Below, piece by piece: positions 1 to 64,000 of a stretch of 64,000 nt of DNA. Both the position numbers and the translations under genes were made by a program. The DNA is from an uncultured Candidatus Altimarinota bacterium (GTDB taxonomy: Bacteria > Patescibacteriota > Gracilibacteria > BD1-5 > UBA6164), in NCBI GenBank assembly GCA_938015455.1, contig CALLPL010000021.1, forward strand, positions 1 through 64,000. The letters run 5' to 3'. The notes under the pieces are model-generated. The model was given only the letters and a program-made list of their open reading frames with translations. It was not told the origin of the DNA and did not search any database. The stretch's first letter is position 1; the number at the start of each line of letters is the position of its first letter.

Positions 1-794
1 CTCAACATCCTGACCATCAAAAAATTCTTATAGAATCTTTTGTCTCTCTCGCAAGTTCAGATAAATCACAGATTATCTTAACTACTCATACTCCTGCACT
101 ATGATGATTACTCCCTTTAAATAGTTTAAGATTTATCAGCGTAGAGAATAATGAGAGACTTGTTGAAAGTGGAAATGATGCTGTATTCACAAAAATAGCT
201 GATACTTTAGGAGTACTACCAGAACCAATATCAAAAGATGCAACAGCCTTGCTATTAGTAGAATGAAGATCAGATGTGGTTTTTATAAATCATACGAGTG
301 ACAAATTAAAAGAAGGATGATTTATAGGCAATACATTTTGAGATAAGAGAATAGCAATTGTTCCTGTCGGATGATGTGGAAATATTAAGTCTTGGAGGAC
401 TATGCAATTAGCAACACAATTTAATATACCATATTGTGTAATGTTAGACTCTGATAAATGACACGGTAATGAAAGTAATATGATACAAACAATTGCTGAT
501 TTACATAGCGAGGGAATTAAGGCGTATTCGACACAGAAAAGAGAACTAGAAAATTATATACATCTAGATTGTCTTTGACTACCTGCGTGAAGTAGCTTTT
601 CTTTTTCAGCTACTTGTGATGCAAAACAACTAATTGCTCAAGAAAAATCTTCTTCTAAGAGATATGTAATAGAAGATTATTGGACTTCAATGACTGTGGA
701 TCAAATTAGAGAAGTTGAAAAATATCAAGAGTGAGGAGAAGACAAATATGAATTTACAGAAATGTTTCAGGATTTTTTATCTTTAGTTGATTAA
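1..794 (+). CDS. OLD-family ATP-dependent endonuclease, C-terminal part (5' end outside window)
   Basis: The reading frame is open from the window edge to TAA at 792. The first residues carry the end of an ABC-type ATPase domain, with an H-loop-like IILTTHTPAL segment. A TOPRIM nuclease domain follows: the acidic LLVEGRSDVVF strand, a glycine-rich PVGGCGN turn and the VMLDSDKGHGNE strand with the DxD pair. This ATPase plus C-terminal TOPRIM order defines OLD nucleases, which include phage-exclusion proteins and GajA of Gabija. Nine or more Gly positions are UGA. The partner gene, if any, would be upstream. No UvrD-like helicase follows within the window, so a Gabija pair cannot be claimed. 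The neighbouring Mrr gene is convergent. Confidence 0.85.
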
Positions 795-917
795 AGTTGG
801 ATTAAAAAGTATTTAAAAAGCTATATAGTCTCGTTTATACGTAGTTTTTATATAATTTTGATGCTGATATAGTATTAAGTGAAAAAAATGTAATTAAAGT
901 GAAATTTTAGCTTGTAG

Positions 918-1730
918 TTAAACATATAGATTAATCCCTTTTATATATTCATTAGCATATTGTAAAGTCTTTTCTATTTCTATTTTTTGAAATTCGTTTT
1001 CATAAAGTGCACTTTTAAAGGCATCAAGGCTATGGGGTCTTTTTCTAGAGAGTAGTTCAAGAACACTGTCATTAGTAATATCCTCAGATGTATAAATATG
1101 AGTCTTTTTCATTATATTATATCGAATATTTTTCAGTGTCTTTAGGAGTTCATCTTCTTGAGAAGAAAAGAGTTTTCATTGAGCAGAGATGGTTTTCTCT
1201 TTCTTTCATTTATTAAAGATCTGATTGTATTTTTTAGGCATTTCATTTCGTATATCCTTTTCAAATTGTTCTAAATTATATTGTGAATACATTTTAGCAA
1301 TATTTGAGTAGTCTTTCATTGAAATAGCTTCTTTATTAGCAAATTGTTTTGCTGGGATGGTAAAACAAGAAGTAGTTATATAGTAAGCTGTAGTACTAGG
1401 AAAGTCAGAGAGAATATGGTAAATTCATCATACAAAAGCTCTAATATCATTTACTCAAAAGTTCTTACTAGCGTGTTTTTTACATTGAACTATACAATAT
1501 TGCGGAGTTCAATCTGTGTTTTTACGTATGCCTTTAAGATCAATCCCTCAATCTGGAGAATAAGTTGAGGTAGGCATTGTCATTTTATACCCAAGAATCT
1601 TCTCAAAGAAAAATAATACATAGTATTCAAAACCTGTTGGAGTAAGTCTTTTACGAATATTATATACTTGAAAAGCACGTTCCTCGTTTCAATCTAGGTC
1701 GTATATAAGTTTTGCTAATTCGGAATTCAT
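918..1730 (-). CDS. Mrr-type restriction endonuclease with C-terminal HRDC-like region
   Basis: This is a 270-residue protein read through several UGA(Gly) codons. Residues about 30-130 form a PD-(D/E)xK fold of the Mrr_cat type: GGIDLKG supplies Asp64 and VQCKK supplies the Q82-x-K84 variant typical of Mrr enzymes. The C-terminal part, about residues 220-265 (LLSRKRPHSLDAFKSAL), resembles an HRDC helical domain. Mrr proteins cut DNA with foreign methylation. No methyltransferase is adjacent, which fits a modification-dependent (type IV) enzyme. The gene is convergent with the OLD-like gene, with 123 bp between them. The start at 1730 is the first ATG of the frame and begins MNSELAKLIYD. The nuclease class is well supported; the substrate is inferred. 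Confidence 0.85.
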
Positions 1731-1872
1731 TGAAAAATAATCATTAATATGAGCATATTATATCATATATGTGCTAAAAATCTCAAATTTCTCATATGAC
1801 CACGAGATTTCTATTAAAAAAGTACTTGTAACGCGTTACAATATGATTTTTATATAAATATTAAGTTCATTA

Positions 1873-1901
1873 TTGTTTTTTTATTTTCTGAGTATTATAT
1901 A
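1873..1901 (+). promoter_or_regulatory. Putative sigma70-like promoter of the structured RNA
   Basis: TTGTTT at 1873-1878 and TATATA at 1896-1901 are separated by 17 bp. A start some 4-8 bases downstream would fall at the first bases of the long stem beginning at 1905. The region is AT-rich, so chance matches are likely. The support is the fit to the RNA boundaries. Confidence 0.4.
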
Positions 1902-1904
1902 TGT

Positions 1905-2014
1905 GCGAAACCTAAATAACTTAACCCCACAAAATGGTAAAGATGGCGACTTGTATGCTATCTACTATTTTGTGGTTAGTTTTAGGTTTCGCGACTGTAC
2001 AAGTCGCCTTTTTT
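1905..2014 (+). ncRNA. Candidate small structured RNA with mutually exclusive stems (unknown family)
   Basis: A perfect 12-bp arm pair (1905-1916 with 1981-1992) continues inward, after small bulges, into a 9-bp pair (1927-1935 with 1967-1975). Inside, GATGGC and GCTATC (1942-1947, 1958-1963) can close a small hairpin whose loop contains GACTTGTA. The 11 bases 1945-1955 are perfectly complementary to 1998-2008, outside the main stem, giving a pseudoknot or antiterminator pairing. Bases 1991-2007 can instead form a compact terminator hairpin followed by T6. A promoter-like sequence sits just upstream and no convincing ORF covers it. It could be a free-standing sRNA or a leader controlling the lipoprotein gene that starts 35 bases later. 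I do not recognise an Rfam family. Confidence 0.6.
1991..2014 (+). terminator. Intrinsic terminator at the end of the structured RNA
   Basis: GCGACT (1991-1996) pairs with AGTCGC (2002-2007) around a 5-base loop, followed by CTTTTTT. Its 3' arm is the same sequence that can pair with 1945-1955, so formation of this terminator competes with the longer-range pairing. Confidence 0.7.
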
Positions 2015-2048
2015 ATTTGTTAAAAATCTAGGTATGTATATTTCAAAA

Positions 2049-2762
2049 ATGAACATAAAAACCACCTGTATTATACTAGTAATATTATTAATTTTTACTG
2101 GTTGTTGAAGAGTAGAAAATACTATTAACGATATCGGTAATATAAAAGAAGAATCAAAAACACTAACTCAAGTAAAAGAAAAAGTCGTCATTCAGAAGGT
2201 AGAAGAATCTCCAAAATTTAATCTTGAAGTGGCTATAGATAATAAATTTATAGGTTATTGAGAGGTGCTATCAGAAATAGATAGTAATTTAAGCGATATA
2301 GATATATCAATGAATGTATATTCTTTCGAATACCAAACTAGCCCTTTCAATCAAGAATATAACGGTATAGATTACAGTATGTGGTACGGTGAAACAATAT
2401 TGAGCAAAGAGCATAGTAATTCAGATTTAAATTTTTGAAAGGATATGCCTCTGAAACTAGATACAAATTGAGCTCTAAAAAATAATTTTGTCTTATTTCA
2501 CGATTCAGTTAAGAATAAAAATTTTACCCAAGCTGAGTTGAATACTTTAAAAGAAAGCCCTAACTTTAAGGATGGGAAAATTTATAATCATTGAATGGCA
2601 AAAAATGTTTTTAGTAAAGAAAAAAAAGTCAAAATTGAGTATGTGATATATAAATCAGATATAGAAAAGAATAGTATAGACTACGATAATGTATCAGTAC
2701 CAGAAATATGCAAAAAGTCTAGTAATCAAATATCTTGTAGTGCAGAAGTCACTTATAATTAG
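2049..2762 (+). CDS. Putative lipoprotein, unknown function
   Basis: This 237-residue protein has an N-terminal hydrophobic stretch ending in a lipobox-like LIFTGCG (Cys about residue 19), so it is probably exported and lipid-anchored. After the anchor comes a charged, coil-prone segment (about residues 25-60). The remaining part is rich in Asp, Asn, Ser and Lys and has two cysteines near the C-terminus that could pair. No catalytic motif is recognised. UGA codes Gly at least five times, including the residue right after the lipobox Cys. It lies 35 bp after the structured RNA and 94 bp before the 769-residue orphan, in the same direction, so a functional link with either is possible but unproven. 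Confidence 0.7.
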
Positions 2763-2856
2763 ATATTAAATTTTTATTAAAAAATATTTTTGTTTTTTTA
2801 TAGCTGTTTATCAGGTATATTATAAGTAGTAATTCAATTATTTTTAATATGAAATT

Positions 2857-5166
2857 ATGTTGGACGATTCAAACAAAATTAAATTTGAATATTTAGAAGA
2901 CACTCTTTTAGAAATTGAAAATTTAGATAAAGAGGTTCTTTCTTTTATGTTCTTGAAAAGAGTACAAAGTTCGTTTTTTGTACTAGATTCCTCAGAGAAA
3001 TGAACTTTTGATACTTTAAGTAGTATTATTTTTGATCTTACTAAGACTGAAGTTCCTAAGGAAGTTATATTAAATATAGAAAAATGGATTTGAATAACTT
3101 GAAGTTATATATTTCCCTTTTTAAGGTCTGAGCAATATGTATATAATATAAATTGAGCTTGAAACACTGATATTGAAAATTATTTAAGAAATTTTAAAAC
3201 AGATATATATCCGTATTTGTGCATTATGCCAGTAAAGAATAAATATATTTTGTTTACTGACATAAAAGAAGAACATATTATTAAATATTTACCAAAGTAC
3301 AATTTTAACGAACTCCATAAAATTATACCTAAAATGATTGATTCGTTGAAGGATAAGGTGGATGGAAAGAAGGTAGATATAAAAGAGATGGGTGTATCAT
3401 TCCCGTTGTCAATGATATGATATCATTCACATATTCAGAATAAGTTAAAAAAATGAGTAAGTATATCTAACGATATTAGTTTTATAAATCTCATTAAGTA
3501 CTGATTGTTAGATTACCTGAAGATAAAAACAAAATATACTATATCTTTTAATAATGACAGAGAGAAAAATAAGTTCAGGCTTCACTGAAAATTATTTGAT
3601 ATAACTGAAGCAAAAATTAATAACGAAGTTCTAGAGCATCTAGAATTATTTATCGATGATATATCAATTAATTTAACAAGTTGAGAAAAAAGAGATAAGA
3701 AGGGTATTTTCAACCTTCCGATATATATAGTATCTTGAAAATACAGTTACAGAAAAGAGGATTGATATCCCTTGTTAAATTATGATTCTGTTAAAGAAAA
3801 ACTTACTCTGAAATTACCAGAGCTTCCTGAAAGTCTATTAGTGACTTGAATTTTCCCACAATATTTAAAGCTTTTAGATTGATCAGAGGTTGCTTATTTA
3901 AAGTATATGGAAGATGTAAAAAATTGAGAAGAGATTGAAGACTATGATTTTGAAAGTGATTTTTTTAAAGAAAACAAGCAATGATTTCTTCACGAATTTT
4001 TAAGAGAGATAAGAAATAGATCTACTAATATGTATACATACATCAATGAGGATAAAGGTTGAACTAACCCAAGCTTGAATGTATCAGATTTTTTCATTAC
4101 TGCTAGATTATGAGAGAACAATCAAGAATATTTACTAAACATAACTGATCCAAAAACAAAAAGAGGTAAAGATAAACATATACTAACTATTGATATATAT
4201 GAGTTGTCTTATACTGATTTTGAATGGGAAAGGATTAGTCAAAGTATAATAGATTTTGATATAGTAAAAGATTCTAAAAAAATTGGGAGTTTAGAAATAA
4301 ATGATAAAAGTAATTGAAAATATTCACAAATAAACCTTGTAAACAATATTGAGCAGATTACGGATACTGTTTTGAGAGTTGACAATATTGAAGTCACTAA
4401 AAGAAAAGGTAAGTGAAAAGTAGACTATTATAATAAACCCTCTCAATTTAAAGATTTTAAGTATATCCCTAGTGAATTGAAATTTGAGGATTTGATCTCT
4501 CTTGCATTTATAAGACTTTTGAATATTTCGACTCATTGAAATTGTGCTATGTTTTGAGGAAAGGGAATCTCATCAAAAAGCAGAGAATTAGCTGATATTA
4601 TTTCAGTAAAAATAAATAATGAAGATGTTCTTCTGGATTTATATCATATGAAGATAGCGCCTTTCACTCAAACAAAAACTTCTCTTCTAAAGTCATCCTT
4701 TAGTCAGTATACACAAGTGGTTTGACAAGCATTAGAAAAGTCTAAAGCGTTTATATATAAACAAACAATAGAAGAAGTATTTGAATGAATTGAGTCATAT
4801 TTTCTGAATAATGAGGAAAAAGCTGATAATTATGAAATATTCGAAACTATAACTAAAAAACTCCCTAGTAAGGTGAAAAATTTACACGTGGTTATTTACT
4901 TTGCCGTTAGATATGAAGACTATTTTTGACCAATAGAAAGTATTGATAGATTGAGAAAGGACACATTGGAAGTAAATTGGAAAAGATTAAAAATGATTAG
5001 TGATATTTTTAACTCTAATGTTAGTAACATTGAACTCCCTGGTTGATTTGGTATAACTCTAAAACTGGGATTAATAATATCTAAAATACCTGATGAATGA
5101 CCTTTAGGAGCAACAAATAATTCCATACATTCAATAAATGATGTTTCGAATCTATTTGTAGATTAA
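2857..5166 (+). CDS. Large orphan protein of the integrated element
   Basis: This is a 769-residue protein continuous through more than 25 in-frame UGA codons, which makes a chance ORF implausible. The sequence is acidic to neutral, Asp/Glu/Lys/Ile-rich, with no signal peptide or membrane segment, so it is likely cytoplasmic. The start ATG at 2857 is chosen because the overlapping ATG at 2849 runs into TAG. No Walker, nuclease or helicase motif stands out. The C-terminal part contains a glycine-rich stretch (LPGGFGITLKLG) and ends in an unstructured tail. Its stop overlaps by 3 bp the stop of the convergent tyrosine recombinase. It could be an effector or an accessory factor of the element. 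I do not recognise the family. Confidence 0.75.
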
Positions 5167-5771
5167 AGGGCCATTTTTGAATTTTTCTCAAGTTTTCTAT
5201 AAAAATCATCCATTTGTGAAGTAGTGTATGAGAAATACACCATAGTAGATTCTATTCTTTTGTGTCATAGAAAATATTGTAAATCTTTAATATCAAAACC
5301 CGAAGATGCAAGAGCTATTGCACAAGAATGCCTGAAAGAATGAGGATGTTTTTTATCATCAGGAATACTTGAGATTTGAGATAAATATTTATCACATAGG
5401 TGCGTAACGGTAGCTCAACTAAAAGGACGTGATATACGTGAAATAAACAGGTGTTTTTCGCTATCTTTGATGTTATATGTCCTAATATATTTATCGAGTA
5501 TCTTTTTCCTAGTTGAATCAAGACGAATAGTATTGTTTACGCTTCCTTTCTTTCGTATCACAAACAACTCTCAAGTCTGTGGATTATAATTTCATAATCT
5601 AATGAGTCCTATTTCAGAGGCACGAAGTCCACAATAATACAGGATATGAAATACACATAAATCTCTGAGATAATAAGGATTTCAGAGATCTTTTGTTTTT
5701 TCAATAGTGGAAAATATCTTGCGAATTTCTTTGTCTGTAAAGTACTTAATGACATTCTCTTGTTTTCTCAT
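5163..5771 (-). CDS. Tyrosine recombinase, catalytic domain only
   Basis: This 202-residue protein has the full active-site set: Arg50 in CGLRASE, a beta-hairpin Lys region around residues 73-75, H144-x-x-R147 in PHSFRH, His170 in LGHK and Tyr179 in TMVYFSY, nine residues after His170. Full-length integrases and Xer proteins are about 300 residues; the N-terminal SAM-like core-binding domain is missing here, and the protein starts at MRKQENVIKYFT. Such short forms can still act in inversion or cassette exchange, or be remnants. It lies in the same element as a serine recombinase, so it is either a second mobility enzyme or a DNA inversion and resolution function. The stop overlaps the convergent orphan's stop. 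Confidence 0.85.
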
Positions 5772-6225
5772 AATATTTTGTTTAAAAGTAAGCTCGAAAC
5801 TGAAAGTATTAGAATTCTTTGAGTTTGGATTATTAGGGGATTTGTTTTACATAAAGGAGTTCTAAGGGTTTTCGAAAGAACTCGTATATGAAACTGAAAA
5901 AACTAGGAGAAAAACAGTGTATTTTTGAAGTAATCTGAAGTAACAAAAAAGCCCATATAATTATGGACTTTGCAGGAAACATCGAATTGTATTGGTACAT
6001 AGGGATATTTTATGTACTTTTAGAGAAGACGCAAATTATCATATTGGGATTTATATCCCATCAAGTAAAGGTGATTTTAACACTTTTATCTGTTCTATGT
6101 ATTACGATAAGAAATACATTGTAAGTTTTAAAAGTTCCATAACTTTTATATGTTTTATAAGTTTGTAATTTTGATTCATTCATTTTTATAATAAAATAAA
6201 GATAATATTTATTTTATTATATGAG
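5772..6225. other. Intergenic stretch between divergent recombinase and regulator genes
   Basis: This 454-bp AT-rich region lies between the starts of the tyrosine recombinase (minus) and the winged-helix gene (plus). It must hold both promoters. It includes a weak 78-codon ORF (listed separately). No att-like repeats, terminators or RNA structure stood out beyond short palindromes such as GGGATTTATATCCC near 6047-6060. Confidence 0.4.
5888..6124 (+). CDS. Possible small protein, doubtful
   Basis: A 78-residue frame that crosses one UGA. The N-terminal half is mixed and charged (MKLKKLGEKQCIFEVIG). The C-terminal half is hydrophobic and could form one membrane segment, ending LLSVLCITIRNTL. 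There is no recognised family and no clear ribosome binding site. At this base composition, with only two stop codons, an open frame of this length is expected by chance fairly often. It is listed only because it is the sole candidate in the gap. Confidence 0.25.
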
Positions 6226-7080
6226 ATGACTAATACATTTTTTGAAAAATTCTCTGATAATGATTTATCGGAGATATTATATTACTTAGAGGTAGGAACT
6301 CAGAAAGATAAAATACACTTTGTATCTCAGGCTTGATATGACTGAAATAAATGAGAATATTTCGTTGATGTCCCCACTACAAAAATTATTACTTTTATTG
6401 AAGAACTAGTACTATTATGAATAGTTCAAAAAACTTCAAATAACAAAATGATTCTAGATTCCTGGGATTCAAGTAAAGATTGTATCATAGATGGTGTTGA
6501 TGTTGAAAAACTGAAGGTACTCCTAAAGACGGCTAAAAAACTAAATGATTTTCCAAAAGAGACTCTCAATTTTATCAATTATTATGCTTGAATACTGAAT
6601 GGTAAAGACATCGTTTTAGAAAAAAAATCTCGTATTGTTCAATCCTCTAGCTTTGCTAATAATTCGATGCTGCTAAAGGTATTGCTTGTTGGAGATAGAA
6701 ACACGTACAAAGAACTCATACTCTATAATAAAATATACTTATCAGAAGAAGAAAAAGAATATATAGAGAAGGCTTTTCCTGAATCTTTCCAATTTCCAAA
6801 CCAGTTAGATTTTGACGAAAAAAGTTGATACTTTTACCTAAATGGTAGAGTAGTTAAAGGACTAAGTAAACAACCATATAGCTTCCTGTTGTGTTTATAT
6901 AAGAGAAGAGGAGAATCTGTATCGAATGCTAATATTATGAAATTTATATATGACTGAGAACCTCAACAGGAGAAAAAAGTAAATGAAACATTAACGAACT
7001 TAAAACGTAGACTCAAAGAAAAATCAGAAGAACTAGCTTCTATGGTAGATAAGACAGAAAATTGATACATTTTGCCATAA
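6226..7080 (+). CDS. Protein with C-terminal OmpR/PhoB-type winged helix
   Basis: This is a 284-residue protein. The last 90 or so residues fit the OmpR/PhoB effector domain: a short beta segment (YFYLNGRVVKGLS), the LLCLYKRRGESVS helix region, a recognition-helix region with VNETLTNLKRRLKEK and the closing wing ending ENGYILP, like the GYR hairpin of response regulators. The first 190 residues lack the receiver-domain aspartates and resemble nothing I know, so this is not a canonical two-component regulator. The upstream ATG at 6221 is rejected because it hits TAG. A strong terminator follows the stop. Probable role: transcriptional control of the element's mobility genes (inferred from position between the two recombinases). 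Confidence 0.65.
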
Positions 7081-7124
7081 TTTTGCCATAATTTTTTAGC
7101 GTATACTTTAAAATACTTTTTTCG

Positions 7125-7150
7125 AACCCCTCTGTAAATAGAGGGGTTTT
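7125..7150 (+). terminator. Intrinsic terminator after the winged-helix gene
   Basis: AACCCCTCT (7125-7133) pairs with AGAGGGGTT (7140-7148) around a 6-base loop, followed by a short T-rich run. It is one of the most GC-rich hairpins in the element. Confidence 0.8.
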
Positions 7151-7235
7151 GCCATTTTTATAGGTTCGTATTACTCAATTTATAGCCTAGAATAATAGAT
7201 GCTTAAGTATTTAAATCGTACTGGCATCGATGTTA

Positions 7236-7258
7236 GTCATAATTTTTTCTGTTATGAC
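7236..7258 (+). promoter_or_regulatory. Inverted repeat covering the start of the 43-residue ORF
   Basis: GTCATAA at 7236-7242 is repeated inverted as TTATGAC at 7252-7258, with nine T-rich bases between. The ATG of the following ORF lies within the right arm. It could be a protein operator (for example for the winged-helix protein) or an RNA hairpin that hides the start codon. Confidence 0.4.
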
Positions 7259-7385
7259 AAGAAAAAAAGAAATGCTAAAAGAATTTAGCAAAAAGCTACC
7301 AAAAGATTGAGAGGTAGCAAGAGAAAGTGTGTGAAGAAATCTCTATGATTTAATGCATATTTTTTCTGAAATCGAAAGTAACTAA
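7254..7385 (+). CDS. Small 43-residue protein upstream of the serine recombinase
   Basis: The frame begins MTRKKEMLKEFSKKLPKDG and ends HIFSEIESN, with two UGA(Gly) codons. It is basic at the start and predicted to be helical. It lies 70 bp before the recombinase in the same direction. Size, charge and position resemble small recombination-directionality or regulatory proteins that accompany serine integrases, but no family is recognised. The ATG lies in an inverted repeat. Confidence 0.45.
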
Positions 7386-7455
7386 TGGCTTTATAAAAGT
7401 CATTTGGAGACTTTATAGTCTCAAGTAAAATTTATATTTATAATTCTTTATTATT

Positions 7456-9156
7456 ATGAAAAATAGTAAAATGAATCTCGAAAATATCGAGTATGTAATT
7501 TATTGCAGAAAGTCCAGTGATGAAAGTTCAGGGAATCAAAAACAGTCGATTCCTGATCAAATAGAAGCGTGTATGAAGTATGCAGAAAATGAGTGTCTCA
7601 AGCTTATGTGAAAACCTACTGATTTTTCAGATTTTGAAACAATTAGCGATTTAAAGAAAGAAGATTTAGATAAGAGTCAGTTAAACAGGGATATCTATCA
7701 AAAGACGAGAAATTTATATATTATCAAAGAGCAAGAAACTGCGAAAATTGAATATAAAAGACCAAAATGGAGAAAGCTTATTAGTCTTGTGAAAAAATGA
7801 AAGATTAAAGGTATTCTGAGTTACGCTCCTGATAGGCAAGCGAGAAATATGCTAGAATGATGAGAGCTTATTACTCTTGTAGATAATAAGCGTGTTGCAT
7901 TGAAGTACTCAGATTTTCAATTTGAGGATTCTCCTAGTGGTAAAATGATGCTCTGAATTTGGTTCACATTATCCAAGCAGTACAGTGATAATCTTTCTCA
8001 CGTTATAACACGTGGTACTAATTCTAAAGTGAAGTCAGGAAAAGCTATATGAAGGTATAAAGCAGGATATAGAATAAATAGTTATTGATTTCACGAGCCA
8101 GATCCTAGATACTTTAGACTTATACAGGAGGCATTTCAGAAAAAGCTTCATTGAGTACCTGAATCAATTATAAAAGGCTATCTAGATGCAAATGGATATG
8201 AAAGAACTTATAAAAAACAAGGAAGAAAGGTTAAAATATCCTCTTCTATGTTGAATACGATGTTTCAAGATACCTTTTACTATGGCATATTTAAAAATTG
8301 AAGTGAGGAGTGTGACTTACGATCTCTAAGTAGTCATTATATGCCTGTAGTCTCTGAAAGTGATTTTATGCTTATAGCTCATATGCACGAGATAAACCCT
8401 ATTACTAAGTGAAAATCTAAGGTAAAAGATGATCATTCAGATGTAAGGGCATTTGAAAATGATTTTATTAAGACGGATGATAACTTTAACCTCACATTCT
8501 CAATACCCAATAAGTATAGGTATCAGAAGAAAATAAAAGAAGCTGCTAAGAGGTGAAAGATTCTTACACTTAGTGATGTTATGAAACCTCATCAGATGGT
8601 ATATACTTGTAAGCATAAAAGTAGTAAGTATAGAAATATCTCATTTAGTCAAAGAGAGATAGATAATGAAGTGATTAAGGCTTTTACTCATATAGGCGAC
8701 TGAAAAGAATTATTCAAAGAGTACTTGGCATTTTGTAATGAAGAACTCGATATATTAGAGAAAGATACACGAGAAAAAGTAAGGCTTCTCAATATGCAGA
8801 AATCTCGTTTACAGACTGAAAAGAAAGATTTTATCAAATCAGGTATGTGAGCAAAAGACGTTGAAGAACAGAAGGTTTACGATGAAGAAAGACTTTCTTA
8901 TGATAAGAAAATTGCAGTTATAGAAAGTGAAATTGAAGAGTTAGAGGATAATGAAAGAGATTGAATCTTAGAGTATGAGGTATTTACTAGTATGCTTACC
9001 AATGCTGAAAGTTACTATAAAAGGGCGACATATGTTCAAAAAGGAAAAATAGCGAAAATTTTGTTTTCGAACATAAAAATAAACACTAAAAAAAGGCTTA
9101 AGATACAGGTAAAACCTGGTCTTGAAACCTTCTTTAATTCTTCTTGGTGGAGCTAG
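7456..9156 (+). CDS. Large serine recombinase (integrase of the element)
   Basis: This 566-residue protein starts with a resolvase-type catalytic domain: VIYCRKSSDES provides the Y-x-R-x-S motif with nucleophile Ser20, followed by the KQSIPDQIEAC helix of the family. A recombinase domain (about residues 190-290, with a TFYYGIFKNG-like motif), a region where zinc-ribbon cysteines are largely degenerate (YTCKHKSSKY), and a long C-terminal coiled coil (about residues 430-500) follow, matching large serine integrases. The last codons (SSWWS, then TAG) are written by tmRNA gene DNA, overlapping ssrA by 12 bp on the opposite strand. It probably catalyses unidirectional integration at that site. Confidence 0.92.
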
Positions 9157-9615
9157 TGGGATTTGAACCCACGTGCTGGAAGGCTTGCCTGGCAATCTAC
9201 TATCATAGTTTATTTTAGGTACTTCACATGTGACGAGAAAATAAACAAAACCATGTGAGAAAGCTGTGTGTTATACGGAGTTTATGAGATACACGCTTTA
9301 AAAATCTCAAGGTCCCGGTTTAGATTAAAATAATCTTATAAGCATCTCCTAAACGCAAGTCTTGTAAGATGGTGGGCAGGCAATCGCGCTCATCTCCGGG
9401 GAGAGGCCCTTAGAAGTTCAATTAAGAAAGTCTAATTATGCAAAAACAGAAGTTCCTGCAGGAGCTTTAACGAAAGATTTAATTCCTCCGAATGCTCTTG
9501 TTAGTTTGTTTTTTCCAGTTAAGGATGAATGTGTTGATTAACGGAAGTCACAGACATCTCCCGGATAGCATGTCGGGTCAAACGAATTCTCCCAGTAGAA
9601 ACCAAGATTAGCCCC
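9145..9615 (-). ncRNA. ssrA: Transfer-messenger RNA (ssrA)
   Basis: Read on the minus strand, the 5' end GGGGCTA (9615-9609) pairs with TAGCTCC near the 3' end, followed by discriminator A and an encoded CCA (9147-9145). The T arm is GTGGG TTCAAAT CCCAC. Between them lie about 400 bases with pseudoknot-like pairings. The tag frame ends with GCT CCT GCA GGA ACT TCT GTT TTT GCA TAA around 9463-9434, so the tag ends APAGTSVFA. The resume codon is probably near 9516, roughly 100 bases from the 5' end, giving a tag of about 26 residues. tmRNA rescues stalled ribosomes and tags the product for proteolysis. The 3' end serves as an integration target of the adjoining element. Confidence 0.93.
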
Positions 9616-9718
9616 AAGTTTTCAGAGTCTATTTTAGTAGAGACCATGAAATAGGATTATATGCACAATACAATACAAGTAAAGTAGTTTCACAGACTCT
9701 TCACCTAGAAAACGCTCT

Positions 9719-11104
9719 TTATTTCCAGGAGGATATGGAGAGTTCTCAAAATGGTTCTACTAAAAGATCAATAAATTTCATATAGTGCTCTACTACACTC
9801 TTGTCTCATCTCTTTGATGGATCAATATAAAAGCCTCCTATTTCTCATGAACTGCTTACTTTACGAAAATGCATCCTAGCAGCTCAAAGGCTCTCAAAAC
9901 AGGAAGTTTTTTTGTTCCCTTGTGAGTCTTCATAAGTCGATTCAGGTATTCAAATATTTCGTCCAATGCTATTTAAAAATTTAAGTATTCTAGCCTGAGA
10001 CATTCATTCTCAGTCATAAAAGTTTACCTGCGTTGCTGTTTGTATTGTTTGCGTATGTTTTTCTAATAGAAAACCCAGTCATAGCTCTCACATAAGTTTA
10101 GAAAAACTCATATAGTTCTCAAGGCATTTCTCACTCATGTTTTCAAGTATCTCTGTTTTTATCAAGATTGAATCTCCCTCTGGACTCCAAACATTCGATC
10201 TTGCTCAGTAGCTAGAGCGAGTATAGGGTCCGATACTTTCATATTCACTTAATCATGAATCTGTGTCTTCGTCCTCTGCAGTTTTACTGTCTTTGCTATC
10301 TGTCTCATCTTCTGAACTATTATTTTCATCTTCACCGCTAGTTTTGGTTTTTGGAAACGTAATCCCTTTTATAAGTTCTCAAAAGAAACTTTTCGATATA
10401 TCACTCATATCACTTGGCTTGATATTAAGAAAACTTAAGAGTGTCTTCATAAGTTCTGTTTCTTGTATCTCTCATAATTCTGTGCTGCTCTCTTGGAATA
10501 AGTGAACAATAGAAGCAATAAAGTCTTTTGAAAGTGCAAATCATCAGAAAAGCTGGGTAAATATTTTTTTCTCTATTAATGTTTTATAGAGTTTTTTTTC
10601 GTTTTGATATATTTCATAATACAACTTTGAAAGATCATCTTTAAAACTATAGCTTCCATCATCAAGGGCATTTTTAATAAGTTTTTGAAATTTCTTTCTT
10701 TGCTTTTCCTCTGATCTATCAATTACTGTTATGAGATCATATATATGCGCTTTTTTATTAAGAAGCGCTGTAAAAGCCGCCTCTTGAAGTTTTGGATTCG
10801 CTCTATGCGCAAAAGAAAGCGTGAGGAACATTTCTGGCTTCTTTTCTAGCATAGAGAGTAAAACATCTTCATCATCTTTCAACTTGCTTGGAAGTACTTG
10901 AAACAAATCTTTATTAAACTTTTCTAACAAGAAGAGAGCTTTTTGTTTATCACCATCTCAGCTAATTGCATCTATAATCTGTTTTTTTATAAGTTTACTA
11001 TCAGCCTGCGTAGGCACATATTTCGCAATAATTGCATCTACTTTTTGACCTATTTCTTCTTGAGCCAAAGGTCTTGAGTCGGAGTCCTGTTGAACTGTTT
11101 GCAT
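9719..11104 (-). CDS. Orphan cytoplasmic protein paired with the cyclase gene
   Basis: This is a 461-residue protein. Residues 1-190 are helical and Lys/Glu-rich. Around residues 240-270 is a strongly acidic, low-complexity linker (EDENNSSEDETDSKDSK). The C-terminal 200 residues look globular, with the motif YTRSSYGARSN and an end SISSWK. There is no signal peptide or membrane helix and no known motif. Its start codon begins exactly where the cyclase gene's stop ends (11104/11105), so the two are almost certainly co-transcribed and perhaps translationally coupled. A role as partner or effector of the cyclase is inferred from that only. Confidence 0.7.
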
Positions 11105-12229
11105 TTATTTCTTCTTTAATATTTTAATAATGTCTTTTTTTGCCTGCGAGAATCATGAATCTCATTTTATAGAAAGTACCTCCTTATAGAAATCTTTTCC
11201 AGTAGTAAATACTTCTTTCTTGCGATTCTTTCATATTTCTTGTCCTGCTGTTTTTTGTTTTGAAAATAAGAGTTTTATGTTTTCTTGAGGCATTTTTTCT
11301 CCTGCTGAGTGATAGTAAAAGTAGGCTGTATATATCTTTCCCAAAGCATAACTCACTCCAAAACTCATTGGAGCAATAAAATACCCCCCTATTCCAGGAA
11401 GCATAATCTTAGTTGCTGCAGAGATTCATTGGAGTGAAATATAGGAGAGTGAGAGAGGACTTACAACTTCTAAAAACACTCATGATGCAGACTTCATATT
11501 TATATCTCGTTCGAATTTAGCTGAAAGTTTGAGTATCATATAGAGATGAACTCCTATGATATTGTAGCTGTCAATAAATGGTATCGGTTGGAGGGACAAA
11601 ATCGCAGCCACACAAGAGCAGCGAAACACCAACTCATCACATTCTTGGAGAAGAGTTGTATTTTTCTCATTAGCCTGGGGCATTAATTCTCCTCGCAGAG
11701 AATCTGAGAGCTCTGTCAGACTAAAGATCTCTGTCTTATAGAGAACACCATGAAAGTCAAAATCTCATACAAAGTCTCCTAATATTTTCATTCACTTTAG
11801 ATCCTCAACTACACGCTTTGTACAAAATATCGCTCACTTAGGAGTAATATTCATCATACGTGCTCATAGATTTATACATTCTCCAAAATAGTCCTCATGA
11901 TTTAGTACATCTTTTTTTGTTACATTTCCATGTGTAATAGTCACGCGAAGTCCTATTTCTTTTATTTCTATCTTTTGTTCTGCATCATATTTGGTCGCTA
12001 GCTCTAAAATATCTTTTGCAAAATTGTAGGCTGCTTCCGGGCTATTTGCGAGTGCAAGGTAAGCATCCCCTATACTCTTCACAAGTTTCACATTATGTAA
12101 TTTTGATGAACGTTCTACCAGTCACTCAAAATTTCATAAAATTTCTTCTACCTGAGCATCAGTGAGAAGAGCATTTTTATAGGTAAAGTCCTTGAGATCT
12201 GTGAATATAACATATTTTTGAGTATTCAT
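11105..12229 (-). CDS. Class III adenylyl cyclase domain fused to a DUF697-like membrane domain
   Basis: This is a 374-residue protein. Residues 1-165 are a class III cyclase catalytic domain with metal aspartates Asp11 (IFTDLKDFT) and Asp55 (KSIGDAYLA), and the transition-state pair Asn120/Arg124 (INLGARM). The purine-selecting positions are Lys51 and Asp113 (DYFGECIN), the adenylate-type combination. Residues about 200-320 match the DUF697 pattern: a hydrophobic CVAAILSLQPIPFIDSY helix, then amphipathic and hydrophobic segments including a glycine-rich IMLPGIGGYFIAP. So a cytosolic cyclase is linked directly to a membrane-associated domain, without an obvious sensor. It lies 53 bp after uvrB on the same strand and abuts the next orphan. 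Confidence 0.82.
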
Positions 12230-12282
12230 AGTGAGATAATACCCTATTATTCGTTTATTATCCAGTTAAATCCTATAAAAAA

Positions 12283-14484
12283 CTATCTTCTTTTAGAAGA
12301 CTTTTTTGTTTTTTTGAGTTCTATAATACTATCCCTGAGTTCTGCTGCTTTTTCATACTCCATATTTGCAGCTGCAATATCCATCTCGAGTTCAAGTCTT
12401 TTGATCTCTTTTTCACGGATGGCAGGATCTGGGAGGCTCTCTCGCTTTTTCTTATTAGACGGAATTCCAATGTCTTTGATAGAGCTATATACAGTTTCTG
12501 GAGAAATATTATTCTTGGTATTATGTTTCTGTTGTATTCCTCTCCTGTAGTAAGTCAGGTCTATAGCTTTTTTCATAGCTGCAGATATAACGAGTCCATC
12601 AGCATTCACATACTTCCCTGCATTAAGAACCTTAAGGTCAGTATTTAGAGCGTCAAAATCAAGATTTGAAGTAAAATTTTCAGAAAGTTTTTCAACATAC
12701 ATGCTCACTTCCCCACTCGAATTTCTGGCTGCTCTTCCAATAATTTGTATCAGAGCCTGTTCTGACCTCAAGAATCATTGCTTATCTGCGTCAAGAATCG
12801 CAATCTTTGATACTTCTGGGAGGTCAAGTCATTCTCTTAGGAGGTTTACCCCTACTATTACGTCTATTTTTCATTCTCTGAGTTCCTTGAGTATTTCTAG
12901 TCTCTCAAGTGTGTCTACCTCTGAGTGGAGATATTGAACCTTAATTCCATTTTCATGCAGGTATTCTGAGAGTTCCTCACTCGATCTCTTTGTGAGACTT
13001 GTTATGAGCATTCTCTCATTTTTTGCAATAACTTTTTGTAAGTTCGACATGATGTCATCCACCATGTATTGCATTGGCTTAAGAAGAATTTCTGGATCAA
13101 GGAGTCCAGTTGGTCTAATCATCTGGGGTACAATACGTTTTATATCTGTGTCTGACCATAAGACTCATGTTTTTGGATCAAAGTCAAAAAACTCAGCAGC
13201 GTACTTGTGTTCTTTGAGGTCCTCTTTTGTAAGAGATGAAATATCTAAAGCTTCTGTTCTTTCCCCACTGCTCTTTATTACTTCATAAACTCATGGGGTT
13301 GCTGATACAGCAATAATCTGAGACATCTTTCACTCAAACTCCGGAAATTTTAGTGGCCGGTTATCAAGAGCTGATGGAAGCCTAAAACCATTTTCTGCTA
13401 AGTTTTCCTTTCGACTTCTGTCTCAACCATACATAGCTCCTATTTGGGGGATCGTCATATGGGATTCATCTATAAATGTTATGAAATCATCTCCAAAATA
13501 ATCAATAAGAGTAGCTGGTGGTTCTCATGGCTGACGTCCATCGAGATAGCGAGAATAATTCTCTATTCCATTTACATACCCAACCTCTTGCATCATCTCT
13601 ATATCATATTCAACTTTTGTTTTGAGTCTTTCATATTTAACTACGTCTCAAAGCTCGTCTTTAAAATACTTAAGTCTCTCATCAAGGTCCTTTTGTATTT
13701 GAGGGATAATCTCATTGATCCTATCTTTTGAACTTACCGTATGTTTTGCAGGAAATATCTCTATATCTTGGAGTTTCTCATATACCTCTCATGATATGGG
13801 ATGCCTAGCTGAGATAGCAGAGAGTTCCTCCCCCCAAAACTCAAGTGTATACACAAACTGTGTGCTCGCAGGCCAAATTTCGAGCGTATCACCAGAAACA
13901 ATGAAATTTCCTGGTTTAAAATCTGCTCCAGCGCGGGAAAACTGTATATTTATCAAATTCTTTAAAATATCCTCTATTACATACTCTTTTCAAACTTCTA
14001 ATACTAAGGTCTGCTCAGTATATGCACTTATATCACCAATACCATAAATACAACTTACAGAGGCAACAATTATCACATCCTTTCTCCTCAGGAGATCTTG
14101 CGTCGCTGCATGTCTGAGTCTATCAATCTCTTCATTAATCGTAGCTTCTTTTTCAATATAGGTATCTGTTTTGCGAACATATGCCTCTGGCTGATAATAA
14201 TCATAATATGAAACAAAATAATGCACAGCAGCATCAGGAAAGAATTCTTTAAACTCCTGAGCAAGTTGAGCTGCAAGAGTCTTATTATGCGCAATAATAA
14301 GAGTGGGTTTTTCTACAGCCTCAATAATATTTGCCATAGTAAATGTTTTTCCACTTCCAGTGACTCCCCAGAGTGTTTGCCAGTCATGTCACTCGTCAAT
14401 ATACTTTACGAGACTTTTGATGGCTCATTGCTGATCTCCTGCTGGTTTATATTTACTCTTCAGTGTGAATAATTTTTTGGTCAT
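12283..14484 (-). CDS. uvrB: UvrABC system protein B (excision repair helicase subunit)
   Basis: This 733-residue protein starts [19 protein letters not shown]. Walker [11 protein letters not shown] is followed by the UvrB-specific [12 protein letters not shown] damage-binding beta-hairpin region, helicase motifs, the RAARN motif VI ([18 protein letters not shown]) and a C-terminal UVR helical-hairpin domain ([20 protein letters not shown]) for UvrA/UvrC contact. It is slightly longer than the usual 660-680 residues. UGA is used for several invariant glycines. It is the first gene of a minus-strand run with the cyclase and its partner, and is divergent from the 283-residue envelope gene. Identification is secure. 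Confidence 0.97.
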
Positions 14485-14605
14485 AGTCTATTTAGTTTTT
14501 AGTAAAGATCATAATACTCACTTTAGTGCAAAAAAAAAGAGAGAAAAATTTTCTCTAGAGCTAAATATATGATACACTTAAAGCAGTACTTCTCATACAC
14601 CTTAG

Positions 14606-15457
14606 ATGAAGCAACTCCCTATACTACATTCTTTCCTCAAAATAGGGCTTCTCACGAGTCTTATTGTCTGCCTGTCTCAGTTTTATTTTATTGTAGCAAA
14701 TGGACAGTGAGAGAGTGTTATAGCCCAAAATACAAATTCTCAAAGTTTTCAAAGTGCATGAAGCTCAAATTATGGGAGCATAGGAGTAGCTTTATCTACT
14801 AGGATTGGTATTAGACTTCAACAAAAATCAAATTTCAATTCCTCAAGCTCACAGAGTTTTTATAGAGAAATATCCTGAGTAGGTACAAGTCCTAGTGAAA
14901 ATAGAGCGATCAGATCTGATATGATCAAACAAAACATGCTCATAATTGAGGAATATTTAAACCTCTCTCGTACTAATATAAAAGATCTCCTAAAGTGATC
15001 CCAAAATAGAAAATCTACTTTAGAAAGTTTTATTTCACAACTTGAAATGCGCTATAAGAGTGCGGCTCTAAGTATCACCAGTCTCGAAAAACAAAAAGTT
15101 CTTCTTCTCGAACATATAAATACTCTCGAAACCCAAATAGAACAAGCAAAAACAAATATGGAAAGACATTTTTCTCAGGGAGAAGCAGATGCAACACTTG
15201 AAGATGTTGATGACTATTTTGCACTCAGAGCAGAGTATACTGAGGCCTTTACCGATATCGTGTTTATAAATCAATTCCTTAAACAACATATATTCCTCAA
15301 TAACTATAATACATGAATCCTTGATACGCTTATAAATAACAAAGAGGCCATCGCAAACCAGAGCTATGTTGTCATACCAGACTCGTGAAGCGAATACCTC
15401 AGACCCCTAGAACTCCTCTTTGATGAAGCAGAGATAAAAGCGCTAAATCAAGAATAA
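14606..15457 (+). CDS. Exported coiled-coil protein of unknown function
   Basis: This is a 283-residue protein with an N-terminal hydrophobic segment (IGLLTSLIVCLSQFYFIVA) acting as signal or anchor, a Ser/Asn/Gln-rich linker (about residues 40-90), a long helical region (about 100-210) with heptad-like repeats including LEKQKVLLLEHINTLETQI, and an acidic C-terminal part. The start at 14606 is the first ATG after an in-frame TAG. The ATG at 14569 is in another frame that stops early. It is convergent with a small gene only 2 bp away. It could be a periplasmic spacer or an envelope-organising protein. Confidence 0.7.
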
Positions 15458-15459
15458 AC

Positions 15460-15855
15460 CTAGTACAAAAAGTCTACCCTCACTAGTCTATTTCAATATT
15501 TTTTTGATTCTCCGCACTCTCTGACGCAAATTACTTCTCAGCTATCGCTAAATCTCTCAAGAACTTCTTGAAAATCAACATTTGGTCACTCGATTCTTAC
15601 GCATTCATAACTTCCCTGCTCGTAAAGTTCTTGTCATAGTATCTCAAGGCTATCTTCTCAATCGATAGAAATATTATAATACGCAAGATCTCAAATAGTC
15701 TTTTTTAAGAAACTCACAACAGCATCAGAAGATCAAAACTCTTCACTTCCTCACATGATGAAATAATTTCTTTCATCTATCTTTATAATATCATAATCTA
15801 ATTCTGGAAGTTCTTTTTCTTCTTTGAGTGTAAAATTTCCTGCAAATAGTTTCAT
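15460..15855 (-). CDS. Hypothetical acidic protein
   Basis: This is a 131-residue protein, MKLFAGNFTLKEEKELPE to RLVRVDFLY, acidic, with eight or so UGA-coded glycines and no signal peptide. A few repeated Asp/Glu-rich strands suggest a small alpha/beta fold. It is the last gene of a minus-strand run behind glutaredoxin (9 bp) and ferredoxin, so it is probably co-expressed with those redox genes. No family recognised. Confidence 0.6.
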
Positions 15856-15864
15856 AGCTCTATA

Positions 15865-16113
15865 TTATTGAAATATTTCTCAAGCATTGTATTTTGCCAT
15901 CATATCATCATTTCCCCCTATAAGATTTTCTCTAGTTGGTTCTCCATCAAATACCTGAGGAACCGTCTGCATACCAGAAATATCTTTGTATTTTTGATAG
16001 AGCTCAGGGTCTGAACTTATTTCTATTTCCGTATATTCTTTTCATAATTTATCTAAAAATGCTTTCGCATTTTGGCAAAACGGACAAGAAGCTTTTGTGA
16101 CAATAGTAATCAT
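15865..16113 (-). CDS. Glutaredoxin
   Basis: This 82-residue protein has the thioredoxin-fold pattern of glutaredoxins: active site Cys10-Pro-Phe-Cys13 (TKASCPFCQNAK), the cis-Pro region QTVPQVF and the C-terminal IGGNDDMM glycine pair. Length is typical. It reduces disulfides or glutathionylated thiols. It starts 3 bp after the ferredoxin gene's stop, so they form one operon. Confidence 0.92.
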
Positions 16114-16116
16114 ATA

Positions 16117-16407
16117 TTAGCTCATAGTTTGTAAAATAATAATTTCATCCGTCTCCTCTACTCCAGCGATACATGTCATCACCTCGTCCTCTCATAGGGG
16201 AAATGCGGGTTCTCATTTGAGGTTTTTCACTACATGCTCTGCTCACTTCTCTATATAGCACATACATGCCGCGCACATACCAGTTCGACAAGCATTTGGT
16301 ATTTCAACTTCTGCTGCTTCTAATTGTTTTAAGAGAGTCTTTCAAGTTTCGATAGGAACTTCTTTAATAAGTTCTCATTTTTCATCTTCTATACGTATTA
16401 GCGTCAT
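16117..16407 (-). CDS. Plant-type 2Fe-2S ferredoxin
   Basis: This 96-residue protein has the cluster ligands Cys40-x4-Cys45-x2-Cys48 (NACRTGMCAACMC) and the distant Cys79 (VMTCIAGV), matching the plant/vertebrate-type 2Fe-2S fold. The N-terminal beta-grasp start MTLIRIEDEKGELIKEV fits. It is a soluble electron carrier. The extra Cys50 is not a usual ligand. First gene of the ferredoxin-glutaredoxin-131 aa run; its redox partner is not evident in the window. Confidence 0.9.
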
Positions 16408-16510
16408 TATTTCTTCTTTCTGAGTAATTTAATAATAAGCACTCAAGATCCTATAAGGATTACAGGAGAGAGCGAGAGAGCAAGGTATTTTATTATTTCT
16501 ATATCCATAT

Positions 16511-18097
16511 CTACTGAGATACAGGAATATTGAGACTATCTATACAGGTCTTTGCAAGAGGGCCAAATATTCACCTCGTGCTTGCTGGCCATCAGCATTC
16601 TGTCCTGAGAGCATTTGTCAGTGCCTCTCATGTTGCCTCATCAAAGTTTCACGTTATATCACCAATATAATACTGAAGCGTTCCCAGTACTCTTTGCAGA
16701 TCTGAAACAGCCTCTCATGAGCTTCAAAGACGCAGATCAGGGACAAGACTATAGGTTTCTCTAACGCTCCTTGTTTCATATGATACTTCTTCTACTCATA
16801 GTGTTTCAGTGTTGCCATTATTTTCTGATATTTCTTCTTCTATATTGGTTTCTTCAGGTATATTCTCTGTCTCTTCACGTATTTCTTCATCAAGTAATGC
16901 TCCTGATTGAGATATGTCATCAAGAGTTTCTCAGCTTCCTGATTCAACTTCTTCACTTACAATAATAGCATCCTCACTCACTACTTCTTCCTGTAGAGTT
17001 TCAATATTTTCAACAGGAACAGATATCTCAAGAGTATCTATACAAGCCTTTGCCTGTGGTCCAAATATACCTCTCGTGCTCTCTGGCCATCAACATCTAT
17101 CTCGGAGTGCATTTACAAGGGCCAAACGAGTTGGCTCATCGAATTCACCATCTATATCTTCGTTAAAATATCATAGGTTAAGAAGTACTTCTTGAAGGGG
17201 TTTCACCTGGTCACCAGAGCTTCAAAGCTGTAAACCTGGGTTGAGAAAATATGCCTCGGAGACCGTTTTAGTTTCATAAACTACTTCTACCTCATCTGAA
17301 ATGATATTTGGCTCTAAAATTACAGGATCCTCTAATCACTCTTCCCTTTGAATAACTGGTTTTTCTTCAACAGGATCTAAGAAGCTAAAAAATCCGTTTT
17401 GAAATGCTAAGAATCACACAAGACCTCAAATCAAAAAAAGACTGAGTATATTATACACTGAAAATAACCTTCAAAGACGTAGATCCCATGAGAAGAACAA
17501 CACTCAGCCTAAAAGTAAATAAATACCACTAAGAATCACATACCAGAAATTCCTTTCTCAAAGCTCTATGTTAAATCAGTTAAAGATAATCGTCAGCATA
17601 ACAATGAATCCTCCTAGGGTAATAAGAAAAAATTTCAAGCCATTACCCCTCATGATACTACCCTTAGAAATTTGAAAATTTAACTTAAATCCTCAGAGTT
17701 TTGCGAGGAAGTATATCGAATAAAATCACACTATAGACCATAATAGTACCGTACCTGTATTAAATAACATAGATACAATTATACTTATACATAACAATAT
17801 AAAGCAAATATATACTATCAGCTCTTTATAACGCTTCAAGTCAAGCAAGTACTTTCATATTAAGACTCTAAAGGAAGGTAAATTCTCTGTTTGTTTTGAA
17901 ACCTTTGGGACATAAAAAGAATACAGCCTTCTATTTTTTCAGAGAAAATAAATTAAACATATGAATAAGAATAAAATTGTAGCTCTAAAAAAGCTATAAT
18001 AAAGACTCAAGAGTTTTATGAGTTCATATATTCATATTATGCTGAAAATGCAGAGAGCCGCGAAAAATGCTATATCAATTGGAGAATATTTCTTCAT
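16511..18097 (-). CDS. Membrane protein with two C-terminal peptidoglycan-binding-like repeats
   Basis: This is a 528-residue protein. Residues about 1-270 contain some six to seven membrane segments. The rest is external and acidic, and carries two related modules of about 75 residues: a helical LGSSGEAVSDLQRVL-type start, a D-G/N-x-FDE loop, an NALR helix and an STRGIFGP turn followed by a Cys. That layout resembles PG_binding_1 domains, and the two copies clearly arose by duplication. Each copy has a conserved pair of cysteines (CGWP and CID) that could bond. An acidic Glu-rich linker separates them. Probably an envelope anchor. It lies 2 bp after the 159-residue membrane protein gene. Confidence 0.72.
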
Positions 18098-18099
18098 TT

Positions 18100-18579
18100 T
18101 TATATTGACTGAGAGTTATTCCTTCAAAGCGATTGGCCAATTTGAATACATACAGCCGTAATGAGTATATAATAAACTATTAAAGAAAGTTCTTCTGCCA
18201 TTACATTTCGGTTAAAAAGTAAGTAAAACACCACATAACAAAACGTTAAGAATGCTCAAGCAAAAAATATTCTAGAGTCCCATCATCTAAAAATAGCTCA
18301 AACAGCAAGTCATGCAAGAAAGAAGACTATATTTAAATACCCAGATAAAAAAAATATCCCTCATATTATTGGTAAACCAAAATCGAAAAATACATAAAAA
18401 ATATTCTTTATTCTATAATTCATTAAATGCTCTGAAAATAAGTCATAAAATTTATCAAACAATGGAAGAAGTAAGACGGTAAAAATAAGTATTATATTTG
18501 AGTAAAATATACTCCCACTTGAAACATGATAAATAAAAAGAATCCCCACTAATATCATGAAGATAAAAAAGTAGAGCAT
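18100..18579 (-). CDS. Small polytopic membrane protein
   Basis: This is a 159-residue protein with four to five hydrophobic segments. The first is MLYFFIFMILVGILFIYHV and the last is a C-terminal ILITAVCIQIGQSL-like helix. The start ATG at 18579 is chosen; the ATG seven bases upstream is out of frame. It precedes the peptidoglycan-binding-repeat membrane protein with 2 bp between, so the two products may act together. No family recognised. Confidence 0.6.
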
Positions 18580-18981
18580 ATATCATGTTTTTACAAAGTT
18601 GAACACAGCTTTCTATGTCTTAAAAATTAAATGTAGACTATACTTAAAATTTAATTATGAGGGTATAATAGTAAAAAGTTTTTAAAATTCAAATTTCTAT
18701 ACAATTTTAAAAAAAAATTGATTTCCCATCTCTCTTTCATATACTTCATCCGTTAAGCCTTTCTCTTAACGGATGTTCGTTAACATTTTTTCCCTTTACA
18801 AAGACAAAAACACAAGTTCTTTTTGTTCTATAAATGTGTACTGAAATGTGATGATTGCGCTCTTCACAAAAAGTTCACATTACTCTATAGACATCTATTT
18901 TTAAAGCAATATACTTGCTTTCGCAATAGCATATGTTTTTAAAACATACACTATTTGATATTTTATAACTTTTCTAGAATT
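18580..18981 (+). promoter_or_regulatory. Long upstream region of the SLH surface-protein gene
   Basis: This 400-bp non-coding region lies between divergent genes. It contains a perfect 10-bp inverted repeat, ATCCGTTAAG (18748-18757) and CTTAACGGAT (18765-18774), then a third half-site CGTTAAC at 18779-18785. A promoter-like TTCACA (18863-18868), 17 bp, TATAGA (18886-18891) follows. The leader has a hairpin AAGCAA/TTGCTT (18904-18920) and an AT palindrome around 18932-18946. Together these suggest a regulated, structured 5' region of a highly expressed gene. Confidence 0.45.
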
Positions 18982-20034
18982 ATGAACAATTCTAATACTG
19001 TTCTATCAAGAGCTTTTACTGTTTTGACAGTAGCAACTCTTGTATTTGCACTTAACGTAAGTGGTGCACTCGCAGGGTTCGTAAGAACACTCGATGGTCT
19101 TGCTCCTGGCATATCTAATGTTGCTTCTAACCCGACTCAGTTTCTCTATGGTCTAGGTTGGGATGGTAATAATACAGGTGTTTATGGTTATGGTTATGCA
19201 TTTGGTTATGGTGATTTTGATGCTGGTTACTGATACGGAACTTCTACATCATCTTCAACTAGCTCTTCCGGAGGTGGTTGAGGTGGTTGAGGTGGTTGAT
19301 CTTCTTCATCTAGTTCTTCTAGTTCTACGGGAGGTTCTACTTCTAGTAGTTCTTCTACATCGACTTCTGGTGGTACTACTTCTAGTACTTCTAGCTCTGG
19401 TGGTACTACAACAGGTACTTTCGAGAGAAAAACTTACCCTAATGCTCCAAGAATTGAAACATGTGGAGTATCTATCGTAAACTTTAACGATATTGCTGGA
19501 AATACTTTCGAACAACATATTATTAATCTTGAGGCAATCTCAGGTCTTAATGGTAATGGTAACGGTACAAACTTTGCTATCTATGCTGAAGAAAGTAAGT
19601 CTTTCCAACCTAATAGAGCTGCAACAAGATCAGAATATATTAAGATGGTATTCAGAGCTCTCTGTATAGATTACTCTGCAATGAACTCTACTCTTGATGA
19701 TTTTGCTGACGGATATGTTGATCCATGGCAAGCAAAGGTATTCAACCTTGCTGTTGATTACGGTTGGGTAAGTGGTAGTAATACTCTAGCAAGAGTAAAC
19801 GACTCTATCTCTCGTGCTGAAGCGCTCAAAGTTATTATGCAAGCTGGAGTTCTCTCTCCTTTAGCTACTCCTACAAGTTCATCATTTAGTGATGTACCTG
19901 CAAGTAGCTGGCAAGCAAAATATACTGAAGCTGCTCTAGGTTACGGTATAATTGCTGGAAACCCTACGTTTAGACCAGCTGATGCTGTAACTCGTGGTGA
20001 ATCTACAAAACTTATAATGAATACTCTTTACTAA
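18982..20034 (+). CDS. SLH-domain surface (S-layer-like) protein
   Basis: This is a 350-residue protein. The signal peptide (about residues 1-30, ALNVSGALAG at its end) is followed by a Gly/Tyr-rich stretch, a low-complexity Gly then Ser/Thr linker (about residues 95-150) and two to three SLH-like repeats: FADGYVDPWQAKVFNLAV...ISRAEALKVI and FSDVPASSWQAKYTEAAL...VTRGESTKLI. SLH domains hold surface proteins to cell-wall polymers. The start is set at 18982 because the upstream in-frame ATG at 18955 lies in the leader. Glycine is written almost only with GGT/GGA: 4 UGA out of about 46, unlike neighbours. The Ser/Thr linker is a plausible glycosylation target for the locus downstream. A strong terminator follows. 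Confidence 0.85.
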
Positions 20035-20053
20035 TAAGTAATCAGTTAACATT

Positions 20054-20091
20054 TAAAAAAAGCTCTATCAATATGATAGAGCTTTTTTTTG
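20054..20091 (+). terminator. Intrinsic terminator of the SLH protein gene
   Basis: AGCTCTATC and GATAGAGCT form a perfect stem around AATAT, flanked by A-run and T8. It also works in reverse by sequence, but only the plus-strand gene ends here. Confidence 0.9.
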
Positions 20092-20185
20092 TGTGAAGAG
20101 TCTCTGAATATAAATAGAAAAAGTTGGTTTTATTCACTTTTATTGTATACTCTTGCAAGTTTTTAAAAGTAGTTTTTTATATAAT

Positions 20186-21613
20186 ATGACTGAAAATAAA
20201 AATATTATTTATTTTTTGTACTTCTTCACTTTCTTAGCTCTTTGACTTTGATTCTTTAGAATATACGGCTTTCTCTCAAACCCTGTTCCTCTCTGATACG
20301 ACCCAGGCTTATATAGAATGTTGTTTGTAGAGTATGCCGGAAATCTACCTAATATAAATTTCACTAACTTGAGTCCATGGGTAGTGTGAACATACCCTCC
20401 TCTTTTAGGATTTCTCTCAAATATATTAATAATAATTGGGTTTTCTCCAGATTTTTTATTAAATTATGGAATATGAATTCTTTCACTTCTAACTTGTTTT
20501 TTTCTTTACTTTATTTCGAAAAAAATGCTCTGAAGAAATGCTGCTATTCTGGCTGTCATTATATTTTGTATATCTATCACTCAATACCAAGTTTTTTGGT
20601 GGAACTATTTCAAACAGTCTCTTTGAGTTATTCTTATGCTTTCTGCTTTTTATACCCTTCTTCAAAGAAAGTATATACTTTCCTTTCCCATAATCTTAGC
20701 AATATTCACTCTCCACAGACCAACTGGTGTTTTCTTCCTCGCAACTTATATTCTATATAATATAATACAATATTTTCAGTATAAAAAATATGACTTATTA
20801 AATATTTTTACAATATTAGGAGCCTGATTTATAGCTATACTCATGTATATACCATTCTGGGATACCCTTATAGTTCCATTAATAGCTCCACTGACTTCAA
20901 CTATAATGAATGACTCTAGAAGTTGAACCTTTTTATTAAAAGACGAATTTGGCTTTTATAATATTTTTATAATACTTCCGAGTATATATGGCTTATACTC
21001 GAAATTTACTAAAAGGGAGTTCGATATAATCACTGTCTGATACATTACATGAATGCTATGGGTGTGACTCAGACTCTTTTTTTATAACAGGATGTATATA
21101 TTCTTCGACATCTTTATCATACTCCTAGCAGCATATGGTTTCTCAGAATTATATAAGCAGCGTAAGAAGGTGTTCTATTACGTTTTTGTTTCATTCTTTG
21201 TTATTCAGAGTCTGTTTTATACTTGATATATTTACTTTAAATGACAGGCTATTATAGCCCCTCAAGAATTTGAATTTATCAAAAAAATTCCTACAATAAT
21301 TGAAGAAGATTCTATAGTAATGGTTTGAAGTTCACGCTACTCTCCATGGATTTCTGGCTATGTTACTTCTGAAGTTATTGCTCCCTGACTTTTTCATATT
21401 GATTCGTGGGAGAATGAAGACTGGCAGATATGGTGGAGGAGTACTCCTGAGGAAAAATGTACAATGATACAAGAAACTTATAATCACATAAAAAATCCCT
21501 TATATATCTATATGTGAGAAAGACAGAAAAGGGAAATATGACATGAAATTGAGACCTGAAGCTGTTTCAATATTATAGCGACTGACAACGTAGCTAAGCT
21601 TTTACAAATTAGT
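20186..21613 (+). CDS. GT-C-type integral membrane glycosyltransferase candidate
   Basis: This is a 475-residue polytopic protein with about 10-11 membrane helices. An acidic motif in the first external loop (PVPLGYDPGLYRMLF) and a second with SPWVVGTYPP resemble the catalytic loop of GT-C transferases, which use polyprenyl-phosphate sugars on the outer face. The C-terminal region (about 370-475) is a soluble external domain with Trp/Asp-rich stretches. It stops with TAG at 21611. It begins the polysaccharide/glycosylation run. The family is inferred from topology and the loop motif, not from a strong signature. Confidence 0.6.
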
Positions 21614-21645
21614 TTTAAATAATGCAGACAAAAAGAAGTATCTAT

Positions 21646-21996
21646 TGGCTAACTTTTCTTTTATGAATAAGTACCTTAATCTCATATATTCTCTGAACAA
21701 ACATGGGATATTCATTTTTTTCCGTAATACAGGCCATTTCTTGAACTGTATTCATATTGTTTATTCCTGGATACTTTTGTACGCTCAGTTTCTTTAGAAA
21801 TACTGAAATAGATGTTTTTGAAAGAATTGCTTTAAGTATTGCCATTTCTATATCAACTATCCCTCTTCTAAGTTTTTATGGAAATCTTATATGAATACCG
21901 ATACACTTCTACAGTATTATGGCTATTGTTGTATCTATAGTATTCCTTAACATATGATATGATACATTTTTTCAAAAAACTAGAAATTATGAATAA
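21646..21996 (+). CDS. DUF1616-like membrane protein
   Basis: About 116 residues with three hydrophobic segments. The middle carries FILFIPGYFCTLSFF followed by VFERIALSIAISISTIPLL, the FlPGY...ERlalS pattern of DUF1616 proteins found in cell-surface and glycosylation loci. No ATG is available: the frame opens after a stop at 21595, and TTG at 21646 is the best start seen, although the frame could extend about 16 codons further upstream into the end of the previous gene with a non-standard start. The stop overlaps the next gene's start by 8 bp. Confidence 0.55.
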
Positions 21997-22609
21997 TCCA
22001 AAAATAAAAGAATCTTTACTGATATGAATCCTCTATCTATTTTTATGAATAGCTAGTTTTTTGTGATGATTTTTAGAATCTTATAAAGATTTCTTTATTT
22101 TTGGATTACTCCTAATTCTCATAAAAGATACTCTGGTACATGGACATATAAATTTTAATTGCCAATCCACAAAGATCAAAGTCCAAAAAATATGTAGGAA
22201 TCTCTGAAAACAACTATCGTATAATGAGGCTTTCTTTATTATTAACAAAATTTATTTATTTCCTTTTATTCTTATATCATATTTACTTATTATTTTAATA
22301 AAACAAGTTACTATACTTCCAAAAATAATTCAATTTTCTAATTCTTTTGAAAATATTATACTCCTAATCCTAATTCCTCTTTGAATATTAAGTGCTATAC
22401 GAGAATCAGAAAATATAGAATACATAGAAAAAAATTTTTCTCTATTCTCAAGTGCTATTTATATGGTTCTTTCTATAGCTCTTTCGCTCATATGAACTTT
22501 TATCACACTCTCTCAAACTCAAAATTTATGAACTATAAGCTATCTTGTGTCTCTTTTAATTGGGTATCTTATTTTCCTTATAAATATTTCTCTTGTAAAT
22601 AGTGAATAG
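21989..22609 (+). CDS. Polytopic membrane protein of the surface locus
   Basis: This is a 206-residue protein with about six hydrophobic helices and a short basic cytoplasmic loop around residues 60-80. UGA(Gly) is frequent in the first helix. It overlaps the preceding gene by 8 bp and lies 49 bp before the GT2 gene, so it belongs to the same transcription unit. No family recognised; an accessory to polymer export or glycosylation is possible. Confidence 0.55.
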
Positions 22610-22658
22610 AAAACTCTTAAATAATTCTTCTTCTTGATATAATCTAAATATAGATACT

Positions 22659-23630
22659 ATGAAACTTATAATACAAATTCCTTGTTACAACGAAGAAAAG
22701 ACTCTTCCCTTAGTTTTGAATGAACTCCCAAAAAAAATTCCTGGGATTGACCTTATCGAAACACAGATTATTGATGATTGATCTACAGATGGAACAGTTG
22801 AAATTGCAAAAAAGCTCAATGTTGATCATATTATTAGTTATATTTGAAATAAAGGATTGGGAACTGCTTTTAAATATGGTGCTGAAAATGCACTCAAGCA
22901 TAAAGCTGACATACTTGTGAATACTGATGGAGATAATCAGTATCCAGGAAAATATATAACCGATCTCGTTCAAGATATTATTCATAAACGGGCTGACGTT
23001 GTTATTTGAGATAGGCAAACAAAGAAAATAGAGCATTTTTCTCCACTCAAAAAAACTCTACAATGGCTTGGAAGTAGTCTTGTTCGAAAATTATCAGGGA
23101 CTGATGTAGAAGATACTGTAAGCTGATTTAGAGCCTATAGTCGTGAATCCCTTCTTAGGCTTAATATAGTATCACGTTTTAGTTATGTTCTTGATACTAT
23201 CATCCAATCAGGTAAGAAATGACTTGTGATTAGTAGTATAAAGATGCATATAAATCCTCCAACAAGAAAATCAAGACTTTTCAAGAATATTTGGCAGCAT
23301 ATCAAAAAGTCTACAGGAGATATGCTACGAGTTTACTCAATGTATGAACCATTAAAAGTCTTTGTAATACTTTCTCTTCCTTTTATTGCAATTGGAACTA
23401 TTTGAATAATACGGTTCCTATTTTATTATTTCATAAATGGTTGAGATGCTGGTATGGTACAATCTTTAGTGCTCTCATGAATATCTATGACTATATGAAT
23501 ACAACTTTTTGCAATGGGGATTGTAGGTGACCTCATTGCAAAATGAAGAGTAATACAAGAGGACTTGCTGTATTCTCGGAAAAGAGAACTCTATTGAGAA
23601 ACAGATTATGAATTACATTATAAAAAATAA
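22659..23630 (+). CDS. GT2 family glycosyltransferase with C-terminal membrane anchor
   Basis: This is a 323-residue protein. The N-terminal GT-A domain begins MKLIIQIPCYNEEKTLPLVL, with the nucleotide-binding DDGSTDGT, the NTDGDNQYPG metal site and the VEDTVSGFRAYSRESL acceptor region. It resembles dolichol/undecaprenyl-phosphate mannose or glucose synthases. Two C-terminal membrane helices (about residues 235-300) anchor it. It probably loads a sugar onto undecaprenyl phosphate, which would supply donors for the GT-C proteins nearby. It precedes ugd by 3 bp. Confidence 0.9.
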
Positions 23631-23633
23631 ATT

Positions 23634-24953
23634 ATGCAAATAACAGTATTTTGAACTTGATATGTTGGTCTTGTGACAGGAACATGCCTCGCAGAAGTTG
23701 GACATGAAGTCATGTGTATTGATATTGATGAGAAGAAAGTAGAAAATCTCAAAAAAGGTATTATACCTATCTATGAACCATGACTTGAAGAATTAGTACT
23801 CAGAAACTACAAGGAGTGAAGGCTTATGTTTACAACTAATGCAAAGGCTTGAGTAGAATTTGCGACTGCAATATTTTCTGCTGTTGGAACTCCACCTGAC
23901 AAAAACCATAAAGCAGATCTTAAATTTGTAAAAGCAGTTGCAACAACTGTTGCAGAACATATGAATGAATACAAGGTATTTATTAATAAATCTACTGTTC
24001 CTGTAAATACATGAGCGCTTTGTAAGGATATTATGAAAGAGGTACTTAATGCAAGAGGTGTTGATATACCATTAGACATTGTTTCAAATCCTGAATTTCT
24101 CAAAGAATGATGTGCTGTAAAAGACTTTATGATCCCTGATCGAATTGTATGTTGAGTGGAATCAGAATCAGCAAAAACTGTCATGACTGATATCTATAAA
24201 AGTTTTGTCAGAGCAGATAAACCTCTACTCTTTACCGACATTAAATCAAGTGAAATTATTAAATATGCCGCAAACAGTTTTCTCGCAACAAAAATATCTT
24301 TTATCAACGAGATTGCAAATTTTTCAGAAAAAGTATGAGCAAATATAACCGATATATCTAAGTGAATTTGACTAGATCCTCGCATATGATCAAAGTTTCT
24401 TCATGCAGGTATTTGATATGGAGGGAGTTGTTTCCCAAAAGATGTTCAGGCTCTTATAGAAACAGGGAAAGAGTTTAAGGTAGATTTTCAGATAATCAAA
24501 GCAACAGAAGCTGTAAATAAGATCCAAAAAACAAAGACAGTCGAAAAACTTCTTGAGCATATTCCAAATATTTCATGAAAAACAATTGCGATTTGGGGAC
24601 TCGCATTTAAACCAAAAACTGATGATATACGAGATGCTCCAAGTATTGATGTAATAAACAGACTTCTCGAGTTATGAGTTGATAAATTACAGGTGTTTGA
24701 TCCTGTTGCAATGGATAACATGAGGAATGTTTATTCTTCTGAACCAAAAGTAATCTTTACAAAAAGAAACTATGATGCTCTAAAATGAGCTGAAGCACTC
24801 ATAGTTCTTACTGAGTGGGATGAATTTAGAAATATTGATTTTAGTAGAATTGCAAAACTTATGTCAGGAGACACTATCATTGATGGACGAAATATCTGGA
24901 ATAAACAGGAGCTAGAAAAAGAATGATTTACTTATATAGGAATTTGAAAGTAA
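23634..24953 (+). CDS. ugd: UDP-glucose 6-dehydrogenase
   Basis: This 439-residue protein oxidises UDP-glucose to UDP-glucuronate with 2 NAD+. The N-terminal Rossmann motif is VFGTGYVGLVTG, with two of its glycines written UGA. It has the [11 protein letters not shown] strand, the catalytic cysteine in [10 protein letters not shown], the NPEFLKEG loop and a C-terminal UDP-binding domain beginning [17 protein letters not shown]. Length and order match the UDP-glucose/GDP-mannose dehydrogenase family. Of about 32 glycines, 18 are UGA. It overlaps the next gene's start by 1 bp (TAATG). Confidence 0.95.
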
Positions 24954-26131
24954 TGAAAAAAAACATATTTATAATCCAAAATACCGAAATTTGATGACAT
25001 TTAGCCGTATGAGTATTCCTAACTAAATTATTGCACTGTTATAGTAAAGAAGAATATAACTTAAGTCTTATATGCGGTAGTATATGAAATGAAGAAGAAA
25101 TAAAGTATTTGAGAGATAATTTCCAGATTTTTAATCTAAATACTTCGATGTATAAGATTCGGCATAATATATTTTTTGCGTTTAAAACTTTATTAATATT
25201 AATTAGAGAAAATAAAAAGCAGAAAATAGATATTTTGAATTGATATTACCCAAACTCCTCATTAATGTGAATTTTCTTTTTTAAGATGATATTTAATAGG
25301 AAGGTTAAAGTTTTATACGATGTTAAAAGTCCGTGGATAGATATGAGTTTTTTAAATAATCATTTATCTAAAAGAAAAAGTATCTTAAAAAGAATAATGC
25401 ATGTATCAGAAAAACTTTTACTTAGACAAGTTGATTACTATGTGTTCTCAAACGAATGATTAAAAAGTTACTATGTTTCTCAATATTCTTTAAACATAAA
25501 AAATAATTATATTACACAAGCAAGTTGAATAGATATTGAAAGGTTTAATATTATTGTGCCTGATGAAGAAAAAGATCAGATTCGTGATACTTTATGAATT
25601 CAAAAAAATGAGCTAGTTATATGATATGTTGGTACCATGAGTAAATTAAGAGAGCTTTCAAAGTTTATAGAAGACAATGCTTCTGAGATAAATCAGAATC
25701 CCGTTAAATTTATCTTCATAGGTGAATGAGATGATGAAGAAAACATGAGGGAGGTAATTAAGAGAAACAAACTAGATGAAAAATTTATATTTTTGTGAAA
25801 AATGCCTCAAGCTAATCTTATCAAATACATTCATATCTTTGACTATTGACTAGCACATATACCTAAAATCTTCGTTTTCAAGAATAGCTCCCCAATGAAA
25901 ATATTTGAATACCTTGCATGTAGAAAGCCTATTATTGCAACTAATCTAGAAGCTAATTTAGTAATAAAAAAAGAATTCGATAAAGAAATTACAATCTACG
26001 AGAAAAGAATCGATTTTAAAAAGCTACGAAAAGGCTGAAATTGAGAAATAAACAAAAACATATATAAGTATGAATGGAATAGTTTATATAAAACATATAA
26101 TAATGCGTACAAAGAGTTACTGAAAAAATAA
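24953..26131 (+). CDS. GT4-like glycosyltransferase
   Basis: This is a 392-residue protein of GT-B layout: an N-terminal acceptor domain, the middle hinge with IGYVGTMSKLREL, a donor-site strand FIFIGEGDDEENM and the signature NSSPMKIFEYLACRKPII, whose glutamate is the E of the GT4 EX7E-type site. It transfers a nucleotide-activated sugar on the cytoplasmic side. The 3' end overlaps the next gene's start by 29 bp in another frame. Confidence 0.82.
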
Positions 26132-27497
26132 AACGGATTTAATAATCCTTATATTAATAATTTTCATATTTTTTCTTATATGATTATCAAAAGTATGGGA
26201 TTTTCAATATCTCTATACAATAGATCCTTGGCATCATATGTATTATACTCAACACGTTGAGCCTTTGAGTTTTTTTTGAAGGAATATAGAAGTAGCTGAC
26301 TGAGTCCTGACGACACATTATCCTACTTTTATGAGATCTTTTCTTTATGAATTTCACTTAGTTACTGGGATTGACTATATTAGTATCTTTAAGTATTTTG
26401 GCTTCTTAACAAGGTTTTTAGTTGCTATATTTTTTCTAAAAATTCTATATGTTTTTGTTGGTGAGAGAAAATACACCTACTTATGACTTCTTTTATTGTT
26501 TAGTGGATATTACTTTTCTTATAGAATTAATATAACTTTTACCGAAAATTTTGTAATTCTATTTCAAAGCCTCATTCTTTTATGTTCCTTATATTTCCTT
26601 AATACCAATAAAAAGAAATATTTATTCCTTACTACATTTTTTACAGTAGTCTCCCTTTATTACCACTATCCTTCAGCAGTTATACCAATCTCAATATACT
26701 CCTCGACACTTTTTATTTTCTTAATAAAGAATTTTAACGTCAAAACTATTATCCAAATTTGATGAAACATATTAGTTTTTCTATTATTATGATTTCATTC
26801 ATTAATTTGAGTATATTATGAATATCAAAAACAATATGATTTGAATATCTGAGAAACATGATGATACTGATGATGAACAAATCGATTTATTGCACCTAGT
26901 TTAATTGATTACCAAAGTTACCAATCTTATCTTATAATTCTGTTTTGATTCTTCTGAACTATATTTTTTATAAAGAAGTATAAATATCAATATCATAATT
27001 TTTTTCCCTTCATTGTTATTAGTTTAGTAACCTTTATCTTATCGAATACAACAAGATTTCAATTAAATCTACCAACTGATAGGATGCAGGCATATCTAAT
27101 GGTTCCTATATGAATATTAGCCTTTATATGATGCTCTTATGTTGTAAGAAATAGTTCAAAAAGTCTAATTATAGTAATGTCCTCTCTTATCACCGTTATA
27201 TCATTTAATAATATAATAAATATCTCATGATGGTTTAAAATATCGAGATGAGAGATACCCACTAAAGAATATTTATTAGAGACTTATAGATCTGATAGAA
27301 ATTATTTTTTCGACAGTTACGACTTATACGATCCTAAAGAAAAAGTTGTATTCGAAGAGTTAGAATTTCCTTACTACAAGAATATCATTAGATATGAATC
27401 TAGTCTAAAGAAGTGAGACTGGATAATTTCCAGATGAAGGATAGAAGGGAAAAAACAAATACAGAATAATGGAGATATATTTATATACGAATACTAA
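26103..27497 (+). CDS. GT-C membrane glycosyltransferase / oligosaccharyltransferase-like candidate
   Basis: This is a 464-residue protein with about 11 helices. After the first helix, the external loop reads YTIDPWHHMYYTQHVEPL, reminiscent of the DxD-like DPYYHLR loop of STT3/PglB proteins. A second acidic motif and a Thr-His-Tyr-Pro motif follow in EL1. A soluble C-terminal tail of about 100 residues ends the protein; it is shorter than in true PglB and I see no WWDYG motif. So it is GT-C by topology, and OST function is speculative. The start at 26103 lies inside the previous gene because no other ATG precedes the first helix. Confidence 0.6.
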
Positions 27498-27500
27498 AAT

Positions 27501-28889
27501 ATGGAAAAATCAATCATTATATGAGCCTGAGATGCCTGACAACAATTATATCTGCTCATAAGTCAGAAAGAAAAGATTTTAGGATTTTTTGATGATTTTG
27601 AGAAAGGGCCAAATATTTTGGGCAGTGTGCTCGACAGTATCGAATATTGTAAGCAAAATAAAATTGATAAAGTATATTTCGCAATTCCCTCTCTAGAAAA
27701 CAAACTAATATTGAGTAAGGTAATAAAATTTAGTAGAAAAAATGATTTAAAATTACTTATACTCCCATCCGTTTTAGATATCATAGAATGAGAAGTGAAG
27801 ACCGATTACCTTAGGAGTGTTGAATTCGAAGATTTACTTTTTAGACCAATAAGAAAGTCAAACATTGACAAAAATAAAGAATTCTTTGAATGAAAGACAG
27901 TAATGATTAGTGGTGCGGCATGAACAATCTGAAGTGAATTAGTTAAGCAGTCTTTACGTTATTGAGCTAAGTTTGTAGTTTGATTTGATCATAGTGAGAT
28001 ATGAGTCTTTGATCAAATGAAGAACTTCTGACTATTAACATGAGAGTGAAGTGAGTTCGATGGAAAGCTCGCTCTTCATATTAAATCTATACGAGATAAA
28101 CCTGGTATAGACTTCCTCTTCAAGAAATATAAGCCAGATATTGTTTTTAATGCAGCTGCATATAAACATGTTTATCAAATGGAAATAAATCCTGATGAGG
28201 CAATAAAGACTGATATAGTATGACTTAAGAATATAATCGAGATTTCAATAAAGAATGACGTAGAGAATTTTTGTCAAATATCTACTGACAAGGCTGTAAA
28301 CCCAACTAATATAATGTGAGCAAGTAAGAGAATTTGAGAACTTTTAATTCATTATTATTCAGAACATCAAGACAAAATGAAACTTAACGCTGTGAGGTTT
28401 TGAAATGTTTTATGAAGTAGTGGGAGTGTTTTGACAATATTTAAAAAACAAATAGAACTATGAAACAATATTACTGTTACACATAAAGATATTGTAAGAT
28501 ATTTTATGTCAATTGAAGAAGCTGTGAATCTTGTTATAACCACAACCACTCTTAAAGAAAAATGAAAGATTTTTGTTTTAGATATGTGAGATCCTGTTAA
28601 TATATATAATCTAGCTAAGCGTTATATCAAATTATCAAACGCAAAAGGAATTGGGATAAATATTATTTGATTAAAACCATGAGAAAAGCTCTATGAAGAG
28701 TTGATACTCGATAAAGAACAGGACTATAGAACGGTTATAGATAAAATCTTTATAACTGAAGATAAATGAAAGTATGAGAATATACTCCAAGAGATTGATA
28801 AATTTAAAAATGATTTTGATATAAAATCAATTTTAAAGAAAATGAAAAATATATTACCTGAATTTCAGCATAAATATAATGAAGCATAA
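27501..28889 (+). CDS. NDP-sugar 4,6-dehydratase, CapD/PglF type without membrane helices
   Basis: This is a 462-residue protein. The N-terminal Rossmann-like CoA_binding_3 domain begins IIIGAGDAGQQL. The SDR catalytic domain follows: ISGAAGTIGSELVKQ dinucleotide loop, NAAAYKHV with the Lys seen in this family, and STDKAVNPTNIMGASKR, where Met replaces the Tyr of YxxxK as in large 4,6-dehydratases. The membrane helices that precede this core in PglF/WbpM are absent. It converts UDP-GlcNAc to the 4-keto-6-deoxy sugar. It overlaps the acetyltransferase gene by 11 bp, and with the aminotransferase forms a set resembling bacillosamine synthesis. Confidence 0.85.
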
Positions 28890-29490
28890 AAAGATAATTA
28901 TTATATGAGCATGACTACATGCAGAAGTATTAAAAAATACAATAGAAGCATCTTCTAAAGAGTATCTATTTTCATGATATTTGGATGATTCTAGAACGTG
29001 AAATGAAATACTATGAGATATAAACAGTTTTACTAACTTTACCAATTCTCACTATTTTATTTGTTGAATTTGAGATAATCAGTTTAGAGATGCGATCTTT
29101 CATAAGATTAAAAACTCTTGATGAAAGTTTATAAATGTTATTCATTCAAGTTCGATTATTGAGGCTTGAGTAGACTTATGAGAGTGAATATTCTTATGAG
29201 CCCATTCATATGTTAATATTTGATCAAAGATAGGGAGCAATACTATCATAAATAATTGAGTCATAATCGAACATCACAACAGTATTTGAACTAGTGTTCA
29301 TATGGCTCCTTGAACTACAACATGATGAAGTACAACTATAAATGACAGGAGTTTTATTTGAATAGGGACAAGCGTTATAAATAATATATATATATGAAAA
29401 GATAATATTATTTGAGCCTCAAGCTTAGTTCACAAGGATATAAAAGAAGATAATATAAAGGCATTTTGAGTCCCTTTTAAAATAAGATAA
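28879..29490 (+). CDS. PglD-like sugar O/N-acetyltransferase
   Basis: This is a 203-residue protein. The N-terminal Rossmann-like UDP-binding domain begins IIIIGAGLHAEVLKN. The rest is a left-handed beta-helix of hexapeptide repeats (GVDLGEGIFLGAHSYVNIG, NNGVIIEHHNSIG with the catalytic-type His pair). The end, AFGVPFKIR, is typical of PglD/NeuD-type acetyltransferases. Many repeat glycines are UGA, which is why it is unrecognisable under the standard code. It probably acetylates the 4-amino sugar made by the neighbouring aminotransferase. Confidence 0.88.
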
Positions 29491-29561
29491 TCTGCTGAGG
29501 ATATTGTTTTTATCCATAAATTTTGTATACTTCTAAATATATTAATTATAAATTAACAACT

Positions 29562-30716
29562 ATGATCCCATTATCTCAACCAGATATTTCAACAAATGAA
29601 ATAGACGCTGCAATAGCTGTTTTAAAATCTGGATGGTTATGACTATGACCTAAATTAAAAGAATTTGAAGAACTCTGAGCGAAAATTGCAGATACAAAAT
29701 ATGCTTCGGCTGTTAATAGTTGAACATCAGGACTCCATCTAATAGTGAAATCCTTATGAATATGAGAAAATCATTCTGTCTTTGTCCCTAGTTTTAGTTT
29801 TATTGCTTCATCAAATTGTTTTATTTATGAGTGAGCAACCCCAATATTTACTGATATCGAGGAGGATACATATAATCTTGATCCGGAATGGATTCAAAAT
29901 TATATTGATCAGAAATGTTCTTTAACAGACAACCAGTTAATTGATAATAGCACATGAAAAATAATTAAAGCTATTGTGTGAGTCCATATATTTGGTCATC
30001 CATTTGACGTTGATGGAATTTTAGAAATTTGCAAGAAGTATAAGCTTTTTCTTATAGAAGATGCTGCCGAATCTATTTGAAGTCAATATAATTGAAAAAA
30101 ATGCTGACAGTTTTGAGAGGCTTCAATTTTTGCATTTTATCCAAACAAGCAACTTACTACCTGAGAGGGATGAATAATTACTACAAATAATAAGAATCAT
30201 TTTGAGCTTTACGAGTCATTAAAAAATCAATGAAGGTGAGATAGTACTCAGTGGCTGTCTCATGATAAACTTTGATATAATTATAGATTATCTGAAATAA
30301 ATGCTGCAATTTGAATAGAGCAGATGAAACGGCTAGAAGAAATTATTAAAAAGAGATCAAAAGTGGCTGAAAGTTATGACAAACTCTTTAGTAAGCATTC
30401 AGAAATTGTTAAAACTCCTACTATTAAAGATTATTGTACTTTATACTCAAGATTTGTATACGTGATTGAATTAAAAACTCATCATGATATTTGAGTCGTT
30501 ATTGAGCATTTAAAACAGCAAGGTATACAATCCAAAAACTACTTTTCTCCTATTCATTCTCAAGAATTTTATGTAAAAAATTATAACACTGACAATATTA
30601 GTCTGCCTGTTACTGAAAGGATATCAAAAAAAACTTTATCTATACCTTTCTATAATACCTTAAAAGATAAGGATATTGAATATGTGGTAGAAACTATTGT
30701 TAGTTTTATAAAATAG
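29562..30716 (+). CDS. DegT/DnrJ/EryC1-type sugar aminotransferase
   Basis: This 384-residue PLP enzyme begins MIPLSQPDISTNEIDAAI, typical of the family. The PLP-binding lysine lies in FAFYPNKQLTTGEGG, the phosphate-binding SGTSGLHL loop and EDAAESIGS strand are present, and substrate-strand NYRLSEINAAIG follows. It aminates the 4-keto sugar from the dehydratase two genes upstream. Together with that dehydratase and the PglD-like enzyme it completes a UDP-4-amino-sugar route. Its stop is 2 bp from the stop of the convergent flippase gene. Confidence 0.93.
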
Positions 30717-30718
30717 AC

Positions 30719-32011
30719 TTAAGTGCTTAACAGATCCTTATCTTCTTTATAATTCAAAGATATGTATGAGAAAGTAAGTATCGAGTATATAATATATGAA
30801 GTAATTGTAGTTCCTATTGCTCAATAGTAAGAATAATCTGGTATAAGTAATATATTTCAAATTATATTTATTACTGCAGTAATAAATAAAAATATAAGAT
30901 TAATGTTCTCTTTTTTCATTGCAATTAAGTTTATATATCACCAATGTCCTATTGGTTCAAAAAATTGATAAAATAAAAGTGCTGCAACGACTATATATAA
31001 ATTTTCATAGTTCAAGAGTAAAGAGCTTTCATATAGAAATACGTATATAATAACTTCAGCAATTAAAAATAGTAGGGTATTGTATATAAGTATCCTTTGT
31101 GCATAGTACTTATAATTGCTTTTAAAATTTTTTTTGTATTCTTCCTGATTCAGTTTAGGAAATACAGAAGCAAAAGCTAGAGTAGAAACAAACGAATATA
31201 TCATAACAATCTTATATGCTAAAGCATAGACCCCTAATTCATTAATTTGTCAGTAAAATCATAATATAATTTGATCAGAACTCATATACAATAAAATAAG
31301 AAAGAATCCTCACCCTATAATAGCTCCTTTTCGAATACTATAATCGATAACTCTCCTATTAAGTCTAAATTTAATTTTAGAAAAATTAAATTTATTTATC
31401 ACAAAAAACATACTTACAACTAAACTAATCATACTCGCTATCAAATAGCCATACATAATACTTTCTAGGTTTCCATAAAAAAAGAGTGCACATAAGACTA
31501 TTACAAGTGTTAAAAATCAATTGATAATTTTTAGTATAGCTTCATATTCCATTTTCTCACTAGGTCTAAATGATGACCTAATAAATTCTCAGAAGTTATT
31601 AATGATAGCATATCAAGAATAGATTAAAACTAAACTCATACTTAACATGCTATTTCAGATAATCTTTACAATAATCCAAATTGAAATAAATGTTATAATT
31701 CAAAATATAAGTTTAAGAAAGCCTAAATTGAATAAATATATTCATATCTCCGATAGTTTCTTACTTACCTCTCTTACTAACAAAGTTGAAAATCAAAAAT
31801 CCATCAACATCACAAATATCGTTACAAAACTAACTACAAAACTAAAAACTCCAAACTGCTCTGGTCATAAAAATTTTGCAATAAAAATAGCTATTACAAA
31901 AATTCATCCCTTTGAAAAACCTTCAGCTATAACCAACCAAATAGTATTCTTAACTATAGTTTGCTTGCTACTTTGATTCTCAAACAGAAGAGATTTCATT
32001 TTTTTAAGCAT
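30719..32011 (-). CDS. Wzx-like polysaccharide/lipid-linked glycan flippase (MATE/MOP superfamily)
   Basis: This is a 430-residue protein with about 12 membrane helices. The start MLKKMKSLLFENQSSKQT leads into NTIWLVIAEGFSKG and a charged loop typical of Wzx proteins. Small basic loops and a KYYAQRIL segment between helices fit the MOP fold. It would flip undecaprenyl-linked glycans assembled by the neighbouring enzymes. It is the only gene of this locus on the minus strand and shares the region 32012-32276 with galE as divergent promoter space, where TATAAT at 32215 is the only clear -10 element. Confidence 0.85.
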
Positions 32012-32276
32012 ACTTGGATCTTAGATAAACACTTACTGAATATTAATCAAAAAAGTGGAATAAAGGACTTAAATTCCTTAGTTAGAACATGCCTAAATAA
32101 TCCTCTACTTTTCCCTCTTTTTATATTTTACACAAATTCTTATTATCTCCAAACTGAAGGATTCTTTTATAATAGATTTAAAACATTAAAATTTAATATA
32201 ATCCCAAAGTTGTGTATAATTCCCTTGAAGAATTCAATACTCTTTTTAGATCATCATTAGAATAAAACAATCATTC

Positions 32277-33281
32277 ATGAAAAATCTCCTCCTCACAGGT
32301 TGACTCTGATACATTTGATCACACAACGTTGTTTTATTTCTTGAAGCCTGATACGAGGTTATTATCTTTGATAACCTCTCAAATTCAAACAAAGAAACAC
32401 TTGAAAAGATAGAAAAGATTGCAGGAAAAGGTAAAAAGCTTAAATTTTATGAGTGAGACTTAAGAGAAATTTGAGAAATAGAAAAAATATTCTTAGAAAA
32501 TACTCTAGATTGAGTGATACACTTTGCATGAGTAAAAGCTGTAGGAGAGAGCTGCGAAAAAGCATTCTATTATTATGAAAATAATATAGTTGGAAGCCTA
32601 AATCTCTTCAAGATTATGGAAAAATATAATTGTAGAAAAATTATCTTTTCATCTAGTGCTAATATCTACGGACCAAATTGAATTTCTCCATTCTTTGAGA
32701 CAGACCAGGTATGAGATACATCAAATCCTTACGGAACAACAAAATACATTATAGAGCGAATATTACGAGACTTGCACGTTCATAATAACTTTAGTGTTAT
32801 CAACCTAAGGTATTTCAATCCTATCGGGGCACACGAATCAGGACTTATTGGAGAACATGCAAATCAAAAACTCGGAAATATACTTCCTTTTCTACTCAAA
32901 GTAGCAAATAATCAACAAGAATGTATAGAAATATTTTGAAATGATTATAATACTATTGATTGATCATGAGTCCGAGACTATATTCATGTTGTTGATTTAG
33001 CAAAGTGACATCTTGCCTGATTCCAATATTTAGAAAATAATACTTCTATATATGAAAGTATAAACCTCTGAACAGGTAATGGAACTTCTGTGTTTGAACT
33101 CTTAGAAATTACCCGAGAAGTAACATCTCACGCTATTCCCCACAAAATTGTTTCGAGAAGAAAAATAGACATTGCAGAGGCATACTGTTCTTCTCAAAAA
33201 TCTCATACACTTCTCTGATGGAAAGCTGAGAAAACAGTACGAGAAGCAGTTGAAGATAGCTGGAACTTTATAAAAGGATAA
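32277..33281 (+). CDS. galE: UDP-glucose 4-epimerase
   Basis: This is a 334-residue extended SDR. The GGLGYIGSH dinucleotide loop has three of its glycines written UGA. It has the VIHFAGVKAVGES strand typical of GalE, SSSANIYG, the catalytic YGTTK and the C-terminal NLRYFNPIGAHESGLIGE and GVRDYIHVVDLA motifs. It interconverts UDP-glucose and UDP-galactose (or the GlcNAc forms), supplying donors for the transferases upstream. Confidence 0.94.
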
Positions 33282-33388
33282 TAGCCTTAATGGTTGATTT
33301 TTTCACGATTCTTATATACTGGGAAAATATTCGTACCTTTAAGTTATTTATACAATCACTTTTTATCACCCTCAAACCCTAATAAAAT

Positions 33389-34282
33389 ATGTACGGAATA
33401 ATCTTAGCATTAATAGTATCATTTTTAAAAGCATGATCTGAACTTCTTTGAAAAATACTTACAAGCCCTGAGAGAAAGCAATCTCTAGATGAATATACAC
33501 TCGCATACTGATGAAGACTTATGTGAGCTTTTATAGTATTACCCCTCATTTTGTTTATTCCTTTCTCTTCTGTTTCCCTGTCATACTTTTTGATACTCAT
33601 GGCTTCCTCCTTATTTAATGCAATTTCAACAGTTACAGCTTTAAAAGCAGTAAAGTATGGCGATCTATCACTTGTAGGACCACTTTCTGCATTTACTATT
33701 CCCTTTCTTTTTATAACCGGATTTTTAATAGCATGAGAACTTCCAAATACATACGGTTTATTCTGAATCATGTTTATTTTTATTGGGAGCTATTTCTTAC
33801 AAATACATGAACTGAAAAATGGTTTCTTGTGACCAATACTCGCAGTATACAATGATATCTGAGCCCGATACATGATAGTAACAGCTATGATATGGAGTAT
33901 AACTACTCCTCTTGATAAGATATGAATTGTTGAATATGGCGTCTTTCAATGGATGTTCATGCTTAATGTTAGTATTGCACTTATAATGTCTTTGTATACT
34001 TTCTGATTTTACAAGAAAAGCTTTTACGATTTACATAATATTAAAGCGCTTAAGAAGATTTCTCTGCTGACTATAGTCTGATGAGGAATGCTTCTGCTAC
34101 AGATGTTCGCTCTCAAACTTACCCTTGCTATATACGTTATATCTATAAAACGAGCCAGTGGTATTTTCTCTATCATTTTATGAGCCGTATTCTTTAAAGA
34201 AAAAAATATTCCCTCAAAGCTTTTAGCTGCAGTTATTATGCTTATATGAGTATGAATTATTACGCTATTTGGAAATATATAG
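33389..34282 (+). CDS. EamA/DMT-superfamily transporter
   Basis: This is a 297-residue protein with ten predicted helices in two EamA-like halves. The first half has KAVKYGDLSLVGPLSAFT and the second KRASGIFSIILGAVFFKEK, the typical A-x-P/S-x-x-S...F-x-E pattern of drug/metabolite exporters. Substrate unknown. Its position after galE suggests a link to sugar, lipid carrier or nucleotide-sugar movement, but that is a guess. Confidence 0.85.
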
Positions 34283-34348
34283 TTTATAGAAGATCAGCTC
34301 TATATCACGAAGAAGATCTATTATAATAAGAAGTAAAAAATAACTTAT

Positions 34349-34920
34349 ATGGTTAATCTATCAAAAATAAGTGATCCTCATGAATGAGATGCATCTATAG
34401 GTATTCTAGATACATTAAATCTTCATAAGTTTGAACACCCCAGAACTGTAATTCAGGTTGAAAGGTTATTAAGCTTAGCCAGAATTCCAGATAAGGTAAT
34501 CCTTACTGATATTTCTCATATTGAGTTCCCTACATGAGTTACTGAGTGAGGTTTCTATCAATACCTATGAGAGTTACTAGTCGTATCTGATCATCACCTA
34601 TGAGGAGCTTACTATAGATCTAATATTTGAGATAAAGAAAAACTCAGAATACTTCAAGACCTTTTTCGGCTCCATTATTCAATATTTCAAAAAATTAATG
34701 ATGCTGCTTATACCCCGGAAGATCAAAAGTATCCATATCCAAAAACATTAAACTCTCGAGTAAGGCCACACACATTGAAACAATTGCAACGAATAACCAA
34801 AGAGCCTATTTGATATTATAAATGAAGCAGAGTTAGTGATCTTATGTGAGTTGCTGGAATGAATCAGACTTTCTGGGAATTCTGTCTTACATGCTTTCGA
34901 AGCTGAATCAAACTTCGTCC

Positions 34921-34924
<4 letters not shown>
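34349..34924 (+). CDS. Hypothetical protein, 191 residues
   Basis: A soluble protein MVNLSKISDPHEGDASIG to FRSGIKLRP. The central segment has ELLVVSDHHLGGAYYRSN, rich in His/Asp, which might bind metal. No known domain. It lies 66 bp after the transporter and overlaps the 3' end of the convergent metG by 4 bp. Six or more glycines are UGA. Confidence 0.6.
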
Positions 34925-36627
<1,703 letters not shown>

Positions 36628-36703
36628 GGCCACATGAGGCTAAAAAATATAGAACATCTTTATACTGATATAGATCTCTATTACAAGAGAAATTTGAGAG
36701 TGG

Positions 36704-37639
36704 TTATTTCTTTGAGAAGAGTTTTCCAAGTAAGGGTATCCTCTCAAGCGTTGTTTCTTCCTGAGGAATATCAAGCAGGTGGTTATCTACGAAATGTTGT
36801 TCACCGCAATTAAAGCAAAAGTTTGCATGTTCGCTATTACGAGTTTTACAGGTTTGGCAAATCTTGGTATCGGTAATCTTTTGACTCTCAGCAACATCCA
36901 TAAACACAAGAATAGTGATAGAAGATATTACAGCAAGCAGTACTGGTCCAAGTAAAATTAATACCACTCATAAAAATTTTCCAGTTATTGTAATGGGAAT
37001 CATATCACCATATCCAACCGTTGTCATTGTCACAAGTCCCCACCAAAGAGCATCTGGAATAGACAAAAAGAGTGGATTTGATGAGCTCTCAGCCAGGTAT
37101 ACAAAGCTAGATATAATAACGAGAAGGGAAACAAAGAGGGTAAAAATAGCCTTGTACTCTTTATGGTACTCTCTAATAGTTTTTATAAATCAGAGCGCTA
37201 TGGGAGACTTAACGGAAACTTCAAACAGCCTGAGGATCCTCAGGAGCCTCAGGACTTTAAGGATATTGAGAGCCATAAGTGACGGGAATAAAAGCGCAAG
37301 GAAGAATGGAGCAAAAGAAACAAGATCTATAATATTAAAAAATCATCACAAAAATTTAAATTTATCTCACGATCTCCAAAATCTGTATAGATATTCTAGA
37401 AGAAAAATTGTTGAAATAATCAGATCACCCATGAAGAATCCAAGAGAATACTTCTCAAAGAGTTCAGGGACTGTTTCAAATATTACTATAAGAACTCATA
37501 TGATAATACATCCTATAATGAGTCTGCTCAAAGTTCTCCCCATCTTACTATTTGGATCCTGCAGGATATTTTCGTAATTATCCCTTTCATAGAAAGTAGT
37601 GTCCTTGAGGACGTCATATTGTAAGAGTCTGCGAAACAT
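36704..37639 (-). CDS. Voltage-gated-type potassium channel with C-terminal zinc ribbon
   Basis: This 311-residue protein has six membrane segments. S4 carries repeated basic residues in [15 protein letters not shown]. The pore has the selectivity filter TTVGYGDM preceded by the WWGLVTM pore helix. After S6, a cytoplasmic zinc ribbon with [19 protein letters not shown] (Cys-x2-Cys, Cys-x2-Cys) follows, then a short tail ending LLGKLFSKK. Prokaryotic Kv channels seldom end in a zinc ribbon, so it may be a tetramerisation or regulatory element. It lies 76 bp before metG on the same strand. Confidence 0.92.
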
Positions 37640-37742
37640 ATTGAAAGTTAATATTAGTACCCTCTTATTGTAGCATACATAACTAAAAAATCCTAGAGAA
37701 CTCTTTCGGGTTAGCTAGACTTTTATATTTTTACTATATATA

Positions 37743-38975
37743 CTATTTTTCAAGCGCAGCTAAGCGCTTAAGTACTGTTGGGTGGGAATAGTAGAAAAAC
37801 TCATACCATGGATGTGGCCTCAAATTTGAGAGGTTGTTTCTCGAAAGTTTTATAAGCGCATTTTTGAGATGTTCTCCAGAATAATTTTCTATCGCGTAGG
37901 CATCTGCTTCATATTCATTTTTTCGAGAGAATACACTTGAAAGCATTCCAAATATTATAGAAAGTGGAGTAAAGAGAATTCCAAATGCGACAGCTCAGAG
38001 GTGAAAACTCTGATTATCTCCTCACAGAGCATAAGAAACTTCTGGAACTCATAAAGCAAGAGAAAATATATAGAGAATTACTCCGGTCTGAACAATACTC
38101 ATAGCAAGCATTTGAAGCGTGTGATTTTTTTTATAATGTCCAATCTCGTGTGCCAGTACCGCAACAAGCTCTTCTGTAGAGAGGTCTTTTATAAGTGTAT
38201 CAAAGAGAACAATTCGTTTCTTTGGACCAAATCAGCTAAAATATGCATTTGCCTTTGAACTACGCTTACTTCCATCTATCACATAAATATCTGTCCCTGT
38301 AAATCAAACTTTCTTGGCAAATCATTCTATAGCATCCCTGAGCTCCCCCTCCTCGAGAGGAGTTTGTTTATTAAAGAGTGGAACAATGAGGCTCGAATAA
38401 AACATCATAAAAAAGAGTGAAAAAGCTGTTGCAAGTACCCATGCATATATCCAAAAATTTGTGCCCAGCATCGTATATATCCAGACAATGAGTGCGATAA
38501 GTGGTCCTCAAATTAAAGCTGAGAGAGCAAGTCATTTGAGCATATCAGAGACAAATAGTTTTTTCGTCATCTTATTAAAACCAAATTTCTCTTCTATAAC
38601 AAAGGTTCCATAATACGAAAATGGAAACCCTATAATTGTTTGAAGAACCGATATACTTCCAAAGAACGCAAGTGCGAGAATAATTGGAGAACTGATATAT
38701 GCTCTCCAAAAGCTATCAAGCCAGCCGAATCAACCAAATACTAATACCAATAACATAAGTACAAATGAAACTCCTCCTGATACCCATGAGAACTTATACT
38801 TTGTCCTCTCGTACTTCTGACTCTTTGCATATTTCTCACTGTCATAAATTCCTTCTAACTCTTTTGGGAGATCATCAGACCATCTTGTGGTATTCAAATA
38901 TCCAAGGAACTTCGTAAGAACCGTTTCTCCAATAAATATTGCTATAATAATAGCGAATATAGCTCCTGTAGACAT
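37743..38975 (-). CDS. M48-family membrane zinc metalloprotease (Ste24/HtpX-like)
   Basis: This 410-residue protein starts [19 protein letters not shown]. It has several membrane helices around the zinc site [10 protein letters not shown] (HExxH). The third ligand region is in [16 protein letters not shown], and the long N-terminal part (about 100 residues, including [12 protein letters not shown]) matches Ste24-type CAAX prenyl endopeptidases rather than the shorter HtpX. Likely role: membrane protein quality control. UGA glycines are frequent. Confidence 0.9.
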
Positions 38976-39070
38976 AAAAAATCTTCTAAAAAATAAACTC
39001 CCCGTTATTGTAACTGAGAGTTTAGAAAGGTAAAGATTTTTCTCTACTTCAAAGATTATTTTCCTAAAAC

Positions 39071-39520
39071 TTATTTATTTAAGTCTCTATACAAAGCATT
39101 CAACATATTTTGGGATAAAACCCCATCAATAGTAAGTCATAGGTTAAAATCATCATTTAACCTTTTTTGTACTCACGCAATATATGCACACTGTCTCCTA
39201 GCCTCGGGAAGCTCTGTTAGTCATTCTTGTCCTATGAAAATAATATAATCAAAGCTCATAAATTCGAAGAAAGAACGAAACTCTTTATCTCATACTATCT
39301 TTTTTGAAGTCTCCACTCTCCCAACAGCATCTTCGTCTAAATGATCACCCATATCTGGCAAGTTGCTTTTTCTTGACACTCTTTCAGGAGCTGGAACATC
39401 AAATACAGCATTTGCTCCTCTAGCAAACACCTCTGCCGCAGCAGTAGATCATGTAACTAAAGCTGCTGCACCCGAAAGAAAACCTCTTCTATTAATACAA
39501 CCTTTTGGAATATCACTCAT
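39071..39520 (-). CDS. Tat-signal exported protein with peptidoglycan-binding-like C-terminus
   Basis: This is a 149-residue protein. The N-terminus contains NRRGFLSGAAALVTG, a twin-arginine (RRGFL) signal with Ala-rich core and a probable cleavage near FARGANA. The mature part is acidic. The C-terminal segment RRQCAYIAGVQKRLNDDF...LTIDGVLSQNMLNAL looks like half of a peptidoglycan-binding-type repeat. Tat export would imply folding, possibly with a cofactor, before transport. No TatA/TatC gene is in the window. Confidence 0.7.
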
Positions 39521-39623
39521 TAGTTAAACTTATTTTATATTTAATATAAACCATATTATATAAAAACATAAAATGTCAAGTATTTATCATTCTATTTTTA
39601 CATATTCTCTATATACTAGAATT

Positions 39624-39872
39624 ATGTACTATACTTATATCCTCAAATGCTCTGACAGCACCCTCTATACTGGGATCACGACCGATATTGAGAGACGATT
39701 AAAGGAACATAATGGGACGATGGCATGAGGAGCAAAATACACAAAAATTCGACAACCTGTCGAACTTCTTTATCATGAAGAATATAGTAACAGAAGCGAG
39801 GCAAGTAAAAGAGAGTCTGAAATAAAAAAGATGACTCGAGAAAAGAAACTTCAACTTATTTCTCAAAAGTAA
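39624..39872 (+). CDS. GIY-YIG domain protein (UPF0213/YhbQ-like)
   Basis: This is an 82-residue single-domain protein: [19 protein letters not shown] gives the YTYIL...YTGIT form of the GIY-YIG motif, followed by the [10 protein letters not shown] helix with the catalytic Arg and the KYT segment. It belongs to the UPF0213 type of small stand-alone nucleases of unclear role. It lies 4 bp before the deacetylase gene. Confidence 0.9.
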
Positions 39873-39876
39873 TTTT

Positions 39877-40803
39877 ATGATTAAATATCTCCTCCCAATT
39901 ATTATGCTTGGAAGTATGAGCTTCTCTCTTCCAAATTTTTGATGAAATTTTTCTTGTACTAACTATACTCTAAGCCAGGATGAAACCCAAGAGATACAAG
40001 ACATCATAGTGAAGCTTGATGAGTATATGTACAGGGAGCGCAGAAATGTTTTAAATTTGACTCATGAACTCCAAGCCCGTGTCATAGGATCTGATATAAA
40101 AGCTCAAAGAAAGTGCCTGCTAGAAAAGACTCTCTCAGATTTCGAAACAAATGTGAGAACAACTCTTTCAAGTCATAAAGATACTTCTGATTATATTCTC
40201 CACCAGTATTACAAAGAGAGTTACCTTCCTAATATTTCTGACGAAACAAAGAGAAACTATGTCTTTAGAAAATGAACATCAAAAAAAGAAGTCTTCCTTA
40301 CTTTTGACGATGGACCATACAACAAGAATATCGTAAAATATCTGAAGAAAGAAGATATAGCAGCGACTTTTTTCCTTATGTGTTCTAGAATAAATCCTAC
40401 AAGTATAGCTCCGTATAAGAATCCTCTGTTCTCTCTTTGAGGTCACACTATGTATCATGATAACTATGATGAGCTATCACCTGCTGGGGTTATTGCTGAC
40501 ATGGATGCATGTGGAGAGGTATTTAGAAAGCATGATATTCCCTACCGAATATATAGACCTGCCTATGGGATTATTAACGACGCAGAAACACAGGGGCTTA
40601 TAAAAAATAATCTCACAGGCTATGTATGGAACATAGATTCTGCTGACTGGGCATGAGATTTCACAATCGAAAAAGCAAGAGAAATTTTAGATCATACTCG
40701 CCCTGGTGATATACTCTTATTTCATGAATGAGTAGATCTCGAAGTCTTTCATGAACTTATCGAATCATTCAAGGCTAAATGATATAGTTTTGGGAAATTG
40801 TAG
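39877..40803 (+). CDS. Secreted polysaccharide deacetylase (NodB homology)
   Basis: This 308-residue protein begins with a signal peptide (about 18 residues, LLPIIMLGSMSFSLPN). A helical region of 110 residues follows, then the NodB domain: VFLTFDDGP (general base Asp and metal Asp), GGHTMYHDNYDE (metal His pair in H-T-x-x-H), the RPAYG motif and DILLFHEGVD. It removes acetyl groups from surface glycan or peptidoglycan, outside the cell. The N-terminal helical extension is unusual. Confidence 0.9.
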
Positions 40804-40811
40804 AATCAAAT

Positions 40812-42263
40812 CTACAATCTTTCAACCACTGTTCCCTCCTGTGTATCTGAAACAGAATAACCAAGAGCAATAATCTCATCTCTGAGAGTATCTGAAAGCT
40901 CGTAGTTTTTTTCTTTTTTTGCATTATCACGAGCTTTGGCTTTTTCTAAAATATCTTTTGGTATTTCTTCATCTTCTCATCATTCAAATATTTCTAAATC
41001 TAGCAAGTCAAATACTTCATTAAAACTCAGGTACATATCTACTGAGCTTTGTTGCTCATCACTAGTCATGACTCATGAAGAAATATCTCAGAGAATATAT
41101 TTCTGAAATTCAAAGAATACTCAAAAGGCCTCTGGAAAAGAAAAATCATCTTCAAGAGCTTCAATATATCTTTGCATGAACTCTTGCATTTGTTCTCTAA
41201 ATTCAGGTCTCACTCCAGAAAACTCAGGAGCAAAACGAACAAGTTTTTTGCAAGCAGTATCTATATTCTCTATAGTCTTGAGGTTTTGTTCTAATTTTCC
41301 AAAACTAAAATCTATTTGATCTCGGTATTTTCCATTTATAAATCCAAATCTTACTGCTCTATACAAGTTTTTCTCCTTTGGGTATTTTTCTTCGATATCC
41401 CTAAGTGTATAGAAGTTGCCAAGAGATTTACTCATCTTTTTACCATCTACCATGAGATGTCCTGAATGCATCCAATACTTTGAAAATTCCTTTCCAGTAC
41501 AAGCTTCTGTTTGTGCTATCTCATTTTGATGATGAGGAAATATAAGATCTTCTCAACCCATGTGTATATCAATCTGAGGGCCAAAATATTTCATAGCACA
41601 TGCACTACACTCTATATGCCAACCTGGTCTTCCTTTAATAATCTGTTTTTTAGAATTTACTTCGAACGTTTCTTCCCAAAAGTTTTCTCCTTCACTTTCC
41701 TTCCACGCTTTCCAAAGAACAAAGTCAGCTGCGACATCTTTTTCGTATTCATCGTTATCTATTCTCACAGACTCCTTCATTCAGGACATATCGAGGTTTG
41801 CAAGCTTTCCGTATCTCCTATACTTAGCTATAGAGTAATATATACTCCCATCATCTGCAAGGTACGCAAATCATCTATTAAGGAGCGTTTGGATCATCCG
41901 AACCATTTCTGGGATGAGCTCTGTTACTGCTTTGATATTATCTGCTGGGATAATCCTGAGTTTCTTAAGATCCTCCATAAACACATCTGTATACTTTTTC
42001 GTAAAGTCTGAAAGCTTTTCTCAAGCTGCCATACTATCACGGATAGTCTTGTCATCAACATCTGTAATATTCATCGTAGCCGTTACTTGGTAGCCAAGAA
42101 ATTTTAGTCCTCTAGCAACAACATCTTCAACAACTGAGGTTTTTAAGTTTCAAATATGCGCGTTATTATAAACTGTTGGACCACAATAATAGAGTTTTAC
42201 TTCAGGTTGTCTGAGTGGTTTAAAGAGTTCTTTTTTTCGAGTAAGCGTGTTATATATGTACAT
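40812..42263 (-). CDS. cysS: Cysteinyl-tRNA synthetase
   Basis: This 483-residue class I synthetase starts [16 protein letters not shown]. It has the zinc-binding [13 protein letters not shown] with [18 protein letters not shown] (zinc ligands) and [10 protein letters not shown]. It ends in the helical anticodon-binding part ([11 protein letters not shown]). The 3' end is convergent with the deacetylase gene (8 bp gap). Secure. Confidence 0.95.
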
Positions 42264-42264
42264 A

Positions 42265-42537
42265 TTATTTTTTCTTATGAGTTTTTTTAGAGATTTCTAT
42301 CTTTTTACTAGAAATTTTTTGAAGAATAAGTTCAGAGACTTTTGCTGGTCATACATAATTATACTTCTCTGATTCTATCTTTATGTTTGGACTCCTTTTA
42401 CAATCTCACATACACAAACATTCTTCTAACTTTACATCTTTCCATTTATAAAATTTTGCATCGCTTTCAAGTCTTTTAATAATATATTTACTAAACTTTC
42501 CAGAGCAGCTCTTTCCTGTGCATACTTGTACTTTCAT
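42265..42537 (-). CDS. Thioredoxin-like [2Fe-2S] ferredoxin domain protein
   Basis: This 90-residue protein has cysteines Cys6-x4-Cys11 ([12 protein letters not shown]) and Cys42-x3-Cys46 (CLCMGDCKRSP), the ligand spacing of thioredoxin-like 2Fe-2S ferredoxins (also found as NuoE C-terminal domains). A Lys-rich tail follows. It is 1 bp upstream of cysS on the same strand, so probably co-transcribed. Electron partner unknown. Confidence 0.78.
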
Positions 42538-42617
42538 GCTTATTATCTACCTATATGATATAACTCTCTTTATACTATGGTAAATAACAGTTTCTCCAAG
42601 GTAAAATAGAAAAAATA

Positions 42618-42645
42618 TTTGCGTAATAGTATTTTTTTATATAAT
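42618..42645 (+). promoter_or_regulatory. Putative tRNA operon promoter
   Basis: TTTGCG (42618-42623), 16 bp, TATAAT (42640-42645), about 30 bp before tRNA-Phe. The -10 is a perfect consensus. Confidence 0.5.
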
Positions 42646-42676
42646 TGCTACGCTTTTCTGAGAAGAGCCAAACAAT

Positions 42677-42751
42677 GCCGGGGTAGCTCAGGGGTAGAGC
42701 AGAGGATTGAAAATCCTTGTGTCGGTGGTTCAAATCCGCCTCTCGGCACCA
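42677..42751 (+). tRNA. tRNA-Phe (anticodon GAA)
   Basis: The acceptor GCCGGGG pairs with TCTCGGC, with A discriminator and encoded CCA (42749-42751). The D arm is GCTCAGGGGTAGAGC, and the anticodon loop TTGAAAA carries GAA at 42709-42711. The T arm is GGTGG TTCAAAT CCGCC. 17 bp upstream of tRNA-Leu, the same transcript. Confidence 0.96.
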
Positions 42752-42768
42752 TTGTTTTAAAAAAATTC

Positions 42769-42856
42769 GCGCAGGTGGTGAAATGGTAGACACGCACGCT
42801 TGAGGGGCGTGTGCCTAATTACGGGTGTGAGGGTTCAAGTCCCTCTCTGCGCACCA
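42769..42856 (+). tRNA. tRNA-Leu (anticodon GAG)
   Basis: A class II tRNA with a long variable arm. Acceptor GCGCAGG pairs with TCTGCGC, with discriminator A and encoded CCA (42854-42856). The anticodon loop CTTGAGG carries GAG. The T arm is GAGGG TTCAAGT CCCTC. GAG reads CUC/CUU leucine codons. Confidence 0.95.
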
Positions 42857-42864
42857 AATAGGAA

Positions 42865-42901
42865 TAAAAAAACACTCATCAATTTGATGAGTGTTTTTTA
42901 T
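42865..42901 (+). terminator. Terminator after the tRNA pair, shared with the convergent PBP gene
   Basis: ACACTCATCA/TGATGAGTGT form a stem with a three-base loop, with A-rich bases on one side and T6 on the other, so it can stop transcription from both directions. It ends at the stop codon of the convergent PBP gene. Confidence 0.9.
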
Positions 42902-45210
42902 TATTCAATCTCTTTCTTTGGGATACTATAATATTCTAATAATCCTTTAGTAACTTCTGAGAATAAAAAAGCAGAAGTCTCTCATCAGAACTCACTTGTT
43001 CTTGGTCTATCCAGTTTCACTACTACAACAAACTGTGGATCCTCGGCCGGAGCATATCCAGCAAATGACGCGTAGGTAGATGCTACTCCTCTTTCATAAT
43101 CACCTCTATAGGCTATTTGTGCAGTTCCCGTCTTTCCTGCTACGCTATAACCTGGGACAGCTCCATTTTTTGCGACACCCGTATCAACTCACGAAACAAG
43201 CATCTTTGTTACTATTTGTGAGGTCACTTCTTTGAGAACTCGTCTTACAGCTTGTGGCTTATAAATAATTTCTTGCCCGTCAGTAAAACTAATAGTATCA
43301 ACAATGTAGGGCTTCATATATACTCCACCATTCGCTATAACACTATAAGCTGCAGCCATCTGCAATGGAGTAGCCGATACTCATAATCAGAAAGAACTTG
43401 TGAGGAGCCTAGATGTTGGCCATTTTTCGTATGGATCCATCTTAGATGATACTTCTCATTTAAGAGTAATACCTGTTTTTTCATCAAATCAGAAATCAAC
43501 GAGATACTTGTGAAATAAAGCTTTTCCTATTCTCTGCGCTATACGTATCATTCATACATTACAAGAATAACTGAGTGCATGAGCAAAACTATTGTATCAA
43601 AGACAAGCACTCGATACATTTTTTATAGTAAATCTGTCTATAGTCACCTCTCACGTATCGTTATACATGTCATAAGCCTGAATTTCTCATGAATCTATAC
43701 CAATTGCTACGGTTATAGCTTTCATAATACTTCCAGGTTCATAGATACTTGATATAGCTTCGTTTTGGTAAACTCCTGCCCCAAAAGAGTTTTTATACAC
43801 ATACTTTGTAAAATCTGGATTTCCATACTCAGTCCTGAGTGCTTCTCGCAGAAATATTTCTCTCCCATCATAAAAATATTTATCTCATCTCTCAACATCT
43901 TCTATCAGTACACTCTTTCATAAAAGATCGACTGTAGGGTTAGGATAATTGGTAGGAGTAATTCGTTCGAGATCATATACCTCACCTGGGCTATTTGGGT
44001 CATAGCTTGGGTAGTTGGCAAGTGATAAAATCTTTCCTGTTTTTGGTTGCATTACTACTATGGTTCATTTATTTGCTCTATACTTTTTTACCCCCGCTTC
44101 GAGTATTTCTTCAACTTTCTTTTGTACATTTCGATCAATAGTTGTTTGTATATCTGCTCCTTCAAGGGCTCCTGCATCTTCATTTCAAAAAGAAATTGGC
44201 TCAATTGTCCTCCCTCTGATATCTTTTTTTCAAATTTGTTCTCAGGGATTCCCACGAAGTATATCATCAAAATAGCCCTCTAGACCATACCTCCCTGTAC
44301 CACTATTATCAATAAATCCTACTATCTGTGATCCAACACTTCTCTCGGGGTAGATTCTTTGGGCATGGGGAGTAAGTATTATAAATCAACCGATGGAGTC
44401 AGCCTTGTCAGTTGAAATTTGCGATTCGTCTCGAATATATTGTTCGATCTCATCCGATCATAAGAGAGAGAGTTTGTTATATATAGGAATATAACGTAAG
44501 TCTCTACTACGAACCTTAAAATCAATATCTTTATATACTCAGCCAAAAAGCTCTATATACTTATTTACAAAAAGTTCTTTCTGCTTCAATTCTTCTGGGT
44601 TGACATAGAGACCGTTAATACCTGGATATACTCATGGTATATTCCATTCGAGGACTGTTTTTTCTTGTTCAGGAGATATATCAGCAAGGAGTTTTACACT
44701 GGTCACCTTTGTTTTTGAGATTTTTTGCTGAAGACGTTTTAATATTCTTCCTTTAAGATATTCTTCATTTGCCTCAAAGTCACCTATTTCTAATACTTTA
44801 AGAAAACGAAGCATATCATCATAACAATCAGAATTATCCTTGAGATAGCACATCTCCTTATAGAGGATATCTGTAAGGAATAATATTAGTTTTTCCTTAT
44901 TTCATTCAATTTGTGGATCAATTGCTAAGTCGTTAAGATCAACAGATGTCGATAACACGGTACCATCACTCATCGTTTCACTCTTATCTGTATAGATTGT
45001 ACCTCTAGTAACAGGAACCTCTACCTCTCAAACCTGTTGATTGTAGGCAAGTTTCTCATAAAAATCATAATTTGAAACCGTATAAGAAAATGTTTCCCAA
45101 ACAATAGCAAAGAAAAAAAGAAAGAAAAACGCAAATACAAAGTATTCTCGTGGGTATCTCTCAAGTATCTCAAAAAATGTTTTAGTCTGAGTTTTTTTTC
45201 GTGGGTTCAT
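42901..45210 (-). CDS. Class B penicillin-binding protein (FtsI/PBP2-type transpeptidase)
   Basis: This 769-residue protein has a short cytoplasmic N-terminus, one membrane helix (about residues 23-45, FAFFFLFFFAIVWETF), a PBP dimer/pedestal domain starting near VTRGTIYTD, and a transpeptidase domain with the nucleophile serine in EPGSIMKAI (SxxK), a SxN motif in SYSCNVG and KTGTAQ. It crosslinks peptidoglycan in division or elongation. No PASTA domains are seen. It is about 150 residues longer than E. coli FtsI, mostly through insertions before the transpeptidase domain. It is followed on the same strand, upstream, by the lytic transglycosylase gene. Confidence 0.92.
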
Positions 45211-45271
45211 ATAAAAATCTCTCCAAATGTGTATGAAAAGATTGTACAGATTTTTAGTTTTTTATAAAGAG

Positions 45272-46798
45272 CTATTTATTTTTTTCTAACTCTTTTATCT
45301 TATCTAAAGTTCATGCTCATGGCATTCCATCTATGGGGCTAAGAGAATTTGTTTTTTGAAAGTTCATTACTAATTTTGCTAATTCAATATCATTTTTTTG
45401 TCCTCATCAAAAATATTCTACTAATTCTCATTTAGCGTCAGAAGGAACTCTCCTATGTATCCAGTTTGCTGCTTTTCTAATTTTAGCTCTTGAGAATCCA
45501 TCATTAATATCATCTCATACAAAATCTTTGTTCCCATCTTGTAGCTCTCATATATAGTTTAATGTAATCCTCTTATAATCTACTCTCTCTTCATTTCATG
45601 TTCTTGTGTCAATCCTTGAGTTTCCGTTGTAATTATATAAAGATTGACCCAGGTTTCATCACGAAATATTATGAAACACATGGCTAAAATAAATAGCTCA
45701 TACAATCATATTTAGCTTATGATTGAAATGACTATTGTCATCTTTTAGAAAAACCATGAGTTTCTCAATGTCACTTTGAATTTGTGGTATATCTTCTGAT
45801 TCTTGAATATTCTTCAGAGATCTTTTTATTTCATTCGGGATACTATTATCGTTGCTTAAAAGATCATTGAAATCAATCTTTCTAAAAATAGCTTGGTATT
45901 CAAGAACTTTAATTGAATCTTGTTTTTTTCCTTCTCATGTGTCTCATCTCATGTCCTGAAATGGATTATATGTAAGTGCCATTAAACCTTTTGATCAAGA
46001 AGAATTAAATAAGTTTGCTCAATATGTAGATTCTTTCCTTACAATTGCTTGAATAACTTTTCCAGGAAGTCCAACGTATCATTCTAACTTTTCTGTGAAC
46101 TCACCGTATTTTTCCTCAAATATTTTTTCTCATTCCTTATAGTTGTGTCATTCGTATAATACAGTATCATTTTCCAAAACAGTTTCTTCTGAAGGTTCTC
46201 CATCTCAAGGAGCTACATTATCTGGAAGAATCTCGTCTTTAATTTCACTTACTTGGGGAAGTTTCTCTTCATCTGCTTTTATGTCTTTTGCTTCCTCTTG
46301 AGTAGCTCAAAACTCAGTTCTCACTAAATCATAGTTTTTCAATATAGCCTTAAAAGTGTTTGGTCAGAAGTATCCATCAGGCTTTGCTCAAACTTTTCTT
46401 TGAATATTTTTTCTCTCTGAGGGAGACATTTTCTTAAAGTTTTCTTCTATTTCTACTAAATTCTTCATTGGTATACCTTCACTCATCTCAGACCTAAATA
46501 GTAGGTACTTTGTTGAAGTTCCAGGTCAAAAAATACCATCTACATTGCTTCAACTATATCATAGAATATTCTGTAATACTTTTACATTATTTTTTCCAAT
46601 TCATAGCGCTTCCTGAGTTACTTCAATATAATCCTGAAGTTTCTGTAAACCTGAGCAAGTTTCTTCTTGAACTTCGCTCTTTTCACATTCATATTCTCAG
46701 ATTAGTTCTTCCTGCTCTTTAGTTGAAAGTTCCCCATCTTTTGACTTGTTATAAACGCTTCTTGCTATTTCTTGAAAATTTTGATCTTCTACTCACAT
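45272..46798 (-). CDS. Lytic transglycosylase with three peptidoglycan-binding-like modules
   Basis: This is a 508-residue protein. Three turns of the PG_binding_1 type are visible: VDGIFGPGT (about residue 90), PDGYFGPNT (about 145) and IDGMPGAGT (near the C-terminus). The middle has an SLT-like catalytic region, VGLPGKVIQAIVRKESTYG, where the Glu of KES is the expected acid, followed by NLFNSSGSKGLMAL. It cleaves glycan strands of peptidoglycan. No signal peptide is apparent: the start MGVEDQNFQEIAR is charged. Its transport route or a missed upstream start is unclear. It is adjacent to the PBP gene on the same strand. Confidence 0.78.
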
Positions 46799-46883
46799 AT
46801 TCTTTTATTCGCTAAGATTTATACTATTAGCATAACATATTCTACCCTTACTTACAAAAATCCAGGCTTTTTAAAGCTTTCTC

Positions 46884-46911
46884 TTGCAAAAAAAAAAGCT
46901 TCCCCTATAAT
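46884..46911 (+). promoter_or_regulatory. rpsO promoter
   Basis: TTGCAA (46884-46889), 16 bp, TATAAT (46906-46911). The predicted start leaves a 5' leader of some 60 bases. Both hexamers are near consensus, making this one of the clearest promoters in the window. Confidence 0.65.
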
Positions 46912-46975
46912 CTCCCTTATAATTTACTAGCGTATTTTCTGGTTTATTACTTTTATTTTTTAAGAATACACAACA

Positions 46976-47245
46976 ATGGCTGTTACAAAAGACGACAAGC
47001 AAAAGCTTGTAAAGAAGTTTGGTGCTTGAGATGGTGATACTGGTTCTGCTGAAGTTCAAATAGCAATACTCACTTCAGAGATAGAAAATCTTAAACTCCA
47101 CCTAGCGACTCATAAAAAAGATAACCACTCACGAAGAGGAATCATGCTTATGGTTGCAAAAAGAAGAAAAATGCTTGCATACCTGAAGAGAAAAGATCCA
47201 GCAAAATATGAAAAAACTATTGCAGCTCTTGATATCAGAAAGTAA
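46976..47245 (+). CDS. rpsO: 30S ribosomal protein S15
   Basis: This 89-residue protein has the normal S15 length. The conserved [14 protein letters not shown] helix start, [10 protein letters not shown] and the closing KRRKMLAYL region are present. It binds 16S rRNA and nucleates the platform. Glycines are mostly GGT/GGA with one UGA (GAGDGD), in line with an abundant protein. A strong terminator follows. Confidence 0.98.
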
Positions 47246-47257
47246 AAACACATAACT

Positions 47258-47290
47258 AAAATCCTTCCATATAACTGGAAGGATTTTTTT
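47258..47290 (+). terminator. Terminator of rpsO
   Basis: AAATCCTTCC and GGAAGGATTT pair around ATATAACT, with T7 after. The T-run reaches the stop codon of the convergent rel gene. Confidence 0.9.
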
Positions 47291-49517
47291 ATTCATAGTG
47301 TTTGATTTGCTGTATCCTATGAGATACTAACGATTTTCAAAGCAAAAACTGTACTCTCTCTATAAATCTATCTACTATAAGATAGTTGTAATCATGTATC
47401 TCAAGACTCATAACCAGCATAGTTTGACTTGGAGATATCTTTTTACTATGAAGCTCATCTATATTTATTTCCATTTGAAATAAAGTCTCTGAGATTATTT
47501 TCATTATTCCTATTTTATTCTCAAGAGTGAGTGAAAGTTTAAACACAGACAGTGACTCCTTTCATTTAACATAAGCATTCATGAGTCTTTCTTTGTTAAC
47601 CCCCTTTAAGACTGGACAATCCCTCCCATGAATCGTAAAGTGTCATCTTGAATTAATATGAGCTACTATCTGATCTGGTAGATTCTTTTTTGAACAGATC
47701 TTACAGCTTCTATATTCGATATTTTCTTCCCCTCAAATGATTATTTCCAGATTTAATTTCTCTTGAACATCGCTTCACTCTATATTTTGAGAATCCTCTA
47801 CTGTTTTATTTTTTGGCTCATAACGAATGTTTAATTCTTTGAGAATTCTACGTATCAGAGAGGCTGGAGTAATACTGAAGTTTCATATCTGTTCAAGTAG
47901 TTGCCATCTCTCTTCAGTGTTGAATTCCCTCCCATCAATAACCTTTAGAACCGTCATGTCTTTATCAAAAGCCTGAAGTCAAGATTTCTCAAGATAGCGA
48001 TTCATGATCTCCTTTCATCTCTCTCTGTGGGTTTCTTTATCTCATTTTCGAAGATAGGCTTTTATATTATTCTTAGCCTTAATAGTCTTTACATACCCAA
48101 GCCAAAAAGGACTCGGTTTTCTATTTTTATCTATAATCACTTCGATAATATCTCCATTTTTAAGCTCTTTATCTAATGGGTGAACACTTCCATTTACCTT
48201 TGCAATAGTAATATGGTCTCAGAGATCCGTATGTACATGATATGCAAAGTCTATTGGAGTGGATCATTTTGGAAGATTAATTAAATCTCCATTTGGGGTA
48301 AATACAAAAATTCTATCCTTGAACGTATCTATTTTGAGCGACTGCATTAAATCATTATTCCCTACTGTATCCATCATTTCTTTAAGATCTCCTACCCAAG
48401 AAACCTCTTTAGAGATTTTACTCCCTTTTTCTTTATATTCAAAATGAGCTGCAACACCAATTTCTGCTCTCTTATGCATATCCTCAGTACGGATTTGTAT
48501 CTCTGTTGGCTGTTTTGTGAATTTCTTTAAAAATCCTACAACGGTAGTATGTAAGCTCTGATATCCATTTGGTTTTGGAAGAGCGATATAATCTTTGAAC
48601 CTATAAGGGAGCGTATGCCATGTACTATGAATCTCTCATAACACTCTATAGCAATCTGCTATACTTGGTACAACTACTCGAATTCCATATATATCATACA
48701 GGTCTCTTGGATGTTCAAACCCTTTTCGCTGCATCTTCTTATAGATAGAATAAGGAGATTTAACACGAAAATCTACTTTATGAGCAATATCAATATGGGA
48801 TAAGAGTTTTTGTATTTCTAGAATAGCTGAATTCTTGAAGTCATTTTGTGACTCTTCAAGATCTTTTAAATCATTTACCAGTTTTTTGTATTCCTGTGTA
48901 TGTAAAATCTTAAAACACTCTTCCTCTAAAGCATTCTTCATGTTATAGAGACCAAGTCTTGCTGCTATAGGGACATAGATATTTAATGTTTCTAGTGCTA
49001 TTCGTTCTCTTTTATCAGGTTTTGGGTGATGGTGTAAGGTCTGCATATTATGCTGCCTATCAGAGAGTTTTATAAATATCACCCTCAGATCATCAGCCAT
49101 GGCAATAAACATCTTCCTGAGACTCCCTATGGCTCGTTCTTCTCCTCTGTATTTCACTTTTTCAAGTTTTGACATGCCATTACAAAGATCTGCTACATCA
49201 TGACCAAATGCTTGCTCTATATCATCATAGGTATAAATAGTATCCTCAATAACATCATGGAGTAAGCATGCTTGTATAGTAGCAATATCAGGACTCAGAG
49301 ATAAAAGAATCTCCGTAGCTGCAACCGTATGAGAAATATATGGCTCCCCTGAAAGTCTGGAGTCTTTTTTATGAGCCTGTTTTGCAAATTCATAGGCTAA
49401 AAAAATATGCTCTTTGATAACATTAGCTTCACTATCTCACATATATGCCTGAGCACGTGAAACAATAGCTTCTACTTGAGCGTCTATTTCACTAATATAT
49501 TCTTCGTAGCTCTTCAT
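47289..49517 (-). CDS. rel: Bifunctional (p)ppGpp synthetase/hydrolase (RelA/SpoT homologue)
   Basis: This 742-residue protein has an N-terminal HD hydrolase domain: SHTVAATEIL, LLHDVIEDT, and KLSDRQHNMQTL. The synthetase domain has YRGEERAIGSLRKM and DLYDIYGIRVVV with the catalytic acidic region. A TGS domain (DRIFVFTPNGDLINLPK) and a C-terminal ACT-like segment (LENKIGIMKIIS) follow. Both active sites look intact, which indicates a Rel-type stringent-response enzyme. The frame continues 16 codons beyond an in-frame UGA to TAA at 47289. It follows the methyltransferase gene by 9 bp. Confidence 0.94.
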
Positions 49518-49526
49518 ATAATATAG

Positions 49527-50180
49527 TTATTTCTCTAGTATAGTAAGGCTATTTCGCCCAGTGTCAAAGATACGATTCTCTAAGACATTGAATCAAATTT
49601 CATGAGCAAGTTCTCATAGTTCCTCTAGAGAAAAACTATGATAATAACGAAAATGCTCTCCTATCTTTATTTTATAGTCAAATGATCCATATTTATTCTC
49701 ACTCTCTCATATCTGAGATTTTTTATACTTCTCTCTATTTTCTCAAGTATGCAAAGACCAGTTTGTCATATATACTCTAGCTCATGAGCTAAGTTTATTT
49801 TTCATTTCCTTAAGAGTTTGTAGTCTCTGTTCATAACTTTCAAGATGATGAAAGCCCGCAATGCAAAATATATTTTCATATAATTCACTTCATAGACTCT
49901 GTCAAAAACTTCTCATATCTCAAAGCAAAAAATTTTGTTCTGGATAGGCCTCTTTTGCTTCATTTATAAGCCCCTGAGAAATATCTATTCAAAGATAGGT
50001 AGCCGGGGAAGCTCAAAAAAATTTATTATATTCTCATAGCAAACGGCCACTCCCACAAGCAAGATCCAAAATACTCGCTCCTTTTTTCATTATTCCAAAA
50101 CAATATTCGAGCTCAGGCCAGGACATATCTTTTCTAGACTGAGCAAATGTTTTCGCATATTTGTTATAATCAACTGGCAT
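49527..50180 (-). CDS. SAM-dependent methyltransferase, Trm9/ALKBH8-like
   Basis: This is a 217-residue class I methyltransferase: motif I is LDLACGSGRLLG, followed by DISQGLI and a YENIFCIAGFHHLES motif IV. The C-terminal region with HFRYYHSFSLEELGEL is like Trm9-type enzymes, which modify wobble uridine of tRNA. It is located directly behind argS (3 bp), so a tRNA-modifying role fits. The substrate is inferred. Confidence 0.7.
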
Positions 50181-50183
50181 ATG

Positions 50184-51947
50184 TTACATTTTTTCAGGCA
50201 TATCTATTCCAAGCGCATTCATTGCCTCTTTGAGAATATATACATATTTCTGAAGCGTCAGGAGCTTGAAGTCCTTATACTCTTCCCTACTCTCTCCGAG
50301 GATACTTTCATTGTTATAGAGCGTATTAAAACTTCTTGCAAGTTCATAGCAATATCCTGCAAGTATATGAGGATGAGCCTCCTCTGCTGTTTGCTGGAGG
50401 TATTTATTGTATTCCTTGAGTTTGAGTATGAGTTCCTTGAGTTCAGAAGATATCTCGATTTTTTCTTTTCCAATATTCAGCTCGGGAGTTACTTCAGAAA
50501 GAATGTTCTTCGCGCGAACATAGGAGTACTGAATATATGGTCCACTATTCCCCTCAAAGCTCATAAATTCATCCCAATCAAATACTACATCTGACTCTCT
50601 GGTCTTTTTGAGGTAGCCATAATTTATAGCTCCTAGACCGATTATCTTTGCAAGTTCCTCGAGCTCTTGTCCTACTATATCATCACGTTTTTCCTGAATA
50701 ATTTTTTTTGCTCTTTCTTCAGCTTCATTTAAAAGTAAATTAAGCTTAATAATTTTTCACTTCCTCGTAGACATAGCTCAATCTTTGAGAGTTATAAAGC
50801 CATTATATGCATGGATAAGTTGAGTATCTACTTTAGCTTCTCTCTTCATCCATCAAGCCTGCTTTGCAATATAAAAAGCCTGTCTAAAGTGCAGCTGTTG
50901 ACGCATATCATTGCAATAAATTATTTTCTCTGGAGCCCAGCTTCCCATGCGATATTTGATACAAGCAAGGTCACTCGCAAGATACCCATGAGTTCCATCT
51001 CGCTTCTGGAGAATACATGATGGCATTTTTGTCGTTTCTGGAAACTCTACTCCCACTGATCCATCCTCATTTTGAGTAGCTATTTTTTTTTCTACAAGCT
51101 CCTTTACTACATCCTTCATTGAGTATTCAAGATCTGGATAATCTCACAGTTTCGGGAGACCTATCCCTTCAAAGAAACTCTCTCAAATGTTATAGTCAGG
51201 TTCTACTCATAAACGAGTAAGTTGAATATCCATCGCTTCAATAGAGTAACCCGTAAATTGTTTCCAGAGTTCAACCATTTCTCTATCCCCTTGAGATAAT
51301 TTCTTAAAAGTATTTCGAAACTCTTCATCCAATTCAGGTCTTTTTTCTGCTTCACTTGTAATCTTCACATAAAGTTCAAAAAGATGCTCCACAGCATCAG
51401 AATGAAGCTTTCCCTCTGAACCAAATTCTTGATAGGCTCTAATAAGCTTTCAAAATATAATTCCCCAATCTCCAATATGCGTGTCTCAAAGGCTTTTATA
51501 TCAAAGTTTTTTGTATACATTAATAATTGCTTGTCATTGAGTTGGAGTACACATATGTCCTATGTGCAAAGGTTTTCCCACATTCGCTCCGATATAGTCT
51601 ATAATAATAGTCTCATCTTTTTGCTCAACTCGCTCTGGAGTCTGAAGAAAAGCCAAAAAATCATCAAAATATGAATCTCCTGAAATAAAAATATTCAAAT
51701 ATGGACCATCTGCGATTACTCTCTCTATATTTTTTTTATTTAGATCAGTGTTAATTATAAGTTCAAGATCAGTAGCAATTGTTGCAGGAGACTTTTTAAG
51801 ATCCCGAGCAAGAGAAAAACAGCCAAAGGCAAAATCTCCCATATTCTTCTTCGGTGGAAGAGTCAGCTCTATTTGCATATCACTTATGCCAAAGTGCTTT
51901 ATAAGAATACCTAATAAATATTCACCTATTTCTATTTTCATATACAT
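50184..51947 (-). CDS. argS: Arginyl-tRNA synthetase
   Basis: This 587-residue class I enzyme has an N-terminal tRNA-recognition domain (MKIEIGEYLLGILI), then GANVGKPLHIGHM with HIGH, a MSTRKGKI loop where the KMSKS lysine is displaced as is typical for ArgRS, and the C-terminal all-helical DALR anticodon-binding domain beginning FEGNSGPYIQYSYVRA. ATG at 51947 or 51941 could be used. It heads a minus-strand run with the Trm9-like gene and rel. Confidence 0.95.
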
Positions 51948-52111
51948 AATTAAAAATAACTTCTCTAGATTATAGCAGGATCATAGGGAGAATCAAATAG
52001 TATTTTCATAGAAATCTATATCAAATAAATTTATTTTTTATAAACGTTTAACAGAACATATATGAAAGAAAACTTGTAAAAATTCAAAAATATTTACAAT
52101 ATATTTAATTA

Positions 52112-53296
52112 ATGTATAAAAATATATTCATGTACGAAGAACTCCTCGAACAAAATATGCGATTTATAAAAGAGCAAAAAATGTATCGCTCTCTGGGTAC
52201 AAAACTCAAAGAGTGTGTAAAGATTTTGAATTCAAACCGTATACTTACTCTCTCAGGTCTTCGTCACACGGGTAAAACGCAACTTGTTCATCTCCTGCTG
52301 GAGAAAACAGGGAGTTTTAACAATTCTTTTTATTTCAATGGAGAGCTTGACCTCATGAGGAGTATTAAAACCCGTGATGATCTCACAATACTCTTTGATC
52401 TCTATGTTCGAATCCAGTGAGTTCCAAAGACTATTATCCTACAAAATATCAACCATATAGATGGAATCAAATCATTTATATCAGATCTTTATAAAACAGA
52501 AAAATATAAAATTCTCCTCGTTTGAAATACTCTGAGAGTCTCATGAGCTCCGAATATTGAGATTTTTCCTCTAAGAATAGACAAAAATAGTATAAATACA
52601 GCTCACTTTTGAGGAATCCCTCAAGTTCGCATCATCCCTGATTCTCATTATAAAAGATTTCTGCTTCAAAGTATTCAGAGTGATATACTCATCCATGAAC
52701 TCCTAGAATCCTTTACTATCAAAAACACCAGTTCCCTGAGAGCCCTTTTGACCTATCTTGCAAGGTCATCATCATACCAATCTCTCAGAGAGATACACCG
52801 AAGCCTCAAAGACCATAGCATAGATATCTCTCTGCTCACTATGATCGACTATATCAATGCAGCTATCAGTACAAAGGTCCTGTCTCGATCTTATCTCCAT
52901 GATATTAAAAACAATAATACCATCACTTCTAAAGCTCAATATTACTTTTGAGACGTATGACTCAGATCAAGTTTTAGTAACTCATTCGACTCAAGATACA
53001 ACCTCATATACCTCGAACTCAAAACTCTCTGATACGAGGTCTCAGGCTGACTCTCAGGCAGATTCCAATTTGCATTCAGAGCACTAAAGTCTAACAGTAT
53101 TCTCTCTATTGCCTTTGAAGACTCTCAGGACAAAAATGAAGTTCGCAAGACAGCTCGAAAGCTCCATAAACTCTCTGACAACTCACACAAGTACGTCATT
53201 GTCCAAAACAAAAACTCCCTCACAATGAGGAAGTTTGTGGAGGAGTCTGTAAAAATCGTAGAACTACAAGAGTTTTTAGAAATTCTAGGAAATTAA
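52112..53296 (+). CDS. AAA-type ATPase of the DUF4143-like/archaeal-ATPase group
   Basis: This is a 394-residue protein. The N-terminal ATPase has Walker A in LSGLRHTGKTQLVHLLL and Walker B-like IILQNINHI, followed by a DEXX-like region. A central winged-helix-type segment (SLREIHRSLKDHSIDISL) and a C-terminal nuclease-like domain with YLELKTLGYEVSG (E-x-K within strands) fit the ATPase plus DUF4143 group. That group has no clear general function and is frequent in CPR genomes. A TTGTAA-like promoter precedes it. Its stop is 4 bp from the stop of the convergent membrane protein. Confidence 0.75.
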
Positions 53297-53300
53297 CCCC

Positions 53301-55532
53301 CTAAGGACGATCTGTCAATTCTAGAGATTTTATTATTGCAGCTATTTGATCAGAATCATATAAATCAGTACCATCAGCTTTCTTAAGCTCTTTTAACTTT
53401 CCTGCAATATCAGTTTCTCTATCATTAAACAGTTCTCCTGCTCAAATTTGTGTCTTTATTTGACCTAAACCCGTATCTCATACATCTACTGCACTTGAGC
53501 TTCCTGATCCAGTAAAAGTAACAGCAGTAGTTGGTGCAGTAATATTAAATGTATTTGCTGAAGTTCCTGATGTTGAAGTTTCAGTATTATCTCAAGAACT
53601 TCAATCTTCAGATACAGTTCTTCATTCATGAATAGCTTTTACTTCTTCTGCTATCTTTGCAGAGGTGATTTGCATTCATGTAGCTCATTTTATAATTCCT
53701 GAATACTTTGATTGATCTTTCTCCATGTACTGAAAAACTTCTGCTACCTTTGCTGAACTATTAATATTATCAGCACTTCCTATCTTCTTAGCTCATTCCT
53801 TATCAATTACTTGAAGAAGTTTAAATAATCATTCCCTTGAATCTTCTAGGGAATAAAGTTTATTTGGATCACCTTTCACTGCTTCAAGTATTGATTGTGC
53901 AGCTGCTACTCTCTCATTTGGAGAACTATTTTCTCATTTTGCTTCTAAATTTCTTCTTATTTTTTGTAGCTCTGCAACTGTCTCATTTCATCAAAAGAAT
54001 TTATTTGCCCTATCTGCTGTACTATTAGAAACTTGTCATGTAAGATTTCATCAAATTCTTTGTAAGGATTGCGCACTTTGCATTGTTCATCAAGTAGGAA
54101 TAATAGGCGCATATGTTGGAGCTTTGGCTGCGAGTTCTCAGACGGACTTTCAGAACGCAGCTATTGGTTCAACGATAGAAGATGTTGTTGTTGATGATTT
54201 TAATGCAGACATAACAGCTATCCAAAGTATAACAATACCAAATATTTCGACTATGAGTTTTCATATAGCTGAACCTGTTCAACTAAAGAAGGCATTTGCT
54301 TTATTTTGATCTCCCTTTGCTCAAGTAATCGTAAAGTCTATCCCTCAAAACTCTATTTTTCAATCATTTAGACCTCCCTCTGTATTTGCAACTCCATGAG
54401 CTGTAACAAATATAAAGATAAGCCCAAAAGAAAGTGCTGCGGAAACATATACTGGGACAAGCGCGAGAGATATAAACTCTTTAATACTAAATTTTTTTCA
54501 TTCTCATACTCAATCAGATCACTTTCAAAAGAAATATAGGAGTCCAAATGCTGGAGACATCATCATATATATCCAGAGCCACACTCATCTTACAAAGAGT
54601 GCAAGAAAGAGTGCAACCATAAGCAGGAAGTACACAACTACAAATATCACATCAAAAATAAATTTAAGTCAGAGATCTAGAAGCTTTTCAAACGTCTTTA
54701 TATCTCATTCTCATATTTTATCGAGTCACTCTACTCATAATACCGCATAGGTGTATATGCTTATCACTCAGAAAATACTATTCTTAACTCCATTCTCTTT
54801 ATTATTATAAAACTCACCCAAATCTACATATTTATTACAGGTCATAGCATCTCAAAATAATGCATTATCTGGTGATCCTCAACTTGAGCTAGATCCTCAA
54901 CTTGAGCTAGATCCTCCTCATTTAGGATTTGCTCATAGATGGACCTCAACATCTACACAGATTTGTACTTTATCATTTGTATCCTTAATAATTTGCTTGT
55001 CTTCAAAAACATCATACGGGAGAGTTAAAACTCAAACGGTAAGTATAGCAGTTAGAGAAAGTATGAATTGAACAAAAAACCAAGAGAATGGTACCATAAG
55101 TACCCCAACTATAAACTTCGGGAGAGCCTGCTTTAGTTCCCACGTTCCCTCTCACTTTCAGATGATGTTCATGAATGCTATAGCAATAAGTACTCCTGCA
55201 AATATAAAATACACCACATTAGATATTAATATCCATATTTCTTTGAGGTACTCATGGAGCCCAAAAATAGTCCCATTTGTCCATCCTGGAAAGAGAAAGA
55301 GTGATACAAAAGCTGTTAGTACTCAAAGCAGTGAACTCACTATTTTTAGAAATATATGCAATCACTCTATAAGAGCATTTTTATCCTTATCACCATCTCA
55401 TACTCATCATGAAACTGGACCGTTGGCAAATACTCAATCTCCTAAAATAAAAAAGAGAGTTATAAAAAATGCTCCAAGAAAAAATATTTTTTTGTGTTTT
55501 TGAAAGAAGCAGGCAAGTATATCTATATACAT
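53301..55532 (-). CDS. Large membrane protein, TrbL/VirB6-like, with Gly-Ser linker
   Basis: This is a 743-residue protein. The signal-like N-terminus (FFLGAFFITLFFILGDGVFA) is followed by a total of about eight membrane helices over residues 60-460, including the long FIFDVIFVVVYFLLMVALF cluster. The helices are interrupted by an external loop with a GGSSSS repeat (coded by two 18-bp repeats). A glutamine/alanine-rich coiled region (residues 510-640) and Ser/Thr-rich tail follow. The topology recalls the VirB6/TrbL channel components of type IV secretion, but there is no VirB4/VirD4 in the window. It has dozens of UGA glycines, the highest density here. No promoter identified. Confidence 0.6.
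54874..54909. repeat. Two tandem 18-bp units inside the membrane protein gene
   Basis: The unit GATCCTCAACTTGAGCTA occurs twice in a row (54874-54891 and 54892-54909). On the minus strand it codes repeated Gly/Ser residues in an external loop, so copy number could vary without a frameshift. Confidence 0.85.
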
Positions 55533-55649
55533 AAGATGGGAATCTGGTGAATAAAACTTAATATAACTCTATCATATAAAAAAAGAGCTGGCAACTCTTG
55601 GGCCACAAAAAAAGCACAGATTGCTCTGTACTTTTTAGATGAAAGTGTA

Positions 55650-57083
55650 CTAATTGAGTTTCTTTTTCAGTAGCTCTGTAAATATTTTAGGATTCCCCTG
55701 CCCTTTTGATTTTTTCATACATTGTCATACGAAATATCAAAATACTCGTTCGTTCCCTCATTTATAGTCAGCAATTTGTTCTACAGATTCAGCAATTATT
55801 GAGTCTACAATGTCTTCTAGTGCTCACATATCGTTTTTTTGTCTGAGATTATTTTCATCAACGATAACATTTGCTGTTCACCCATTTTGAAATAGCAATT
55901 CTATCACTTGTTTTGCATTGGTTGATGAGAGTTCATCACTGTTTACAAGCCTAATCACCTCAGCTAGTTCACTTATCTCAAATTTGAGATTAGATAATGT
56001 AGTGTTTTCTTCTGATTCGTTAATAAGAGCAAGGAGGACACTCGTAATATAGCTGCATGACTTTTGTGGATCTCATGATAACTCTACCAGATTGTCGTAG
56101 TATGTACTGAGCTCATGGTCTGCTGTAAGGAGTCTTGCATCATCATCTTTGAGCTTGTATTCACTGAGATATTTTTGGCGTTTTTTAATAGGAAGTTCGA
56201 CTACTTGGGCTTTACATTCATCTAAAAATGCTTCATCGAGCTGAATAGGGAGAATATCTGGTTCTGGGACATAACGATAATCCATTGCATCTTCCTTAGA
56301 TCTTTGTGAGCTACTCATCCCAGTAGCATCATCCCAACCTCTTGTTTCTTGGGGAACCTCTTCTCATTTTTCAACTATCTTGATCTGACGAGCAACCTCC
56401 GTGTCTATAGCTCTTCAAATTGCTGAGAATGAATTTAAGTTCTTAAGCTCTACCCTATTGTAGAGTTCTGTATCTCATTCTGGTCTAATAGAAATATTAA
56501 CGTCACATCTGAGCTGTCATTTCTCCATATCTGCGTCACTCACTCCTGAAGCTCGCATCATCTTTTGGAGTTCTCTGAGAAATTCCATAGCATCATGCTT
56601 GTCATGAAAAACAGGATCCGTAACTATCTCCATAAGTGGACTCCCGGCTCTATTGTAGTCGCACAGAGTTTTTCCTCCTGCATGAGAGAGTTTTCCCGAA
56701 TCATTTTCTAGATGCATATGATGAATGGCGAAGTTTTTTAGCTCTCACTCTACTAACGCTTTTACATTTCAAGCTCCTACAATTGGTTCATATAGCTGAG
56801 TCGTTTGAAAACTATTTGGGAGGTCAGGATAAAAATAGCTCTTTCTATCAAAACGAGAAAACATATTAATTTCACAGTTCATCATCATCCCAGCAACAAC
56901 TCCAAGACGAATTACCTCTCTATTAATAGATGGAAGCATACCAGGGAATCACATACAAATAGAACATACATTAATATTTGCTTCACTTGCAAGCTCTACA
57001 GCATTTTTGCAGCTGCAAAACATTTTTGTTTCTGATTTAACCCGGACATGGACTTCTAGTCCAATGACTTTTTGATAGCTCAT
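55650..57083 (-). CDS. gatB: Aspartyl/glutamyl-tRNA(Asn/Gln) amidotransferase subunit B
   Basis: This 477-residue protein starts MSYQKVIGLEVHVRVKSET, the typical GatB N-terminus. The zinc site CSCKN...CSICMG, KSYFYPDLPNS, the HLENDSGKLSHAGG and DYRYVPEPD motifs follow, and the C-terminal helical YqeY-like tail ends NPKIFTELLKKKLN. It transamidates misacylated Glu-tRNA(Gln)/Asp-tRNA(Asn) with GatA/GatC, which are outside the window. Presence suggests indirect Gln/Asn-tRNA formation. Confidence 0.95.
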
Positions 57084-57290
57084 TTCTCGTTTTATAGATA
57101 ATATAGTATATGAAAAGTATAGTATTGTATTTTAGTATTTTTCCAAGATGTTTTTTAGAATTTTTATTCTCAGAAAAGTTACTCTCGCAATGTTAAAATT
57201 TTGTGGAAAAATCTCTTGATTTTCTCTTTCGATGTGATAAACTCAATTGGACGTTTGAGATAGAAGTAACTTCGTGACGCAAATTAAGCC

Positions 57291-57319
57291 TTGTAAAACA
57301 GTTTGCGAAAGACTAATAT
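57291..57319 (+). promoter_or_regulatory. Promoter of the HPF-like gene
   Basis: TTGTAA (57291-57296), 17 bp, TAATAT (57314-57319), about 37 bp before the ATG. A CGCAAA/TTTGCG inverted repeat (57278-57307) overlaps the -35 and spacer, so an operator is possible. Confidence 0.6.
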
Positions 57320-57355
57320 CATACATTGTGTACTATCATTTAAAAACAAAAACAT

Positions 57356-57664
57356 ATGGAAGTTCAAGTTGTAATACATGTTGGAAGTGACGTAGAACAA
57401 TCAAAAGAAGTTGTTGAAAGAATTGCTCACGGAAATATCACTACCAAACTCGATAATTACCTCAATAAGTTTGATAAAGCTGATGCTGAAGGAAAAATAG
57501 AACTCAGTGTTGATAAAAACAAGAAATGACTCTTTGACGGGAAGATAGTCTCATCACTTGACGGAAAACAGTTCCACTTTTCAAGAGAAGACTACAAGAA
57601 CATGGATGATCTCATCAACCACCTCTTCGACCACTTCAAAGAAGCTCTCTCTGATATGCAATAA
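57356..57664 (+). CDS. Short HPF/RaiA-like ribosome hibernation factor (putative)
   Basis: This is a 102-residue protein with an alternating strand-helix pattern: MEVQVVIHVGSDV, a long helix, IELSVDKNKKGLFDGKIVS and KEDYKNM-like helix, ending LINHLFDHFKEALSDMQ. Size, the YKNMDDLINHLFDHFKEAL helix and high expression signals fit the sigma54-modulation/HPF family, but key basic residues are weaker than usual. One glycine of six is UGA. Own promoter and terminator. Confidence 0.55.
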
Positions 57665-57681
57665 GCATTACCAAAAAACCC

Positions 57682-57711
57682 AAGCTCTTCTGGCAACAGA
57701 GGAGTTTTTTA
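57682..57711 (+). terminator. Intrinsic terminator after the HPF-like gene
   Basis: CTCTTCTG (57685-57692) pairs with CAGAGGAG (57697-57704, one G-T) around GCAA, then T6. Confidence 0.88.
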
Positions 57712-57768
57712 TTTGACTAAAAATTAATCAAGACCATAATAACACTATTATTTCACATAATATCTATT

Positions 57769-58194
57769 ATGGATAAATTAACTTTATGAATTGCTTGAAT
57801 GTTATGAACCGCTTTAATCTCAACTACTTATCTTGCAGATAAAGCAAATACTAAGTGATATGTAGCAAGAGTAGAGGATGTTCTAGACACTAATTCTATA
57901 AGTGTACTACCAAAAGATTGACAAGCGTTCTCATCACTTTGATGATTCATGCATTGGGTTGATAAAAATTATTGAGACTGAAAACCAGTTTCTCAAGAAG
58001 TTCAGGTATCTAATAGAACTATGCAATGAATACTTGAATGAAAAGAAAAGTGTGGTTGAACTTTAACTTTAGATGTAGAGTGAACCAAACTTCTTTGAAT
58101 TATTCAAGACCTACCTAGACCAAAAGGAATAAAATGCGAAAGTAATCACTGATGAGAACTTGATGATTCTAATTGAGCAGAAAATACTTGATAA
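57769..58194 (+). CDS. Small exported protein, unknown
   Basis: This 141-residue protein has an N-terminal hydrophobic segment (LGIAGMLGTALISTTYLA). The mature part is Asp/Gly-rich with cysteine pairs around KCGG and IKCES. It ends ENTGG before TAA, so the C-terminus is very glycine-rich thanks to UGA. No family recognised. Convergent with the UPF0029 gene (1 bp apart). Confidence 0.55.
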
Positions 58195-58195
58195 C

Positions 58196-58627
58196 CTACT
58201 TCTTTTCCTTCTCGAAAAATAGTTTACAGGCATCAATAACATTTTTGAACCTGTCTGCGTGGAGCTGTATTCCTCAGAAGTAGCGGGTTACGATGAGCAT
58301 GGTTCAGGTAGTATTCTCTCTCTGGAGCTCTCTAAGTATACACATGCCTGCTCCTTGCTCTCCATCATCATTCTTCCCCTCTAGAATGCTTCCATTTTCT
58401 TGGGTAATTCTATAGGCATAACTATTATGAGAGGCTTTACGAAAGTAGGCTTCTTTTTTTAATTCTTTAAAATATGTTTTTATGTCTTCTCCAGAAGACA
58501 CCTGAAATGCTACGACTGTATATTTTGATTTTCTATCTATGATTAAATCTCGATATTCAACTCGCTGTTTACTAAGAGTAAAATCTCATCAAAGATCTAG
58601 GGAGAATTGTGAGTCAGAGAAAGCCAT
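58196..58627 (-). CDS. UPF0029/IMPACT-family protein (YigZ-like)
   Basis: This 143-residue protein carries the IMPACT N-terminal domain signature: KASHNSYAYRI, NDDGEQGAGMCIL and VTRYFGGIQLHADRF. It lacks the C-terminal DUF1949 half that bacterial YigZ proteins usually have. It may bind nucleotide or nucleic acid. It is the last gene of the minus-strand run after the substrate-binding protein (4 bp). Confidence 0.85.
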
Positions 58628-58631
58628 AGAC

Positions 58632-59963
58632 TTACTTACAAGAACTTGAAAGATTTAATAGGGTTGTATGCTTTGCTGTTGCACATACAATTGACTCTTT
58701 CATATCTGCAAAACGCTTATCATAATCTGAGTTTTCATTAATAATTTCTTCTATTTCGTTTTCAAAAGTTACTACAGATCACATATCGTAGCTCACAAGC
58801 TCTACGGTATCATCCACAAAGTTTTTATAGACAATATTATATTCTGGGATAATCTTCTTTTCTTGCAGATCTCATGAAAGTGCTAACTCAGGAGAGAGGT
58901 AATATGGAAAAAGTTCTTGATATGATTCTTGCCCCTCTCCAGAAGACATATATGCGAGAAGCTTCTGCGCTATATCTGTTTGAGTAGAATCTTTGTTTGC
59001 TACAAAATAATTATATTTTATTGCTGCTTTCTTTTCTCCTCCAGCATATTGAGGAAATGGGGTAGCAAAGAGAAAACTCTTTTGATATCCTATGTCTGCT
59101 ATCTTGAGTAAGTCTCTTGGATACCCTATTAGTCCTGCAACATCTCACTCAGTAAAATAATCTACATCCGTTTTTCATTCAAATGATCTGGTAAGCAGTT
59201 CGTATTTATTATCTCCATCTTTTCCTGCATATGAACCGTTAAGTGAAAGAGCTGCCCTTGCTTTTGTCCTTTCTGTATCATAAATTGTTTCATCTCATCA
59301 GATAACAAGTAGTGAGCTTATAATATCTGATGCATGTGAAATCTGCGTATTTCATAGAGCAAGAGGAATTACTTGTGATTGTTTTTCGCTAATATTTTTT
59401 ACTTCTTTTGCAAAGTCTGTCCAAGTAGAAAGCTCAGAGGGACGAAGGAAGTATTTTCTGCTATAAAATATACCAAGTGTTTCATATCCAAGTGGAATTC
59501 ATTTGAGAAATTCTTTACTCTCATCCTCTGAGTCTCAAACAATTAGATCTTCTGAAAAAAGTGGACTAAAACGAAGCCTAAAGTCATTAGGACTTACTAT
59601 ATCTGGATCAATTCCAAGAGCTTGATTTTGCAATGGTGATTTTTCTCTATTATCCATCACAAACATATCAGGAGCTTCTCATGAAATGATTGCTGATACA
59701 AGAGTATTATAATATATCTCTTTATCCTGAAAACTCTCTATGACAAACCTTTTATTAGCGTAAACAGGATTTATTTTCTTAAATGTATCAATGTAGGCCG
59801 TGAAGTCTTCTTTCCTATCCTCTAGAATCCAAATAGAAAAGTCTCATGGTGCAGCTCGTTGTGGTGCCTTTTCATCAGCTTTTTTTATACCAAAAGAAAC
59901 AAATAGGACAAGTACTAAAATGATAGCACCAACAATAGCGAATATAATTTTATTAGTAGTCAT
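58632..59963 (-). CDS. Membrane-anchored extracellular substrate-binding protein
   Basis: This is a 443-residue protein. The N-terminal anchor (IIFAIVGAIILVLVLFVSF) has no lipobox Cys, so it is a membrane-tethered rather than lipid-attached form. The rest is a type 1 solute-binding fold, with IWILEDRKEDFTAYIDTFKK at its start, followed by PDMFVMDNREK and a YLSPEL-like C-lobe. This is like sugar-binding proteins of ABC importers (SBP_bac_1 type). No permease or ATPase gene is adjacent. Substrate unknown. Confidence 0.8.
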
Positions 59964-59966
59964 GGT

Positions 59967-60284
59967 TTATATATCTGAAGTAAGGTGGAGATGGAGATGA
60001 AACACCTCTTGTCATCATAGTTTTCCTACATTAAACTTGAGCTGGTATCACTCTAAAATATTTCGCTGCTTTGCGAGTTTTTTTGCTACTTGAAACATAT
60101 TTCCAATAAGAATGCTGTCTTCAGGGCTGATATCATTTATTGTTGGGATTTCTTTTTTTGGAATTATGAGTAGATGAGTTTTCGCTTGCGGAGTAATATC
60201 ATGAATTACAATAATCTCATCATCCTCGTACTCTATAGTCGCAGGGATTTCTCGCTGTATAATCTTGGTAAAAACTGAGGCCAT
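59967..60284 (-). CDS. HIT-family nucleotide-binding protein
   Basis: This 105-residue protein begins MASVFTKIIQREIPATIEYE, the Hint/PKCI start. The catalytic triad is in VFHLHLHLTSD (H-x-H-x-H). It hydrolyses AMP-linked or related phosphoramidates. The HLHLHL motif lies after two in-frame UGA codons near 60020, so it is visible only with the Gly code. It is 3 bp upstream of the substrate-binding protein gene. Confidence 0.92.
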
Positions 60285-60290
60285 AATTAT

Positions 60291-60539
60291 TTAGTATGAA
60301 ATATTTTCAATTTTCTCTTCTTTATCAATCTTTACTGTTTTTGTTTCTGGATCAAGGCCCCATATAGATATGAATCAAACTATGGAAAGAATAATCAGAA
60401 AAATAAAAAGAATATTCGTGATAAAGCTAATATTCTTACTAAAATGCTTAAACTTATATGAATGATGTCTGGCTATCAAAAAAAATCCCCACAAAATAGC
60501 GAGCAGAAAGATATAGAGTCATAAGTATATTGCAAACAT
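60291..60539 (-). CDS. Small two-helix membrane protein
   Basis: This 82-residue protein has membrane segments about residues 3-22 and 42-62 and a charged tail (ETKTVKIDKEEKIENISY). It is 6 bp upstream of the HIT gene on the same strand. No family recognised. Confidence 0.5.
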
Positions 60540-60593
60540 AGGCCAAAAAACATAACAAAGTTACTAAGCAAAAGTATAGCACTATATTTTTTT

Positions 60594-60622
60594 TTGCAAA
60601 TTTTTAAGAGTCCTGTTATACT
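60594..60622 (+). promoter_or_regulatory. Promoter of the 127-residue coiled-coil gene
   Basis: TTGCAA (60594-60599), 17 bp, TATACT (60617-60622), about 35 bp before the ATG. Same -35 as rpsO. Confidence 0.65.
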
Positions 60623-60657
60623 ATTTGAGAACTTATATATTCTCCTAAAATTTCCCT

Positions 60658-61041
60658 ATGGCCTGAACAAAAGATGATACAAAAAAGGAATTCGTTATAA
60701 CTGACGAACTCAAAGCAAAATATCCTGAACTGATCGAACTCATCATAGCAACAGAATCTATGGATGATGATGAACGTCAATACTGGTTTGATATTATGCC
60801 ATCAATGACCGACGCTCAAATCGATAGACTCTATGATATTCTTGATACAGAAAGAAAAAAGCTCCAAGAACTTGAAGTGAAATATCAAAAAGAGATCAAG
60901 TCTCTCAACGAAAAACACCTCATCGAGTGGCAAGAACTCCAAGTGAAAGAAGGAAAGAAAAAGGTTGCAGCTGCAAAAGCAGAAGATAAGGCAACAAAGG
61001 AAAACCCTGACGAGATCCTCGAAATGCTCAATGATTTATAG
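60658..61041 (+). CDS. Conserved-looking coiled-coil protein, 127 residues
   Basis: An acidic/basic alpha-helical protein: an N-terminal region with ITDELKAKYPELIELIIA, the motif MDDDERQYWFDIMPSMT, then a long helix (residues 55-110) with Lys/Glu heptads and a final EILEMLNDL. Only one Gly is UGA. Its own promoter and terminator and codon choice suggest strong expression. No family known to me with certainty; a structural or ribosome-associated role is possible. Confidence 0.6.
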
Positions 61042-61054
61042 AAGTACTCTCAAC

Positions 61055-61087
61055 AAAAAGCTCTCCAAATTATGGAGAGCTTTTTAT
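61055..61087 (+). terminator. Terminator shared by convergent genes
   Basis: AAAGCTCTCC/GGAGAGCTTT with a seven-base loop and T-run. The stop of the convergent gene (61070-61072) lies inside it. Confidence 0.9.
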
Positions 61088-61663
61088 TTGTTTTCTTCTA
61101 AATACCATAATAAAAATCAATACCATGTTTGCAAGAAAAAGAAATGCTGGATAAGCTATAGTATAAAATGAATATTCCACTAGTGCAAGCATTGCAATAA
61201 AGTATTTTGAGTTAGAGATATACCAAACAAGAAGGTTTTCAGTATAAGGGTTTTCATACGTCTTTCTATATGTTGGGATATATCATAAGAAATCAATACA
61301 AATAACTAAGACAAGTGCGTAAATCTTATCATCTATACCAAGATAAACTGGGATACAAAAAAGTGCTAAAACCAGGAGAGTAGTATCAAATCTAGTTATA
61401 GATGAAATGCCATATTTCAATCCTAGAAATATTGAAACTAATTGAGTGAGAGCTGTCGCACCTAAAACCCAGGCACCAGGTCCACCTCAAGCTTGGAACT
61501 GAATAATAAATCAGATTCATGTGAGTATAAACCATATAATCTTCGTATAAATATGAAGTTTTGTTTCTCACGCAATAATCGATCTAAAATAGAGATATAC
61601 TTGAGGAATAACTATGAGCAAAGTTATAATTCAGAGAATTTCCTTTATAGTAAGACTAAGCAT
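61070..61663 (-). CDS. Polytopic membrane protein, unknown
   Basis: This 197-residue protein has about seven hydrophobic helices. A PGAW motif in the third segment (GGPGAWVLGATALTQ) and the Pro in LLVLALFCIPVYLG suggest a small transporter or a PQ-loop-like protein, but the PQ motif is absent. It ends KSSP. It lies between two terminators on the minus strand. Confidence 0.6.
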
Positions 61664-61700
61664 AATTAAAGTATATAAAATAGTGTACAAAAAGCATAAT

Positions 61701-61731
61701 AAAAAACTCTCCAGTTACGGAGAGTTTTTTA
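61701..61731 (+). terminator. Palindromic terminator between rpoC and the membrane protein gene
   Basis: AAAACTCTCC/GGAGAGTTTT with loop AGTTAC and T-run on the plus side and A-run on the other. It probably ends the rpoC transcript on the minus strand. Confidence 0.8.
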
Positions 61732-61742
61732 TAAAGGAATTC

Positions 61743-64000
<2,258 letters not shown>

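What the first reader, a model, noticed from the sequence alone, without database searches (positions are those of the whole stretch)
1905..2014. Compact RNA with competing stem, pseudoknot and terminator pairings
A 12+9-bp stem encloses a loop whose 11 bases (1945-1955) match perfectly a segment outside the stem (1998-2008). That outside segment is also the 3' arm of an intrinsic terminator (1991-2007 plus T6). So the RNA can form a terminator or a loop-to-tail antiterminator/pseudoknot, but not both. A 17-bp-spaced promoter starts right at the first stem base. Within a defence-type element this could be a regulatory RNA, an attenuator for the lipoprotein gene, or the RNA part of an unknown system.
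Basis: seen in the sequence. Interest (0 to 1): 0.75.

Follow-up and report, generated by a model that had tools for sequence, protein, structure and literature searches.

The report
Orphan hairpin RNA before lipoprotein gene
A very stable RNA hairpin followed by a transcription stop signal sits right in front of a lipoprotein gene in a mobile DNA element of a Gracilibacteria-type bacterium; the structure is real and one of a kind in the genomes searched, but with no relatives to compare, its proposed switching is unproven and it most likely is an ordinary kind of regulatory leader or small RNA.

Summary
The anatomy is really there: 12-bp and 9-bp stems, an 11-nt loop/tail complementarity (1945-1955 with 1998-2008) and a terminator (1991-2007 plus T6), all beyond chance (fold z -8.8; loop-tail match in 1 of 5000 shuffles; no comparable site among 427 terminators in 1.42 Mb). 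Three claims need correcting. The 'loop' is not open: it folds into an 8-bp hairpin with a 7-nt loop. The promoter at 1905 is weak (3/6 + 4/6; below the 10th percentile of a promoter model trained on this genome). The pseudoknot is not favoured energetically and is no conventional antiterminator, because either pairing puts a helix against the U-tract. No homologue was found in 353 class genomes, 342 phylum genomes, viral contigs, phages, plasmids or Rfam, so covariation cannot be tested. The lipoprotein gene 20-35 nt downstream has no promoter at the usual distance, so I favour a structured, terminator-bearing leader (attenuator) of that gene; a free sRNA comes next. New: a 29-codon, strongly hydrophobic ORF (1934-2023) runs through hairpin and terminator and stops just after the U-tract. 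It could be a leader peptide whose translation opens the terminator or, less likely, a type I toxin-like peptide.

The parts
1873..1901 (+). weak promoter-like site, TTGTTT-17-TATATA
   Evidence: 3/6 + 4/6 matches; own-genome promoter model score 4.15, below the 10th percentile of native sites; not in the consensus scan
1905..1916 (+). 5' arm of outer stem
   Evidence: 12 bp with 1981-1992
1927..1938 (+). 5' arm of inner stem; holds the ATG at 1934
   Evidence: 12 bp with 1964-1975; start codon unpaired probability about 0
1941..1963 (+). apical hairpin, 8 bp (two of them G-U) with a 7-nt loop ACUUGUA (1949-1955)
1945..1955 (+). loop segment complementary to the tail
   Evidence: exact complement of 1998-2008; 1 of 5000 shuffles
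1964..1975 (+). 3' arm of inner stem
1981..1992 (+). 3' arm of outer stem; shares 1991-1992 with the terminator
1991..2014 (+). intrinsic terminator: 6-bp stem 1991-2007, U-tract 2009-2014
   Evidence: stem energy -9.1 kcal/mol
1998..2008 (+). tail segment: terminator loop and 3' arm, complementary to the loop
1934..2023 (+). 29-codon hydrophobic ORF MVKMATCMLSTILWLVLGFATVQVAFFIC*, stop codon past the U-tract
   Evidence: GRAVY 1.86, second of 350 short ATG ORFs in the window; 1-2% of open block shuffles as hydrophobic; no homologue
2049..2762 (+). lipoprotein gene (alternative start 2034); lipobox-like FTGC
   Evidence: no clear relative in 353 class genomes and none in viral contigs

Best explanation
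The stretch 1905-2014 is the structured 5' leader of the lipoprotein gene (2049-2762) and works as a transcription attenuator. RNA polymerase starts somewhere in the AT-rich gap after the divergent Mrr gene (1731-1905); the nascent RNA folds into a long hairpin (1905-1992) and then a terminator (1991-2014), so most transcripts end at about 2014 as a stable RNA of about 110 nt. Read-through, and so lipoprotein synthesis, needs an event that stops the terminator from forming. The most concrete candidate is translation of the overlapping 29-codon ORF (1934-2023): a ribosome on it would melt hairpin and terminator and would finish 10 nt before the ATG at 2034. Shown: fold, terminator, geometry, lack of a usual promoter for the lipoprotein gene. 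Inferred: start point, read-through, role of the ORF, role of the loop-tail match.
For: Fold z -8.84; + strand much more stable than - strand (-45.2 against -35.4; G-U pairs 3 against 0). Terminator with no co-directional gene upstream to serve (Mrr is divergent), 20-35 nt before the lipoprotein start. In this genome -10 boxes peak 31-45 nt before the ATG and Shine-Dalgarno motifs are not enriched; for the lipoprotein gene that place is filled by the terminator and U-tract, where no site reaches 3.6 in the genome's own promoter model. Only 3 of 216 divergent intergenic gaps have a co-directional terminator within about 50 nt of the start codon.
Against: No homologue, so no covariation. The supposed leader promoter is itself weak, so the same model that denies the lipoprotein gene a promoter does not clearly give one to the leader. 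The main hairpin does not compete with the terminator. No ligand, protein or tRNA-binding motif is recognised (Rfam). The lipoprotein might be unexpressed cargo.
Confidence: 0.42

Rival explanations
1. A free-standing small RNA gene: about 110 nt, own promoter and terminator, acting in trans through its 7-nt loop ACUUGUA or the U-rich tail; the lipoprotein gene is separately transcribed.
For: Own terminator, compact stable fold and divergent upstream gene. The 7-nt loop is fully unpaired.
Against: Weak promoter; 20-35 nt to the next gene leaves it without a promoter at the usual place; no relatives in 353 class genomes; the core of the loop segment, GCGACTTGTA, occurs in the searched genome only here and once inside a coding gene.
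Confidence: 0.28
2. mRNA of a 29-aa membrane peptide, type I toxin-like or a small membrane protein: the start codon is locked in the stem and freed by refolding or processing. The terminator lies before the stop codon, so terminated transcripts are non-stop and would be targets of tmRNA.
For: ORF 1934-2023, GRAVY 1.86, second most hydrophobic of 350 short ATG ORFs; 1-2% of open block shuffles reach it. ATG fully paired. timP, first annotated as a non-coding RNA, is an mRNA for a toxic membrane peptide with exclusive folds and a pseudoknot (PMC11228461). arfA mRNA is made non-stop by a stem-loop in its ORF and is controlled by tmRNA (PMC3989581).
Against: Post hoc; T-rich stem arms favour hydrophobic codons by themselves; no homologue beyond chance-level matches; start context at the 29th percentile of native starts; no antitoxin RNA identified; a terminator inside the ORF is unusual.
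Confidence: 0.14
3. A DNA-level feature: a large imperfect palindrome used as a recombination, replication or protein-binding site, or a remnant of a small mobile repeat.
For: 88 bp at 73% self-complementarity; two recombinase genes nearby; GCGACT-GTAC-AAGTCGC is itself a near-palindrome.
Against: Single copy in the searched genome; U-tract and G-U pairs on one strand only; far from the integration end at tmRNA (about 9145).
Confidence: 0.1

Closest known systems
Leader attenuators and riboswitches with an intrinsic terminator (general class; riboswitch reviews such as PMC10907184 were only listed, not read)
   Same: structured RNA followed by a terminator close before a start codon, and an alternative pairing partner for the terminator arm
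   Different: no known aptamer, leader or Rfam family; the alternative helix does not move the U-tract away from a helix; no conservation
timP mRNA of the type I toxin-antitoxin locus timPR (PMC11228461)
   Same: short, highly structured RNA first taken for non-coding, start region sequestered, possible pseudoknot, small hydrophobic peptide
   Different: no sequence relation tested or claimed; no antisense partner found; terminator inside the ORF; translation unproven
arfA mRNA, non-stop by design (PMC3989581)
   Same: stem-loop or terminator before the stop codon would give a non-stop message under tmRNA control
   Different: the peptide is a bare hydrophobic segment, not an ArfA-like basic protein; the link to tmRNA is positional only

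Membership tests
Leader attenuator with intrinsic terminator | terminator between promoter and the regulated start codon | tested here: inconclusive
   terminator 1991-2014 lies 20-35 nt before the start at 2034 or 2049, but no convincing promoter upstream of it was found
Leader attenuator with intrinsic terminator | regulated gene lacks its own promoter downstream of the terminator | tested here: inconclusive
   no site at the usual distance; best site 5.9 with its -10 at 2039, too close to the ATG
Leader attenuator with intrinsic terminator | mutually exclusive antiterminator | tested here: inconclusive
   11-nt loop-tail match is real, but the pseudoknot is not favoured and still abuts the U-tract
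Known Rfam RNA family or riboswitch | score above the family's gathering threshold | tested here: not met
   none at gathering; best sub-threshold MicA 21.8 against 41
H-type pseudoknot | loop-tail helix conserved with compensatory changes | not testable with these tools
   no homologues
Type I toxin mRNA | short hydrophobic ORF in a structured mRNA | tested here: met
   ORF 1934-2023; translation itself not shown
Type I toxin mRNA | antisense antitoxin RNA | not tested
   no RNA data; no search for an overlapping antisense transcript was made
Retron ncRNA | adjacent reverse transcriptase | tested here: not met
   the only RVT_1 match in the genome lies on another contig, C33

The most novel reading that the evidence does not exclude
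The element, inserted at the 3' end of the tmRNA gene, carries a message that is non-stop by design (terminator inside a toxic membrane-peptide ORF), so that working tmRNA keeps the peptide tagged and destroyed while loss or inhibition of trans-translation releases it: a guard of tmRNA acting as addiction or abortive-infection module.
Probability: 0.03. Interest if true: 0.85.

Novelty: new member of a known kind. Interest (0 to 1): 0.33.

Why it matters
If it is a leader, it would be a rare concrete example of RNA-based gene control in a bacterium that reads TGA as glycine and shows no Shine-Dalgarno enrichment. If the hydrophobic ORF is translated, it would add a compact peptide-coding RNA to a mobile defence-type element. 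As it stands it is a solid orphan structure without comparative support.

Tried and rejected
Retron ncRNA: no reverse transcriptase near. Known RNA families: none. Further copies: blastn in the order (only AT-rich noise), phages and plasmids, exact stem and loop-tail patterns in viral contigs, covariance model R1 in 353 class genomes, in 1.25 Mb of the own genome and related elements and in 342 phylum genomes. Best other matches (19-25 bits) inspected: a membrane-protein gene region (L015), a terminator hairpin (L016), a degenerate A/T-rich hairpin (L017), palindromes flanking recA in another genome (L136); taken as chance. RNA as partner of Mrr or of the 769-aa protein: homologues elsewhere lack it. 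Structures of the 769-aa protein and of the lipoprotein: models too poor to use (pLDDT 31.6 and 39.8). Peptide homologues: only chance-level hydrophobic matches.

Full report
Setting. The window is the first 64 kb of a 71-kb contig (C21) of a genome read with TGA as glycine (NCBI table 25, SR1/Gracilibacteria). The left 9.1 kb looks like an integrative element ending at the 3' end of the tmRNA gene (9145-9615, minus strand): a serine recombinase (7456-9156, +), a core-only tyrosine recombinase (5163-5771, -), an Mrr-type endonuclease (918-1730, -), an OLD/GajA-like fragment cut by the contig end (3-794, +), an unknown 769-aa protein (2857-5166, +) and a lipoprotein gene (2049-2762, +; in-frame start also at 2034). 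The finding lies between the divergent Mrr gene and the lipoprotein gene.

The observation. All stems, the 11-nt complementarity and the terminator are at the stated coordinates. The fold is far better than shuffles (-45.2 against a mean of -19.4, z -8.84) and is the second most stable 110-nt stretch of the + strand of the window. Three G-U pairs occur on the + strand fold and none on the - strand fold, which with the U-tract points to a + strand RNA. An 11-nt match between loop region and tail occurs in 1 of 5000 dinucleotide shuffles. Among 427 terminators in 1.42 Mb two others have an 11-nt upstream partner, both A/T-rich (ATAAAGAAAAG and AAAAAGTCTTC, the latter only 11 nt upstream); none has a partner of that length as G+C-rich as this one. 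These tests are post hoc, but the structure is not a chance find.

What changes on inspection. The loop is itself a hairpin (1941-1948/1956-1963, loop ACUUGUA). The promoter at 1873-1901 is weak by consensus and by a model trained on 442 upstream regions of this genome. The loop-tail pairing needs the apical hairpin and the terminator opened: -32.9 kcal/mol for the rest plus -17.7 for the duplex, before a pseudoknot penalty, which from general knowledge is roughly 7-10 kcal/mol; the nested fold at -45.2 is at least as good. The tail begins 5 nt from the stem base while its partner is at the far end, so the long hairpin would have to bend back at the internal loop 1917-1926/1976-1980 (inference). 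Both alternatives end in a helix at 2007 or 2008 against U6, so neither is an obvious antiterminator.

No relatives. The single-sequence covariance model scores itself 147.5 bits; the best other match in 353 class genomes is 22 bits, in the other own-genome stretches read 21.3 bits inside coding sequence, and in 342 phylum genomes 24.9 bits, inspected and taken as chance. Blastn finds nothing in phages or plasmids and exact stem or loop-tail patterns find nothing in viral contigs. A 61% Mrr homologue in G051 and the only homologue of the 769-aa protein (38%, G026) have no such RNA.

Why a leader. In this genome, -10 boxes peak 31-45 nt before the ATG and Shine-Dalgarno motifs are not enriched. 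For the lipoprotein gene that interval is occupied by the terminator and its U-tract, with no scoring site above 3.6. A terminator this close before a start codon, with a divergent gene upstream, is rare here: 3 of 216 divergent gaps within about 50 nt. The simplest reading is that the lipoprotein message is made by read-through of this terminator. The caveat is that the leader promoter is not clear either.

A 29-codon ORF. ATG 1934 to TAA 2023 encodes MVKMATCMLSTILWLVLGFATVQVAFFIC, second most hydrophobic of 350 short ATG ORFs in the window; given the local base composition 1-2% of open shuffles are as hydrophobic. Its start codon is buried in the inner stem and its stop codon follows the U-tract, so a terminated transcript has no stop codon. 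It may be a leader peptide whose translation opens the terminator, or a type I toxin-like peptide, or nothing. timP (PMC11228461) shows that such an RNA can be mistaken for non-coding, and arfA (PMC3989581) that a stem-loop within an ORF can place a gene under tmRNA control. Both are leads, not tests.

Verdict. A real, orphan, + strand structured RNA with a terminator; most likely a leader attenuator (0.42) or a free sRNA (0.28). The pseudoknot switch is unproven and weaker than claimed.

Noticed in passing
window 7456-9200 and L116 (G041:C7:334000-352000): Serine-recombinase elements sit at the 3' end of the tmRNA gene here and in another genome of the same genus (recombinase about 50% identical, next to tmRNA), there followed by a DNA methylase and an HNH-like gene (the last two judged by eye): a shared integration site for defence-type cargo.
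   Followed up: partly
window 2857-5166; L010 1426-3897: 769-aa protein with only one homologue found (38%, G026); C-terminal motif KSRELADVIS...HMK...FSHYTEVVGQ looks nuclease-like by eye. No Pfam, PADLOC, PHROG or NCBIfam match at E 0.001, no PDB sequence match; structure model failed.
   Followed up: partly
L010 209-1426: Downstream of the 769-aa homologue in G026: a LexA/S24-like repressor and a Cas2-like small protein, judged by eye from the translations.
   Followed up: no
window 5163-5771: Core-only tyrosine recombinase of 202 aa, of the size and similarity of FimB/FimE-type DNA invertases (NCBIfam); no invertible segment was looked for.
   Followed up: no
window 1761-1778 and 1893-1910: Direct repeat TATYATATATGTGCKAAA (89%): one copy overlaps a strong promoter-like site of the Mrr gene on the - strand, the other runs into the first stem base of the RNA; possible shared operator.
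   Followed up: no
L136 1501-1604 and 2686-2803: A pair of similar long intergenic palindromes flanking recA in another genome of the same phylum, REP-like.
   Followed up: no
L139 (G000:C33:15557-16099): Single reverse transcriptase domain in the genome, on another contig; type not determined.
   Followed up: no
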